A stretch of DNA of 64,000 nucleotides from Streptosporangium becharense (GTDB lineage Bacteria > Actinomycetota > Actinomycetes > Streptosporangiales > Streptosporangiaceae), in contig NZ_JACHMP010000001.1 of the NCBI RefSeq assembly GCF_014204985.1, positions 3,038,001-3,102,000 of the forward strand, given 5' to 3'. A model generated the notes under the pieces. It was given only the letters and a program-made list of their open reading frames with translations, ran no database searches and was not told the origin of the DNA. The position numbers and the translations under genes were made by a program. Positions within the stretch are counted from its first letter, which is position 1; each line of letters begins with the position of its first letter. Below, in pieces: positions 1 to 64,000 of this stretch.

Positions 1-185
1 CTTCTGGTGATCTCCAAGTGAGGCGCAAGTGCGTCCTGCGATGCTGAGCGCGCGGCGCTGCGATCTCAGGAGACTTCGGAGACTTCGCCCATGAACCGGT
101 CCTTCGAGGCCGATACGGATAAAGGCCGATACGGATAACGGTGACATACCCGCGCTGTTCCCCGGCCGTTAGGGAGGATGTCATC
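1..185. other. Upstream non-coding stretch with a 16-bp tandem repeat
   Basis: No convincing gene lies before the kinase. Bases 107-122 are repeated exactly at 123-138 (a 16-bp unit containing GGCCGATACGG). A stop codon at 19-21 in frame 1 could end a gene that begins left of the window, but only six codons are visible, so no call is made. A GGGAGG ribosome-binding site at 172-177 belongs to the kinase. Confidence 0.5.
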
Positions 186-2510
186 ATGCCGGACCGTGCG
201 CCTCTGCGGCCCGAGGACCCCGAGCACGTGCGGGAGTACCGGCTCACCGCCCGCCTCGGCGAGGGCGGCCAGGGAACGGTCTACCTCGGCGAGTCCCCCA
301 CCGGAGCCCGCGTCGCGGTCAAGCTGCTACGCGCCGACCTCACCCAGGACGCCGAGGCCATGGAACGCTTCGTCCGCGAGGTCAGCACCACCCGGCGGGT
401 CTCCCCGTTCTGCACCGCCGCCGTGCTCGACACCGGCGTCGACCACCACCGCCCCTACATCGTCAGCGAGTACATCGATGGACCCACCCTGCAGGAGGTC
501 GTCACCACCGAAGGCCCGCGCGAGGGCGCCGTCCTGCACCGCCTGGCCATCGGCACCGTCACCGCGCTGGTGGCCATCCACCAGGCCGAGATCGTGCACC
601 GCGACTTCAAACCCTCCAACGTGCTGCTGGCGCCCGACGGCCCCCGCGTGATCGACTTCGGCATCGCCAAGGCCCTGGACCGCACCTCCACCCTGACCGG
701 CACCGCGATCGGCACCCCCGCCTACATGACCCCCGAGCAATTGGAGGGGAAGAACGCCGGATCGCCGGCCGACATGTTCGCCTGGGGCTGCACCATGGTG
801 TTCGCCGCCACCGGGGCACCGCCGTTCGGCACCGACAGCCTGGCCGCCATCTTCAACCGGATCATGAACCTGACCCCGGACCTGTCGGCCATCACCGACC
901 CGGCGCTGCGCGAACTGGTCGGGCACTGCCTGGCCAAGGACCCCACCCAGCGGCCCACCGCGAGCGAGGCGCTGATGCGGCTGCTCGGCCACGCCACCGG
1001 GGCGAGCGGCATGACCGGTGAGGCGAGCACCGGTTCGGCGCTGCCGGCCGCGCCGCAGGGCATCCTCGCCCAGGGGTCGGCTGTGGCGGCCCAGCACACC
1101 GGTCCCGGTCCCAACGGATACCCGCCCGGCACCCTGCCCGGCGCCGCGTTCCTCTCCCCGCCCGCGAGGGTCGAGGACCGCACCTGGTACGGCAGCGGGT
1201 CCACCGGCGGACAGCCGTACCCGGCCGAGCAGCACCGCCACCCTCAGCAGAACCCGCCGCCCCAGCAGGCGTACCACCAGGCCGGACCCGGACCCGGACC
1301 CGGACCTCAGCAGGCGTACCACCAGACCCACAGCGGCGCTCCGACCTTCCCCTCCCACCCGGCTGCGCCGTACCAGGGGGCGGTCGCTGCGGCATACCCG
1401 CCGCAAGGCGCCGCACCGGCCAAGAGCCGGCGCGGACTGTGGGCGGCCGTCGGCGGCTTCGCCACCGTGGTCCTCGTGGCCGGCGGCATCGTCGCGGTGG
1501 TGAACAACGGCTCGTCCGACACGCCGGCGACCCCCCGGGCCGACAGAACCGGACAAGCGACCGGCCGGTCCACCCCCGGCCCCACCCCGGCCCCGGTGCC
1601 CACGGCGGACCAGGAGATCAAGCTCCCCGACAGCTCCATCACGATCCACGAGAGCTACGAGGACCCGATCAAGCTGACCTCCTACACCCTGGCGAGAGGG
1701 GACGACTACAGCCTCTACATCCGCGAGACCAACACCCGCCAGTTCGTCAAGAACAACACCTACCGGGACTACGTGCTGAACTCCTCGGGCACCCAGGCCC
1801 TCGCCACGAATCGTGACTACGACTCGAACAACGAGGAGTACATCTCGATCGTCGACGTCAGGACCGGCGGGGCCAGCGCCGTGAGGATCACCAAGTCGCC
1901 GTTCTACGCGACCTCCCCGCAGTGGTCGCCGGACGGTACCAAGGGCATGTTCAACCTGTACGAGACGGACGAGGAACCCGACATCGCCCCGCAGCTCTAC
2001 GGTTACGCGATCGTCGACATCGCCACGAAGAAGGCGACGGTCGTCCCGGTGAAGGGCATCGGGATATGGCCCTTCTTCTGGCGAGCCGACAGCCGGGCGA
2101 TCGGTGCCTGGTTGAGCGACGTCGACACCAAGAAATACCTTCGCTTCTACGACCTGCAGGGCACCCCGCTGCAGACCCTGCGGGATGTGGGCGAACCGAT
2201 CTGGATCGATGGGGAGAGCGTCAGTCCGTCCGGCGCGCTGATGATCACATCCTGCCCGGAGACCAACGAGATCTGCCTCCGGTCCACCACCGCCACAGCC
2301 GGTGGAGAGCCGAAGGTCCGGATCCCCTTCTGGACCGAACGGATCATCTGCTGGTACGACGACCGGCACATCGTCGCCTGGCAGCAGGGGGACTCCGGCC
2401 AGGAGGCCGTGGTGATCGACTTCAAGGGCAGGGTGAAGCGGGTCCTCGCCACCAACACCGAGAGCGAGGACACCACGCAGCAGGCCATGTCCTTCACCAG
2501 GACCGGCTGA
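186..2510 (+). CDS. Membrane Ser/Thr protein kinase with extracytoplasmic TolB/PD40-like sensor region
   Basis: A 774-residue Hanks-type kinase. The start at 186 is preferred over a GTG at 141 because GGGAGG sits 8 nt upstream. The kinase domain spans about residues 18-267, with the glycine loop GEGGQG (25-30), catalytic Lys46 in VAVK, HRD at 138-140, DFG at 157-159, and TPE in place of APE at 182-184, so it looks active. A proline/glutamine-rich linker (about 275-412, with GPGPGP runs) leads to one membrane segment (about 419-439). The remaining 335 residues would lie outside the cell and contain a YATSPQWSPDGT motif typical of PD40/TolB beta-propeller blades. The inferred role is envelope signal sensing with cytoplasmic phosphorylation. 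The ligand and substrates cannot be read from the sequence. It is convergent with guaB3. Confidence 0.9.
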   Translation: MPDRAPLRPEDPEHVREYRLTARLGEGGQGTVYLGESPTGARVAVKLLRADLTQDAEAMERFVREVSTTRRVSPFCTAAVLDTGVDHHRPYIVSEYIDGPTLQEVVTTEGPREGAVLHRLAIGTVTALVAIHQAEIVHRDFKPSNVLLAPDGPRVIDFGIAKALDRTSTLTGTAIGTPAYMTPEQLEGKNAGSPADMFAWGCTMVFAATGAPPFGTDSLAAIFNRIMNLTPDLSAITDPALRELVGHCLAKDPTQRPTASEALMRLLGHATGASGMTGEASTGSALPAAPQGILAQGSAVAAQHTGPGPNGYPPGTLPGAAFLSPPARVEDRTWYGSGSTGGQPYPAEQHRHPQQNPPPQQAYHQAGPGPGPGPQQAYHQTHSGAPTFPSHPAAPYQGAVAAAYPPQGAAPAKSRRGLWAAVGGFATVVLVAGGIVAVVNNGSSDTPATPRADRTGQATGRSTPGPTPAPVPTADQEIKLPDSSITIHESYEDPIKLTSYTLARGDDYSLYIRETNTRQFVKNNTYRDYVLNSSGTQALATNRDYDSNNEEYISIVDVRTGGASAVRITKSPFYATSPQWSPDGTKGMFNLYETDEEPDIAPQLYGYAIVDIATKKATVVPVKGIGIWPFFWRADSRAIGAWLSDVDTKKYLRFYDLQGTPLQTLRDVGEPIWIDGESVSPSGALMITSCPETNEICLRSTTATAGGEPKVRIPFWTERIICWYDDRHIVAWQQGDSGQEAVVIDFKGRVKRVLATNTESEDTTQQAMSFTRTG

Positions 2511-2570
2511 ACGGACGAGCACCACATCCTGGTTCGAGGTGGTCACCGACCGCCGACGTGCCGGAGACGA

Positions 2571-2601
2571 CGAACGCCCGGCCGATTCGGCCGGGCGTTC
2601 G
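2571..2601. terminator. Bidirectional hairpin between kinase and guaB3
   Basis: A perfect 14-bp stem (2571-2584 with 2588-2601) with a 3-nt loop lies between two convergent genes, 60 nt after the kinase stop and 29 nt after the guaB3 stop. There is no clear U tract, as is common for actinobacterial terminators. Confidence 0.75.
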
Positions 2602-2630
2602 CGATCTCTTGGTGAGGCGCGGGCGGGGTG

Positions 2631-3746
2631 TCAGGACTGCGGGGCCACGACGACCTCGACCCGCTGGAACTCCTTCAGGTCGGAGTATCCGGCGGTGGCC
2701 ATCGTCCGCTTGAGCGCACCCATCAGGTTCATCGAGCCGTCCGCCACCGAGGACGGGCCGTGCAGGATCTGCTCAAGCGTGCCGACCGTGCCGAAATGCA
2801 CCCGCTTGCCGCGCGGCAGCTCGGGGTGCTGCGCCTCCGAGCCCCAGTGGAAGCCGTGTCCGGGCGCCTCGGTGGCGCGGGCCAGCGGGGAACCGACCAT
2901 GACCGCGTCGGCGCCGCAGGCGATGGCCTTGGCGATGTCACCGGAGGTGCCCATGCCGCCGTCGGCGATGACGTGCACGTAGCGTCCGCCGGACTCGTCC
3001 ATGTAGTCGCGCCGGGCGGCGGCCACGTCGGAGATGGCGGTGGCCATCGGCACCGCCACGCCCAGCACCGTACGGGTGGTGTGCGAGGCTCCGCCGCCGA
3101 AGCCGACGAGCACCCCGGCCGCGCCGGTCCGCATCAGGTGCAGCGCCGCGGTGTAGGTGGCGCAGCCTCCGACGATCACCGGGACGTCGAGCTCGTAGAT
3201 GAACTGCTTGAGGTTGAGCGGTTCGGCCCGCCCGGAGACGTGCTCGGCGGAGACGGTGGTGCCGCGGATGACGAAGATGTCGACCCCGGCGTCGATCACG
3301 GCCTTGTGGTGCTGGATCGTGCGCTGCGGCGAGAGGCGGACGGCCGTGGTCACCCCGGCGGCCCGGATCTCCTCGATGCGGCGGCCGATCAGCTCGTCCT
3401 TGATCGGGGCGTCGTAGATCTCCTGGAGCCGCTTCGTGGCGGCCTCGCCGGTGAGCCCGGCGACCTCCTCCAGCAGCGGCGTCGGGTCGTCGTAGCGGGT
3501 CCACAGCCCTTCGAGGTCGAGCACGGCGAGCCCGCCGAGCCTGCCGACCTCGATCGCGGTCTTCGGTGAGACCACGCTGTCCATGGGGCTCACCACCACG
3601 GGCAGGTCGAAGCGGTAGGCGTCGATCTGCCAGGCGATCGAGACCTCCTCCGGGTCGCGGGTGCGACGGGAGGGGACGATGCCGATCTCGTCGAGCGCGT
3701 AGGCACGACGGCCGTTCTTGCCGCGGCCGATCTCCACCTGAGTCAT
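2631..3746 (-). CDS. guaB3: GuaB3-family IMP dehydrogenase-like protein
   Basis: A 371-residue TIM-barrel protein of the IMPDH/GMP reductase superfamily without the CBS pair found in its neighbour GuaB. The start is placed at the ATG of MTQVEIGRGKNGRRAYALD; an upstream in-frame ATG would add 14 residues unlike the family. The phosphate-binding stretch DGGMGTSGDIAKAIACGA and the MVGSPLA motif are intact. In the loop where GuaB has GPGSICTTR, this protein has GGGASHTTR, so the catalytic cysteine position is histidine. The paralogue lies directly downstream of guaB (66-nt gap) as in mycobacteria and streptomycetes, so the two are probably co-transcribed. The reaction is uncertain: membership of the family is clear, IMPDH activity is not. 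Confidence 0.9.
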   Translation of the reverse strand: MTQVEIGRGKNGRRAYALDEIGIVPSRRTRDPEEVSIAWQIDAYRFDLPVVVSPMDSVVSPKTAIEVGRLGGLAVLDLEGLWTRYDDPTPLLEEVAGLTGEAATKRLQEIYDAPIKDELIGRRIEEIRAAGVTTAVRLSPQRTIQHHKAVIDAGVDIFVIRGTTVSAEHVSGRAEPLNLKQFIYELDVPVIVGGCATYTAALHLMRTGAAGVLVGFGGGASHTTRTVLGVAVPMATAISDVAAARRDYMDESGGRYVHVIADGGMGTSGDIAKAIACGADAVMVGSPLARATEAPGHGFHWGSEAQHPELPRGKRVHFGTVGTLEQILHGPSSVADGSMNLMGALKRTMATAGYSDLKEFQRVEVVVAPQS

Positions 3747-3812
3747 ATGTCTATACTTCCCGTTTCGTGCGTGTACGGCCCGCGCCACGGAGGCGGAGCC
3801 GTACGGTGCCTG

Positions 3813-5708
<1,896 letters not shown>

Positions 5709-6731
5709 ATGCGTACTGACACACCCCCGCCGCACGACCCGCTGGAGACCCTGGGTCTCACCCCCGCCCAGACAGCGCTCTACAACGCGGTGCTGCGCCT
5801 GCACAGAGCCACCTGCGCGGAGCTCGCCGAGGCCACCGACCGCTCACCGGAACCGCTCGGCCGTGAGCTGGCCGCCCTGGTCAGGCTGGGCGTGGTCGAC
5901 GAACAGGGCGGTGAGTATCTGGCCCGCCACCCCGCCGCCGCCCTCGGCCGCCTGATCGCCGACCGGCTCGACCGGCTGGCCGCGGAGAGCCGCAGGATCG
6001 ACACCGTCCTCGGGTCGATCCGCAGCCTCATCCACCAGTACGACGCCGGGCTCGACCACCAGAGCGGCGACTTCGCGGTGGACCTGGTCAGCGGGGCCGA
6101 CGAGCTGTACGAGAGCGTGATCGGCATGGCGGTGCAGGCGCCGCCGCTGGAGCTGCTGTACACCGTCCCGGACAAGCGGACGATGAGCGACTTCGCCCAC
6201 CGGTACGCCGACCAGTGGATCGGGGCCCAGCGGGCCGGCCTGCTCTCCTGCCGGGTCGTCGTCGCGGTCCGCACGCTGGAGATCCCCGGCGTGCGCGACA
6301 AGCTCGACCGGTTCTCCCTGGCGGGGGCGGAGATCCGCACCCTCGGCACGGTGCCGAGCTGGTTCCTGGTCGCGGGCTCCGGCGCCGCGGGCATGCCCGC
6401 CCAGTGGGGCGGCACGCTGCCGGAGAACGCCTACCACTTCCACCTGGTCCGGGCCGTCATCGTGGTGGCCGCGCTCCGTTCCCTCTTCGAGGAGCTGTGG
6501 GCCCGCGCGGCCCCGCTGCCGTGGACGCACCGCGACGACGGCGTGGTGCGGGTTCTCCGGCTGGCCGGGCAGGGGATGCCCGATGAGATGATCGCCCGCC
6601 AGCTCGGGATCTCGGTCCGGACGGTGCGCGCTCGGTTCGCCGACGCCATGGCCGAGCTGGGCGTGCAGACCCGGTTCCAGGCGGGCGTGGAGGCGGCCCG
6701 GCGTGGCTGGCTCTCCCGGGACGCGCCGTGA
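5709..6731 (+). CDS. TrmB/LuxR-type helix-turn-helix transcriptional regulator
   Basis: A 340-residue two-domain regulator. The start is placed at MRTDTPPPHDPLETLGL, with AGGAG 10 nt upstream. Residues about 15-75 resemble a TrmB-type winged helix (LTPAQTALYNAVLRL, then an AELAEATD helix). The middle (about 95-265) resembles the effector/phospholipase-D-like part of this group of actinobacterial regulators. The C-terminus carries a LuxR/GerE helix-turn-helix (MIARQLGISVRTVRARF). Such genes are common orphan regulators in actinomycetes; the ligand and target are unknown. It stands alone, divergent from guaB. Confidence 0.8.
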   Translation: MRTDTPPPHDPLETLGLTPAQTALYNAVLRLHRATCAELAEATDRSPEPLGRELAALVRLGVVDEQGGEYLARHPAAALGRLIADRLDRLAAESRRIDTVLGSIRSLIHQYDAGLDHQSGDFAVDLVSGADELYESVIGMAVQAPPLELLYTVPDKRTMSDFAHRYADQWIGAQRAGLLSCRVVVAVRTLEIPGVRDKLDRFSLAGAEIRTLGTVPSWFLVAGSGAAGMPAQWGGTLPENAYHFHLVRAVIVVAALRSLFEELWARAAPLPWTHRDDGVVRVLRLAGQGMPDEMIARQLGISVRTVRARFADAMAELGVQTRFQAGVEAARRGWLSRDAP

Positions 6732-6762
6732 CCGGCCGGCTCTTCCGAAGCGGTCACCGTGA

Positions 6763-6847
6763 CCGGCTCGCACGGGGCTCCGCGTCCGGCTTCCCGGGAC
6801 GAGGGCCACGCTCCGGCTCGCACGGGACTCCGCGTCCGGCTTCCCCG
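6763..6847. repeat. Two 35-bp direct repeats, period 50
   Basis: The sequence from 6763 to 6797 recurs from 6813 to 6847 with one or two differences (CCGGCTCGCACGGG, then CTCCGCGTCCGGCTTCCC in both). The pair fills most of the gap between the regulator and the DUF5319 gene. No open frame with actinobacterial codon bias uses it. Confidence 0.7.
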
Positions 6848-6915
6848 GCATCGGCCCGCACCGCGCCGGCTGTCGCAGTCGTCCGGTTCGAGGGTTGTCC
6901 GTAACATCCAGGCCA

Positions 6916-6921
6916 TAAGGT
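6916..6921 (+). promoter_or_regulatory. Probable leaderless -10 (TAAGGT) of the DUF5319 gene
   Basis: TAAGGT fits TANNNT and lies 6 nt before the GTG start, placing a transcription start at or next to the first codon. No convincing -35 is seen. Confidence 0.45.
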
Positions 6922-6927
6922 GGGATT

Positions 6928-7305
6928 GTGCTCGACGATGTCCCTCGCGACCCCTTCGCGGACGACCCCGACGACCCGGCGGCGGCGCTGGGAGACTCCA
7001 GCGATCTGGAGCCGCTGACCTCGGACGAGCGTGACGAGGCCATGACCGACCTCGCCGACGTGGAGGTCTTCCGCTCGCTGCTGGAGCCCCAGGGAGTGCT
7101 CGGTCTGGTTCTCGACTGCCCCGAGTGCGGCGAACAGCACTACTTCGACTGGGACCTGCTGCGCGGCAACCTGCGCCAGATGATCGAGAAGGGCCGGCCG
7201 CAGGTGCACGAGCCCGCCTACCAGCCCGATCCCTCCCAGTACGTCAGCTGGGAGTACGCCCGGGGCTACGTCGACGGCGTGATCGACACCGAGGAACACC
7301 GCTGA
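6928..7305 (+). CDS. DUF5319 family protein (Rv3412-like)
   Basis: A 125-residue acidic soluble protein of unknown function. It contains a CxxC pair in LDCPECGEQHYFDWDLL, suggesting metal or redox binding, and a conserved C-terminus around YVSWEYARGYVDGVID. A gene of this family sits next to sigD/rsdA in mycobacteria (Rv3412) and near the shbA sigma gene in streptomycetes, and the position is the same here. The GTG start follows a possible leaderless promoter. Its 3' end overlaps the opposite-strand RsdA-like gene by 40 nt. Function not known; placement in the family is by sequence pattern and synteny. Confidence 0.85.
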   Translation: MLDDVPRDPFADDPDDPAAALGDSSDLEPLTSDERDEAMTDLADVEVFRSLLEPQGVLGLVLDCPECGEQHYFDWDLLRGNLRQMIEKGRPQVHEPAYQPDPSQYVSWEYARGYVDGVIDTEEHR

Positions 7306-7484
7306 TCCACGTCGTCGGCCAGCGCCGACAGCAGGCGGACCGCGGGGTCGCCGGAGGCGGTCGTCAGGGGCGCCCTGCGGGAGAGCGCCTCCAGGACGGC
7401 ATCGGTCTCGGCCACGGCCGGATCCTCTTCCGGTCCGTACCGGCGCACCGGACGTCGCGGGTGAACCGTTGTCATGATCTTCAT
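7266..7484 (-). CDS. Very short RsdA-like anti-sigma candidate
   Basis: A 72-residue open frame directly downstream of the SigD-like sigma gene (73-nt gap). Its middle (AVAETDAVLEALSRR, then DPAVRLLSALADDVD) resembles the N-terminal sigma-binding segment of the mycobacterial anti-sigma factor RsdA. Mycobacterial RsdA is about 300 residues with a membrane anchor; here only the sigma-binding segment remains and there is no transmembrane part. The start could be the ATG at 7484 (GGAG only 2 nt away) or at 7475. The 3' end runs 40 nt into the DUF5319 gene on the other strand. It may be a minimal cytoplasmic anti-sigma or a decayed one; position and motif support it, experiment does not. Confidence 0.5.
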   Translation of the reverse strand: MKIMTTVHPRRPVRRYGPEEDPAVAETDAVLEALSRRAPLTTASGDPAVRLLSALADDVDQRCSSVSITPST

Positions 7485-7557
7485 CGCTCCGGATCGTCGC
7501 GGGCCCCGCTCCGCGGTCAGAACCTGCGCCCGCGTCGGTCGCCCGACCGCCCCGCGG

Positions 7558-8226
7558 TCAGGCTATCGACTCCAGCTCCGCCATCGCCCGCAGCCGGGCC
7601 AGCGCCCGGTGCTGGGCCACGCGAACCGCGCCTGGTGACATGCCCAGTACATTACCGGTCTCCTCGGCGGAAAGGCCCGACACCACTCTGAGCAGGAGCA
7701 GCTCGCGCTGGTTGTCCGGCAGCCTGGAGAGCAGCCTGCGGGCGTGCTCAGCCTCGATGTAGCGCACCACGGTCTCCTCGGGGCCCGGACCCTCGTCGGG
7801 CCCGTCGGGAAGGTCCTGGGTGGGCACGGCGGAGCGCACGGAGCTGCGCAGGGCGTCGGCCACCTTGTGCGAGGCGATGCCGAAGACGAAGGACGCGAAG
7901 GGGCGTCCCATGTCGCGGTAGCGGGGCAGCGCGGACAGCACCGCGATGCACACTTCCTGGGCCACGTCGTCCGCGATGTGATACTGACCGGACACCCGGC
8001 CGAGACGACCACGGCAATAACGGACGACCATCGGCCGCAGTTGCGCGATCAGAGATTCGATCGCGCTGCGATCCCCCTGAACGGCGAGGCTCGTCAGATC
8101 CTTGAGATCATCCCTATGGGCGACCCCTTCAGATCTCGTCGCAAGCCTCACCCCATTTTTGGCGTCGGCGACGCATCCCTCGGTCACGTTAGGCATGATG
8201 CCCGCCCTGATAGTGCCTGTCGTCAT
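7558..8226 (-). CDS. sigD: SigD/ShbA-like ECF RNA polymerase sigma factor
   Basis: A 222-residue sigma-70 family protein of the ECF type. Region 2 is visible as [19 protein letters not shown] followed by [18 protein letters not shown]. Region 4 is [19 protein letters not shown] with the helix-turn-helix [20 protein letters not shown]. Its place between an RsdA-like gene and groEL matches M. tuberculosis sigD and streptomycete shbA. The exact start is unclear: ATG at 8226 has no good ribosome-binding site, and ATG at 8196 is an alternative. The first 50 codons use more A/T at third positions than the rest, so the N-terminus may be mispredicted or recently changed. Confidence 0.88.
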
Positions 8227-8417
8227 AGCAAACGGCTACGGATTGGTCACATTGAGGCGGAGATAACTCCCGGTAATCACCTGATGACTGTGACGACTAC
8301 GGCATGTGTAAATATTTCATTCGATCGCTAAATACGTCGCCTATTCGTTAGAACGGCGTTTGACCGTCGCGTGCCGGGAGACGCGCCGCGGCCGCTCCGG
8401 TTCACCGCGAAACGCGA

Positions 8418-8447
8418 ACGGCTCGCGTCCCGGGAGACGCGAGCCGT
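8418..8447 (-). terminator. groEL terminator
   Basis: A perfect 12-bp stem (8418-8429 with 8436-8447) and 6-nt loop sits 17 nt beyond the groEL stop codon, followed on the minus strand by a weak T-rich stretch. Confidence 0.8.
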
Positions 8448-8463
8448 GCTTGGAAGCGGGGGA

Positions 8464-10119
<1,656 letters not shown>

Positions 10120-10180
10120 TCAAAGCCCCGGGCGCTCGCGCGGCCCGGGGCTCGATACGTCATCTTCGGTGAAGCGAGAA

Positions 10181-10492
10181 CTACTTCTCGATGATGGCGA
10201 GCACGTCACGGGCGGAGAGCACGAGGTACTCCTCGCCGCCGTACTTCACCTCGGTGCCGCCGTACTTGCTGTAGAGGACGACATCGCCCTCCTTGACGTC
10301 GAGCGGGATGCGCTTCTCGCCGTCCTCGTCCCAGTTGCCCGGACCCACCGCGAGGACCTTGCCCTCCTGGGGCTTCTCCTTGGCGGTGTCCGGGATGACC
10401 AGGCCGGAGGCGGTGGTCTGCTCGGCCTCAAGCGGCTGGACCACGATACGGTCGCCGAGCGGCTTAACGGGAACCTTGGTGGCGGTCGTCAC
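10181..10492 (-). CDS. groES: Co-chaperonin GroES
   Basis: A 103-residue 10-kDa chaperonin forming the lid of the GroEL chamber. It starts at GTG ([18 protein letters not shown]), set by GGGGAGG 6 nt upstream; an open frame extends 34 codons further but runs through the leader. The mobile loop ([13 protein letters not shown]) and roof region are intact. First gene of the groES-groEL1 operon, with the CIRCE element 90-116 nt upstream of its start. Confidence 0.98.
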
Positions 10493-10581
10493 GTCGGACC
10501 TCCCCTTCAGATTTGAATGATCTAGAAGAGGCGACCAGCGGTCTGCCGTCGCGGGTGTCAGACCTGACCTCGTCGCATGGA

Positions 10582-10608
10582 TTGGCACTCTCACGGGGAG
10601 AGTGCCAA
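10582..10608 (-). promoter_or_regulatory. CIRCE operator (HrcA site)
   Basis: TTGGCACTC, nine spacer bases, then GAGTGCCAA: a perfect inverted repeat differing from the CIRCE consensus TTAGCACTC-N9-GAGTGCTAA at one symmetrical position in each arm. It lies just downstream of the -10 of the groES promoter, where bound HrcA would block transcription. Confidence 0.95.
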
Positions 10609-10614
10609 TACGGA

Positions 10615-10643
10615 ACAGTATGCAAGGTGGCCTTGACAGTCAA
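10615..10643 (-). promoter_or_regulatory. groES-groEL1 promoter
   Basis: On the minus strand TTGACT (10638-10643) and TACTGT (10615-10620) are separated by exactly 17 nt, a near-consensus housekeeping promoter. The CIRCE element begins 6 nt after the -10. Confidence 0.88.
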
Positions 10644-10790
10644 CACGAGCCACCCCTTCTGCGCTTCAGGCGAACGTCAAACCCTGCCCAAACCATCCAC
10701 ATCGCCAGGTGAAACACCGGGTGCGCATCTCACGGAACGGGGAACGTACGCATGGGACGGGCAATCGGACGGCGACGGGAATGTGACCGG

Positions 10791-11471
10791 ATGACCACTC
10801 ATGGCGAACGCGGCGACGCTACGGTGAGCGATGTGACCAGCACGCTCAGCGAGAACACCGGTGCCCGCGACGTGGTCCGCGACCCGCTCGCGAACTGGCC
10901 CCTGCCTCCCCCCGGAGGCTGGACGGCCGACGACCTCGACCGCCTGCCCATCGACGGCCCCAACGGCGAGCTGGATCTGTTCAAGCACGTCGAACTCGTC
11001 GATGGAGCCCTCATCCTCATGTCCCCCCAGAGACGTTTCCACGAGTACCTCCTGTACGGCCTGCGGACCGCCCTCAACGAACAGGCGCCCGGCGACCTCA
11101 AGGCGGTCATGCAGATGGACGTCACGCTCGGGCCGAGACAGCGCCCGTGCCCGGATGTGGTGGTGGTCGGCAGCGAGATCGCCAAGGACCGGTCCCGCAC
11201 CTCCTACACTCCGGACGAGGTCCATCTGGTGGTCGAGGTCGTCTCACCGGAGTCCGAGTTCCGCGACCGCGAGGTGAAGCCCAGACGCTACGCCGAGGCC
11301 GGCATCCGGCATTTCTGGCTCGTGGAGAACAGCGACGACGAACCGGTCGTCCACGTCTACCGGCTCGATCCCGTCACCCGCTCCTATGTCCCCACCGGCG
11401 TCCACAGCGGCCGTCTCAGGGTCACCGCCCCGTTCCCCGTCGACGTCGACCTCGCCGAGTTGCCCGACTGA
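10791..11471 (+). CDS. Uma2-family (DUF820) putative restriction-like endonuclease
   Basis: A 226-residue protein with the PD-(D/E)xK fold signature of the Uma2 family: PDVVVVG, then VHLVVEVVSP, then a lysine in REVKPRRYAEAG before IRHFWLVE. These families are multi-copy in actinomycetes and cyanobacteria; their biological role is not established. The start is uncertain. An ATG at 10752 has a GGGGA 8 nt upstream but its codons lack GC bias at third positions; ATG 10791 is used here; GTG 10824 is possible. It is divergent from groES and 19 nt upstream of the methyltransferase gene. Confidence 0.8.
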   Translation: MTTHGERGDATVSDVTSTLSENTGARDVVRDPLANWPLPPPGGWTADDLDRLPIDGPNGELDLFKHVELVDGALILMSPQRRFHEYLLYGLRTALNEQAPGDLKAVMQMDVTLGPRQRPCPDVVVVGSEIAKDRSRTSYTPDEVHLVVEVVSPESEFRDREVKPRRYAEAGIRHFWLVENSDDEPVVHVYRLDPVTRSYVPTGVHSGRLRVTAPFPVDVDLAELPD

Positions 11472-11476
11472 GGCGG

Positions 11477-11482
11477 TAGCGT
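11477..11482 (+). promoter_or_regulatory. Probable leaderless -10 (TAGCGT) of the methyltransferase gene
   Basis: TAGCGT fits TANNNT and ends 8 nt before the GTG start, inside the 19-nt gap after the Uma2 gene. Confidence 0.35.
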
Positions 11483-11490
11483 CGGGTGGC

Positions 11491-12657
11491 GTGGACCTCG
11501 ACGCGTTCCGGGAACTGCTGACCCCGCTCGGCCAGGAGGCGCTGGACGCCGCGGCACAGGTGGCCGGGGACGACCCGGTCTCGGCGGTGACGCGGCTGCG
11601 CAGACGCTACGACGCCGGGCTGGTCTCGGCGGCGCTGACCCAGGCCGGGCTCAGGCTGCGCGCGCGGGAGAAGTTCGGCGCGGACGCCGACCTGATGTAC
11701 TTCACCCCCGCGGGGCTGGAGCAGGCCACCCGCCGCGAGGTCGCCGACCACCGGGCACGACGCATCCCCGCGGGCTCGCGGGTCGCCGACGTCTGCTGCG
11801 GCATCGGCGGGGACCTGCTGGCCCTGGCCAGGGCCGGGTGCGTCGTGGAGGCCGTCGACGCCGACCCCCTCACCGCCGCGGTCGCCTGGGCCAACGCCGA
11901 GGCCCTGGGGTTCGGCGACCGGGTCTCGGTTCGCGCGGCGGACGCCTCGGCACTCGACCCCTCGGCCTTCGACGTGCTGTTCGCCGACCCCGCCCGCCGC
12001 ACGGCGCGCGGCCGGACCTTCGACCCGGCGGCCTACTCCCCGCCCTGGCCGGACGTGCTGGAGATGGTGGCCAAGGCGGAGGCGGCCTGCCTGAAGGTCG
12101 CCCCCGGCATCCCGTACGAGTTCCTGCCCGAGGGGACGGAGGCGGAGTGGGTCTCCTACCGGGGCGACGTCAAGGAGGCCGTCATCTGGTGCGGCGCGCT
12201 GGCGGGCGGGGTGGGACGCCGGGCCACGATGCTCCCGTCCGGCGCCACGATGACGCCCGACCCGGGGCTCGGCGCGGCGCCGACCGGCCCGGTCGGCCGG
12301 TTCGTCTACGAGCCGGACGGCGCGGCGATCCGGGCCCATCTGGTCGCGGAGGTCGCCGCCGCGGTCGGCGGGCGCCTGCTCGACCCGCACATCGCCTACA
12401 TCACCGCCGACACCGCGACCCCGACCCCGTGGGCGTCGCGGTACGAGGTGCACGAGACGCTGCCGTTCTCGTTGAAGCGGTTGCGGGCGGCGCTCCGCGA
12501 ACGGGGGGTGGGCAATGTGACGATCAAGAAACGGGGTTCGGCGGTCGACGTCGAGCGTCTCAGAAAGGATCTACGGCTCTCCGGCCGTGAATCCGCGGTG
12601 GTCATTCTGACCCGGATCGGGGAAAGGCCGTTCGCCTTCGTCTGCGGTCCGTGCTGA
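11491..12657 (+). CDS. THUMP-like class I SAM-dependent methyltransferase
   Basis: A 388-residue predicted methyltransferase. SAM-binding motif I is VADVCCGIGGDLLALA, the acidic strand-2 end is VEAVDADP, and motif IV reads FADPARR, a D-P-A-R variant. The C-terminal half (about 290-388), with VTIKKRGSAVDVERLRK and GRESAVVILTR, matches the THUMP-like domain found in actinobacterial proteins of this kind. A nucleic-acid substrate is therefore likely (inference), but which RNA is not known. GTG start; only a weak ribosome-binding site is present, consistent with the TAGCGT leaderless promoter. Confidence 0.82.
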   Translation: MDLDAFRELLTPLGQEALDAAAQVAGDDPVSAVTRLRRRYDAGLVSAALTQAGLRLRAREKFGADADLMYFTPAGLEQATRREVADHRARRIPAGSRVADVCCGIGGDLLALARAGCVVEAVDADPLTAAVAWANAEALGFGDRVSVRAADASALDPSAFDVLFADPARRTARGRTFDPAAYSPPWPDVLEMVAKAEAACLKVAPGIPYEFLPEGTEAEWVSYRGDVKEAVIWCGALAGGVGRRATMLPSGATMTPDPGLGAAPTGPVGRFVYEPDGAAIRAHLVAEVAAAVGGRLLDPHIAYITADTATPTPWASRYEVHETLPFSLKRLRAALRERGVGNVTIKKRGSAVDVERLRKDLRLSGRESAVVILTRIGERPFAFVCGPC

Positions 12658-12845
12658 CCAGCCTAAATGGACGATTGCCGCAATTCATATGTAATTCCCA
12701 CCCTTTACCTTCGGTTCCGGGAAATCCCGATCGGACGGCCGGGGTCGCCGGACGGGAGTTCTCCTCTCCGCGGTTTTCCGCTTTCATCGGTGAACCGGGT
12801 CGATCCCGCCACGCGGCCGGCCGTCGGTGGGCGGAGGAGTCCCCG
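12658..12845. other. Intergenic stretch after the methyltransferase
   Basis: The first 60 nt are unusually A/T-rich for this window. No stem-loop terminator and no supportable gene were seen up to the short frame at 12846. Confidence 0.4.
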
Positions 12846-12962
12846 GTGGATCTCTCCGGCCCCACCCCGCTCCGGCCGGACGACCCGGCGGCCTCCGGCC
12901 GGACGCGCGACCTCCTCGTCCGCGCCGGCGTCCGCCGGCCCGCCGCCCCGCGCGCGCTCTAG
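12846..12962 (+). CDS. Possible 38-residue small protein
   Basis: A GTG-initiated short frame (VDLSGPTPLRPDD...) with GGAGGAG 6 nt upstream and strong G/C at third codon positions. It is rich in Arg, Pro and Ala with no recognisable domain, and its stop overlaps the 3' end of the opposite-strand marR gene by 4 nt. The ribosome-binding site is its main support; it could equally be non-coding. Confidence 0.25.
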   Translation: MDLSGPTPLRPDDPAASGRTRDLLVRAGVRRPAAPRAL

Positions 12963-13447
12963 GGGGCGGCCTCCCGGCACAGGTTGCCCCTGACCACGCC
13001 CAGCAGCGAAGACAGCACCGCGGTCTGCTCGTGGGTGAGCCCCCGGGTGGTCCGGCGGTTGGCCTCCGCGAGGATCCGGTTCACCGCGGGACGGAGGGCG
13101 TCGCCCGCCGGGGTCGTGCTCACGATGCTGATCCGCCGGTTGGCGGGGCTGGGCGTGCGGCTGACGAAACCGCTGCGTTCCAGGCGCTGCAGGCTCTTGG
13201 TCATCGTCGACATGTCGATGCCGAGCATCCTGGCCAGGGCGTTCTGCGTCTGGGGGCCGTGCTCCCACAGCGAGGTCATCACCCGTTCCTGGCCCGGGTA
13301 GAGGTCGATCTCCGCCAGCAGGCCGGCGAGAAGCACGCGGTAACCGCGGGTCGCCTGGGCCATCAGGCAGTTGAGGCTGAGTTCGTCGCCTCCCCCGTCA
13401 CAACTCGCGACCGGGCCGGCACCTTCGTCGATCAGCGGCTCCACCAT
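12959..13447 (-). CDS. MarR-family transcriptional regulator
   Basis: A 162-residue winged-helix repressor-like protein. The helix-turn-helix region is visible in WEHGPQTQNALARMLGIDMSTMTKSLQRLERSGFV (about 62-96), followed by the wing (TPSPANRRISIVSTTPAG). AGGAGG 7 nt before the ATG fixes the start. It is divergent from the ene-reductase gene, and the 113-nt gap between their start codons contains three TTGG-N4-CCAA sites. Auto-repression and control of the reductase by an electrophile or aromatic ligand is the likely scheme, by analogy with other MarR/ene-reductase pairs. Confidence 0.9.
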   Translation of the reverse strand: MVEPLIDEGAGPVASCDGGGDELSLNCLMAQATRGYRVLLAGLLAEIDLYPGQERVMTSLWEHGPQTQNALARMLGIDMSTMTKSLQRLERSGFVSRTPSPANRRISIVSTTPAGDALRPAVNRILAEANRRTTRGLTHEQTAVLSSLLGVVRGNLCREAAP

Positions 13448-13488
13448 GTCAGATCCTCCTGTCCTCCCCCGAGACTACCGCTTGCATA

Positions 13489-13541
13489 TTGGCCGACCAA
13501 GTTGTAGAACTACTCATTGGCTGGCCAAGTTGGTCGGCCAA
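13489..13541. promoter_or_regulatory. Triple operator of the MarR regulator
   Basis: Three 12-bp sites of form TTGG-N4-CCAA: 13489-13500 (TTGGCCGACCAA), 13517-13528 (TTGGCTGGCCAA) and 13530-13541 (TTGGTCGGCCAA). The first and third are exact reverse complements. Sites one and two share the longer context ATTGGC..(A/G)CCAAGTTG. They lie between the divergent starts, covering the probable promoters of both genes. Confidence 0.8.
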
Positions 13542-13560
13542 CAAAGGGAAGGAACCAGTC

Positions 13561-14619
13561 ATGCCGTTCTCGACGTACAAGCTCGGTGACCTCCGGCTGC
13601 CCAACCGGATCGTCATGGCCCCCATGACGCGCTCACGCGCCTACGTGGACGGGATCCCCTCCTCGCTGACCGCGCTCTACTACGCCCAGCGGGCTTCAGC
13701 CGGTCTCATCGTCACCGAGGGCGTCCAGCCCAGCCAGGCCGGCAAGGGCTACATGGACACGCCGGGCCTGCACACCGACGAGCAGGTGGCGGGCTGGCGC
13801 GTGGTCACCGACGCCGTCCACGCGGCGGGCGGCAGGATCTTCGCCCAGGTCATGCACGCCGGGCGGATCGGCCACCCCGCCAACACCGGCGCGCTGCCCG
13901 TCGGCCCGTCGGCCGTACAGGCCGCCGGACAGATCTTCACCCCCGAGGGCATGCAGGACCTTCCCGAGCCGCTGGAGCTGTCCACCGCCGAGATCGAGAC
14001 GACGGTGCAGGACTTCGCGGACGCCGCCGCCCGCGCCATCGAGGCGGGCTTCGACGGAGTCGAGCTGCACGGCGCCAACGGCTACCTCGTCCACCAGTTC
14101 CTGTCGCAGAACGCCAACCTGCGCGACGACCGCTACGGCGGGTCGGTGGAGAACCGGATCCGCTTCGCCGTGGAGATCGCCCGCGCGGTCGTGGACCGGA
14201 TCGGCGCGGAGCGGGTCGGCATCCGGCTCTCCCCCGGCAACGGTGCCCAGGACCTGGTCGAGGACGACATGCACGAGGTCTACCCGGCACTGGTCTCGGC
14301 GCTCGCCGATCTCGGCCTGACCTACCTGCACCTGGTGGCGAGCCCGTCCGACGATCTCAACCGGGAGATCCGCAAGTCGTGGCCGACCACCCTGATCGTG
14401 AACGACCCCTCGATCGCCGACCCGGCGGCGCGGCTCGCGCACTGGCTGGAGCGGGACGCCGACCTGGTCGCGCTGGGCACGGCGTTCCTGGCCAACCCGG
14501 ACCTGCCGGTGCGCCTGCTCCTCGGCGCCGAACTCGGCCAGCCCGACTTCGCCACCGCCTTCGGCGGCGACCACCGCGGCTACACCGACTACCCGACGCT
14601 GGCCGTGCACACCGCGTGA
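13561..14619 (+). CDS. Old yellow enzyme family ene-reductase (NADH:flavin oxidoreductase)
   Basis: A 352-residue FMN-dependent TIM-barrel enzyme expected to reduce activated C=C bonds of unsaturated carbonyls or nitro compounds with NAD(P)H. The start at MPFSTYKLGDLRLPNRIV follows GGGAAGGA; a longer frame would run through the operators. Recognisable motifs are MAPMTRSRA near the N-terminus, QVMHAGR, the HGANGYLVHQFLS substrate/FMN segment and RYGGSVENR. The C-terminal GTAFLANPDLP is the phosphate-binding end. Its neighbour is the MarR regulator, suggesting substrate induction. Probably a detoxification function. Confidence 0.93.
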   Translation: MPFSTYKLGDLRLPNRIVMAPMTRSRAYVDGIPSSLTALYYAQRASAGLIVTEGVQPSQAGKGYMDTPGLHTDEQVAGWRVVTDAVHAAGGRIFAQVMHAGRIGHPANTGALPVGPSAVQAAGQIFTPEGMQDLPEPLELSTAEIETTVQDFADAAARAIEAGFDGVELHGANGYLVHQFLSQNANLRDDRYGGSVENRIRFAVEIARAVVDRIGAERVGIRLSPGNGAQDLVEDDMHEVYPALVSALADLGLTYLHLVASPSDDLNREIRKSWPTTLIVNDPSIADPAARLAHWLERDADLVALGTAFLANPDLPVRLLLGAELGQPDFATAFGGDHRGYTDYPTLAVHTA

Positions 14620-14644
14620 CCCCGGCGCCCGGCCGCCCGGCCGG

Positions 14645-15676
14645 TCAGACGTGCACGGTGGTGATCGGCAGCGACGAGTCGGCGGGAATGTCCAGCCGCG
14701 ACGGCACGACCCCCGCCGACACCAGGTCCGAGCCCAGCGCGGCCACCATGGCCCCGTTGTCGGTGCACAGGCCCGGGCTGGGCACGCGCAGCCGGACGCC
14801 GGCCGCGTCGCAGCGCTCCTGGGCCATGGCCCGCAGGCGGGAGTTGGCCGCCACCCCGCCGCCGATCAGCAGGTCGTCGACGCCGTACTTCGCGCACGCC
14901 TGCAGAGCCTTGCGGGTCAGCACGTCGACGACGGCCTCCTGGAACGACGCCGCCACGTCGGGCACGTGGATCGCCCCGCCCGACCGCTGCCGGGCCTCCA
15001 CCCACCGGGCCACGGCGGTCTTCAGGCCGGAGAAGGAGAAGTCGAGCGTCCCGTCGTCGTACTTGCCGCGGGGGAACGCCACGGCGGTGCCGGAACCCTC
15101 CCGGGCCACCCGGTCGATGTGCGGCCCGCCGGGGAACGGCAGGCCGAGGACGCGGGCCACCTTGTCGAACGCCTCACCCGCCGCGTCGTCCACCGTGGAC
15201 CCCAGCGAGACGACCTCCTCGGCCACGTCCGGCACGAGCAGCAGCGAGGAGTGACCACCGGAGACCAGCATGGCGATGCACGGCTTGGGCAGGGCACCGT
15301 GTTCGAGCTGGTCGACGGCGACGTGGGCGGCCAGGTGGTTCACCCCGTAGAGGGGCACGCCCAGGCCCAGGGCGTACGCCTTGGCCGCGGCGACGCCGAC
15401 CAGCAACGCCCCCGACAGCCCCGGCCCGGCGGTCACCGCGATCGCGTCGACGTCGGTGAGACGCATGCCGGCCCGCTCCAGGGCCCGCTCCACCGTCGGG
15501 GTCATGGCCTCCAGGTGTGCCCGGGAGGCGACCTCGGGAACCACCCCGCCGAACCGGGCGTGCTGCTCGACGCTGGAGGCGATGGTGTTGGCCAGCAGGG
15601 TGTGCCCTCGGACGATGCCCACGCCCGTCTCGTCGCACGAGGTCTCGATGCCGAGGACCACGGGTTCGTCACGCAT
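14645..15676 (-). CDS. tsaD: tRNA N6-adenosine threonylcarbamoyltransferase TsaD
   Basis: A 343-residue enzyme that transfers the threonylcarbamoyl group to A37 of ANN-decoding tRNAs, making t6A. The ASKHA-fold start [16 protein letters not shown], the metal-binding NHLAAH motif and SGGHSSLLL are intact. The start ATG overlaps the rimI stop by 8 nt, giving a tightly coupled tsaB-rimI-tsaD unit. It follows the M. tuberculosis gcp order, though groES is not adjacent here because a 4-kb accessory block is inserted. Confidence 0.97.
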
Positions 15677-16124
15677 GGAGATCCTTCTTCATCATGATCG
15701 CGTCGGTGCCGTCTTCGTAGTAGCGGCGGCGGACGCCGATCCGCTCGAACCCGAACCTGTCGTACACCGCCTGCGCGCCGGGGTTGTCGGCGCGCACCTC
15801 CAGGAAGACCGAGACCGCACCGCGCCGCGCGGCCTCGGTGAGGAGGTCGGTGAGCATGGCGCCGCCGATCCCGGCCCGCCGCCGGGAGGACAGGACGGCG
15901 ATCGTCTGCACGTCGGCCTGGTCGCCCGCCGCCGCGAGACCGGCGTAGCCGACGATCTCGCCGTCGACCAGGGCCACCACGTAGTGACGGGTTCTCGGCT
16001 GGTCCGCCAGCTCGCCGCGGAGCATGCCCTCGCTCCACGCGTCGGAGGGAAAGGTCTCGCGCTCGATCTCCATCACCGCGGGCAGGTCGTCCACGGTCAT
16101 CTGTCGCAGCACGGCACCGCTCAT
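15669..16124 (-). CDS. rimI: Ribosomal protein S18 alanine N-acetyltransferase RimI
   Basis: A 151-residue GNAT acetyltransferase. The acetyl-CoA pyrophosphate loop is [13 protein letters not shown], and the C-terminal [23 protein letters not shown] is typical of RimI. It acetylates protein N-termini; S18 is the classical substrate, but actinobacterial RimI may be broader. Start overlaps the tsaB stop (ATGA), and its end overlaps tsaD by 8 nt, so translation of the three genes is coupled. Confidence 0.95.
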
Positions 16125-16804
16125 GCGGACACCTTCTTGGGTGCCCCCGGCACCTGGGCGTCGGGGCGGCGCAGGTAGATCGGGCGGGGCAGGCTCAGCA
16201 CGGGGTGCGTGCCGTTCTCCACGACCTCCCGGACGTCCGGCGCGCCGAGCTGCTCGGCGGCCAGCGCCGCCAGCGCCCCGGCGTACGGATACTCACCGGC
16301 GTCGAGCAGGCGGGAGGCGCCGAGGACCTCGGCGTACATCCGGGCGCCCGCGCCGACCAGGGGGAGCTCCCCCGGCAGGTCGTGCGGCCGGTCGACCGCG
16401 GGACCGGACAGACGGGTGCGCATGTCCTGGTAGTGCCCCCAGAACACCTCCTTGCGCCGGGCGTCGGTGGCCACCAGGAACGGCTCCGCCAGCCCGCTGC
16501 CGTAGGCGAGCGCGTCGAGCGTGCACACCCCGTACGCCGGGACGCCCAGCGAGGTCGCGAGGGCCTGGGCGGTGACCAGGCCGACCCGCAGCCCCGTGTA
16601 GGGGCCGGGGCCCGCTCCGGCGACGACGGCCGTGACGTCGCCGAGCGACGCCCCGGCCTCGCGCAGGACCGTCTCGATCGTGGGAACCAGCAGCTCACCG
16701 TGGCGGCGCGCGTCTATCGTCGTCGACTCGGCGAGGACCCTCGCACCGTCGTGCAACGCTGCGGTGACGGCGGGGGTCGCGGTGTCAAAGGCCAGGACCA
16801 GCAC
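16121..16804 (-). CDS. tsaB: tRNA t6A biosynthesis protein TsaB
   Basis: A 227-residue ASKHA-fold partner of TsaD (VLVLAFDTATPAVTAALHDG; GAGPGPYTGLRVGL). It lacks catalytic residues and dimerises with TsaD as a scaffold with TsaE. Starts with GTG, no Shine-Dalgarno sequence, and has a TAGGCT hexamer 8 nt upstream, so it probably heads a leaderless tsaB-rimI-tsaD transcript separate from tsaE. Confidence 0.95.
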   Translation of the reverse strand: MLVLAFDTATPAVTAALHDGARVLAESTTIDARRHGELLVPTIETVLREAGASLGDVTAVVAGAGPGPYTGLRVGLVTAQALATSLGVPAYGVCTLDALAYGSGLAEPFLVATDARRKEVFWGHYQDMRTRLSGPAVDRPHDLPGELPLVGAGARMYAEVLGASRLLDAGEYPYAGALAALAAEQLGAPDVREVVENGTHPVLSLPRPIYLRRPDAQVPGAPKKVSA

Positions 16805-16812
16805 GAACAGTT

Positions 16813-16818
16813 AGCCTA
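16813..16818 (-). promoter_or_regulatory. Probable leaderless -10 (TAGGCT) of tsaB
   Basis: On the minus strand TAGGCT ends 8 nt before the GTG start. The same hexamer at nearly the same distance precedes coaA and the large proline-rich gene. Confidence 0.5.
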
Positions 16819-16867
16819 GTCCGTCCCGCGAGGGCTTTAGGGCGATCACCGCACGACAGCGGCCGGC

Positions 16868-17422
16868 TCAGGCCCCGACGAGGGTGGCGTAGACGATGAA
16901 GTTGTCGCGGTACTCGCCGTCGTCCCGGTCGAACTCACCGCCGCAGGTGATCAGCCGCAGGCCGTCCTCCAGGTAGACCTTGTCGGCGGGGAAGCGCGTC
17001 TTGCTGGTCTGCTCGACGGAGTCGACCCGGTAGTGGGCCACCTTGCCGTCGCTGCGCACGACCTTGATGGCCTGCCCCTCCTTGATCTCCTTGAGCCGGT
17101 AGAAGACCGCCGGAGCGGTCTTGGTGTCGACATGCCCGAGGATCACCGCGGGTCCCTCGTCCCCGGGGACGACGCTGTCCTCGACCCAGCCCGCCGTGCC
17201 GGGCTTCTCATACGGCGGCAGGTCGATCCGGCCGCCCGTCACGCCCAGCTTCATCAGGGGCGCCTTGATGCCTAGGGACGGGATGTCGATGCGCTCGGGC
17301 ACGACCGAGACACGGGCGGGAGCGTCCTCCTCCCCCCCGCCCCTGGTGCCGAACGCCACCATGACCGCGCCGGTGAGGGCCCCGGCCAGGACGACCCTGG
17401 ACCAGCGGGTGGAACCTGCCAT
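16868..17422 (-). CDS. Class F sortase
   Basis: A 184-residue secreted transpeptidase. After a short membrane anchor (about residues 9-25) comes a sortase beta-barrel with all catalytic residues: His97 in ILGHVDT, Cys160 in LITCGGEF and Arg172 in EYRDNF. Length and motifs match class F of actinobacteria. It would cleave a sorting motif and join the protein to peptidoglycan or another amine. It lies 6 nt after the lipoprotein/sorting-signal gene, its likely substrate. The pair sits between tsaE and tsaB, which are adjacent in mycobacteria. Confidence 0.92.
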   Translation of the reverse strand: MAGSTRWSRVVLAGALTGAVMVAFGTRGGGEEDAPARVSVVPERIDIPSLGIKAPLMKLGVTGGRIDLPPYEKPGTAGWVEDSVVPGDEGPAVILGHVDTKTAPAVFYRLKEIKEGQAIKVVRSDGKVAHYRVDSVEQTSKTRFPADKVYLEDGLRLITCGGEFDRDDGEYRDNFIVYATLVGA

Positions 17423-17428
17423 CGCGGC

Positions 17429-18097
17429 CTACGAGCGACGGCGACGCGCGATCACGACGCCGATGCCTCCCGCGAGGGCGACGCCGAGCAGGGCGCCCGA
17501 CGCGCCGATCGGCATGCTCCCGTCACCGGGACCGCCGGCCGCGGTGCCGCCGCCGCCCGTGTGCGGGGCCTCGGTGCTGATGATCGTCCGGGTCGGCTTG
17601 GAGGTGGGCTTGTCCGTGGGGTCGGCGGACGGCCGGGAGTCGTCCACGATCCTGAGACTGGCCTTGCCGGTGTCGTTGGTGCCCTCACAGCGGGCGTTGA
17701 CCTCGTAGACGCCGGCCGCCGTGCCGTCCGCCACGGTGGCCTGGCCGCGGACCCAGGGACGCGGGACGGGCGTGGCGGTGCCGGAGGGGGTGGGGGTGGC
17801 GGTGGCGAGGATCGGATCGAGGGTGACGGGAGTGCGGAAGATCCGGGAGGAGGCGGTGCCGCGGTGCTCCGGACCGCCCTGGGGGATCGGGCAGTTGGCT
17901 AAGACCCACACCTTCTGCCCCGCCTTGGCGCGGGCCGGCTGGAGCTGGACCTCGATGTCCTCCCGGCTGCTGCCCGTGTCGGGCGGGGCGGTCGTGGACG
18001 CGCCCGCGGGGCTGCCCGTGTTCGCCTCGGCCGTGCACCCGGCCACCCCGAAGACGGCGATGGCCCCCAGAACCGCGACATGCTTGACGCTTGGCAC
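17429..18097 (-). CDS. Secreted lipoprotein with C-terminal sorting-like signal, probable sortase substrate
   Basis: A 222-residue envelope protein. The N-terminus is a lipoprotein signal peptide with lipobox VAGC (Cys21). The mature part has a single pair of cysteines (69 and 137) in a compact beta-rich region flanked by Ser/Thr/Pro linkers. The C-terminus has an LPXTG-like APHTG at 177-181, a glycine-rich spacer, a hydrophobic segment (about 200-217) and the basic tail RRRRS. Both a lipid anchor and a sorting or membrane signal are thus present. The APHTG motif is not canonical and is separated from the hydrophobic part by about 19 residues, so sorting is inferred mainly from the adjacent sortase. 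Confidence 0.82.
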   Translation of the reverse strand: MPSVKHVAVLGAIAVFGVAGCTAEANTGSPAGASTTAPPDTGSSREDIEVQLQPARAKAGQKVWVLANCPIPQGGPEHRGTASSRIFRTPVTLDPILATATPTPSGTATPVPRPWVRGQATVADGTAAGVYEVNARCEGTNDTGKASLRIVDDSRPSADPTDKPTSKPTRTIISTEAPHTGGGGTAAGGPGDGSMPIGASGALLGVALAGGIGVVIARRRRS

Positions 18098-18190
18098 CGT
18101 CGAACTCCACTTCGCATCCCGGCCGACGACCCTCGCCCGGCACGATTTCCCGCCTGATCCCCATTAAACATGGGCAAACCCATGAGAGTC

Positions 18191-18210
18191 GATCATCAAC
18201 CCTGATGATC
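18191..18210. other. 8-bp inverted repeat between tsaE and the lipoprotein gene
   Basis: GATCATCA (18191-18198) and TGATGATC (18203-18210) flank four bases. It is A/T-rich for the region and lies 94 nt from each neighbouring gene, so an operator is as likely as a terminator. Confidence 0.4.
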
Positions 18211-18303
18211 TAGACCAATGGGGCGTAGTGCCAGCGTGACAGGATTCCTCGGCCCGCGGGGGTGAAACGAATGACACCCCCGGGAGCGATCAGTGGCCCC
18301 GGG

Positions 18304-18756
18304 TCAGGCGACGCCCGCCCAGCGCGTGCCGACGCCGCGGAGCTCGACGGTGCGCTCCTCTCCCCCGTCGCCCGGCTCGCCGCGGCCGATGGAGATCTCC
18401 AGCCGGTCGTCGGCGAGCCCCTCCACCAGCCCCTCACCCCACTCCACGACCGTCACCGACTCCTCCAGCGAGGCGTCCAGGTCGAGGTCGTCGACCTCCA
18501 GGTCGCCGCCCAGGCGGTAGGCGTCGACATGCACCAGCGCCGGGCCGTCCGCCAGCGAGGGGTGGACCCGGGCGATGACGAAGGTCGGCGAGGTGATCGG
18601 GCCGCGCACCTTGAGCCCTTCGGCGATGCCCTGGACCAGGGTGGTCTTGCCCGCCCCGAGCGGGCCCGAGAGCACCACGAGATCACCCGGGCGCAGCAGC
18701 GCGGCCAGCTCCGTGCCCAGCCCGCGCATCTCCTCCGCGGTCGCGGCGACCCTCAT
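18304..18756 (-). CDS. tsaE: tRNA t6A biosynthesis ATPase TsaE
   Basis: A 150-residue P-loop ATPase (Walker A GPLGAGKTT; HVDAYRL; VEWGEGL) that drives the TsaB-TsaD cycle in t6A synthesis. Its ATG overlaps the alpha/beta-hydrolase stop (ATGA), so it is translated from the nnr-alr-hydrolase-tsaE transcript, not with tsaB. In M. tuberculosis tsaE is adjacent to tsaB; here two envelope genes separate them. Confidence 0.95.
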   Translation of the reverse strand: MRVAATAEEMRGLGTELAALLRPGDLVVLSGPLGAGKTTLVQGIAEGLKVRGPITSPTFVIARVHPSLADGPALVHVDAYRLGGDLEVDDLDLDASLEESVTVVEWGEGLVEGLADDRLEISIGRGEPGDGGEERTVELRGVGTRWAGVA

Positions 18757-19901
18757 CGGTCCGTCTCCTCTCCGTCGGTCTCCACGTGCTTCACCCGCTC
18801 CACCGGCTCTGCGTCGGTCTCCACGCGCTCGGCCCGCTCCAGTACCTCTGCGTCGGTCTCCACGCGCTTGATCAGGTCGCGCAGCGCGTCGTTCACCGTG
18901 GCCGGCCGCTCCAGCTGGACCAGGTGCGAGCTGGCGGGCACCTCGATGAAGTGGGCCCCCGGCAGCGCCGCCGCCATCGCCCTGCTGTGCTCGACGGGGG
19001 TCAGCCAGTCCTTGTCCCCGACCATGATCGAGGTGGGTACGGGGTCCAGCACGGCGAGCGCACCCAGCTTGTCGTGCGACATCAGCGCCGGGTAGAACTC
19101 GGCGATCACCTCGAACGGGGTGGAGCGGATCATCGACTCGACGAAGTCGACGACCGTGGGGCTGACGTTCCTGGCGTCGCCGAAACCCAGGTGACGCAGG
19201 GCGAGGAAGGCCACGTCGTTGCCGACCTGACGCCCCTTGTCGACCAGGTTGCCGTTGCGCCGCAGGAGCGACACCGTGCCCGGGGTGACCTTGTGCACCG
19301 CCCTGGACAGCAGGGCGGGCAGGCCCAGGGAGATCTCGCCCAGCCTGCCGGTGGAGGTGGAGATCAGCGCGACCCCCCTGACCCGGTCACCGAACAGCTC
19401 GGGGTACCGCTCGGCCAGCGCCATGATCGTCATGCCGCCCATGGAGTGCCCGACGAGCACGCAGGGACCGGGCACCAGCGCTTCGAGCACCTCGGCCAGG
19501 TCGTCGCCGAGCCGGTCGATCGTGCAGTCTCCGGGGGTCGCCCGCGGCGAACGCCCGTGGGAGCGCTGGTCCCACAGGACGAGACTGTGGGAGTCGCCCA
19601 GGTCGCGCCGCTGGTAGTGCCAGGAGTCGAGGTTGAGGGTGTAGCCGTGGCAGAACACCACCGTCAGCGGCGCGTCCTGCCGGCCGTCCACCTCGGCGTA
19701 CAGGGACACCCCGTCGGAGGTGGTGACGGTCGTGGGGCGGCCGCGCAGCTCGCCGAACGGCTCACCGGCCTCCAGGTCGGGGCGGAGCCTGATGCGGCCG
19801 ACGGCGTACCGCTTGGCGAGCGCCGCGGCGGCCACCCCCGCGGACGCGACGCCGACCACCGCTCCCGCGATTCCGGCCCTGCGCCGTCCGGTACTGCTCA
19901 T
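18753..19901 (-). CDS. Membrane-anchored alpha/beta hydrolase
   Basis: A 382-residue hydrolase with an N-terminal hydrophobic segment (about 10-30) suggesting membrane attachment or secretion. The alpha/beta fold shows FCHGYTLNLDSW (oxyanion region), the nucleophile elbow GHSMGG, and a late acid/His pair (GDKDWLTP and SSHLVQLE). The C-terminus ends in a 13-residue repeat (RVETDAE(V/P)(L/V)ER..) nearly three times. ATG 19901 is used; a GTG at 19925 overlapping the alr stop (GTGA) is the alternative. Substrate unknown. It belongs to the nnr-alr-hydrolase-tsaE run, the same place where mycobacteria carry a hydrolase next to alr. Confidence 0.88.
   Translation of the reverse strand: MSSTGRRRAGIAGAVVGVASAGVAAAALAKRYAVGRIRLRPDLEAGEPFGELRGRPTTVTTSDGVSLYAEVDGRQDAPLTVVFCHGYTLNLDSWHYQRRDLGDSHSLVLWDQRSHGRSPRATPGDCTIDRLGDDLAEVLEALVPGPCVLVGHSMGGMTIMALAERYPELFGDRVRGVALISTSTGRLGEISLGLPALLSRAVHKVTPGTVSLLRRNGNLVDKGRQVGNDVAFLALRHLGFGDARNVSPTVVDFVESMIRSTPFEVIAEFYPALMSHDKLGALAVLDPVPTSIMVGDKDWLTPVEHSRAMAAALPGAHFIEVPASSHLVQLERPATVNDALRDLIKRVETDAEVLERAERVETDAEPVERVKHVETDGEETDR
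18756..18866 (-). repeat. 39-bp tandem repeat inside the hydrolase gene (2.8 copies)
   Basis: The string CGTCGGTCTCCACG recurs at 18773, 18812 and 18851, exact period 39. It encodes three copies of an acidic/basic 13-residue unit at the hydrolase C-terminus. The frame is kept, so the protein tail length could vary between strains. Confidence 0.85.
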
Positions 19902-19921
19902 ACGCCCCCCTGAACGTCCTC

Positions 19922-21049
19922 TCACCGGTAAACGCGCGGGACCCGCGAACCGATCCTGGTCACGATCTCATGCGTTATCGTGCCGAGGGAATCGGCCCAC
20001 TCCTGGAGGGTCGGCTCGCCCCGCGAGCCGTCACCGAAGAGGATCACCTCGTCGCCCTCCGCCAGCGGGTCGTCCCCCACGTCGATCATGAACTGGTCCA
20101 TGCAGACCCGTCCCGCGATCCGCCGCCGGCGACCGGCCGCCAGCACCTCCGCCCGGTTGGTGGCGTGCCGCAGGATCCCGTCCGCGTACCCCAGCGGGAC
20201 GAGGCCGAGCGTGCTCTCCCGGTCGGTGACGTACAGGTGCCCGTAGGAGACCCCGGAGCCCGCGGGCACCCGCTTGACCAGCGCGATCCGCGCGACCAGG
20301 GTCATCGCGGGCCGGAGCCCGAAGTCGCCGAGCTCGGGCACGGGACTGAGCCCGAAGATCGCGACCCCCGGCCGGACCATGTCGTAGCGGGCCTGCGGCA
20401 GCGTCAGGGTCGCCGCCGAGTTGGCGATGTGCCGGATGACGTGGGAGCCGCCGGCGCCCGCCTTCTCGGCGATGGCCAGCGCCTCGTCGAAGGCCGCCAG
20501 TTGGAGCGTGACGGACGGGTGGCCCGGGATGTCGGCGCAGGCGAAGTGGGACCAGAGCCCGACGATCTCGATCGTGCCCTCGGCCTGCCTGGCCAACGCC
20601 CTGTCGAGCACCGCCGACCAGTCGTCCGGGGTGGCGCCGCCGCGCGACAGGCCGGTGTCGACCTTCAGGTGCACCCCGGCGGTCGCGCCGGCGCGGGCCG
20701 CGGCGTCGGCGATCTCGTCGACCCGCTGGGACGAGGCCGCCGAGAGCTCGATGCCGCGCTCGACCGCCTGCTCCAGCGGCTCGCCCGGCGGGATGATCCA
20801 CGCCAGGATCGGCGCGGTGACGCCCTGCTCGCGCAGCGACAGGGCCTCCCGGACGTAGGCGGTGCCGAGCCGCCCGGCTCCGCCCTCAAGGCAGGCCCGC
20901 GCGGCGGGGACCAGCCCGTGCCCGTAGGCGTCGGCCTTGACCGCGGCCATCATCTCGGCTCCGCCGGCGTGGCCGCCGAGCAGCGCGATGTTCTCTCGGA
21001 TCGCCGACAGGTCCACCCGCGCCTCGGCCGGTGTCATCGGGAAATTCAT
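19922..21049 (-). CDS. alr: Alanine racemase
   Basis: A 375-residue PLP enzyme interconverting L- and D-alanine for peptidoglycan. The PLP lysine is Lys38 in AVKADAYGHG, the second catalytic residue is the Tyr of GSGVSYGHLY, and the C-terminal barrel has GRVCMDQFMIDVG. The ATG start overlaps the nnr stop (ATGA). An internal ATG four codons later is possible. The long upstream open frame is the shadow of nnr. Confidence 0.97.
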   Translation of the reverse strand: MNFPMTPAEARVDLSAIRENIALLGGHAGGAEMMAAVKADAYGHGLVPAARACLEGGAGRLGTAYVREALSLREQGVTAPILAWIIPPGEPLEQAVERGIELSAASSQRVDEIADAAARAGATAGVHLKVDTGLSRGGATPDDWSAVLDRALARQAEGTIEIVGLWSHFACADIPGHPSVTLQLAAFDEALAIAEKAGAGGSHVIRHIANSAATLTLPQARYDMVRPGVAIFGLSPVPELGDFGLRPAMTLVARIALVKRVPAGSGVSYGHLYVTDRESTLGLVPLGYADGILRHATNRAEVLAAGRRRRIAGRVCMDQFMIDVGDDPLAEGDEVILFGDGSRGEPTLQEWADSLGTITHEIVTRIGSRVPRVYR

Positions 21050-22605
21050 TTTTCCAGTCTGGCAGCTCGGCCGTCCCGCCGAAGCCGGTTCATCACCGCC
21101 CGGACGGCGCCGGGCAGGGCCTCCACGACGTCCCCGGCCGCCAACGGGCCCTCCTGACCGGCGATCCCGTGCAGGTGGGCGGCGCAGGAGGCCGCGTCGT
21201 ACCCGGACAGGCCGCCGGCCAGCAGCGCACCCGCCAGACCGGCCAGCACGTCGCCGGTGCCGCCGGTGGCGAGCCACGGGGCACCGGTGAGGTTGATCAC
21301 GACCGGGCGGCCCTCCTCGGCGACCAGCGTGGTGGAGCCCTTGAGCAGCACGGTCACCCCCAGCTCCGCCGCCGCCCGCCGCGCGTGCTCCAGTCGCCGC
21401 GCCTCGATCCGCTCCCGCGGCACGCCCAGCAGCCGGGAGAGCTCACCCGCGTGCGGGGTGATCAGTACGGGTGCCGTGCGGCGGAGCAGTGTCCTGTCCT
21501 CGGCCAGCAGGGTCAGCCCGTCGGCGTCGACGAGGACCGGCACGTCACCGTCCAGCACCGACCTGGCGACGGCGTGGGCCTCCTGGCCGGTGCCGAGCCC
21601 CGGGCCGAGGACCCACGCCTGCACGCGGCCCACCTCCTCGACCCCCTGGCCCGGCGTGAGCGTGGTGATGACGGCCTCCGGCCAGCGCGCCCGCACCCGG
21701 GCCGCGGGCGCGGCGGTCCCGGCGTAGCGGACCATGCCCACCCCGCCCCGCAACGCCCCGCCCACGGCGAGGACCGCGGCGCCGGTGTAGCGCTCGCTCC
21801 CGGCGGCGATCCCGACGACACCCCGCCGGTACTTGTCGGCGGAGGCGTCCGGCACGGGCAGCAGCGCGGCCACGTCGGCGTCGGCCGGGGCGACGGCCCC
21901 GGGCTCCGGCAGGTGGGGGCCGAGCCCGATGTCGACGAGCCGGGCCCGGCCCGCGTACCCGGCGCCGGGATCGACGAGCAGGCCGATCTTCCAGGCACCG
22001 AAGGTGACGGTGACGTCCGCGCGCACCGCCGGACCCTCGACCCGGCCACTGCTCGCATCCACCCCGCTCGGCACGTCCACCGCGACGACCCGGCCTGGCG
22101 CGTCGCCCGCCAGGGCCGCCAGGGTCGCGTACGGCTCCCGTAGCGCACCCGCCCCGCCGATCCCGACGAGGCCGTCCACGACGAGGCCGGCCGCCCGGAT
22201 CAGCCGCCCGGCCGCCTCGGGCACCGCGGAACCGCCCGGGGCAGTCCCGGAGGCCGCCTGACCGCCCCCCTCCGGGCTCCCCGCCGCCCGCCCGAGGTCC
22301 GTCACCCGGCCACCCGCGCGGCGCAGGGCGTCCAGACCACCGGCGTGGACGCGGGGACCGGCGAGGATCGCGTCGACCCTGGCGCCCCTGTCCGCGAGCC
22401 GGGCCCCGGCGTACAGGGCGTCGCCGCCGTTGTCGCCGCCGCCGACGAGCAGCACGACGCGGGAGCCGTAGACCGTGCCGAGCATCCCGGCACAGGTGAC
22501 GGCGAGCCCGGTGGCCGCCCGTTCCATCAGGGTGCCCTCGGGCAGCGTCGCCATCAGCGCCGCCTCGGCCGCCCTGATCTGGTCAGAGGTGTACGCGGTC
22601 CGCAT
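21046..22605 (-). CDS. nnr: Bifunctional NAD(P)HX epimerase/dehydratase
   Basis: A 519-residue repair enzyme. The N-terminal YjeF epimerase half has GGGDNGGDAL (about 55-64), and the C-terminal ADP/ATP-dependent dehydratase half has the ribokinase-like GGTGDVLAGLAGALLAGG. It restores hydrated NADH/NADPH. GGGAGG lies directly before the ATG, and acpS ends 10 nt upstream, so acpS-nnr-alr-hydrolase-tsaE forms one run. Confidence 0.96.
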   Translation of the reverse strand: MRTAYTSDQIRAAEAALMATLPEGTLMERAATGLAVTCAGMLGTVYGSRVVLLVGGGDNGGDALYAGARLADRGARVDAILAGPRVHAGGLDALRRAGGRVTDLGRAAGSPEGGGQAASGTAPGGSAVPEAAGRLIRAAGLVVDGLVGIGGAGALREPYATLAALAGDAPGRVVAVDVPSGVDASSGRVEGPAVRADVTVTFGAWKIGLLVDPGAGYAGRARLVDIGLGPHLPEPGAVAPADADVAALLPVPDASADKYRRGVVGIAAGSERYTGAAVLAVGGALRGGVGMVRYAGTAAPAARVRARWPEAVITTLTPGQGVEEVGRVQAWVLGPGLGTGQEAHAVARSVLDGDVPVLVDADGLTLLAEDRTLLRRTAPVLITPHAGELSRLLGVPRERIEARRLEHARRAAAELGVTVLLKGSTTLVAEEGRPVVINLTGAPWLATGGTGDVLAGLAGALLAGGLSGYDAASCAAHLHGIAGQEGPLAAGDVVEALPGAVRAVMNRLRRDGRAARLEK

Positions 22606-22615
22606 CCTCCCGAAT

Positions 22616-22966
22616 CTAGCCCTCGGCGATCACGTAGGCGATCGCGACGCCCCCGTCATGGGTCAGCGAGATGTGCCACCGGACGACGCCCAGCTCCCGC
22701 GCCACGTCCGCGGCCCGGCCGTCCAGGTGCAGTTCGGGGCGCCCGTGAGCGCCGACACGCACCTCGGCGTCCAGGTGCCGCAGGCCCGGGGGCACGCCGA
22801 GGGCCTTGGCGACGGCTTCCTTGGCCGCGAACCTCGCGGCCAGCGACTCGGTCGCCAGCACGCCCTCCGCCTCGGTGAACAGCCGTGCCCGCAGCGCGGG
22901 CGTCCGCGTCAGCGTCGCCTCGAACCTGGCCACGTCGACCACGTCGACGCCGATCCCCACGATCAT
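22616..22966 (-). CDS. acpS: Holo-[acyl-carrier-protein] synthase
   Basis: A 116-residue phosphopantetheinyl transferase that activates acyl carrier protein using CoA. The family signatures [25 protein letters not shown] and HISLTHDGG are present. It starts with ATG preceded by TAACCT and a G-run, so it may be leaderless. First gene of the run through nnr and alr to tsaE. Confidence 0.96.
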
Positions 22967-22972
22967 CCCCCC

Positions 22973-22978
22973 AGGTTA
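22973..22978 (-). promoter_or_regulatory. Probable -10 (TAACCT) of acpS
   Basis: On the minus strand TAACCT ends 6 nt before the acpS ATG, with GGGGGG in between. Spacing suits a leaderless start. Confidence 0.4.
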
Positions 22979-23111
22979 GGGCGTGCTCCGGCCGGAGACG
23001 TCCGCGCCGCCGGGCCCGCCCCGTGACCGTCCCGCCCGGCCCTTCGGGGCCCGCCCCGCCCGGACCTTCCATCACGAGAAGACGCCCGCACCGTCGGGGC
23101 CCGCCTCCGGG

Positions 23112-24956
23112 TCACTCCACGGTGACCGACTTGGCCAGGTTCCGCGGCTGGTCGACGTCGTGCCCCTTGGCCGTGGCCAGCTCGCACGCGAAGACCTGGA
23201 GCGGCACCGTCGCGACCAGCGGTTGCAGCAGGGTCGGCACGACCGGGACGCGGATCAGCGTGTCGGCATACGGCTCCACCGCCGTGTCGCCCTCCTCGGC
23301 GACGACCACGGTCCTGGCGCCCCTGGCCCGGATCTCCTGGATGTTGGAGACGATCTTGTCGTGGAGCACGCGCTGCCCCGCCGGGGACGGCACCACGACC
23401 ACCACCGGGAGCCCCTCCTCGATGAGCGCGATGGGGCCGTGCTTGAGCTCTCCGGCCGCGAAGCCCTCGGCGTGCATGTAGGCCAGCTCCTTGAGCTTCA
23501 GCGCGCCTTCCAGCGCGACGGGGAAGCCCACGTGCCGGCCGAGGAAGAGCACGCACCGCTCGTCCGCCAGCGACCTGGCCAGCGCGCGGACCGGCTCCAT
23601 CGTCGCGAGGACCTCGCGCACCTTGGACGGCGTCTCCGCCAGCCAGCCGATGATCTCGGAGATCTCGTCGCCGAACTTGGTCCCCCGGACCTGGGCGAGG
23701 TAGAGCGCCACGAGATAGCAGGCCACCAGCTGGGTCAGGAACGCCTTGGTCGAGGCGACGGCGACCTCCGGGCCCGCGTGGGTGTAGAGGACGGCGTCGG
23801 ACTCCCGGGAGATCGTGGAGCCGTTCACGTTGCACACGGCGAGCACCCGCGACCGCTGCTCCCGCGCGTGCCGGACCGCCATGAGGGTGTCCATCGTCTC
23901 CCCGGACTGGCTGATGACGAGGACCAGCGTGTCGCGGGTGAGGATCGGGTCGCGGTAACGGAACTCGCTGGCCAGCTCGACCTCGCACGGCAGTCCGGCC
24001 CAGTGCTCGATGGCGTACTTGGCGATGAGCCCCGCGTGGTACGAGGTCCCGCACGCGACCACGATGATCTTGCTGATGTCGCGGAGCTCCTGGTCGGACA
24101 GGCGCATCTCGTCCAGCGTCAGCATGCCGTCCGGCCCGACCCTCCCCAGGAGCGTGTCGCCCACCGCCTGGGGCTGCTCGGCGATCTCCTTGAGCATGAA
24201 GTAGTCGTGGCCGCCCTTCTCCGCGGCGGAGGCGTCCCAGTCGACGTGGTAGTCGCGCGTCCCGGCCGGGGCTCCGGAGAAGTCGGTGATCGTGACCCCG
24301 GAGGGACGCAGCTCGACCACCTGGTCCTGCCCCAGCTCGACCGCGTCGCGCGTGTAGGCGATGAACGCCGCCACGTCCGAGCCGAGGAAGTTCTCCCCGT
24401 CCCCCCGCCCGACCACCAGCGGCGAGTTGCGCCGCGCTCCGACCACCACGCCCGGCTCGTCCACCGAGACGGCCAGCAGCGTGAAGGCCCCCTCCAGCCT
24501 CCGGCAGACCCGGCGCATCGCCTCCGCCAGGCCGTCGGCGGCGAACTCCTCCAGCAGGTGCGCCACCACCTCCGTGTCGGTCTCGGAGAGCAGCTTGTGC
24601 CCCTCGCCCTCCAGTTCGGCCCGGAGCACGGCGAAGTTCTCGATGATCCCGTTGTGGATGACCGCGATGCGCTCCCGGCAGTCGGTGTGCGGGTGGGCGT
24701 TGCGGTCGGTGGGGGCACCGTGGGTGGCCCACCGGGTGTGCCCGATCCCGGTCGTCGCCCGCGGTGCCGGCCGCCCGGCCAGCGCGGAACGCAGGTTGGC
24801 CAGTTTGCCGGCCCGTTTCTCCACCGTCAGCGCGCCACCGTCCCCGACCAGGGCGATCCCGGCTGAGTCGTACCCCCGGTACTCCAGCCGCCCCAGACCC
24901 TCGACGGCCACCTCCAACGCCGGCCGTCGTCCCGCGTACCCCACGATCCCGCACAT
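23112..24956 (-). CDS. glmS: Glutamine-fructose-6-phosphate aminotransferase
   Basis: A 614-residue enzyme making glucosamine-6-phosphate, the first step to UDP-GlcNAc for peptidoglycan. Cys2 of MCGIVGYAG is the glutaminase nucleophile. The N-terminal amidotransferase domain (HTRWATHG) is followed by two SIS isomerase domains (CGTSYHAG; SQSGETMDT; GRHVGFP), and the C-terminus ends in the family tail KSVTVE. Divergent from coaA. No glmS ribozyme was recognised, but the leader contains a long dyad. The pathway continues with glmM further right. Confidence 0.98.
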   Translation of the reverse strand: MCGIVGYAGRRPALEVAVEGLGRLEYRGYDSAGIALVGDGGALTVEKRAGKLANLRSALAGRPAPRATTGIGHTRWATHGAPTDRNAHPHTDCRERIAVIHNGIIENFAVLRAELEGEGHKLLSETDTEVVAHLLEEFAADGLAEAMRRVCRRLEGAFTLLAVSVDEPGVVVGARRNSPLVVGRGDGENFLGSDVAAFIAYTRDAVELGQDQVVELRPSGVTITDFSGAPAGTRDYHVDWDASAAEKGGHDYFMLKEIAEQPQAVGDTLLGRVGPDGMLTLDEMRLSDQELRDISKIIVVACGTSYHAGLIAKYAIEHWAGLPCEVELASEFRYRDPILTRDTLVLVISQSGETMDTLMAVRHAREQRSRVLAVCNVNGSTISRESDAVLYTHAGPEVAVASTKAFLTQLVACYLVALYLAQVRGTKFGDEISEIIGWLAETPSKVREVLATMEPVRALARSLADERCVLFLGRHVGFPVALEGALKLKELAYMHAEGFAAGELKHGPIALIEEGLPVVVVVPSPAGQRVLHDKIVSNIQEIRARGARTVVVAEEGDTAVEPYADTLIRVPVVPTLLQPLVATVPLQVFACELATAKGHDVDQPRNLAKSVTVE

Positions 24957-24995
24957 GGCCTACCCCCTTCTCCCCCTGAGAGATCGACCGCCGAG

Positions 24996-25061
24996 CCTAT
25001 GGAGAACCTCCCTCGCAATCCAAGAATCCTGCCCGAGATCGGGCAGAGGGAGGCCCATAGG
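24996..25061. promoter_or_regulatory. Nested dyad between glmS and coaA
   Basis: Three concentric inverted repeats: CCTATGG (24996-25002) with CCATAGG (25055-25061); CCTCCCT (25007-25013) with AGGGAGG (25047-25053); CTGCCCGA (25029-25036) with TCGGGCAG (25039-25046). It begins 40 nt upstream of the glmS start and ends 35 nt before coaA. It could be a folded glmS leader or a multi-part operator. Confidence 0.65.
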
Positions 25062-25082
25062 GAAGCGAGACGGAGCGATCAG

Positions 25083-25088
25083 TAGGCT
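25083..25088 (+). promoter_or_regulatory. Probable leaderless -10 (TAGGCT) of coaA
   Basis: TAGGCT ends 8 nt before the coaA ATG; no ribosome-binding site is present between them. Confidence 0.5.
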
Positions 25089-25096
25089 TCGGGACT

Positions 25097-26032
25097 ATGG
25101 CCAACGGTTTGGACACCGCGACACCGTACGTGCAGCTCAGCCGAGCGGAATGGAGCGACCTCCGCAAGAGCACCCCCCTCACGCTCACCGCGGACGAGCT
25201 CGAAGAGCTGCGCGGCGTCGACGACCCCATCGACCTGGCCGAGGTCACCGACATCTACCTGCCGCTCACCCGGCTGCTCAACCTGCACTTCACCGGAGCC
25301 AGGCAGCGCAGCGCGGCGCTCAACACCTTCCTCGGGGCGAGCAGGCGCCCAGCGCCGTACATCCTCGGCATCGCCGGGAGCGTCGCGGTCGGCAAGTCGA
25401 CCACCGCCCGGCTGCTGCACACCCTGCTGGCCCGCTGGCCCGAGCACCCCCGGGTCGACCTGGTGACCACCGACAGCTTCCTGTACCCGAACGCGGTCCT
25501 CACCGAACGCGACATCATGCACCGCAAGGGCTTCCCCGAAAGCTACGACCGGCGGGCCCTGGTCAGGTTCGTCGCCGACGTCAAGGCGGGCACCCCCGAG
25601 GTGACGGCTCCCGTCTACAGCCATCTGGAGTACGACATCGTGCCCGGCGCGACCCAGACCGTGCGCCGGCCCGACATCCTCATCGTCGAGGGCCTGAACG
25701 TCCTGCAACCCGCCCCGCCCACCTCGCTCGCGGTCAACGACTACTTCGACTTCTCCATCTACGTGGACGCCAAGGTCGAGCACATCCGTCACTGGTACGT
25801 GGACCGCTTCCACAAGCTGCGGCGGACGGCCTTCGAGGACCCGAAGTCCTACTTCAGGCACCTGGCCGAACTGTCGGAGGAGGAGGCGACCGAGTTCGCC
25901 AGGAACGTCTGGCGCGACATCAACGAGCGCAACCTCGTGGAGAACATCTCCCCGACCCGGGGCCGGGCCGACCTGGTGCTGCACAAAGGGCACGACCACT
26001 CCATCAGGCGGGTGCGGCTGCGCCGCATCTGA
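25097..26032 (+). CDS. coaA: Type I pantothenate kinase
   Basis: A 311-residue kinase phosphorylating pantothenate, the first step of coenzyme A synthesis. The P-loop [14 protein letters not shown], the [10 protein letters not shown] segment and DFSIYVDA match the CoaA family. Size is normal. Probably leaderless. CoA made here supplies AcpS, encoded nearby. Confidence 0.97.
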
Positions 26033-26055
26033 CCCGGGGCCGCCCCACCGCGCCG

Positions 26056-26163
26056 GTGCGGGCCGTGGTGCCGGTGCGAACCGTGGGACCGACGCGGGCC
26101 GTGGGACCGATGCGGACCGCGGGACCGATGCGGACCGCGGGACCGATACGAGCTGCGGTGCCG
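26056..26163. repeat. Six tandem copies of an 18-bp unit
   Basis: Six consecutive 18-bp units (consensus ATGCGGACCGYGGGACCG) follow coaA; units four and five are identical, and the others diverge at 2-6 positions. A partial seventh unit may follow. The unit lies outside any supportable gene. The reverse strand would read as Arg/His/Gly/Pro hexapeptides, but codon bias gives no support. Confidence 0.85.
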
Positions 26164-26227
26164 GTGCGAGCGCGGCGCGGGCCACGGGCCCTGGGCAGGT
26201 GCGGTGCCGGGAACCCCGTCCAAGACC

Positions 26228-26233
26228 TAGGGT
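26228..26233 (+). promoter_or_regulatory. Probable leaderless -10 (TAGGGT) of the DUF389 gene
   Basis: TAGGGT ends 7 nt before the GTG start at 26241. Confidence 0.45.
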
Positions 26234-26240
26234 GGGCGGC

Positions 26241-27185
26241 GTGCTGCATCTACGCGTGATCAGCCCGGCGGAGCTGTCCGACGACGTGCTCAAGACGATC
26301 GACCAGTGCCTCGGCGTCGTCAACCTCGTCGTGCTGCCCGGCGCGGCGCGCTCCCCCGTCGGGGATCTGATCCAGTTCGACGTCGCGCGCGAGGCCGCCA
26401 ACGAGGTGATCGAGCGGCTCCAGGAGCTGGGGCTGCACGCGGACGGCTCGATCGCCGCCGAGGAGATCGACCTGTCGCTCTCCGAGGTGGCCGAGCGTGC
26501 CCAGGAGGAGGCCCCCGGCGACGGTGACGACGCCGTGGTCTGGGCGGCGTTCGCCCAGCGGGTCGCCGACGACTCCCGGCTCACCTGGGCCTTCTTCGCC
26601 TTCCTGATGATCGCCACGCAGCTCGCCGCGGTCGGCGTGATCGTCAACTCGCCGATCCTGATCGTGGGGGCGATGGTGCTGGGTCCGGAGTTCGGCCCGA
26701 TCGCCGCCATCTGCTTCGGCCTGCTCCGCGCCGACTGGGGCCTGATCGGCCGCGCGCTGCGCGCTCTCGCCGTCGGTTTCGCCGTCGCGATCACGGTCAC
26801 CTTCGCCTGCGCTCTGGCCGCCCGGTGGCTCGGCTGGATCGACGTCGGTTCGCTGAACGAGCACAAGGAGATCGAGTTCATCGTCAAGCCCGACAAGTGG
26901 TCGTTCATCGTGGCGCTGTTCGCCGGGGCCGCCGGGGTGCTCTCGGTCACCGCGGGCAAGTCCTCGGCCCTGGTCGGCGTGTTCATCTCGGTGACCACGG
27001 TGCCGGCGGCCGGGTACTTCGCGGTCGCCGCGGCGCTGACCCGGTGGGAGGACATGGCCGGGTCGGTCACCCAGCTCGGGGTGAACATCGCGGGGATGAT
27101 CATCTCCGGCACGCTCGTCCTGCTCGTCCAGCGGACCTACTGGTCCCGGTTCGGCATGCGGCTTCCGGCGGCGGCGAAGAGGTGA
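26241..27185 (+). CDS. DUF389 domain integral membrane protein
   Basis: A 314-residue protein. The first 110 residues form a soluble domain (LHLRVISPAELSDDVLKTI), and the rest contains about six membrane segments with the DUF389 core (NSPILIVGAMVLGPEFGPIAA; GAAGVLSVTAGKSSALVGVFISVTTVPAAGY). The family is widespread in actinomycetes; function is not established. GTG start with only a weak ribosome-binding site; probably leaderless. It is monocistronic between repeats on both sides. Confidence 0.9.
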   Translation: MLHLRVISPAELSDDVLKTIDQCLGVVNLVVLPGAARSPVGDLIQFDVAREAANEVIERLQELGLHADGSIAAEEIDLSLSEVAERAQEEAPGDGDDAVVWAAFAQRVADDSRLTWAFFAFLMIATQLAAVGVIVNSPILIVGAMVLGPEFGPIAAICFGLLRADWGLIGRALRALAVGFAVAITVTFACALAARWLGWIDVGSLNEHKEIEFIVKPDKWSFIVALFAGAAGVLSVTAGKSSALVGVFISVTTVPAAGYFAVAAALTRWEDMAGSVTQLGVNIAGMIISGTLVLLVQRTYWSRFGMRLPAAAKR

Positions 27186-27194
27186 AGAGGTAGG

Positions 27195-27338
27195 TTCCGC
27201 GGAACCGGCCCCGCGGCACCTGAGGTCGGGCTCCACGGCCCCCGGAGAGGCGGCCCCGCGGAGCCCGCTCGCGAAACCGGAGAGGCGGCTCCGCGGAGCT
27301 CCACGGCCCCCGGAGAGGCGGGCTTCGCGGAACCGGCC
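27195..27338. repeat. GC-rich dispersed intergenic repeat
   Basis: A 23-bp block (CTCCACGGCCCCCGGAGAGG and three more bases) occurs at 27231-27253 and 27299-27321. A second block, TTCCGCGGAACCGGCC (27195-27210), returns as TTCGCGGAACCGGCC near 27324-27338. Together they fill most of the gap before the ABC operon. No coding bias is evident. Confidence 0.7.
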
Positions 27339-27394
27339 TTTCGGACGATGGCCGTCTCGTCCGGACGACGGAGGATTTCCCCTCCGCTGATGGA

Positions 27395-27400
27395 TAGTGT
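27395..27400 (+). promoter_or_regulatory. Probable leaderless -10 (TAGTGT) of the ABC operon
   Basis: TAGTGT ends 6 nt before the ATG at 27407; there is no ribosome-binding site in the gap. Confidence 0.45.
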
Positions 27401-27406
27401 CCGACC

Positions 27407-28312
27407 ATGACAATCCTCGCCACCGAGGGACTGACGAGACGCTTCCCCCGGGTGACGGCGCTCGACCAGCTCACCGTGACCGTCGGCGCCGGCGTGACCG
27501 GTCTGGTCGGCGCCAACGGCGCGGGCAAGTCCACGTTGATCAAAATTCTCCTCGGTCTGCTCGAACCCAGCGCCGGTGGGGCCCAGGTGCTCGGCATGGA
27601 CGTCACGTCCCGGGGCGCCGAGATCCGCAGGGTCGTGGGCTACATGCCCGAGCACGACTGCCTGCCCCCGGACCTGTCCGCCACCGAGTTCACCGTGCAC
27701 ATGGCCCGCATGTCCGGCCTGCCGCGCACCGCGGCCCGCGAGCGCGCCGCCGACGTGCTGCGCCACGTCGGCCTGTACGAGGAGCGCTACCGCCCCATGG
27801 GCGGCTACTCCACCGGCATGAAGCAGCGGGTGAAGCTGGCCCAGGCCCTGGTGCACGACCCGCGCCTGGTGATGCTGGACGAGCCCACCAACGGCCTCGA
27901 CCCGCAGGGCCGCGACGAGATGCTCGGGCTGATCCGTAGGATCGGCTCGGAGTTCGGCATCAGTGTGCTGGTCACCTCCCACCTGCTGGGCGAACTGGAG
28001 CGGGTCTGCGACCACGTGATCGTGATCGACGGGGGCAGGCTGCTGCGCTCCTCGGCGATCGGCGAGTTCACCCAGAACACCGAGACCGTGAGCGTCGAGG
28101 TCGAGGAGGGGCAGGACGCGCTGGCGGCCCGCCTGGCCGAGCTGGGGGAGAGCGTCACCCCGAACGGCCGGACGCTCCTCGTCCAGGTCCGCGCTCCGGA
28201 GACCTTCGACGCGGTCCGCGACGCCGTCTGTGAGCTCGACCTCCACCTCATCCGGATGGAGCAGCGCCGCCAGCGCATCGAGGACATCTTCAGGGAGCCG
28301 GCCAATGTCTGA
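27407..28312 (+). CDS. ABC transporter ATP-binding protein (first of two)
   Basis: A 301-residue nucleotide-binding subunit of the ABC-2 exporter type. Walker A is GANGAGKST, the signature is YSTGMKQRVKLAQALVHDP and Walker B is LVMLDEPTNGLDP, with the H-loop in VTSHLL. A C-terminal domain of about 70 residues follows, as in multidrug/antibiotic exporters. It overlaps the permease gene by 8 nt. First gene of a four-gene operon with two ATPases and two permeases. Confidence 0.95.
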   Translation: MTILATEGLTRRFPRVTALDQLTVTVGAGVTGLVGANGAGKSTLIKILLGLLEPSAGGAQVLGMDVTSRGAEIRRVVGYMPEHDCLPPDLSATEFTVHMARMSGLPRTAARERAADVLRHVGLYEERYRPMGGYSTGMKQRVKLAQALVHDPRLVMLDEPTNGLDPQGRDEMLGLIRRIGSEFGISVLVTSHLLGELERVCDHVIVIDGGRLLRSSAIGEFTQNTETVSVEVEEGQDALAARLAELGESVTPNGRTLLVQVRAPETFDAVRDAVCELDLHLIRMEQRRQRIEDIFREPANV

Positions 28313-29180
28313 ACCCACGGGTGTCATCCACGACATCGGATACCGCCACTACGACGGGGTGCGGCAGGGCCGCGGCCACGCCACCGCGGCGCTCGCCGTG
28401 CACAGCCTGCGCGGGGTCTTCGGGATCGGCCGCACGATCCGCGCGAAGATCATCCCGTTCATGCTGGTGGGCGTGATGATGCTGCCCACGGTCGTCTCCA
28501 TCGCGGTCATGGCGCTGGCCAAAGAGCACATCATGCGCTACACCGAGTACGCGGTCATCATGCAGCCCGTGCTCGCGATCTTCCTGGCCTCGCAGTCACC
28601 GTACATCGTGGCGCCGGACCTGCGCTTCCGGGTGCTCCCGCTCTACCTGTCCCGGCCGGTGACGCTGACCGACTACATCGGCGCGAAGCTCGCGGCGATG
28701 GCGACGGCGATGTTCCTGGTGCTGGCGACACCGCTCACCGTCATGTTCATCGGCGAACTCGTCGTGGACCTGCCCGCCGGCCCGCGCACCGCCGACTACG
28801 CCGCGGCCATGGCCGGCGCGCTCTGCTACGCGGTGCTGCTGTCCTGCGTCGGAATCGCCATCGCCTCCTTCACCCCGCGGCGCGGGCTGGGCGTGGCCTC
28901 GATCATCGCGTTCTACCTGCTCGTCACCTCCGTCTCGACCGTGCTGTTCGCGGCGCTGGAGTCCATGGGCGACGACGAGGCCGCCGCGTGGGCATGGATG
29001 ATCAATCCGTTCCTCCTCGTCGACGCCGCCGTGCAGGTGGGCGTCTTCGGGGCGAAGCCGGTGTCGAGCAACATCTACCCGCCGGGCGTGGGCCCGATCG
29101 CGGGCCTGATCATGATCCTGTTGATCGCCGGATTCGTGGCGGCCCTGTTCGCGCGCTACCGGAAGGCGGCCTCCCGATGA
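28305..29180 (+). CDS. ABC-2 type permease (first of two)
   Basis: A 291-residue membrane protein with about six hydrophobic segments. The start at MSEPTGVIHDIGYRHYDGVR overlaps the preceding ATPase by 8 nt. The N-terminal IHDIGYRHYDG is a motif of actinobacterial ABC-2 permeases. The APDLRFRVLPLYLSRPVTLTDY segment is typical of the cytoplasmic loop that contacts the ATPase. Substrate unknown. Confidence 0.92.
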   Translation: MSEPTGVIHDIGYRHYDGVRQGRGHATAALAVHSLRGVFGIGRTIRAKIIPFMLVGVMMLPTVVSIAVMALAKEHIMRYTEYAVIMQPVLAIFLASQSPYIVAPDLRFRVLPLYLSRPVTLTDYIGAKLAAMATAMFLVLATPLTVMFIGELVVDLPAGPRTADYAAAMAGALCYAVLLSCVGIAIASFTPRRGLGVASIIAFYLLVTSVSTVLFAALESMGDDEAAAWAWMINPFLLVDAAVQVGVFGAKPVSSNIYPPGVGPIAGLIMILLIAGFVAALFARYRKAASR

Positions 29181-30091
29181 ACATCGAGCTCGCTCAGGTC
29201 TCCCGCTGGTACGGCAACGTGGTCGCCGTCAACGACGTCACGATGACCATCCGCCCCGGTGTCACCGGGTTGCTCGGCCCGAACGGGGCCGGCAAGTCCA
29301 CGCTGCTGCACATGATGGCCGGCTTCCTGCCGCCCTCGGGCGGGACCGTCACCCTCGACGGCACCCCGATCTGGCGCAACCACCAGGTCTACCGATCGAT
29401 CGGCCTGGTCCCCGAGCGCGAGGCCGTCTACGGCTTCCTCACCGGCTGGCAGTTCGTGCTCTCCAGTGCCCGGCTGCACCGCCTGCCCAGCCCGGAGGAC
29501 GCCGCCCGCAAGGCCCTGGCCCTGGTGGAGATGGAGAGCGCCAAGGACCGCAGGATCGAGACGTACTCCAAGGGCATGCGCCAGCGCGTCAAGGTGGCCG
29601 CCGCCCTCGTGCACGACCCGCAGGTCCTCCTGCTCGACGAGCCGTTCAACGGCATGGACCCGCGTCAGCGCCTGCACCTGATGGACCTCGTCCGCGCCAT
29701 GGGCACCGCGGGCAAGACCATCCTGTTCAGCTCGCACATCCTGGAGGAGGTGGAGCGGGTCGCCCAGCACATCGAGGTCCTGGTCGCCGGCCGGCACGCC
29801 GCCTCCGGCGACTTCCGGGAGATCCGCCGCCGGATGAGCGACCGGCCCCACCTGTTCCGGGTCCGTTCCAGCGACGACCGCCGCCTGGCCGCCGCGCTGA
29901 TCGCCGACGCCTCGTCGGGCTCGGTCTCGCTGACCGCGAACGGCCTGGAGGTGCAGGCCGTCGACTTCCGGCGCTTCACCTGGCTGCTGCCCCGGGTCGC
30001 CAAGGACGCCGACGTGCGGGTCTGGCAGGTCTCCCCGGCCGACGAAGACCTGGAGAGCGTCTTCTCCTACCTGATCAACAGGAGCAGCTGA
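29177..30091 (+). CDS. ABC transporter ATP-binding protein (second)
   Basis: A 304-residue ATPase with Walker A GPNGAGKST, signature YSKGMRQRVKVAAALVHDP, Walker B VLLLDEPFNGMDP and H-loop SSHILEE. Its ATG overlaps the permease stop (ATGA). It is only moderately similar to the first ATPase (for example PEREAVYGFLTG where the first has PEHDCLPPDLSA), so the operon encodes a heteromeric exporter or two cooperating ones. Confidence 0.95.
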   Translation: MNIELAQVSRWYGNVVAVNDVTMTIRPGVTGLLGPNGAGKSTLLHMMAGFLPPSGGTVTLDGTPIWRNHQVYRSIGLVPEREAVYGFLTGWQFVLSSARLHRLPSPEDAARKALALVEMESAKDRRIETYSKGMRQRVKVAAALVHDPQVLLLDEPFNGMDPRQRLHLMDLVRAMGTAGKTILFSSHILEEVERVAQHIEVLVAGRHAASGDFREIRRRMSDRPHLFRVRSSDDRRLAAALIADASSGSVSLTANGLEVQAVDFRRFTWLLPRVAKDADVRVWQVSPADEDLESVFSYLINRSS

Positions 30092-30093
30092 AC

Positions 30094-30810
30094 ATGAACG
30101 GTGTCATCGCCGGAATCTCCTACCGGGCACTCCTGGGTCGCCGCCGGATCTGGCTGCTCGCGCTGCTGCCCGTGGCGCTGGTCGCCATAGCCGGGCTGCT
30201 CCGGTACCTCGCCGGTTTCGACGAGGAGATCGCGATCACGTTGATGGAGAACTTCGCCATCGCCACCATGCTGCCGCTGCTCGGCCTGATCGCGGGGACG
30301 GGTGTGATCGCCCCGGAGATCGACGACGGCACGATCGTCCACCTGCTGGCCAAGCCGATCTCCCGGCCGGTGATCGCCCAGACCAAGTTCGCGGTGGCCG
30401 CCTCGATGCTCGCACTGTTCGCCGCGGTGCCGACCCTCGTCGCCGCCTACCTGCTGGTGGGCTTCGAGTCCGGCATCGCCCTCGGGTTCGCGGTCGGCGC
30501 GCTGGCGGGCGGGATCGCGTACGCGGCGGTGTTCATGCTGCTGGGCGTGCTGAGCCGACACGCGGTCACGATCGGCGTCGCGTACGCGCTCATCTGGGAG
30601 ACCGCGATCGGCACCTTCGTCCCCGGTGCCCGGCAGTACTCCATCCAGCACTGGGCCAGGTCCGTCGCCGACGAGGTCTCCTCTTCCGCTTTCCAGTCCT
30701 CCGAGGTCGCCCTGAGCTTCGCCGCCCCCGCCCTGATCGTCGTCACCGTCGGCGCGGTCGTCTGGGCGGGGCAGCGGCTGCGGAGCTTCTCCCTGACCGG
30801 CGACGAGTGA
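30094..30810 (+). CDS. ABC-2 type permease (second)
   Basis: A 238-residue permease with about six membrane segments. The motif IDDGTIVHLLAKPISRPVIA corresponds to the coupling loop of the first permease. It starts 2 nt after the second ATPase stop. A strong hairpin ends the operon 18 nt downstream. Confidence 0.92.
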   Translation: MNGVIAGISYRALLGRRRIWLLALLPVALVAIAGLLRYLAGFDEEIAITLMENFAIATMLPLLGLIAGTGVIAPEIDDGTIVHLLAKPISRPVIAQTKFAVAASMLALFAAVPTLVAAYLLVGFESGIALGFAVGALAGGIAYAAVFMLLGVLSRHAVTIGVAYALIWETAIGTFVPGARQYSIQHWARSVADEVSSSAFQSSEVALSFAAPALIVVTVGAVVWAGQRLRSFSLTGDE

Positions 30811-30828
30811 GCGGATCAGCCGGAAACC

Positions 30829-30869
30829 GGAGAGGGGCGGCCCGGCCTGTGGCCGGGCCGCCCCTCTCC
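30829..30869. terminator. Bidirectional terminator between the ABC operon and glmM
   Basis: A perfect 18-bp GC-rich stem (30829-30846 with 30852-30869) and a 5-nt loop lie between convergent genes. Short direct repeats of CTGTTCCTCGGACC at 30871 and 30889 follow, just before the glmM stop. Confidence 0.88.
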
Positions 30870-30913
30870 ACTGTTCCTCGGACCACCGCTGTTCCTCGGA
30901 CCTCCGGTGTTCC

Positions 30914-32269
30914 TCAAACGCAGGCCGTGCGGACCACCTCGGCCAGGTGACCCGCCAGGCGCTCGGCCTGCTCGGCGGAGGACGCCTCCACCATGACGCG
31001 GATCATCGGCTCGGTGCCGCTCGGCCGGATCAGCACCCGGCCGGTGTCGCCCAGCTCCGACTCCGCCTCGGCGACCGCCGAGGCCAGCTCCGGCACCGAA
31101 GCCTTGGCCCGGTCGACGCCCTTGACGTTGACCAGGACCTGCGGCAGGCGGGTCATCACCGAGGCCAGCTCCGCCAGCGGCCTGCCCGCGCGCGCCATGA
31201 CCGCCAGCAGGTGGAGCGAGGTCAGCACCCCGTCACCGGTGGTCGCGTGGTCGAGCATGATGACGTGGCCGGACTGCTCGCCGCCGAAGTTGTAGCCCCC
31301 GGCCCGCATGGCCTCCAGGACGTAGCGGTCGCCGACGGCGGTCTCGACGACGTCGATGCCGGCGCTCTTCAGCGCGATCTTGAAGCCCAGGTTGGACATC
31401 ACCGTGGCCACCACGGTGTCGCCGGCGAGCTTGCCCTCGGCGTGCATGGCCATGGCGAGCACCGCCATGATCTGGTCGCCGTCGACGACCTCGCCGGTGT
31501 GCGAGACCGCCAGGCAGCGGTCGGCGTCGCCGTCGTAGGCGATGCCGACGTCCGCGCCGCGGGAGACGACGATCTGCCGGAGCTTGTCCAGGTGGGTGGA
31601 GCCGACCCCGGCGTTGATGTTGAGGCCGTCGGGACGCGCTCCGACCGTCTCGACCGTGGCCCCGGCCCGTTGCAGCACCTCGGGGGCCACCGCGTGGGCG
31701 GCGCCGTGAGCGCAGTCGACGACCACGTTCAGCCCGTCCAGGCGGCCGGTCACGGTCGACAGCAGATGGGACACGTAGCGGTCGGCGTCACCGTACGCTT
31801 CGCGTACGCGACCGACCGAGGCGCCGACAGGACGCTCCCACTTCTCGCCGAGCCGCTGCTCGATCTCGTTCTCCACCGCGTCGGGCAGCTTGTAGCCGCC
31901 ACGGGTGAGGAACTTGATCCCGTTGTCCGGGGCGGGGTTGTGGGAGGCGGAGATCATCACGCCCATGTCGGCTCTGAGAGCCGTGGTGAGGTACGCGACC
32001 GCCGGGGTGGGCAGCACGCCGAGCCGGAGGACGTCCACGCCAGACGACGCAAGGCCGGCGACCACTGCGGCCTCCAGGAATTCTCCCGAAGCCCGCGGGT
32101 CCCGGCCCACGACGGCGACCGGGCGGCTCTGCCGCCCGGCACCGGCGTTGAACGCCCCGGCATCGCCGAGGACATGAGCCGCCGCCACGGACAGATCCAT
32201 GGCGAGCTCGGCCGTGAGGTCGCGGCCCGCGACCCCACGTACCCCGTCGGTGCCGAAAAGGCGCCCCAA
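30914..32269 (-). CDS. glmM: Phosphoglucosamine mutase
   Basis: A 451-residue enzyme converting glucosamine-6-phosphate to glucosamine-1-phosphate. The start is assigned to TTG: the family begins [12 protein letters not shown], and the only initiation-type codon there is TTG, one base after the rpsI stop. The phosphoserine motif ISASHNP, the metal loop YDGDADRC and the C-terminal RPSGTEP are present. The Shine-Dalgarno sequence is weak, so translation probably depends on coupling to rpsI. It works between GlmS and GlmU. Confidence 0.95.
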
Positions 32270-32270
32270 C

Positions 32271-32792
32271 TTAACGCTTGCTGTACTGCGGAGCCTTACG
32301 GGCCTTCTTGAGACCGTACTTCTTGCGCTCGGTGGCGCGGGCGTCACGGGTCAGGAAGCCGGCCTTCTTGAGCGGCGGGCGGTTGCCCTCGACGTCCAGG
32401 ATGGCCAGCGCACGGGCGAGGCCCATGCGCAGCGCACCGGCCTGGCCGGTGACGCCGCCGCCGCTGATGCGGGCGATGACGTCGAACTGGTCCTCGGCGC
32501 CGAGCGTCACGAAGGGCTCGTTGACGATCTGCTGGTGGACCTTGTTCGGGAAGTAGACGTCCAGCGGACGGCCGTTGATCGTCCAGCGGCCGGTGCCCGG
32601 CACGATGCGGACGCGGGCGACGGCCTCCTTGCGGCGGCCGGTGCCGTACGAGTTGCCGGTCGCGACGGGCTTACGGACGGCGGCGTCGCCGCTGACAGTG
32701 GACTCGGAGGTGTACTCGGAGGGGAACTCCTCCGAGGAGTACGCATCCTGGTCGCCCTCGAAGGGCGTCTCGACACCGGTGGGCTCAGCCAC
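32271..32792 (-). CDS. rpsI: 30S ribosomal protein S9
   Basis: A 173-residue S9. The conserved domain starts at about residue 48 ([15 protein letters not shown]) and ends in the invariant tail KAPQYSKR, which reaches P-site tRNA. The first 45 residues are an acidic, serine-rich extension usual in actinomycetes. It lies 69 nt downstream of rplM in the rplM-rpsI-glmM transcript. Confidence 0.98.
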
Positions 32793-32861
32793 GGTTCTCC
32801 TCTAACTTTCCTACTCGGCGTCGGCCGTCGGCCAACGCTGCTGGCGACAAGCAGCTATCGA

Positions 32862-33305
32862 CTACTGGGCGATCTGGGTGAGCTCGAAGGGCACCGGCTT
32901 CTGCGCCTGGTGCGGGTGCTCCGAGCCGGAGTAGACCTTGAGCTTCTTGATCATCTTCCGGCCGAGGGCGTTCTTGGGCAGCATGCCCTTCACGGCCTTC
33001 TCGACGGCGCGATCGGGACGCTTGTCCATGAGCTCACCGTAGGTCATGGCGCGCAGACCGCCCGGGTAGCCCGAGTGACGGTACGCCTTCTTCTGCTCAA
33101 GCTTCTTGCCGGTCAGCGCGACCTTGTCGGCGTTGATGATGATGACGAAGTCACCCGTGTCGACGTGGTTGGCGAAAATCGGCTTGTGCTTACCGCGGAG
33201 CAGGTTCGCGACGTGGCTGGCCAGCCGGCCAAGCACGATGTCGGTGGCGTCGATGATGTACCACTGACGCTCGACTTCAGCAGGCTTGGGTGTGTACGTG
33301 CGCAC
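32862..33305 (-). CDS. rplM: 50S ribosomal protein L13
   Basis: A 147-residue L13, starting at GTG ([20 protein letters not shown]); the frame runs further up without similarity. The signature [17 protein letters not shown] is present. It leads rplM-rpsI-glmM from a near-consensus promoter with a leader of about 170 nt. Confidence 0.98.
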
Positions 33306-33439
33306 GGTCGTATGCCTTCTTTGCTCGCGTCTTCGGGGCTGTCGGAGCTGACAGCAACATGGTCGGTAGGTGCGGGCACACGACAGCCCGGACCTTCCGT
33401 CTCCCAAGCTGCAAGGAGATGACGCCGGACGCGCCGCGC

Positions 33440-33462
33440 ATTGGTCTACAGAGAAGACCAAT
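33440..33462 (-). promoter_or_regulatory. Hairpin at the start of the rplM leader
   Basis: A perfect 8-bp stem, ATTGGTCT with AGACCAAT, around a 7-nt loop. It would be within the first 35 nt of the rplM transcript, which suits an RNA-based control or stability element. Confidence 0.5.
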
Positions 33463-33481
33463 TCGCACACAACGAACTAGC

Positions 33482-33511
33482 AGGATACCGGCATCGGAGA
33501 GCATGGGTCAA
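33482..33511 (-). promoter_or_regulatory. rplM-rpsI-glmM promoter
   Basis: Minus-strand TTGACC (33506-33511) and TATCCT (33482-33487) are separated by 18 nt. Predicted start near 33474 gives a leader of about 170 nt. Confidence 0.75.
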
Positions 33512-33684
33512 AACGACACGGCTCCCGACCGGTTCCCCGGGAAGTCTACCCGCGGTGGGCCGGTGACGGGGAATCGGAGGCGCGGAAGACGCGGAAGCGA
33601 CACCGTGACTACACGGGGCGGTTCCACTACGTTCTCCGCATTCTCTTCTTCCCCACTGCAAACATCTCTATCTTTGATAGCGGT

Positions 33685-34452
33685 ATGTGGCAGTCTCTTC
33701 ACCCCCGGCATCCTCAGCGGGCGCGCCTGCGCCGCATGGGGCTGTTCGCGTGCCTGGCCGGCGTGCTGCTGGTCGGCTTCATCATCGGCCGGGGCACCCG
33801 GGGCGAGGAGCCGACCGAGCAGATCTACCTGAACAACGCCGGGCCGGCCAGGCCCACCCCCACCGGGGACGAGGCGACCGCCGGACGCGAGCCCCTCGCC
33901 AGGGCCGTCCGGCCCGGCGGCGGAACGGCCACCGCCGAGGGGACACCGCAGCGGCGGCCCCCGGCCTCGTCCCCCACCCCGAAGCCCTCCGCCACCGGCG
34001 GCCGATGGGACGACGAGGGCCCCTCCCGCTACATCGTCAACGGCGACGACGACGGCGGGGCCGCCTTCGCCCTCGGCGCGATGGAGAGCGAAGTCGTCCG
34101 GCTCGTCAACGTCGAACGCAGGAAGGCCGGCTGCGCGCCGCTGCGGGTCGACAGGCGCCTGACCCGGTCGGCCAGGGCACACTCCTCCGAGATGGCCGAC
34201 ACCGGCGAGTTCTCCCACACCTCCCCCGGTGGCGGCTCCCCCTGGGAGCGGATGGAGGCCGCCGGTTACGGCAACGGTGGCGCCGAGAACATCGGCCGCG
34301 GCTACACCTCGGCCGAGCAGGCGGTACGGAACTGGATGGAGACCACCGGCCACCGGCGCAACATCCTCAACTGCGAGCTCAAGGCCACCGGCGTCGGGGT
34401 CGTCCAGGGCCCCGACGGCCCCTGGTGGACCCAGGACTTCGGATACAGCTGA
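33685..34452 (+). CDS. Membrane-anchored CAP/SCP-domain extracellular protein
   Basis: A 255-residue protein with an N-terminal membrane anchor (about 18-36), a Pro/Thr-rich linker (55-105) and a CAP domain (about 130-255). Diagnostic residues are His166 in ARAHSSEM, His178 in FSHTSPGG, Glu201-Asn202 in GAENIG, and TGHRRNILNC. Cys150 and Cys230 may form a disulfide. Bacterial CAP proteins are secreted with largely unknown function. It is followed 35 nt later by a proline-rich membrane protein and may belong with it functionally. Confidence 0.9.
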   Translation: MWQSLHPRHPQRARLRRMGLFACLAGVLLVGFIIGRGTRGEEPTEQIYLNNAGPARPTPTGDEATAGREPLARAVRPGGGTATAEGTPQRRPPASSPTPKPSATGGRWDDEGPSRYIVNGDDDGGAAFALGAMESEVVRLVNVERRKAGCAPLRVDRRLTRSARAHSSEMADTGEFSHTSPGGGSPWERMEAAGYGNGGAENIGRGYTSAEQAVRNWMETTGHRRNILNCELKATGVGVVQGPDGPWWTQDFGYS

Positions 34453-34475
34453 GTCGACAGGGCCCGAGACGGGGT

Positions 34476-34481
34476 TACTCT
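34476..34481 (+). promoter_or_regulatory. Possible leaderless -10 (TACTCT) of the first proline-rich gene
   Basis: TACTCT ends 6 nt before the ATG at 34488, in the 35-nt gap after the CAP gene. No ribosome-binding site is visible. Confidence 0.35.
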
Positions 34482-34487
34482 CGGCGC

Positions 34488-35687
34488 ATGGGTTTTCCCG
34501 GGGAGCCTCCGCGCCGCCAGCCTTACGACCGGCCTGCCACGCCACCACCCGGGCAGGACCAGCACTGGTTCGAGCCCGCGCCGCACGACCGCGCCGCCGA
34601 GCCCCCGCCGCACGGCCGGCCCCACCCGCAGGAACCCTGGTCACAGGCTCCGTATCCGCAGGCATCGCACCCGCAGGAGCCGTATCCGCAGGAGCCGTAT
34701 CCGCGGTCGCCGTACTCGCAGGAGCCCCGAGCGCGGGCCCCCCGCCCTCAGCCCCCCTACGAGCAGGGGCCGCGTTCGCAGGTCCCCTATGAGCAGGAGC
34801 CTCGCACCCAGGGCGTCCACCCGGAAGAGCCCCACCCCCGCCAGCCGTACGCCCCGGACCCCCGCCTTCGGGAGCGCTCCGGACAAGAGCCCTCCGGCGG
34901 CTCCGGCAAGAAGGTCCCCCGCCCCGAAGAGCCCAAGCCGGCGATGTGGAGCCCCTACGACGAGGGCCCCCGGTCCCGCCGTCCCATCTACATCGCGGTC
35001 GGCGCGCTCGCCGTGCTGATCGCCGGAGGCGTGGGCCTGTCCGTCCTGGCCGACTCCGACCCCCCGCCGAAGGCGGCCGCGAGTCCCGCGCCGAGGAACC
35101 CGGCCGTGGTTCCTCCCAGCACCGCCGGCGGCAAGTTCGGCTTCGCCTCCTCCAGGACCACCGATCCGTACCCGCTCACGCTGGACGAGCTGTTCAAGCG
35201 CAGGAAGGTGACCTTCGGCGGGCAGAGCTACCTGATGACCACCCGCCGGACCGACAAGAAGTGCGGCAACGCGGTGGTCGGCGCCAAGCTCCAGAAGGCC
35301 CTTACCGCGGCCCGGTGCACCCAGTTCCTGCGGGCCAGCTTCCGCGACGCCTCCGGGAAGGTCATCGGCACGGTGGGGGTGGCCAACCTCAAGACCGGGG
35401 CGGGTGCGGTGAAGGTGGCCAAGGCCAGCACGGGCAAGGAGCGGGAAGAGTACATCAAGCCGCTGCCCGGTAAGGACAAAGTCACCAAATTTCTCGGCAC
35501 CGGCGAGGCGTTCGTCGGCCAGTGGGGATACGGGCACTACACCGTGATGGTCTGGTTCCAGTACAAGGACGGGCACGCCCCGAAGAAGACCGAGGTCAAG
35601 AAGCTGAACCAGGCGGCCTTCGGCGTGGTCGACGCGACCGTCACCCCCGCGTTGCAGTCGCGCGCGCTGACCGGGAAGCGTCCCTGA
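34488..35687 (+). CDS. Proline-rich single-pass membrane protein with two-cysteine outer domain (paralogue A)
   Basis: A 399-residue protein without a recognised domain name. Residues 1-160 are a proline/glutamine/glutamate-rich cytoplasmic arm with tandem PYPQEP-type pentads (about 55-80). One membrane segment follows (167-187) and then an extracytoplasmic part. Its domain (about 228-390) has Cys259 and Cys277, LRASFRD and a TVGVANLKT strand. The same pattern appears in the next gene (two cysteines 17-18 apart, then LRA-D and a GVA.L-T strand), so the two are diverged paralogues. Start without a ribosome-binding site. Function unknown; architecture suggests a sensor or wall-spanning scaffold. 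Confidence 0.85.
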   Translation: MGFPGEPPRRQPYDRPATPPPGQDQHWFEPAPHDRAAEPPPHGRPHPQEPWSQAPYPQASHPQEPYPQEPYPRSPYSQEPRARAPRPQPPYEQGPRSQVPYEQEPRTQGVHPEEPHPRQPYAPDPRLRERSGQEPSGGSGKKVPRPEEPKPAMWSPYDEGPRSRRPIYIAVGALAVLIAGGVGLSVLADSDPPPKAAASPAPRNPAVVPPSTAGGKFGFASSRTTDPYPLTLDELFKRRKVTFGGQSYLMTTRRTDKKCGNAVVGAKLQKALTAARCTQFLRASFRDASGKVIGTVGVANLKTGAGAVKVAKASTGKEREEYIKPLPGKDKVTKFLGTGEAFVGQWGYGHYTVMVWFQYKDGHAPKKTEVKKLNQAAFGVVDATVTPALQSRALTGKRP

Positions 35688-35789
35688 CCCGCTCGGGAGC
35701 GCTCCCCAGCAAGGTCACAAAATACGCTTTCAGCCGGAAACCCGGCGGGCGATACGACCCATATCCGCATGGTGATCTTTAGGTGTCGC

Positions 35790-35795
35790 TAGGCT
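35790..35795 (+). promoter_or_regulatory. Probable leaderless -10 (TAGGCT) of the large proline-rich gene
   Basis: TAGGCT ends 7 nt before the ATG at 35803; the same hexamer and spacing occur at coaA and tsaB. Confidence 0.5.
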
Positions 35796-35802
35796 GCGGC
35801 AT

Positions 35803-38103
35803 ATGCGTGGCCAGGAATCCGGGTCCGAGCACCACCGTGAAGCCGAGGGTTCGGCCGCACCGGCGACGCCGCCGCCGAGTTTCGGCCAGCCTTCGCCGCA
35901 CGTGCCTCGGACCGACCTCTCAGGTGACGAGCACCCCTATCCCTCTCCCCCCGTGACGTGGCCGGAGGGGGGCTCGGGGGTCGCCCAGCCATGGGCCGTA
36001 CCCTCCGACGACAGCGCCTCCTACGACTGGTACGCCGAACCCGAGGACGACCTTCCCCTGCCCCCGGCCGGTTCCCCGGCCGGCGCAGCCGCGCCGTGGG
36101 AGTTCGCCGCCCCGGGACGGCAGGGTGACGCCCGCCCGGCGCCGGACGACTGGGCCGGGCCTTCCACGCCCTCGGAGCCCGTGCCCTTCGTCTGGCCCAC
36201 ACCGCCCGGCCCCGACGACCCCCCTCCCGGGCCGGAACACCCTTCGGGGCCCCCGTGGCGGGGTGCCTCCGGCACCGGTTCTCCGTGGCAGGGCCTCGAC
36301 GAGACGACCGCCCCCTCCTGGCCCGTGCCCTCCGAGCAGGAGGGCTTCCCGCCTCCGAACGACTCCCCCGGTCAGACGACCGGATCCTCCCAGCCCGCGT
36401 CCCCCGGTCCGGCCGACCCGCCCGGCCCGCCCTGGCGGGACACACCGGCCGCACCGATCGTGCCGGGGGCGCCCCCGTGGCAGCCGCCGCCGGCCTTCAC
36501 CGCCGCCGCGGCGGGTATGCAGGTCTGGCCCTCCCCGGGGGACGGGACCCCCTGGCCCGCCGCCACCGGCGAGCCGGTCTGGTCCGGCCCGGAGGAGCCC
36601 GCCGGACGGCCGGACGATCCGGGCCAGGCTCGTCGCCCGGACGCACCCGGCGATGCCGCTCACCCGGATACCCCCGGCGAACCCGCCCGCCCCGGCGAAC
36701 CCGGCGACGTCGCCGTCTGGCCGCCGAGCGCGGTCTCACCGGACGGCTCCGGCGAGAGCACCGCCCGAGTACACCGCTCCGACCCGGCCCTCCCGGGAAC
36801 CGGTGAACCCGCGGTCCCTCCCGTGACGGTCCCCGGCCCGCACGTCTCCGATCAGGGTCCGGCCTCCGGTTCCGGCGTGCACGGGGCGGAGGCGGCTTCG
36901 ATCACCGGTTCCGGCGTCCACCGGGCGGATACACCCCCGGCCGCCGAGCCCGAGCAGCGGCCCACGCCGGCCGCCGAGCCCGAACCGGTGTCCCAGGCGC
37001 CCGTGCCGCCCGCCGTGCCGCCCGCCGAAGCCGCCGCGCACACCACGGCACCGGCTACGGCGCCTGCCTCCGAGGCGCCCGCGCCACCATCGGACTTCCT
37101 CGCGGAGGCGACTCCGCCGGGTGGCATCCCGGCGATCCCCCCGCCGTTCCCGGCCGCTTCCCCACCTCTGGCCGCTTCCCCACCTCCGACGGCGACAGCA
37201 CCGCAGGCACCGGCAATGCCACCGGCGGCGACGCTGCCGCCGGTCGCGTCCGCCACGTCCGCCGAGCCGCCCACCGCGTCCAGTGCGTCCACCGTGTCCA
37301 CCGAGCCTCCGATGACGCGCGGTCCGTTCACCCCGCTTTCGGAGTTCACCCCTGATCCGCCGCCCCCTCCAGCGGAGCCGCAGCCCAAGAAGCGGGCGAG
37401 CACCATGCTCATCGCGGCCGTGGTCACGGTGGTGGTGGCCGGCATAGGCACCGGGGCGTTCTTCGCCTACCGGACGTTCAACGCCGGGCAGACGACCGCT
37501 TCGGCCCCGTCGAGCGCCGGGAGCACCGATTCCGCCGACGAACTCGACATCACCTCCGAGCCTGAACCGATCAACACCGCGATGCTCAACTCGGAGCGGA
37601 CCGACCCGGGCGCCATGACCGTGGCCGCCGCCTTCGAGAAGAAGGTGACCGTGGCCGGGACGACGTTCACCCGGGTCAAGACCGACGTCACCGAGCAGTG
37701 CCACAGAGCGGCTGCCGACGCGTTCGCCATCGCCCTCCGGGGCAACGACTGCCGCAGGGTGCTGCGGGCCACCTACGTGGACCGCAAGAAGCAGTACGCG
37801 GTGACCACGGGAATCGCCGTCCTGCCCACCCGCGAGTCGGCGATCACCGTCGACAAGGAGAAGAACCTCGACGGCAACGTCTGGTTCCGCGGCCTGCCCG
37901 CCAAGGCGGGCTCGGGAGCCGACCGGGTGCACATCGCGGGCGGCTACGCGGCGGGCATGGTGTGGGGCCGCTACATCGTGTTCAGTTACGCCACCTTCAG
38001 CGACGGACGCACCCCGACCGAGAAGGAGAAGGACCTGGGCAGGATCAGCGGCGCGTTCCGCGACCAGACCGCCAAGGCGGTGGAGCGCCGCGTCACGAGC
38101 TGA
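35803..38103 (+). CDS. Large proline-rich single-pass membrane protein with two-cysteine outer domain (paralogue B)
   Basis: A 766-residue protein. More than 500 N-terminal residues are low-complexity Pro/Ala/Gly/Ser with repeated tryptophan blocks ([30 protein letters not shown]), predicted disordered and cytoplasmic. A membrane segment lies at about 535-559, followed by an outer domain (about 590-760) with two cysteines 17 residues apart (VTEQC and [13 protein letters not shown]) and TTGIAVLPT, matching paralogue A. The 3' end overlaps the convergent truA by 11 nt. Not recognised as a named family. Tandem linkage suggests the two form a complex or arose by duplication. Confidence 0.85.
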
Positions 38104-38983
38104 GCGTGCGCACCCGGCGGGTCGCCGCGGCCCGCCGGGCGAGTTCGGTGGCCTCGGGGTAGCGCACCTCCTCCAGGCAGAGCCCGTGCGCGGGTGCGAC
38201 GTGCACCCCGGTGTCCCGTACGGCCCGGCTCAACACCTGGCCGGGCCACTCCACGGGCAGCCGGCCCTCGCCCACCGGCAACAACGATCCGACGAGCGCC
38301 CGGACCATGGAGTGGCAGAACGCGTCGGCCACCACCGTCGCGACGACAAGACCGTCCCGGCGCGTCCAGTCGAGCCGCTGAAGCTCGCGGATCGTGGTCG
38401 CACCCTCGCGTTTCTTGCAGAAGGCCGCGAAGTCGTGTTCACCCAGCAGGGCTGCCGCGGCGGCGTTCAACCTGTCGACGTCCAGGGGCCGGGAGTACCA
38501 GAGGACCTCGTGGCGGCGGAGCGGGTCGACCCCGCCCGGGGTGTCGCAGACGCGGTAGGCGTATCGCCTCGACAGCGCGGAGAAGCGCGCGTCGAAGCCC
38601 TCGGGGGACACACTGACCCGATGAACCCTGACATCGGAGGGCAGGACGCCGGCCAGCCTCCTGCACAGCGCGGCGAGCCGCTCGTCGAGCTCCGCCGCGG
38701 ACCCGGGTTCGGGCAAGGGCTTCGCCGCGTCCGTCCGGCGGCGGTTGCGGCTCTGCACCGCCTCCAGCGCGTCGATCTCCAGGTCGAGATGGGCCACCTG
38801 TCCCCTGGCGTGCACCCCTGCGTCGGTCCGCCCGGCCACGGTCAGTGAGGGAGGCTCGGCGACCCGGAGAATCCTGCCGAGCGCCTCCTCGATCTCCCCT
38901 TGAACCGTCCGCCGTCCGGGCTGCCTTGCCCAGCCGGAGAAGTCGGTGCCGTCATAGGCCAGGTCCAGCCGCAGCCGTACCAC
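38093..38983 (-). CDS. truA: tRNA pseudouridine(38-40) synthase TruA
   Basis: A 296-residue enzyme isomerising U38-U40 of the anticodon arm. The start is the GTG of [19 protein letters not shown], set by GGGAGG 6 nt upstream. The catalytic Asp lies in [18 protein letters not shown]. The C-terminal [17 protein letters not shown] is typical. It follows rplQ, as in mycobacteria and many other actinobacteria, but a terminator separates them. Confidence 0.96.
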
Positions 38984-39003
38984 GATGTTCCTCCCGAGAA
39001 CGG

Positions 39004-39047
39004 GAACGGGCCCGGCGCCTCCCACCAGGGAGATGCCGGGCCCGTTC
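39004..39047 (-). terminator. Terminator of the alpha operon (after rplQ)
   Basis: A perfect 13-bp stem (39004-39016 with 39035-39047), loop 18 nt, begins 15 nt past the rplQ stop. truA probably uses its own promoter or read-through. Confidence 0.75.
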
Positions 39048-39062
39048 ACTGAGCCTGAGGGA

Positions 39063-39596
39063 TCAGGCGTTGTCCTTCTTGGCCTCGGACTCCTCGGCGG
39101 GAGCCTCGGCGGCCTTCGGCTCCTCGGCGCTCTCGGCCTCGGCGCTCTCAGCCTTGGCCTCCTCGGCCTCAGCCGGCTTGGCCTTGGGCTCCTCGGCCTG
39201 GGCCGCGGGCTGGGTCCGGCTGACGCTGACCGGGTTCAGCGGCTCGGAGACCAGCTCGATCACCGCCATGGGGGCGGCGTCGCCCTTGCGGAGACCGACC
39301 TTGGTGATCCGGGTGTAGCCACCGGGACGCTCGGCGAAGGTCGGGGCGATCGACTCGAACAGGTGGTGGACGACACCCTTGTCCTTGACGACCGTCAGCA
39401 CCTGGCGACGGTTGTGGATGTCGCCCTTCTTCGCCTTGGTGATCAGCCTCTCCGCCAGCGGGCGCAGCCGCTTCGCCTTGGCCTCGGTGGTCGTGATCCG
39501 GCCGTGCTGGAACAGCTGGGTGGCGAGGTTCGCGAGGATCAGCCGCTCATGGGCCGGGCTGCCGCCGAGGCGGGCGCCCTTGGTGGGCCTGGGCAT
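39063..39596 (-). CDS. rplQ: 50S ribosomal protein L17
   Basis: A 177-residue L17. Start at [12 protein letters not shown] with AAGGAG 6 nt upstream. The conserved core ends near residue 118; the remaining 60 residues are an Ala/Glu/Lys-rich tail typical of actinobacterial L17. Last gene of the infA-rpmJ-rpsM-rpsK-rpsD-rpoA-rplQ series. Confidence 0.98.
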
Positions 39597-39651
39597 TACG
39601 TTCTCCTTGAGAGTCAACCCGCCCCGGCCGTATGAGGTACCGGGGTCGGGC

Positions 39652-39671
39652 CGGGGGCCGCGCGGCCCCCG
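39652..39671 (-). other. Hairpin between rpoA and rplQ
   Basis: A 9-bp GC stem CGGGGGCCG/CGGCCCCCG around two bases, 13 nt after the rpoA stop. Likely a pause or processing site that lowers rplQ expression relative to rpoA. Confidence 0.5.
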
Positions 39672-39683
39672 TTATGGCAAAAC

Positions 39684-40700
39684 TCAGTACTGCTCGGTCT
39701 CGGCGTATGCCGAGTCGTCGTCGTCGTAGCCGCCACCGGCCACCGCGCTCGGGTCGAACCCGGGCGGGGAGTCCTTGAGCGCCAGCTGCATCTCGTGCAG
39801 CTTCTGCTTGACCTCTTCGATGGACTTGGCACCGAAGTTCCGGATGTCGAGCAGGTCCTGCTCACTGCGGGCCACGAGCTCGCCCACGGTGTGGATGCCC
39901 TCACGCTTGAGGCAGTTGTAGGAGCGGACCGTCAGGTTCAGCTCCTCGATCGGCAGCGCCAGGTCGGCGGCCAGCGCGAGGTCACCCTGCGTCGGGCCGA
40001 CCTCGATGCCCTCGGCCTCCAGGTTCAGCTCACGGGCGAGGCCGAACAGCTCGACGAGGGTCTTACCGGCCGAGGCCACCGCGTCACGCGGCTTCATGCC
40101 CGGCTTGGTCTCGACGTCCACGATCAGACGGTCGAAGTCGGTGCGCTGCTCGACACGGGTCGCCTCGACCTTGTAGGTGACCTTGAGCACCGGGGAGTAG
40201 ATGGAGTCGATCGGGATACGGCCGATCTCCTGACCCGGCTGCTTGTTCTGCGCGGCCGAGACGTAACCGCGACCGCGCTCGACGGTCAGCTCCATCTCCA
40301 GCTTCGCCTTGCCGTTCAGCGTGGCGATGCGCAGCTCGGGGTTGTGCACCTCGACACCGGCCGGAGGCGCGATGTCGGCGGCTGTGACGTCACCGGGGCC
40401 CTGCTTGCGCAGGTACATCACCACGGGCTCGTCGTGCTCGGAGGAGACCACCAGCTCCTTGAGGTTCAGGATGATGTCGGTGACGTCTTCCTTGACACCC
40501 GGAACGGTGGTGAACTCGTGCAGGACACCCTCGATGCGGATGCTGGTCACGGCCGCGCCCGGGATGGACGACAGCAGCGTGCGGCGCAGCGAGTTGCCGA
40601 TGGTGTAGCCGAAGCCCGGCTCCAGCGGCTCGATGATGAACTTGGACCGGGTCTCCCCGAGGCTCTCCTCGAGGAGGGACGGCCGCTGAGCGATCAGCAT
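39684..40700 (-). CDS. rpoA: RNA polymerase alpha subunit
   Basis: A 338-residue alpha subunit. The N-terminal assembly domain ([23 protein letters not shown]) and the C-terminal DNA/activator-binding domain ([38 protein letters not shown]) are complete, ending in an acidic tail. Separated from rpsD by 103 nt with a terminator-like hairpin. Confidence 0.99.
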
Positions 40701-40760
40701 GTGCGTTCTCCCAACGCATGGCGGCGCCCGCTATATGACGCCGCTTGGCACAACAAGCAT

Positions 40761-40793
40761 AGGTGCCGTGTGGCGGTCTGCCACACGGCACCT
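40761..40793 (-). terminator. Terminator-like hairpin between rpsD and rpoA
   Basis: A perfect 14-bp stem (40761-40774 with 40780-40793), 5-nt loop, starting 10 nt after the rpsD stop and followed by non-U-rich sequence. It could partly terminate the ribosomal transcript before rpoA. Confidence 0.7.
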
Positions 40794-40803
40794 TCAAGAG
40801 CCG

Positions 40804-41430
40804 CTACTTGGAGTAGAGCTCGACGATCAGCTGCTCCTGGACCTGGGTGTCGATCTGCTGACGGACCGGGAGCTGGTGAACCAGGATGCGCATCGAGTCG
40901 GCGACGACGCCCAGCCACGCCGGGTACGTCTTGTCGCCGGCGGTGGCGCGGGCCACCTCGTACGGCAGGAGGTTGCGCGACTTCTCGCGGACCTCGACGA
41001 TGTCGTGCTCACGCACGCGGTACGACGGGATGTCGACCTTCTTGCCGTTCACCAGGATGTGGCCGTGACGGACCTGCTGGCGGGCGGCGTCGCGGGACTC
41101 GGCGAAACCGGCGCGGTAGATCACGTTGTCGAGCCGGCTCTCCAGGATCTGGAGGAGGTTCTCACCGGTCTTACCGCTCTTGCGGTTGGCTTCCTCGTAG
41201 TAGTTGTGGAACTGCTTCTCGAGGACGCCGTAGATGCGGCGGGTCTTCTGCTTCTCCCGGAGCTGGAGCTGGTACTCCGACTCCTTCGGACGACCGCGGC
41301 CGTGCTCACCCGGGGGGTAAGGACGGATCTCGATGGGGCACTTCGCGGACTCGCACTTCTTGCCCTTGAGGAAGAGCTTCGTCTTCTCCCGTCGGCAGAG
41401 CTTGCAGTCCGCACCCGTGTAACGAGCCAT
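40804..41430 (-). CDS. rpsD: 30S ribosomal protein S4
   Basis: A 208-residue S4. It is the zinc-binding (C+) form: DCKLCRREK and KKCESAKCP give four cysteines in the first 35 residues. The S4 RNA-binding domain (LESRLDNVIYRAGFAESRDAARQQVRHGHI region) follows. Primary 16S assembly protein and classical regulator of its operon in other bacteria. Confidence 0.98.
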   Translation of the reverse strand: MARYTGADCKLCRREKTKLFLKGKKCESAKCPIEIRPYPPGEHGRGRPKESEYQLQLREKQKTRRIYGVLEKQFHNYYEEANRKSGKTGENLLQILESRLDNVIYRAGFAESRDAARQQVRHGHILVNGKKVDIPSYRVREHDIVEVREKSRNLLPYEVARATAGDKTYPAWLGVVADSMRILVHQLPVRQQIDTQVQEQLIVELYSK

Positions 41431-41450
41431 TTTCTCTCTATCTCCTGGCG

Positions 41451-41855
41451 TCAGACGCGACGGCGCTTGGGCGGACGGCAGCCGTTGTGCGGCACGGGGG
41501 TCACGTCCTGGATGGACCCGACCTCAAGACCCGTCGCCTGCAGCGAGCGGATCGCGGTCTCACGGCCGGAGCCGGGGCCCTTGACGAAGACGTCGACCTT
41601 GCGCATGCCGTGCTCCATGGCGCGGCGGGCGGCGTTCTCGGCGGCCATCTGCGCGGCGAACGGGGTGGACTTACGGGAGCCCTTGAACCCGACGTGGCCG
41701 GCGCTGGCCCAGGAGATCACGTTCCCGTTCGGGTCGGTGATCGAGACGATCGTGTTGTTGAACGTGCTCTTGATGTGCGCGTGGCCGTGAGCGACGTTCT
41801 TCTTTTCCTTGCGGCGCACCTTCTTCGGGGCACCCTGGCGGCTCTTAGGAGGCAT
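41451..41855 (-). CDS. rpsK: 30S ribosomal protein S11
   Basis: A 134-residue S11 with the basic N-terminal extension and the conserved end [18 protein letters not shown]. Platform protein of the small subunit. 20 nt upstream of rpsD. Confidence 0.98.
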
Positions 41856-41900
41856 TGTTTGCCTTCACTCCTGAGGTCTTCGGTCCTGCGGCTGCGCGGA

Positions 41901-42281
41901 CTACTTCTTACCGGGCTTCTTCTTGCCGGCCACGGTCTTCTTCTTGCCCTTACGGGTGCGCGCGTTGGTCTGCGTACGCTGACCGTGCACGGGAAGGCCA
42001 CGGCGGTGCCGGATGCCCTGGTAGCACTGAATCTCGATCTTGCGACGGATGTCGGCCTGAACCTCGCGGCGGAGGTCACCCTCGATCTTGAAGTTGGCCT
42101 CGATGTAGTCACGCAGCGGGACGAGCTCTTCGTCGGTGAGCTGGTGGACCCGGAGGTCGCCGCTCACGCCGGTGGCCTTGAGGGTTTCGAGCGCGCGGGT
42201 GCGACCGATTCCGTAGATGTAGGTGAGAGCGATCTCCAGCCGCTTGTCGCGGGGGAGGTCGACGCCAACCAGGCGAGCCAT
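41901..42281 (-). CDS. rpsM: 30S ribosomal protein S13
   Basis: A 126-residue S13 ([45 protein letters not shown]) with a lysine-rich tail that contacts tRNA and the subunit bridge. A 209-nt gap separates it from rpmJ, longer than other gaps of this operon. Confidence 0.98.
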
Positions 42282-42445
42282 GGTCGGGCATTCTCCTTCG
42301 TTGTGGCGGAGGTCCTACACCCCACTTCCCCTCCCCATGCCCGGGGCGAGGGCCCCGGCCTCCGACCGGGGGTCTCCCGCGTGGTACGGCTGATGCCGCC
42401 TGCGCGGGTGTGGAGCGTGATTACTTTGTGGTCCCTACATGGGTC

Positions 42446-42470
42446 GAGTCCGCCTCTTTCGAGCGGACTC
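42446..42470 (-). other. Hairpin in the rpmJ-rpsM spacer
   Basis: A perfect 8-bp stem GAGTCCGC/GCGGACTC with a 9-nt loop, 21 nt after the rpmJ stop. It lies in a spacer of 209 nt that also holds GC-rich dyads; a regulatory leader for rpsM is possible. Confidence 0.45.
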
Positions 42471-42490
42471 TTGCGGGACTGCTGCTACGA

Positions 42491-42604
42491 CTAGCCCTGA
42501 CGCTGCTTGTGGCGCAGGTTGTCGCAGATCACCATGACTCGACCGTGCCGGCGGATCACCTTGCACTTGTCACAGATCTTCTTGACGCTCGGCTTGACCT
42601 TCAT
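42491..42604 (-). CDS. rpmJ: 50S ribosomal protein L36
   Basis: A 37-residue L36 ([19 protein letters not shown], then [18 protein letters not shown]). The zinc ligands are Cys11, Cys14, Cys27 and His32, so this is the zinc-containing form. It lies between infA and rpsM, the conserved order of the alpha operon. Confidence 0.97.
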
Positions 42605-42628
42605 AGTCCTTGCTCGCCCCTCAGACGC

Positions 42629-42850
42629 TTACTTGTACCGGTAGACGATCCGCCCACGACCAAGGTCGTAGGGGCTCAGTTCGACGACAACCCTGTCGTC
42701 AGGGAGAATTCGGATGTAGTGCATCCGCATCCGCCCGCTGATGTGGGCCAGGACCTTATGGCCGTTGTCGAGCTGCACCCGGAACATCGCGTTCGGGAGC
42801 GACTCAACCACAGTGCCCTCAATCTCGATGGCGCCGTCTTTCTTGGCCAT
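42629..42850 (-). CDS. infA: Translation initiation factor IF-1
   Basis: A 73-residue OB-fold protein ([40 protein letters not shown]) occupying the ribosomal A site during initiation. First gene of the alpha operon after a 262-nt gap from the DUF1707 gene. Confidence 0.98.
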
Positions 42851-43112
42851 GTCCCTCGCGTTTCACTGATCGGTCGTCTGAGGCTTCGGAACACTAAGCA
42901 GCCGCGACCCAAGCGCTTCGATGAGAGCGGCGGTTGCGAGACCGCCGATGCGCAATGGTCATAGTGAACCGAAGAAGGAGTGTACGGCACCGGGCGGAGA
43001 AATGCGAAACTCACGGCCGGCACCTTGACACAACCGCTACTCAGGATACCGCAGATTCCCAATAGGACGGACGCCCCGGCGGAACGGGAACGCGCGCGAG
43101 GCGCGAAGCGCA
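42851..43112. other. Upstream region of infA
   Basis: Between infA and the DUF1707 gene. Minus-strand TATCCT (43043-43048) and TAGTGT (42891-42896) are possible -10 elements, but neither has a recognisable -35. No gene is supported. Confidence 0.4.
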
Positions 43113-43565
43113 CTACCGCTGGTTCCGGCCCTTGCCCTGGCCCCCGACGATGGTGCTGATCAGCAGGATGATGCCCCAGGGGCCCATGACCCACAGCGGC
43201 CAGGGGTAGGGGAAGTCGAACCCGTCGGTGGCTCCGATGATGAACCAGATGCCCCAGTTGACGCTGCTGGCCATGGCCCAGGCGCCCCACGCGGCCGTCA
43301 GGCCCCGCTGATCCTCCTTGGGCGCCACGTCCTTGGACGGGGCAGGGGCGGCGGCGGGAAGCCGGCTCAGGTCGACGTCGGGCAGATCGGACGTGAGCGT
43401 GGCGAGTTCACCGTAGGTCTTGCTGGCGTAGAGCCGCTCCAGGCGCTCGCCGAACTCCTCACTGTCGAGGCGCCCCTGCGCGTAGTGTTCGCGCAGCACG
43501 GAGGCGACCCTGTCACGGTCGTCGTCAGAGGCCCGCATGCCCGGCTCAACCGCCATGTCGATCAC
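43113..43565 (-). CDS. DUF1707 small membrane protein
   Basis: A 150-residue protein. A DUF1707 (SHOCT-like) domain occupies about residues 10-62 (MRASDDDRDRVASVLREHYAQGRLDSEEF region, ending in LTSDLP), followed by a proline/alanine linker and two membrane segments (AWAMASSVNWGIWFIIGA and WPLWVMGPWGIILLIS). Widespread in actinobacteria, function unknown. Start could be Met1, Met4 or Met9. It follows map by 20 nt on the same strand and may be co-transcribed with it. Confidence 0.88.
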   Translation of the reverse strand: MIDMAVEPGMRASDDDRDRVASVLREHYAQGRLDSEEFGERLERLYASKTYGELATLTSDLPDVDLSRLPAAAPAPSKDVAPKEDQRGLTAAWGAWAMASSVNWGIWFIIGATDGFDFPYPWPLWVMGPWGIILLISTIVGGQGKGRNQR

Positions 43566-43585
43566 ATCCGCTCGCCCGTGGGCTC

Positions 43586-44404
43586 CTAGCCCGCCTGTCC
43601 CGACAGTTCGGCAAGCCGCTCTTCGCCCCCGTCAAGCGCGGTCAGTACCCACGGCCCATTATCCGTCACGGCGACGCTGTGCTCGAAGTGCGCGGAAGGC
43701 CTGCCGTCGACGGTCACGACGGTCCAGTCGTCGGCCAGCACCTTGGTCCGGTCCGTGCCGAGGTTGACCATCGGCTCCACCGCGAAGCACATGCCCGCCT
43801 CGAAGCGCGGGCCCCGGCCCGGCCTGCCGTGGTTGGCCACCCACGGGTCCATGTGCATCTCGGTGCCGATGCCGTGCCCGCCGTACTCCTGCGGGATGCC
43901 GTAACGCCCCTGGGAACGGACGTACTTCTCCACCTCATGGCCGATATCGGACAGATGACGGCCCACGGTGAGCGCCGCGATCCCCCGCCACATGGCCTCC
44001 TCGGTGACCCGCATGAGCTCGGTCAACTTGGGGTCCACCTCCCCCACCGGGACCGTGATGGCCGAGTCTCCGTGCCAGCCGTCCAGAATCGCGCCGCAGT
44101 CGATCGAGATGATGTCGCCCTCCTGCAGCGGACGGCGGTCACTCGGGATGCCGTGGACGACCTCGTGGTTCACCGACGCGCAGATCGTCGCGGGAAAACC
44201 CTGGTAGCCCTTGAAGGACGGGATCGCCCCCTCGTCCCGGATGGCCTTCTCCGCGATCGCGTCGAGGTCCAGCGGCGTCAGGCCCGGCCGGACGCTCTCC
44301 CTGAGCAGTTGCAGCGTGCGGCCCACCACCAGGCCCGCCGCCCGCATCTTCTCCAGCTGCTCGGGAGTCTTCAACTGGATCCCGTGCTTGTTTCTCTTGA
44401 ACAC
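43586..44404 (-). CDS. map: Methionine aminopeptidase type I
   Basis: A 272-residue metalloprotease removing N-terminal methionine. Metal ligands lie in DCGAILDGWHGDSAIT, GGHGIGTEMH and AVEPMV, and NHEVVHGIP supplies the conserved His. Start at GTG (VFKRNKHGIQLKTPEQL) after GGGGG; a GTG two codons earlier is possible, and the longer frame is not conserved. Follows adk as in most bacteria, but a strong hairpin lies between them. Confidence 0.96.
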   Translation of the reverse strand: MFKRNKHGIQLKTPEQLEKMRAAGLVVGRTLQLLRESVRPGLTPLDLDAIAEKAIRDEGAIPSFKGYQGFPATICASVNHEVVHGIPSDRRPLQEGDIISIDCGAILDGWHGDSAITVPVGEVDPKLTELMRVTEEAMWRGIAALTVGRHLSDIGHEVEKYVRSQGRYGIPQEYGGHGIGTEMHMDPWVANHGRPGRGPRFEAGMCFAVEPMVNLGTDRTKVLADDWTVVTVDGRPSAHFEHSVAVTDNGPWVLTALDGGEERLAELSGQAG

Positions 44405-44473
44405 GTCCACCCCCGGGGTGATTGAACGGGCAGTCCGGCAGCCCAATTCCCCCGATTCTGCCCTAAATGGCAA

Positions 44474-44503
44474 CACGCCACCCATGGGACCATGGGTGGC
44501 GTG
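44474..44503 (-). terminator. Hairpin after adk
   Basis: A perfect 14-bp inverted repeat (44474-44487 with 44490-44503) begins 13 nt past the adk stop. It would end the secY-adk transcript and separate it from map. Confidence 0.75.
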
Positions 44504-44516
44504 CCGGGGAACACCG

Positions 44517-45167
44517 TCAGCCGACGAAAGGGCTGAGCACCTCCATCGCGCGCTGGGTGACCTCCTCCACCGGGCCGGTGGCGTCGACGCCCACCAGGAT
44601 GCCCTCGTCGGCGTAGAAGGACACCAGAGGCGCGGTCTGCTCCTGGTAGACCTCCAGGCGGTGCCTGACGGTCTCTTCCTTGTCATCGTCACGCTGGTAG
44701 AGCCGGCCCTCGCAGGCGTCGCAGATGTCGTCCTTCTTATCATCGAAGTCGACGTGCCAGATGCGCCCGCACTGGCCGCAGGTGCGGCGGCCGGCGAGCC
44801 TGCGAACGACCTCCTCGTCGTCGACCACGAGCTCCAGCACGATGTCCAGAGCGACTCCGAACTCGGCGAGCATCTTCTTCAGGATCTCGGCCTGGGGCAC
44901 GTTCCTGGGGAAGCCGTCGAGCAGGAAACCGTCCTGCGCGTCGCTCTCCGAGAGGCGGTCGCGGACCATCGCGATGGTCACCTCGTCGGGCACGAGGTCA
45001 CCGCGGTCCATGTACTCCTTGGCAAGCTTGCCGAGCTCCGTGCCGCCCGAAACGTTGGCGCGGAAGATGTCCCCTGTCGAGATCTTCGGGATGGACAGGT
45101 TCGATGCGATGAACTGGGCCTGCGTCCCCTTACCCGCTCCGGGGGGCCCGACCAGGACAAGACGCAC
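44517..45167 (-). CDS. adk: Adenylate kinase
   Basis: A 216-residue kinase (AMP + ATP to 2 ADP). P-loop [16 protein letters not shown] motif; the LID domain carries a four-cysteine zinc site ([10 protein letters not shown] and DICDACEG). GTG start shares one base with the secY stop (TAGTG), giving coupled translation. Confidence 0.98.
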
Positions 45168-46480
45168 TACTTCAGGAAGCCTTCGTAGTTGCGCTGCTGC
45201 AGCTGGCTCTCGATCTGCTTCACGGTGTCAAGACCGACACCAACCATGATCAGAATGCTCGTCCCTCCGAACGGGAAGTTCTGACTCGCGCCGACGAGCG
45301 CCAGCGCGACGATCGGCACCATGGAGATCAGGCCCAGATACAGCGCGCCGGGAGCGGTGAGCCTCGTGAGAACGTAGTTCAGATACTCAGCCGTCGGGCG
45401 ACCCGGGCGGATGCCCGGGATGAACCCACCGTACTTCTTCATGTTGTCGGCGACTTCAACGGGGTTGAAGGTAATGGACACGTAGAAGTAAGTGAAGAAG
45501 ACGATCAAGAGGAAGAACGTGGCCATGTAGACCGGCGTGTCACCCGTGACCAGGTTCTGCTGGATCCACTGGACGATCGCGTGCGGCTCCTGGGCGCCGC
45601 TGAACAGCGTCGTGACCAGCTGCGGGAGGTAGAGCAGCGAGGAGGCGAAGATGACCGGGATGATGCCGGCCTGGTTCACCTTCAGGGGGATGTAGGTGGA
45701 GGTGCCGCCGTACATCCGGCGGCCGACCATGCGCTTGGCGTACTGGACCGGGATCCGGCGCTGCGCCTGCTCGACCATGACGACCAGGGCGATCATCGCG
45801 ATACCGACGGCGATGACCACGGCGAAGACGAAGGCGCCCTTCTGCCGGGCGATGTTCATCAGCTCGGCCGGGAAGACCGCGATGACCTGGGTGAAGATCA
45901 GGATGGACATGCCGTTGCCGATCCCGCGGTCGGTGACGAGCTCGCCGAGCCACATGACGACGGAGGTGCCGGCGGTCATCGTCAGCACCATGGTGATGAT
46001 GGCGAAGACGTTGTCCTTGTCGAGAAGGATCTCCTGCTGGCACTGCGGGAACAGCTGCCCGGTCCGGGCCAGGGCGATGAAGGCGGTCGACTGCAGGACG
46101 GCCAGACCGATCGTCAGGTAACGGGTGTACTGCGTGATCTTGGCCTGTCCGGACTGTCCCTCCTTCTTGAGGGACTCCAGGCGCGGGATGACCACGACCA
46201 GAAGCTGAAGGATGATGCTCGCCGTGATGTACGGCATGATGCCGAGGGCGAACACTGAAAGTTTCAGAAGAGCGCCGCCGCTGAACAGCTGCACCATTCC
46301 GTAAATATTGCCCGCGTCCGTCGCCTGGGCATCGGCGAGACAGCGACTGATGTTCTCGGTGTGCACACCCGGGGTCGGAAGAACAGACCCAAGCCGGAAC
46401 AGCGCGATGATGCCCAGAGTGAAGAGCAACTTCTTACGCAGGTCCGGCGTACGGAACGCTCGGGTAAATGCGGTCAGCAC
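45167..46480 (-). CDS. secY: Protein translocase subunit SecY
   Basis: A 437-residue ten-helix channel of the Sec secretion pathway. GTG start ([20 protein letters not shown]) after AGGAGG. The plug/TM2 region ([23 protein letters not shown]) and the C-terminal cytoplasmic loops ([15 protein letters not shown]) are conserved. Preceded by a 176-nt gap with a terminator, so secY-adk is probably a separate transcription unit from the spc ribosomal genes. Confidence 0.98.
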
Positions 46481-46613
46481 GGTCCCTCCTGCGCGCCTGA
46501 AAGGCGAGGTCGGTCGGCGATGGTGCGGGGGTGATCCATCTTTGCCATGTCCAGTCAATGAGCCCACGGAAATGAGTCGAGGCCCACTGTCCAGCGAACT
46601 CTAACGCACCAAG

Positions 46614-46644
46614 GGCGCGGGGGCCCATTACGAGCCCCCGCGCC
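46614..46644 (-). terminator. Terminator after rplO
   Basis: An 11-bp GC-only stem (46614-46624 with 46634-46644) and 9-nt loop, 12 nt beyond the rplO stop. Confidence 0.7.
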
Positions 46645-46656
46645 GCGTGGTGATGC

Positions 46657-47112
46657 CTACAGCTCGGAGACGGAGCCCCCGGCAGCGGCGATCTTCTCCT
46701 TCGCGCTGGCGGAGAAGGCGTGCGCCTGCACGTTCAACGCCACGGAGATCTCGCCGGTTCCCAGAACCTTGACGGGCTGGTTCTTGCGAACCGCACCCTT
46801 GGCGATCAGGGTGTCGACGGTGACGTCGCCGCCCTCCGGGAACAGCTCACCGAGCCTGTCCAGGTTGACGACCTGGTAGGTCGTCTTGAACAGGGCGTTG
46901 GAGAACCCCTTGAACTTGGGCAGGCGTCGCTGGAGCGGAACCTGGCCACCCTCGAAACCGAGCGGCACGGTGTTGCGCGCCGTCGTGCCCTTGGTACCGC
47001 GACCCGCGGTCTTGCCCTTGGACGCCTCGCCGCGGCCCTTGCGGACCTTCGACTTGTTGGCGCCGGGGGCCGGACGCAGGTGGTGGATGCGGAGCGGAGT
47101 GTTCTCTGCCAT
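46657..47112 (-). CDS. rplO: 50S ribosomal protein L15
   Basis: A 151-residue L15 ([32 protein letters not shown]-terminal region; [18 protein letters not shown]). Late assembly protein of the large subunit. Last ribosomal gene before secY. Confidence 0.98.
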
Positions 47113-47114
47113 GA

Positions 47115-47297
47115 CTAGTCGACCTCTTCCACGGTGACGAGGTGCGTCACCACGGAGACCATGCCGCGGATCTCCGGGCGGTCCTCCTTGACGACGACGT
47201 CGCCGATTCGCTTCAGACCGAGCGAGCGCAGCGAGTCACGCTGGTTCTGCTTCCCGCCGATCTTCGAGCGGACCTGGGTGATCTTCAGACGTGCCAT
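47115..47297 (-). CDS. rpmD: 50S ribosomal protein L30
   Basis: A 60-residue L30 ([32 protein letters not shown] core reads [15 protein letters not shown]). Lies 2 nt before rplO and 3 nt after rpsE. Confidence 0.98.
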
Positions 47298-47300
47298 CTG

Positions 47301-47933
47301 TCAGCTCACCGCCTTCGCGGCCGCGGCCTCGGCGAGACCCTCGGCGCGCGCCTTGAGCATCGCCTTCGGCGCGACGTCCTCGATCGGCAGGTTACGCCGG
47401 GCCGCGATCTCCTCGGGGCGGCTGAGGCCCTTCAGAGCGGCGACCGTCGCGTGCACGATGTTGATCGGGTTGTCCGAGCCGAGCGACTTGGACAGCACGT
47501 CGTGGATGCCGGCGCACTCCAGCACGGCGCGCACCGGACCACCGGCGATGACACCGGTACCGGGCGAGGCCGGGCGGAGGAAGACGACACCGGCGGCCTC
47601 TTCACCCTGCACGATGTGCGGGATGGTGCCCTGGATGCGGGGCACCCGGAAGAAGTGCTTCTTGGCCTCTTCGACGCCCTTGGCGATGGCCGCGGGGACT
47701 TCCTTGGCCTTGCCGTAGCCGACGCCGACCAGGCCGTTGCCGTCACCGACGATGACGAGGGCGGTGAAGCTGAAGCGACGACCACCCTTCACGACCTTGG
47801 CCACTCGATTGATCTTTACAACGCGCTCGATGTACGAGACGCCCTTGTCAGCGTTGCCGCCGCGGCGGTCGTCACGACGACCGTCACGCCGCTCGCCACC
47901 GGCGGCGCCTCCGCGACGCGGAGCTCCAGCCAT
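47301..47933 (-). CDS. rpsE: 30S ribosomal protein S5
   Basis: A 210-residue S5. The dsRNA-binding domain starts at about residue 33 ([21 protein letters not shown]) after a Gly/Arg/Asp-rich actinobacterial extension. The spectinomycin-contact loop [11 protein letters not shown] is unaltered. Translational accuracy protein. Confidence 0.98.
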
Positions 47934-47994
47934 CAGTGGTTCCTCTTCTCATTCATGGGACGGGCCATCAGTTGCGATCCTCGGGACGGAGTCA

Positions 47995-48378
47995 TCAGAA
48001 CTCCAGCCCGCCCTCGCGGGCGCTGTCCGCCAGGGCCGCGATGCGGCCCGCGTAGCGGTTGCCACCCCGGTCGAAGACGACGGCGGTGATCCCGGCTGCC
48101 TTGGCCCGCTGAGCGAGAAGCTCGCCGACCTGCTTCGCCTTGTCGGTCTTGGCACCCTCGGCGGAACGCAGGGAGGCGTCCATCGTGGAGGCGCTGACCA
48201 GCGTGTGGCCCTGGGAGTCGTCCACGATCTGAACGAACAGGTGCCTCGTCGAGCGGTTGACGACCAGGCGCGGACGCGCGGCCGTACCGACGACCTTCTT
48301 GCGGACTCGGCCGTGGCGGCGGGCCCGCGAGACGGCGCGGGCGGCCGTGTGCTTGCCGAACGCAGTCTTGCCAGCCAT
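47995..48378 (-). CDS. rplR: 50S ribosomal protein L18
   Basis: A 127-residue L18 that binds 5S rRNA ([47 protein letters not shown]-terminal region). 61 nt upstream of rpsE and 2 nt after rplF. Confidence 0.98.
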
Positions 48379-48380
48379 GC

Positions 48381-48923
48381 CTACTTACCAGCCTTTCCGA
48401 CCTTGCGGCGGACAACTTCACCCTGGTAGCGCACGCCCTTGCCCTTGTACGGGTCGGGCTTGCGCAGCTTGCGGATGTTCGCGGCGACCTCGCCGACCTT
48501 CTGCTTGTCGATGCCGTCCACGTGGAACAGCTTTTCCTTCTCGACGCGGAAGGAGACACCCTCGGGGGCGTCGATGATCACCGGGTGGCTGAAGCCCAGG
48601 GCGAACTCCAGCTGCGTCGGGCCCTTGGCCTGGACGCGGTAACCGACACCCACGAGCTCCAGGGTCTTGGAGTAACCCTGGGTGACACCGGTCACCATGT
48701 TGGCGACCAGAGTGCGGGACAGGCCGTGCAGCGCGCGGACCTTGTTCTCGTCGTTGGGGCGGGTGACGGTCAGCGAACCGTCGTCACCCTTGCTGATCTC
48801 GATCGGCTCAGCGATCGTGTGCGAAAGCGTGCCCTTAGGGCCCTTGACCGTGACATCCCGGCCGTTGATGGTGACGTCCACCCCGTTCGGCACGGGGATG
48901 GGCAGCCGTCCGATTCTCGACAT
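48381..48923 (-). CDS. rplF: 50S ribosomal protein L6
   Basis: A 180-residue L6, start at [19 protein letters not shown] after GGGGAGAG. Two tandem L6 folds; the C-terminal signature [20 protein letters not shown] is complete. Binds near the sarcin-ricin loop. Confidence 0.98.
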
Positions 48924-48940
48924 GCTGTTCTCTCTCCCCT

Positions 48941-49339
48941 CTACCAAACGAAGGCGAGGACTTCCCCGCCCACTCCACGCTTGCTGGCCTGCTTGTCCGT
49001 CATGAGCCCGCCGGACGTCGAAATGATCGCGACGCCCAGCCCGCCCAGGACCCGGGGCAGGTTGTCCTTCTTCGCATAGACCCGCAGACCGGGCTTGGAA
49101 ACCCGGCGCAGGCCCGTGAGCGACCGCTCACGGCTCGGCCCGAACTTGAGCTCCACCACGAGGTTCTTGCCGACCTTGGCGTCTTCGACGGTCCAGGCCT
49201 GGATGTAACCCTCCTGCTGGAGGATCTCGGCGATGTGCGCCTTGATCTTCGAGTACGGCATGGCCACGCTGTCGTGGTACGCCGAGTTCGCGTTTCGCAG
49301 ACGCGTGAGCATGTCTGCGATCGGGTCGGTCATCGTCAT
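48941..49339 (-). CDS. rpsH: 30S ribosomal protein S8
   Basis: A 132-residue S8 ([41 protein letters not shown]). Central-domain assembly protein and, in E. coli, repressor of the spc operon. ATG 49339 is used; a second ATG two codons on is possible. Confidence 0.97.
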
Positions 49340-49481
49340 GGCCGGTGGCCTTCCTCACCGCGGTTTCCCCAGGGGACCTGCGGTGTGGTCATGGGCGCCT
49401 GAATCGGCACCCGGTGAATACAGACTTCTGTGCTGGGCCGGCGTCGCGCGGCTCCGCGATCACCGCGGGCCGCGCGGACGG

Positions 49482-49667
49482 CTACCAGCTCGACTTGGTG
49501 ATGCCGGGCAGCTCGCCCCGGTGCGCCATCTCGCGGAAGCAGATGCGGCACAGGCCGAACTTCCGGTAGACGGCGCGGGGACGGCCACAGCGCGAGCACC
49601 GAGTGTACGCCCGGACCTCGAACTTGGCCTTGCGAGCAGCCTTGACCTTGAGCGACGTCTTCGCCAT
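49482..49667 (-). CDS. rpsZ: 30S ribosomal protein S14 type Z
   Basis: A 61-residue zinc-binding S14: [22 protein letters not shown] gives two CxxC pairs across that segment. It is the short, zinc-dependent form; actinobacteria often carry a zinc-free rpsN elsewhere for zinc limitation. A 142-nt spacer without a gene follows before rpsH. Confidence 0.97.
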
Positions 49668-49669
49668 GA

Positions 49670-50239
49670 TCAGGCCTCCTTGAAGGGGAATCCGAGGTGC
49701 TTCAGCAGCGCCCGGCCCTGGTCGTCGGTCTTCGCGGTGGTCACGACCGTGATGTCCATGCCCCGCTGACGGTCGACCTTGTCCTGGTCGATCTCGTGGA
49801 ACATGACCTGCTCGGTGAGACCGAAGGTGTAGTTGCCGTTGCCGTCGAACTGCTTGGGCGACAGACCGCGGAAGTCACGGATACGCGGCAGGGCCAGCGA
49901 CAGCAGCCGGTCGAGGAACTCCCACATGCGGTCACCGCGGAGCGTGACGTGCGCACCGATCGGCATGCCCTCGCGCAGCTTGAACTGGGCGATGGACTTG
50001 CGGGCGCGGACGACGGCCGGCTTCTGACCGGTGATCGCGGTGAGGTCACGGACGGCACCCTCGATCAGCTTCGAGTCGCGCGCGGCCTCGCCGACGCCCA
50101 TGTTCACCTTGATCTTGGTGATGGTGGGCACCAGCATGATGTTCTCGAACCCGAACTCCTCGTTCAGCTTCGCGATGATCTCTTCGCGGTAGCGCTGCTT
50201 GAGGCGCGGGAGGGCCCGCTCGGTCTCGGTGATGCTCAT
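49670..50239 (-). CDS. rplE: 50S ribosomal protein L5
   Basis: A 189-residue L5 (KYREEI-type start [59 protein letters not shown]). Binds 5S rRNA and the P-site tRNA elbow. ATG overlaps the rplX stop (ATGA). Confidence 0.98.
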
Positions 50240-50562
50240 CGGTTGTCCTCACCCGTCTCGTCGGAGCCGGCCTTGACCTTCTCCTTCTTGGCAGGCTTCT
50301 CGTCCTTGGCAGACTTCTCGTCATCCTTGAGCTTCTTGACGTTGCTCACGTGGATGGGAGCCTCCATCGTCTGCACGCCACCGGTCTTGGCGCCGCGCGG
50401 ACCCTGGTGGGTCTCCTTGGAGTGCTTCGTGACCATCCTGACGCCTTCGACCACCACGCGCTCCTCGCGCGGGAAGACGGCGATGACACGGCCCTTGACG
50501 CCCTTGTCCTTACCGGCGATGACCTGAACGAGGTCACCCTTCTTCACATGCAGCTTCGGCAT
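50236..50562 (-). CDS. rplX: 50S ribosomal protein L24
   Basis: A 108-residue L24 with the KOW motif [20 protein letters not shown] and a Lys/Glu-rich actinobacterial tail. Initiator of large-subunit assembly. Shares one base with the rplN stop (TAATG). Confidence 0.98.
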
Positions 50563-50930
50563 TACAACACCTCCGGCGCGAGCGAGATGATGCGCATGAA
50601 CTTCTTGTCACGCAGCTCACGTCCGACCGGGCCGAAAATACGGGTGCCCCGCGGGTCGCCGCTGTCCTTGATGATGACGGCGGCGTTCTCGTCGAAGCGG
50701 ATGTAGGAGCCGTCGGGCCGGCGGCGCTCCTTGACAGTGCGGACGACGACGGCCTTGACCACGTCGCCCTTCTTCACGGTGCCGCCAGGAATGGCGTCCT
50801 TGACCGTGGCGACGATGATGTCGCCGATTCCCGCGTAGCGCCGGCCCGAACCGCCGAGCACACGGATGCAAAGGACTTCCTTCGCACCAGTGTTGTCGGC
50901 GACCTTGAGCCGCGACTCCTGCTGGATCAC
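50562..50930 (-). CDS. rplN: 50S ribosomal protein L14
   Basis: A 122-residue L14 ([36 protein letters not shown]). First gene of the spc operon in the E. coli sense. The 181-nt spacer upstream contains a terminator-like hairpin and, at 50957-50973, a 7-bp stem with a 3-nt loop in the presumed leader. Confidence 0.98.
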
Positions 50931-51070
50931 TTGAACTCCTGTTTGTCTCGCTGGTTCTCACCCGCTGGGTGAGCCTTGCGGAACCTGCTGGGTCTTTTTC
51001 CTCCGGTGACAGTCCGTACCGGACCGCCGCCGCAGGCGGGACGAAGATCGCTCCGCCCCCTTGGACACCA

Positions 51071-51101
51071 TCGTGGGGGGTGACGGCGCCACCCCCCACG
51101 A
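51071..51101 (-). terminator. Hairpin at the S10/spc operon boundary
   Basis: A 12-bp perfect stem (51071-51082 with 51090-51101) and 7-nt loop begin 11 nt after the rpsQ stop. It marks the same border that separates the S10 and spc operons in E. coli. Confidence 0.72.
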
Positions 51102-51111
51102 GGCGTGTAGC

Positions 51112-51393
51112 TTACTTGGCCCGCTCGAGAATCTCGACGACCCGCCACCGCTTGGTGGCGGACAGCGGCCGGGTCTCCATCAGCAGGACGCGGTCGCCGA
51201 CACCGGCCGTGTTGGCCTCGTCGTGGGCCTTGTACTTGGTCGTCCTGCGGATGACCTTGCCGTACAGGGGGTGCTTGACGCGGTCCTCGACGGCGACGAC
51301 GACGGTCTTGTCCATCTTGTCGCTGACGACCAGACCCTCACGGGTCTTGCGGTAGTTCCGCGCCTCGGTCGTGTTCTCTGTGGCCTCAGCCAT
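51112..51393 (-). CDS. rpsQ: 30S ribosomal protein S17
   Basis: A 93-residue S17 ([42 protein letters not shown]). Early 16S-binding protein. Overlaps the rpmC end by 8 nt; last gene of the S10 operon. Confidence 0.98.
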
Positions 51394-51625
51394 CGATCGA
51401 CTCCTTCTCTACCGTCACGATTCCGAGCTCGCGCTCGCGCATCACGGTGTAGATACGGGCGATCTCGCGGCGGACGGCGCGCAGCCGCCCGTGGTTCTCC
51501 AACTGGCCGGTCGCGGCCTGGAAGCGGAGGTTGAACAGCTCCTCCTTGGCTTCCTTCAGCTTCGTGACCAGCGTGTCCTGGTCCTCCGCCCGCAGCTCAC
51601 CGGCGGTCAGGCCCTTAGCCATCAC
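51386..51625 (-). CDS. rpmC: 50S ribosomal protein L29
   Basis: A 79-residue L29 ([44 protein letters not shown]). Part of the exit-tunnel rim that docks SRP and trigger factor. Starts with GTG overlapping the rplP stop; the next codon is ATG and could be the real start. Confidence 0.97.
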
Positions 51626-52041
51626 GCCTCACCCACTTCACGCTTAACGAACCGGCACTTCATCGGGAGCTTGTGCATCGCACGGCGGAGCGCCTCACGG
51701 GCCACCGGCTCCGCGACGCCCGAAAGCTCGAACATGATGCGGCCGGGCTTGACGTTGGCGATCCACCACTCCGGCGAACCCTTACCGGAACCCATGCGGG
51801 TCTCGGCAGGCTTCTTGGTGAGCGGACGGTCCGGGTAGATGTTGATCCAGACCTTTCCGCCACGCTTGATGTGGCGGGTCATCGCGATACGAGCCGACTC
51901 GATCTGGCGGTTGGTCACGTAGGAGTGCTCAAGCGCCTGAATGCCGAACTCGCCGAACACGACCCTGGTGCCGCCCTTGGCGGCGCCGTGGCGGTCGGGC
52001 CGGTGCTGCTTGCGGTGCTTGACCCTGCGCGGGATCAGCAT
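51622..52041 (-). CDS. rplP: 50S ribosomal protein L16
   Basis: A 139-residue L16 ([40 protein letters not shown]). Contacts A-site tRNA and 5S rRNA. 2 nt after rpsC. Confidence 0.98.
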
Positions 52042-52043
52042 GG

Positions 52044-52892
52044 TCAGCTCCCTTCAGCACCCGGCTGCGCAGCCGGGCCGGTCTCGGGGGCAGCCTGCGA
52101 GGCCGCCTCGTTCCTGGGGGCGCGGTCACCGCGGCCGGCACCCCGGCGGGCGCCACCGGCGCCACGACGGGGACGGTCGCCACCGGCGCCGCCGCCACGA
52201 CGGTCGTCACGCTCGCGACGCTGGCCGGCACGGGCACCGGCGGCGGCCGCCTCGCGCTCGGCGCGGCTGGTCGGAGCCTCACCCTTGTAGATCCACACCT
52301 TGACGCCGATGCGGCCGAAGGTGGTGCGGGCCTCGTACAGGCCGTAGTCGATGTCGGCGCGGAGCGTGTGCAGGGGCACGCGGCCCTCGCGGTAGAACTC
52401 CGAGCGGGACATCTCCGCGCCGCCGAGGCGGCCGGAGCACTGCACCCGGATGCCCTTGGCGCCGCTCTTCATCGCCGACTGCATCGCCTTGCGCATGGCC
52501 CGGCGGAACGAGACACGGCTGGACAGCTGCTCGGCCACACCCTGGGCGACGAGCTGAGCGTCGATCTCCGGGTTCTTGACCTCGAGGATGTTGAGCTGGA
52601 CCTGCTTCTTGGTCAGCTTCTCGAGGTCGCCGCGGATCCGGTCCGCCTCGGCGCCGCGGCGGCCGATGACGATGCCCGGACGGGCGGTGTGGATGTCGAC
52701 CTGGACCCGGTCGGTGGTCCGCTCGATCTCGACCTTGGAAATACCGGCCCGCTCCATGCCCTTCTTCAGCATGCGGCGGATCGCCACGTCTTCGGCGACG
52801 TACGACTTGTAGAGCTTGTCGGCATACCACCGGCTCTTGAAGTCGGTCGTGACGCCGAGGCGGAACCCGTGCGGGTTGACCTTCTGACCCAC
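52044..52892 (-). CDS. rpsC: 30S ribosomal protein S3
   Basis: A 282-residue S3 with the KH domain ([21 protein letters not shown]) and the C-terminal core ending at about residue 210 ([12 protein letters not shown]). The last 70 residues are an Arg/Gly/Ala-rich disordered tail, a usual actinobacterial extension. Forms the mRNA entry channel. GTG start shares a base with the rplV stop (TAGTG). Confidence 0.98.
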
Positions 52893-53245
52893 TAGCGGGT
52901 CCTCCCCTTCGGCTCGCGGGACTCCACGATCACGGTGATGTGGCTCGTCCGCTTGTTGATCCGATAGGCACGACCCTGAGCGCGGGGACGGAACCGCTTC
53001 AGCGTCGGGCCCTCGTCGACCCAGGCACGGCTCACGAAGAGCGTGTCACGGTCGAGCTTGAAGTTGTGCTCCGCGTTGGCAATGGCGCTGGACAGCACCT
53101 TGTACACGGTCTCGCTCGCCGCCTGGGGAGCGAACTGCAGCACGGCCTGCGCCTCCGAAGCGGGCAGCCCGCGAATGAGGTCCACCACGCGGCGGGCCTT
53201 CATGGGCGTGTGGCGCGCGAACCGCACCTGAGCCCTGGCTTCCAT
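52892..53245 (-). CDS. rplV: 50S ribosomal protein L22
   Basis: A 117-residue L22 ([24 protein letters not shown] start reads [20 protein letters not shown]). The beta-hairpin lining the exit tunnel ([20 protein letters not shown]) is unaltered. Separated from rpsS by a 116-nt structured spacer. Confidence 0.98.
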
Positions 53246-53280
53246 CGCTTACTCCTCTTACCTTCTGCTTCGTATGGGGC

Positions 53281-53340
53281 GAGCCCGTCGCGCCACCGCG
53301 ACGATCGGCACGGCCGTGGCCGTTCGGTCGTCTCGGGCTC
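53281..53340 (-). other. Structured spacer between rpsS and rplV
   Basis: Outer inverted repeat GAGCCCG (53281-53287) with CGGGCTC (53334-53340) encloses two hairpins: TCGCG-CCAC-CGCGA (53288-53301) and ACGGC-CGTG-GCCGT (53310-53323). The 60-nt unit would fold as a three-way junction. It is not a tRNA: no T-loop or anticodon arm is present. Confidence 0.45.
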
Positions 53341-53361
53341 GACGTCCTCTCCCTAAGGCGC

Positions 53362-53640
53362 TTACCGCCGGCTGCGGCGGTCTTCCTTGACGTGGCTGCG
53401 GAACGTCCGCGTCGGGGCGAACTCACCGAGCTTGTGACCGATCATCGCCTCGGTGACGAAGACCGGAACGTGCTTGCGGCCGTCGTGCACGGCGATCGTG
53501 TGACCGATCATGTCGGGCACGATCATGGAGCGCCGCGACCACGTCTTGATGACGTTCTTGGTGCCCTTCTCGTTCTGAGCGTCCACCTTCTTCTGAAGGT
53601 GGTCGTCCACGAAGGGACCCTTCTTAAGGCTACGTGGCAT
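53362..53640 (-). CDS. rpsS: 30S ribosomal protein S19
   Basis: A 92-residue S19 ([38 protein letters not shown]). Head protein near the A site. 11 nt after rplB. Confidence 0.98.
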
Positions 53641-53651
53641 TTCGGCTGCTC

Positions 53652-54488
53652 CTACCGCTTCTTCCGCTTGGTCCGACGACGGATAATCAGCCGGTCGCTG
53701 GCCTTGTTCGCCGCACGGGTACGACCCTCGGGCTTGCCCTTGGGGTTGACAGGGTGACGGCCACCGGAGGTCTTACCCTCACCACCACCGTGCGGGTGGT
53801 CGACCGGGTTCATCGCGACACCGCGGACGGTGGGGCGCTTGCCCTTCCACCGCATACGGCCGGCCTTACCCCAGTTGATGTTGCCCTGCTCGGCGTTGCC
53901 GACCTGGCCGATGGAGGCCCGGCAGCGAACGTCGACCTGGCGCATTTCGCCGGAGGGCATACGCAGCGTGGCGTACTGGCCCTCCTTGGCGAGCAGCTGG
54001 ATCTGCGCACCGGCGGACCGGCCCAGCTTGGCGCCACCACCCGGACGGAGCTCCACCGCGTGGATGAAGGTACCGGTCGGGATGTTGCGCAGCGGGAGGC
54101 AGTTACCCGGCTTGATGTCGGCCGTGGGGCCGTTCTCGATGAGGTCGCCCTGCTTGATGCCGGTCGGGGCGAGGATGTAACGCTTCTCCCCGTCGGCGTA
54201 GTGCAGCAGCGCGATACGGGAGGTGCGGTTCGGGTCGTACTCGATGTGAGCGACCTTGGCCGGGATCCCGTCCTTGTCGTGGCGCCGGAAGTCGATGATC
54301 CGGTAGGCGCGCTTGTGTCCACCGCCCTGGTGACGGGTGGTCACCCGGCCGTGGACGTTACGGCCGCCCTTGCTGTGCAGCGGCGCAAGCAGCGACTTCT
54401 CGGGCGTGCTGCGCGTGATCTCGGCGAAGTCCGAGACACTGGCGCCGCGGCGACCCGGGGTCGTCGGCTTGAGTTTACGGATGCCCAT
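53652..54488 (-). CDS. rplB: 50S ribosomal protein L2
   Basis: A 278-residue L2 ([40 protein letters not shown], with the histidine needed for peptidyl transfer). Preceded by a 91-nt spacer with a stem-loop after rplW. Confidence 0.99.
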
Positions 54489-54518
54489 CTTTTTCGTTCA
54501 TCCTTCGTCGGTTAATCC

Positions 54519-54558
54519 GGGAGAATGCCCCCCGCCTGACGGCGAGGGGCGTTCTCCC
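54519..54558 (-). terminator. Terminator-like hairpin between rplW and rplB
   Basis: Arms 54519-54531 and 54546-54558 pair over 13 positions with one mismatch; an inner GCC/GGC pair extends the stem. It starts 22 nt past the rplW stop, inside what is normally a continuous S10 operon, so attenuation rather than full termination is expected. Confidence 0.6.
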
Positions 54559-54579
54559 TGTACTTACTGAGCGAGCGGG

Positions 54580-54879
54580 TCAGCCCTGACCGAAGATGTC
54601 GATCCGGTCGCCCTCCACCAGGCTGACGATCGCCCGCTTGGTGTCGGGACGCTGACCGTAGCCGGAGCGGGTCCGCTTGCGCTTGCCCGGGCGGTTGATG
54701 GTGTTGACGCTGGCCACCTTGACGCCGAAGATCTTCTCAACCGCGATCTTGACCTGCGTCTTGTTGGCCGTCTTCCGCACCAGGAACGTGTACTTGTTGT
54801 GCTCGTCGATCAGGCCGTAGCTCTTCTCGGAGACGACCGGCTTGATGATGATGTCGCGCGGGTCGGCGATCTTCTCCAT
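54580..54879 (-). CDS. rplW: 50S ribosomal protein L23
   Basis: A 99-residue L23 ([41 protein letters not shown]). Docking site at the exit tunnel. ATG shares a base with the rplD stop (TGATG). Confidence 0.98.
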
Positions 54880-55526
54880 CAGGCGTCTTCCTTCCCGCTC
54901 TTGCTCAGGCGCTCGACGACCTGGTCGTAGGCGGCCTGGGTGAAAACGACGTCGTCGTAGCAGAGCACGTCGTAGGTGTTCAGCTGTCCGGCGTCCAGCA
55001 GGTGGACCTCCGGGGCATTGCGCAGGCTCATCCAGGTGAGCTCGTCACCCTCGTCGACGACGACCAGGACGCTGCGCGCCTCGGTGACCTTGCGAAGCGC
55101 CTCGAGAGCCGCCTTGGTCTTGGGGGTCTCCCCCGTGACCAGGGCGCTGACCACGTGAACACGGCCGCCGTTCGCCCGGTCGGACAGGGCACCGCGCAGC
55201 GCGGCGGCCTTCATCTTCTTCGGGGTCTTCTGCGAGTAGTCACGCGGAACCGGTCCGTGGACGGTGCCACCGCCGGTGAACTGCGGGGCGCGGGTCGAAC
55301 CCTGGCGGGCGCGGCCGGTGCCCTTCTGGCGGTACGGCTTCTTGCCGCCGCCGCTGACCTCACCGCGGGTCTTGGCCTTGTGGGTGCCCTGCCGGCGAGC
55401 GGCGAGCTGGGCCACGACGACCTGGTGGATCAGCGGAATGTTGACCTTGCTGCCGAAGATGTCTTCGGGCAGGTCCACGGTGCCGGCCTTCGCGCCGCTC
55501 GCGTCGAGGACGTCAATGGTGCTCAC
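54879..55526 (-). CDS. rplD: 50S ribosomal protein L4
   Basis: A 215-residue L4. The tunnel loop ([20 protein letters not shown]) is unaltered at the macrolide-relevant residues. L4 represses the S10 operon in E. coli. GTG start overlaps the rplC stop (GTGA). Confidence 0.98.
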
Positions 55527-56176
55527 TTGGCAGCCCCCTTCTTGGCAGCGGTACGGAGGAGAACCAGGCTGCCGTTGGCGCCGGGGATCGCACCCTTGAT
55601 CAGGATGATGCCCTTCTCGGCGTCCACGGCGTGAACCTTCAGGCTCTGGATGGTCGTGCGGACGTTACCCATCCGACCGGCCATGCGCAGGCCCTTGAAG
55701 ACTCGGCCCGGGGTGGCGCAGCCACCGATGGAACCCGGCGAGCGGTGCTTGCGCTGCGTACCGTGCGAGGCGCCCAGACCCCTGAAGCCGTGGCGCTTCA
55801 TGACACCCGCGAAGCCCTTGCCCTTGCTCTTGCCCGTCACGTCGACGAACTGGCCGGCCTCGAAGGTGTCAGCCAGGAGCTCCTGACCGAGGGTGTACTC
55901 GCTCGCGTCGTCGGTGCGGATCTCCGCGAAGTAACGGCGCGGGGTGATGTCGTGCTTGCGCAGGTAGTCGCCGAGCGGCTTGTTGACCTTCCGGGGGTCG
56001 ATCTGCCCGTAACCCAGCTGAACGGCGGAGTAGCCGTCCTTCTCGGGGGTGCGGACGCGGGTCACGACACACGGACCGGCCTCGACCACGGTCACCGGGA
56101 CCATGCGGTTGTCCGCGTCGAAGACCTGGGTCATGCCGAGCTTCTTGCCCAGGACGCCCTTGATCTGCTTAGCCAT
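55523..56176 (-). CDS. rplC: 50S ribosomal protein L3
   Basis: A 217-residue L3 ([24 protein letters not shown]-terminus; [20 protein letters not shown]). Its central extension reaches the peptidyl-transferase centre. 14 nt after rpsJ. Confidence 0.98.
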
Positions 56177-56190
56177 GTCAGTGCGTTCCC

Positions 56191-56499
56191 TCAGAGCTTG
56201 ATCGAGATGTCAACGCCGGCGGGGAGGTCGAGTCGCATGAGCGAGTCGACCGTCTTCGGCGTCGGGTCGATGATGTCAATCAGCCGCTTGTGCGTGCGCA
56301 TCTCGAAGTGCTCGCGGCTGTCCTTGTACTTGTGCGGCGAGCGGATGACGCAGTACACGTTCTTCTCGGTCGGCAGCGGCACCGGGCCCGCGACCTTAGC
56401 GCCAGTCCGCGTCACCGTCTCGACGATCTTCTTGGCCGAAACGTCGATGACCTCGTGGTCATAGGCCTTGAGCCGAATGCGGATCTTCTGTCCCGCCAT
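56191..56499 (-). CDS. rpsJ: 30S ribosomal protein S10
   Basis: A 102-residue S10 ([40 protein letters not shown]). Also the NusE transcription factor that binds NusB/NusG. First gene of the S10 operon, preceded by 385 nt of non-coding sequence. Confidence 0.99.
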
Positions 56500-56726
56500 A
56501 ATGGCCTCGGTGTCCTTCGCTGTCGTCTGAAAAAGTTACGTGCGGCCTGTTGCCGCTGTGTCATGGCCGATTCGGTCTCGCCGACCGGGTCCGGGCCGTC
56601 CGTGACGCCCCGGCCGCCGCCGGCTCGACTTCCTCTCCACGTGGTGCCCGAGATCGTCCGCCTGTCTCCGGGAGACGTCCTCTGCACGCGTCCCACGTAG
56701 CAGACGCAGTCGATCTGCGCTTTCTT

Positions 56727-56783
56727 CCGTGATCTGGCAGTTACTTCGGTCACTTCGCGGCCGAAACAACTGCGAGATCACGG
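56727..56783 (-). promoter_or_regulatory. Long hairpin in the S10 operon leader region
   Basis: Arms 56727-56742 and 56768-56783 match at 15 of 16 positions (CCGTGATCT...AGATCACGG outside, GCAGTT/AACTGC inside) and enclose a second stem, CTTCGG/CCGAAA-like. It lies 228 nt upstream of rpsJ, suggesting an RNA leader or operator. Confidence 0.55.
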
Positions 56784-56838
56784 GTCGTGGGTCTTACCTG
56801 GGGCGATGTGCCATGCGGCACGAGCCCTGTCGTGGCGC

Positions 56839-56870
56839 GGCGGCCGGCCCTGCGATGAGGGCCGACCGCC
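56839..56870 (-). terminator. tuf terminator
   Basis: A 13-bp stem (56839-56851 with 56858-56870, one mismatch) and 6-nt loop begin 15 nt after the tuf stop. It separates the str operon from the S10 operon. Confidence 0.72.
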
Positions 56871-56884
56871 ACTCCGCGATCGTA

Positions 56885-58078
<1,194 letters not shown>

Positions 58079-58160
58079 TGGTCTCTCCTTAGAGATACTG
58101 ACGTGACTTGCGTCTTCATATTCGGGTTCGGGGAGGCCGGCCCCTCACGGGACCGGCCGA

Positions 58161-58174
58161 CGAGAGATCTCTCG
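58161..58174. other. 14-bp perfect palindrome in the fusA-tuf spacer
   Basis: CGAGAGATCTCTCG, with GCCGG/CCGGC stems just to its left. It may be a protein-binding site or a processing hairpin in the tuf leader. Confidence 0.4.
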
Positions 58175-58236
58175 CCCCGCACCCTCGGATGCGAGCGGCG
58201 ATCGTGCCGCCACCCGCACCCAAAAGGATGCCGGAC

Positions 58237-60336
<2,100 letters not shown>

Positions 60337-60373
60337 TTCTCTCGCGTCCTCTGTCGTCTCGTCGAACCCGCTG

Positions 60374-60844
60374 TTACCAGCGGTAGTGGGCGAAGGCCTT
60401 GTTGGACTCGGCCATCTTGTGGGTGTCCTCGCGCTTCTTGACGCTTGCGCCGAGGCCGTTGCTGGCGTCGAGCAGCTCGTTCATGAGGCGCTCGGTCATG
60501 GTCTTCTCGCGGCGGGCGCGGGCGTACTGCACCAGCCAGCGCAGGGCCAGGGTGGTGCTGCGCGCGGCGCGCACCTCGACCGGGACCTGGTAGGTCGCGC
60601 CACCGACACGGCGGCTGCGGACCTCAAGGGTGGGCTTGACGTTGTCCAGCGCGCGCTTCAGCGTGACGACCGGGTCGTTGCCGGTCTTCTCACGGGCACC
60701 CTCCAGGGCGCCGTACACGATCGACTGGGCGATGGAACGCTTGCCGTCGAGGAGCACCTTGTTGATCAGCGCGGTGACCAGGGGCGAGTTGTGAACCGGG
60801 TCAGCCATGAGCTGACGACGGCCAGGAGAACCCTTGCGAGGCAT
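60374..60844 (-). CDS. rpsG: 30S ribosomal protein S7
   Basis: A 156-residue S7 ([44 protein letters not shown] region). Head assembly initiator and, in E. coli, repressor of the str operon. 2 nt after rpsL. Confidence 0.99.
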
Positions 60845-60846
60845 TC

Positions 60847-61218
60847 TTACTTCTCCTTCTTCGCGCCGTAACGGCTGCGGGCCTGCTTGCGGTTGCGAAC
60901 ACCCTGGGTGTCGAGAGAACCGCGAACGATCTTGTAGCGCACACCCGGCAGGTCCTTAACACGACCGCCGCGGACGAGCACGATGGAGTGCTCCTGGAGG
61001 TTGTGGCCGACACCGGGGATGTAGGCCGTGACCTCGATGCCGCTGCTCAGCTTGACACGCGCGACCTTACGGAGAGCGGAGTTCGGCTTCTTCGGGGTCG
61101 TGGTGTAAACGCGCATGCAGGTGCCGCGCCGCTGGGGGCTGGCCTTGAGCGCCGGGGTCTTGGTCTTGGTGACCTTGTCCTGGCGGCCCTTACGGACCAG
61201 CTGCTGGATAGTGGGCAC
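60847..61218 (-). CDS. rpsL: 30S ribosomal protein S12
   Basis: A 123-residue S12, GTG start ([18 protein letters not shown]) with GGAG 5 nt upstream. Lys43 in [11 protein letters not shown] and Lys88 in [12 protein letters not shown] are the streptomycin-sensitive residues, and Asp89 is the usual methylthiolation site. First gene of the str operon. Confidence 0.99.
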
Positions 61219-61494
61219 TACATCTCCGTTTCGCGCCTTGGCCGGTGTTACGTAGTCAGAGGGACGAGCAGGCTCGGCCACGCGGCCCAGCTTCCTCTAC
61301 CCATTGTGCATTTCGCAGGTTCTGCCGGTGTCATGACCTGCTGGTTTTCCTCGCACTTCGACCCCCGCGCTCGGGCGTGTCGCGCTCGCATCGTGCCATG
61401 CACAACCACGACCGAGCCTGGTGGAGGATCCACGCTGCACCCCCACCCGGGAGCGCACACGTGAGAGCCCATGAGACCACGGGCACGAAGAGTA

Positions 61495-61523
61495 AGGCTA
61501 CCCAGCTCGACACGGCCCGTCAA
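61495..61523 (-). promoter_or_regulatory. str operon (rpsL) promoter
   Basis: Minus-strand TTGACG (61518-61523) and TAGCCT (61495-61500) with exact 17-nt spacing. Predicted start near 61488 gives a leader of about 270 nt before rpsL. Confidence 0.75.
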
Positions 61524-62080
61524 AACGACTGCCGGAGCGTGTTCCTCCTCAGAGGTCGCGGGTCGCTCAAGCTGCCGAAATCGTAGCAGCCGGGCCGCCG
61601 GGAGCGAACGACATCGACCGATGCCCGCTGTCTTCCCGGACCTTTTCGCGACCCCGGTGACCTTGCCGGGGGATGAACAGCTCCTGTCTTCGCTGGAACA
61701 CCAAAGGTGTCAAACCAAGCAAAACTCTACCTTACCCCCTGAGGAGCCCTCCGTCCAGGCGCAGGACGGCCGCGGACGCCGGCGCGGAGCGAACGTGAGG
61801 CGGACACGGACCCGGATGCGGCCGCACGGCGGACGTGGAGAACGCGGCCGGGGAACGGACGTCCACGCGAAGCGCGGGGCGGACCCACCGCGAGGCGGAC
61901 GGGCGAATGTGGACGTGGAGGCACGGGGACGCCGAGCACGTCATGTCACGCCCCGCCGGTGGCGGCCCACAACCGCCAGGAGACGAGCGCACGCCCGCAC
62001 GGCCCTCCCCGCGAGGGCACGATCCGTCTCATCCGGCACCCCGGACAGACGCACCCGGCGGGACACTCCCGAAAAAGCGC

Positions 62081-62114
62081 GAGGCGCCCGGAGACCGAGG
62101 TCTCCGGGCGCCTC
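62081..62114 (-). terminator. rpoC intrinsic terminator
   Basis: A 15-16-bp perfect stem (62081-62096 with 62099-62114) begins 20 nt after the rpoC stop and is followed on the minus strand, after four bases, by five T residues (62073-62077). It is the only canonical U-tract terminator recognised in the window. Confidence 0.9.
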
Positions 62115-62133
62115 CCCGTTCGTTCGGGAACGG

Positions 62134-64000
<1,867 letters not shown>

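Follow-up and report, generated by a model that had tools for sequence, protein, structure and literature searches.

A class F sortase paired with a putative substrate that carries a lipobox and a C-terminal sorting signal in Streptosporangium becharense and its relatives

Background

Why do a class F sortase and a small protein with two apparent envelope signals sit together between tsaE and tsaB, and does the enzyme act on its neighbour? The pair was read in the window, which is the whole 64,000-nucleotide stretch of soil-actinomycete DNA analysed here. What class F sortases do in the cell has been described as unknown (PMC13251363). In this cassette a class F enzyme has one conserved candidate substrate, linked to it genetically, so that the signal, the chemistry and the acceptor become directly testable. 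If both anchors were used at once, they would make a covalent membrane-wall bond in a single-membrane bacterium.

Results and discussion

The pair and its surroundings

Both open reading frames are present on the minus strand, with 6 nt between the substrate and the sortase, and Pfam searches place them between tsaE (PF02367) and tsaB (PF00814), as the first-pass annotation of this DNA had described; a GNAT gene and tsaD lie nearby. The order along the minus strand is alpha/beta hydrolase, tsaE, substrate, sortase, tsaB, the GNAT (rimI-like) gene and tsaD, the name tsaB being assigned from the position of the gene beside rimI and tsaD. The features of the locus, other than the active-site codons, are the following.

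18304-18756, minus strand: tsaE, upstream flank (PF02367, 115.4 bits)
17429-18097, minus strand: putative substrate of 222 aa, starting at GTG, with lipobox, Ig-like domain and C-terminal sorting signal (open reading frame and sequence)
18035-18046, minus strand: lipobox V18-A19-G20-C21 (read from the sequence)
17648-17959, minus strand: Ig-like beta-sandwich, residues about 47-150, with Cys69 and Cys137 (AlphaFold2, Foldseek and alignment)
17543-17569, minus strand: sorting motif A177-P-H-T-G-G-G-G-T185 (alignment of 121 sequences)
17435-17500, minus strand: C-terminal hydrophobic helix, residues 200-220, and R218-R221 (AlphaFold2, with low confidence there)
16868-17422, minus strand: class F sortase, 184 aa, with an N-terminal hydrophobic segment (open reading frame; NCBIfam NF033748)
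16121-16804, minus strand: tsaB, downstream flank (PF00814, 101.6 bits, residues 31-143)

A promoter of its own for tsaB, also proposed at first pass, found no support, since a crude scan of positions 16000-19000 that covered sigma-70-like sites and no other promoter type returned none. Between tsaE and the substrate gene there is a weak terminator-like hairpin (18288-18275, minus strand), of a kind expected 0.3 times in the 3-kb region scanned, which may part the transcription of these two genes.

From its N-terminus, the substrate has a VAGC-bearing signal peptide and then an Ig-like domain between two linkers; the second linker leads to APHTGGGGT, from which a spacer runs to a hydrophobic helix and the final RRRRS. 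All the elements that had been pointed out earlier (VAGC at residues 18-21, APHTG at 177-181, the hydrophobic segment and the terminal RRRRS) were thus found in it. No Pfam family scored above its cut-off. A database search returned 119 matching entries, one of them the window's own protein; a Streptosporangium fragile protein is 89% identical to it. AlphaFold2 modelled the central region with a confidence of 74-97 in ten-residue blocks, apart from one block at 55. Foldseek matches to this model were weak, the best support being one match at E < 0.001 with a TM of 0.27, and many of the matching chains are titled with Ig-like domains; because the matches are weak, we call the domain Ig-like and go no further. 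Cys69 is kept in 119 and Cys137 in all of 121 aligned sequences, made up of the 119 database entries and the proteins of two further loci, L051 and L067.

Distribution and linkage of the cassette

The genera among the substrate matches include Streptosporangium, Planomonospora, Planobispora, Nonomuraea, Spongiactinospora, Sphaerisporangium, Microtetraspora, Planotetraspora and Herbidospora, all of which we take to be Streptosporangiaceae. Among 120 genomes of the family, the substrate was present in 49, the window's included, and in 25 of 68 genera. The sortase directly adjoins the substrate in all 30 lipobox loci that were read, which are the best 30 of the 49 and include the window's; two apparent overlaps between the genes come from a mechanical choice of start, and one gap measures 121 nt. 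With L051 and L067 added, the sortase lies beside the substrate in 32 of 32 loci, covering 32 of the 49 substrate genomes. The distance from the substrate to tsaE is at most 1 kb in 45 of the 49 genomes; in the others tsaE lies 3.8 kb away (two), 1.7 kb away (one) or on another contig (one).

Forty further tsaE regions of the family (L036-L075) were compared, 38 of them from the 71 genomes without a match and two with a weak match. tsaE is next to tsaB in 18 of these regions and another gene lies between them in 18; in the two weak-match regions the cassette is present, its substrate having an ordinary signal peptide, and two regions could not be judged. By eye, 17 of the 18 alternative junction genes encode single-span membrane-like proteins, and the last encodes a GNAT protein. 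DUF3558 was tried as an identity for the junction protein of the relatives and dropped, no Pfam family being found in the three of the 17 that were scanned. The word "inserted", used of the pair at first pass, therefore fits, but this comparison of junctions makes the cassette an old insertion common to a clade, at a site that accepts other genes too. Conservation and synteny likewise bear out the earlier description of a self-contained, non-LPXTG envelope cassette with dual signals.

The N-terminal lipid signal

VAGC lies within the signal peptide and satisfies the lipobox consensus, [LVI][ASTVI][GAS]C (PMC5817068). Alignment column 21 holds Cys in 108 of the 119 database entries and a gap in the other 11, whose sequences are shorter or have another start. 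All 108 have G, A or S before Cys21 and T, S or A after it, and 49 of them satisfy the full consensus, in a homologue set that leans toward the lipobox through having been gathered with a lipobox protein as query. The 7.82-Mb genome that carries the substrate gene also has genes for Lgt (PF01790, 236.5 bits) and LspA (PF01252, 109.1 bits).

The proteins of L051 and L067, encoded at the same locus, have an ordinary signal peptide with an A-x-A-type site by eye and other residues at column 21. They retain PKAGGGGTA, the helix and the adjacent sortase, and their N-side linker is nearly gone. The C-terminal signal thus does not require the lipid end. A search of 297 family genomes with the L067 protein gave strong matches to L067 itself and L051, followed by the known lipobox loci and paralogues, the N-termini of the matches being read in part. 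Judged from these sequences, the dual signals are a feature of this clade, with the C-terminal signal as their constant part.

It is also conceivable, if unlikely, that the mature protein is wall-bound only and passes through a transient lipid stage, the lipobox holding the precursor or working inefficiently. Such a stage would agree with the ordinary signal peptides of L051 and L067 and with a strict lipobox in only 49 of 108 entries. The other class F partners considered below point the same way, as none of those directly beside their sortase showed a signal-peptide lipobox by eye. A pattern search did mark residues 48-50 of L101, L106 and L111, which come after the signal peptide, and another scan marked no lipobox. 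It sits poorly with a Cys21 that is kept, with T, S or A after it, in every entry with an aligned N-terminus. It also sits poorly with an N-side linker of 20-54 residues in the lipobox entries as against 10-11 at the same columns in L051 and L067, a difference that lies mostly before the presumed cut.

Measured from anchor to domain in the 108 entries, the N-side linker is 31.0 +/- 7.3 residues long and the C-side linker 21.8 +/- 5.9, and the raw lengths of the two anticorrelate (Pearson -0.59, Spearman -0.73). The idea of a ruler, in which a fixed membrane-wall distance sets the linker lengths, was nevertheless rejected, since the anticorrelation vanishes with independent contrasts. Corrected for kinship on a FastTree domain tree, with the incomplete entry P0117 dropped and the remaining 107 rows reduced to 106 distinct domains, r was -0.005 over 105 contrasts (p 0.49 in a one-sided sign-flip test). 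The lengths therefore show no sign of a constraint imposed by two fixed ends.

In a tree of the sortases, in which the L095 branch is extreme and L113 is less than half filled, the 32 cassette sortases all fall to one side of a branch supported at 100/100. The tree puts L051 and L067 among the lipobox loci, a placement that lacks firm support, and the lipobox loci as one clade are not rejected (p-AU 0.518). The lipobox may have arisen by one gain, or by a gain followed by losses.

The C-terminal signal

In the 121 sequences, P178 is kept in 120, G181-G184 in all and T185 in 116; position 180 varies, with 77 Ala, 43 Thr and one Gly. The first-pass annotation had proposed an xPxTG motif, and had named the lack of a conserved xPxTG beside class F sortases as a finding that would speak against its reading. 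Taken to the letter, xPxTG is indeed unconserved, but a stronger signal is conserved in its place: in the alignment it reads P-x-[TA]-GGGG-T, with xPxTG as its Thr form. The canonical LPXTG pentapeptide of surface proteins is absent from the substrate, which has APHTG there. The candidate sortase recognition peptide of the substrate is APHTGGGGTAAGG. From G181 to the C-terminus there are 38-60 residues in 107 of the 108 Cys21 entries, the exception being the incomplete P0117.

These data bear on a second alternative, in which an ordinary lipoprotein keeps its C-terminal helix uncut and is membrane-held at both ends while the sortase acts elsewhere. A Methylobacterium DUF4349 protein offers a parallel, as it has a lipobox and a C-terminal helix and no sortase is named with it in the accessible part of the report (PMC10924467); the lack of a conserved strict xPxTG would also suit it. 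We nevertheless consider this distinctly unlikely, in view of a GGGG that is kept in 121 of 121 sequences although the linker lengths vary, and of a sortase that is adjacent in 32 of 32 loci, a plain membrane helix needing no such motif.

Signals beside other class F sortases

Class F sortase matches were obtained in 178 of 246 genomes of the class, 108 above the cut-off. Forty regions (L076-L115) were picked by hand, as the strongest among the matches listed together with the genome's other sortases, and 39 of these regions hold 41 class F-like sortases. Thirty-nine of the sortases are above the cut-off, and L078 and the second of L086 were included by similarity. A related C-terminal signal was found within 900 bp of 36 of the 41 with a pattern that was loosened after inspection of the data, the stricter first pattern having given 27 of 41. 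The signal is on the same strand in 30 cases and on the opposite strand only in six (L085 looks spurious). The same-strand partners combine a related signal (GADTGVG, APQTGAG, SVKTGVG) with a hydrophobic segment and a basic tail. No related signal was found by pattern for the remaining five (L078, L089, L091, L092 and L111), of which L089 carries GAPNAGGGG by eye. As controls, open reading frames with a hydrophobic segment and a basic tail at the C-terminus were scanned; the signal occurred in none of nine from 38 loci without a class F sortase, and in two of 13 lying far from the sortases within the class F loci. On this comparison, the substrate motif is one form of a non-LPXTG signal that lies beside most of the class F sortases read.

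Some other loci were recorded in passing. In L110, from another bacterial family, a protein (5055-5714, minus strand) has an ALTSC lipobox, a GVHAGEGGTA tail and a class F sortase 933 bp away; it is possibly an independent dual-signal protein. Further class F-like pairs occur in other genomes of the Streptosporangiaceae (L128-L131, L133, L134, L138, L139, L141, L142, L146 and L147), where the partners combine an ordinary signal peptide with a related tail signal. A partner of this type is also present in L132, L136 and L143, where no sortase was found in the stretch viewed.

The sortase and its active site

The enzyme matches the class F family NF033748 with 176.4 bits against a cut-off of 166, in agreement with its first assignment, and structure prediction gives an intact sortase fold with active-site His and Cys. 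Three codons are central to what follows.

17132-17134, minus strand: His97, kept in 32/32 cassette and 39/41 other class F sortases (two gaps)
16943-16945, minus strand: Cys160, kept in 32/32 cassette and 41/41 other class F sortases
16901-16903, minus strand: Asn174, at the catalytic-Arg position; Asn in 32/32 cassette and 40/41 other class F sortases

His97, Cys160 and Arg172 had been put forward as the active site. The first two are conserved as expected, but Arg172 is not, being Arg in 21 of the 32 cassette sortases and six of the 41 others. In structural alignments, the model's residue 184 ends on residue 339 of SrtE1 and on residue 206 of B. anthracis SrtA. The catalytic Arg is Arg329 in S. 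coelicolor SrtE1 and Arg196 in B. anthracis SrtA (PMC5148588), ten residues before the alignment end in both; by this range arithmetic, and if the last strand is ungapped, it corresponds to residue 174 of the model. The genome's other sortase, which is class E-like (nearest solved structure, sortase E), has Arg-LIVFG where class F has Asn-FIVYA. When it was added to the alignment in two ways, its Arg fell onto Asn174 in one and on a gap in the other. Among 74 aligned sortase rows, which include the window's sortase twice, Arg is kept in more than 90% only at positions 123 (71 rows) and 156 (68 rows), neither of which is on the catalytic-Arg strand. A search for solved relatives by sequence found none with phmmer at E 0.001 or with an alignment search at E 1e-5, and a relaxed search with E up to 5 gave 14 weak matches, mostly sortases.

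Where the canonical His-Cys-Arg arrangement has its catalytic Arg, on strand beta-8, this enzyme thus has Asn174. Going by the alignments and the model, class F sortases may use another catalytic arrangement, with Asn replacing Arg, which would run counter to the published view that His-Cys-Arg is common to all sortases (PMC13257024). In the open-licence literature, no report of a catalytic Asn in class F was found among the titles and abstract openings of the matches listed. Cutting without wall joining, in which the Asn-type sortase either cuts off the tail and leaves a plain lipoprotein or uses a non-wall amine acceptor, would accord with an Asn at the usual catalytic-Arg position, but His97 and Cys160 are kept, the predicted fold is intact and no alternative acceptor is seen in the cassette, and we hold this to be very improbable.

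A proposed membrane-to-wall tether

The conserved linkage, together with the motif, makes action of the sortase on its own neighbour well supported at the level of sequence. The mechanism that we propose builds on the genes, their signals, their conservation and pairing and the predicted fold. The pair would be a sortase and its own substrate, and before the enzyme acts the helix and the RRRR tail would hold the C-terminus of the substrate in the membrane. The class F sortase next to it would recognise P-x-[TA]-GGGG-T, Cys160 would attack the motif, probably between residue 180 and Gly181, and the enzyme would hand the new C-terminus to an amine on a wall precursor. This would yield a small Ig-like domain with two flexible linkers, a lipid anchor at one end and a peptidoglycan link at the other, the two ends possibly being held simultaneously.

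Our best explanation is therefore that the sortase joins the C-terminus of a lipoprotein to a wall precursor, giving a membrane-to-wall tether; we infer the lipidation, the cleavage and the linkage, and put the chance of the whole at slightly short of even. Several points count against this tether. The Cutibacterium acnes enzyme, the first class F sortase studied, is said to recognise LPXTG (PMC13257024), and the catalytic Arg is missing here. In Actinoplanes missouriensis, removing all four class F sortases led to no phenotypic change in the part of the report available (PMC13251363), so that any effect of the cassette may be subtle. The lipobox, strict in just 49 of 108 entries and lacking in L051 and L067, weighs on the same side. 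A wider proposal, in which a dedicated Asn-for-Arg sortase makes a clade-wide covalent tether through the P-x-[TA]-GGGG-T signal as a single-membrane counterpart of Braun's lipoprotein, is tentative and somewhat doubtful. Overall, the first-pass observation was confirmed in part and its interpretation supported in part.

Comparison with known systems

None of the titles and abstract openings listed from the open-licence literature describes a lipobox substrate for a class F sortase, and no paper there combines "GVDTG" with sortase. Two candidate precedents for dual anchoring were set aside, since the adhesin of PMC8092201 has neither lipobox nor sorting signal in the part of that report available, and the predictor of PMC2375117 is described there as giving one location per protein. 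The earlier statement that no system with both anchors has been described was all the same too strong, in view of Braun's lipoprotein, brought in from general background, and of Lmo1136 of Listeria monocytogenes. The latter is a predicted lipoprotein and LPXTG protein, on prediction only (PMC3415414).

The nearest arrangement among class F enzymes is that of Actinoplanes missouriensis, where SrtF1 and SrtF4 adjoin AMIS_11010 and AMIS_36440; like the cassette, these place a class F sortase beside a non-LPXTG protein (PMC13251363). Both partners, which the authors suggest as possible sortase substrates, share a signal peptide, a C-terminal hydrophobic segment and a basic tail with our substrate. 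Unlike it, they have a general secretion signal, with no lipobox mentioned in the accessible part of the same report.

The GVDTG sorting domain (NCBIfam NF058571, GVDTG_CTERM), the NCBIfam model for signals of this type, has the same C-terminal layout as the substrate, and 24 of 37 family members match it with E up to 0.1. The substrate itself scores 19.5, below the cut-off of 29, and differs in having P-x-[TA]-GGGG-T and a longer spacer to the helix. No protein in its genome is above this cut-off; a scan of ten related or class F partner proteins put two above it, those of L098 and L112. The NCBIfam lipo-invert family (NF058595) was dropped, as it weakly matched one of the 37 members and gave sub-cut-off matches in all 14 control genomes.

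Braun's lipoprotein, Lpp, has a lipid at its N-terminus and a peptidoglycan link at its C-terminus. It belongs to the outer membrane of diderms and is linked through a C-terminal Lys by an L,D-transpeptidase, with no sortase involved. The substrate of the cassette differs from it in ending with RRRRS after a hydrophobic helix, without a C-terminal Lys.
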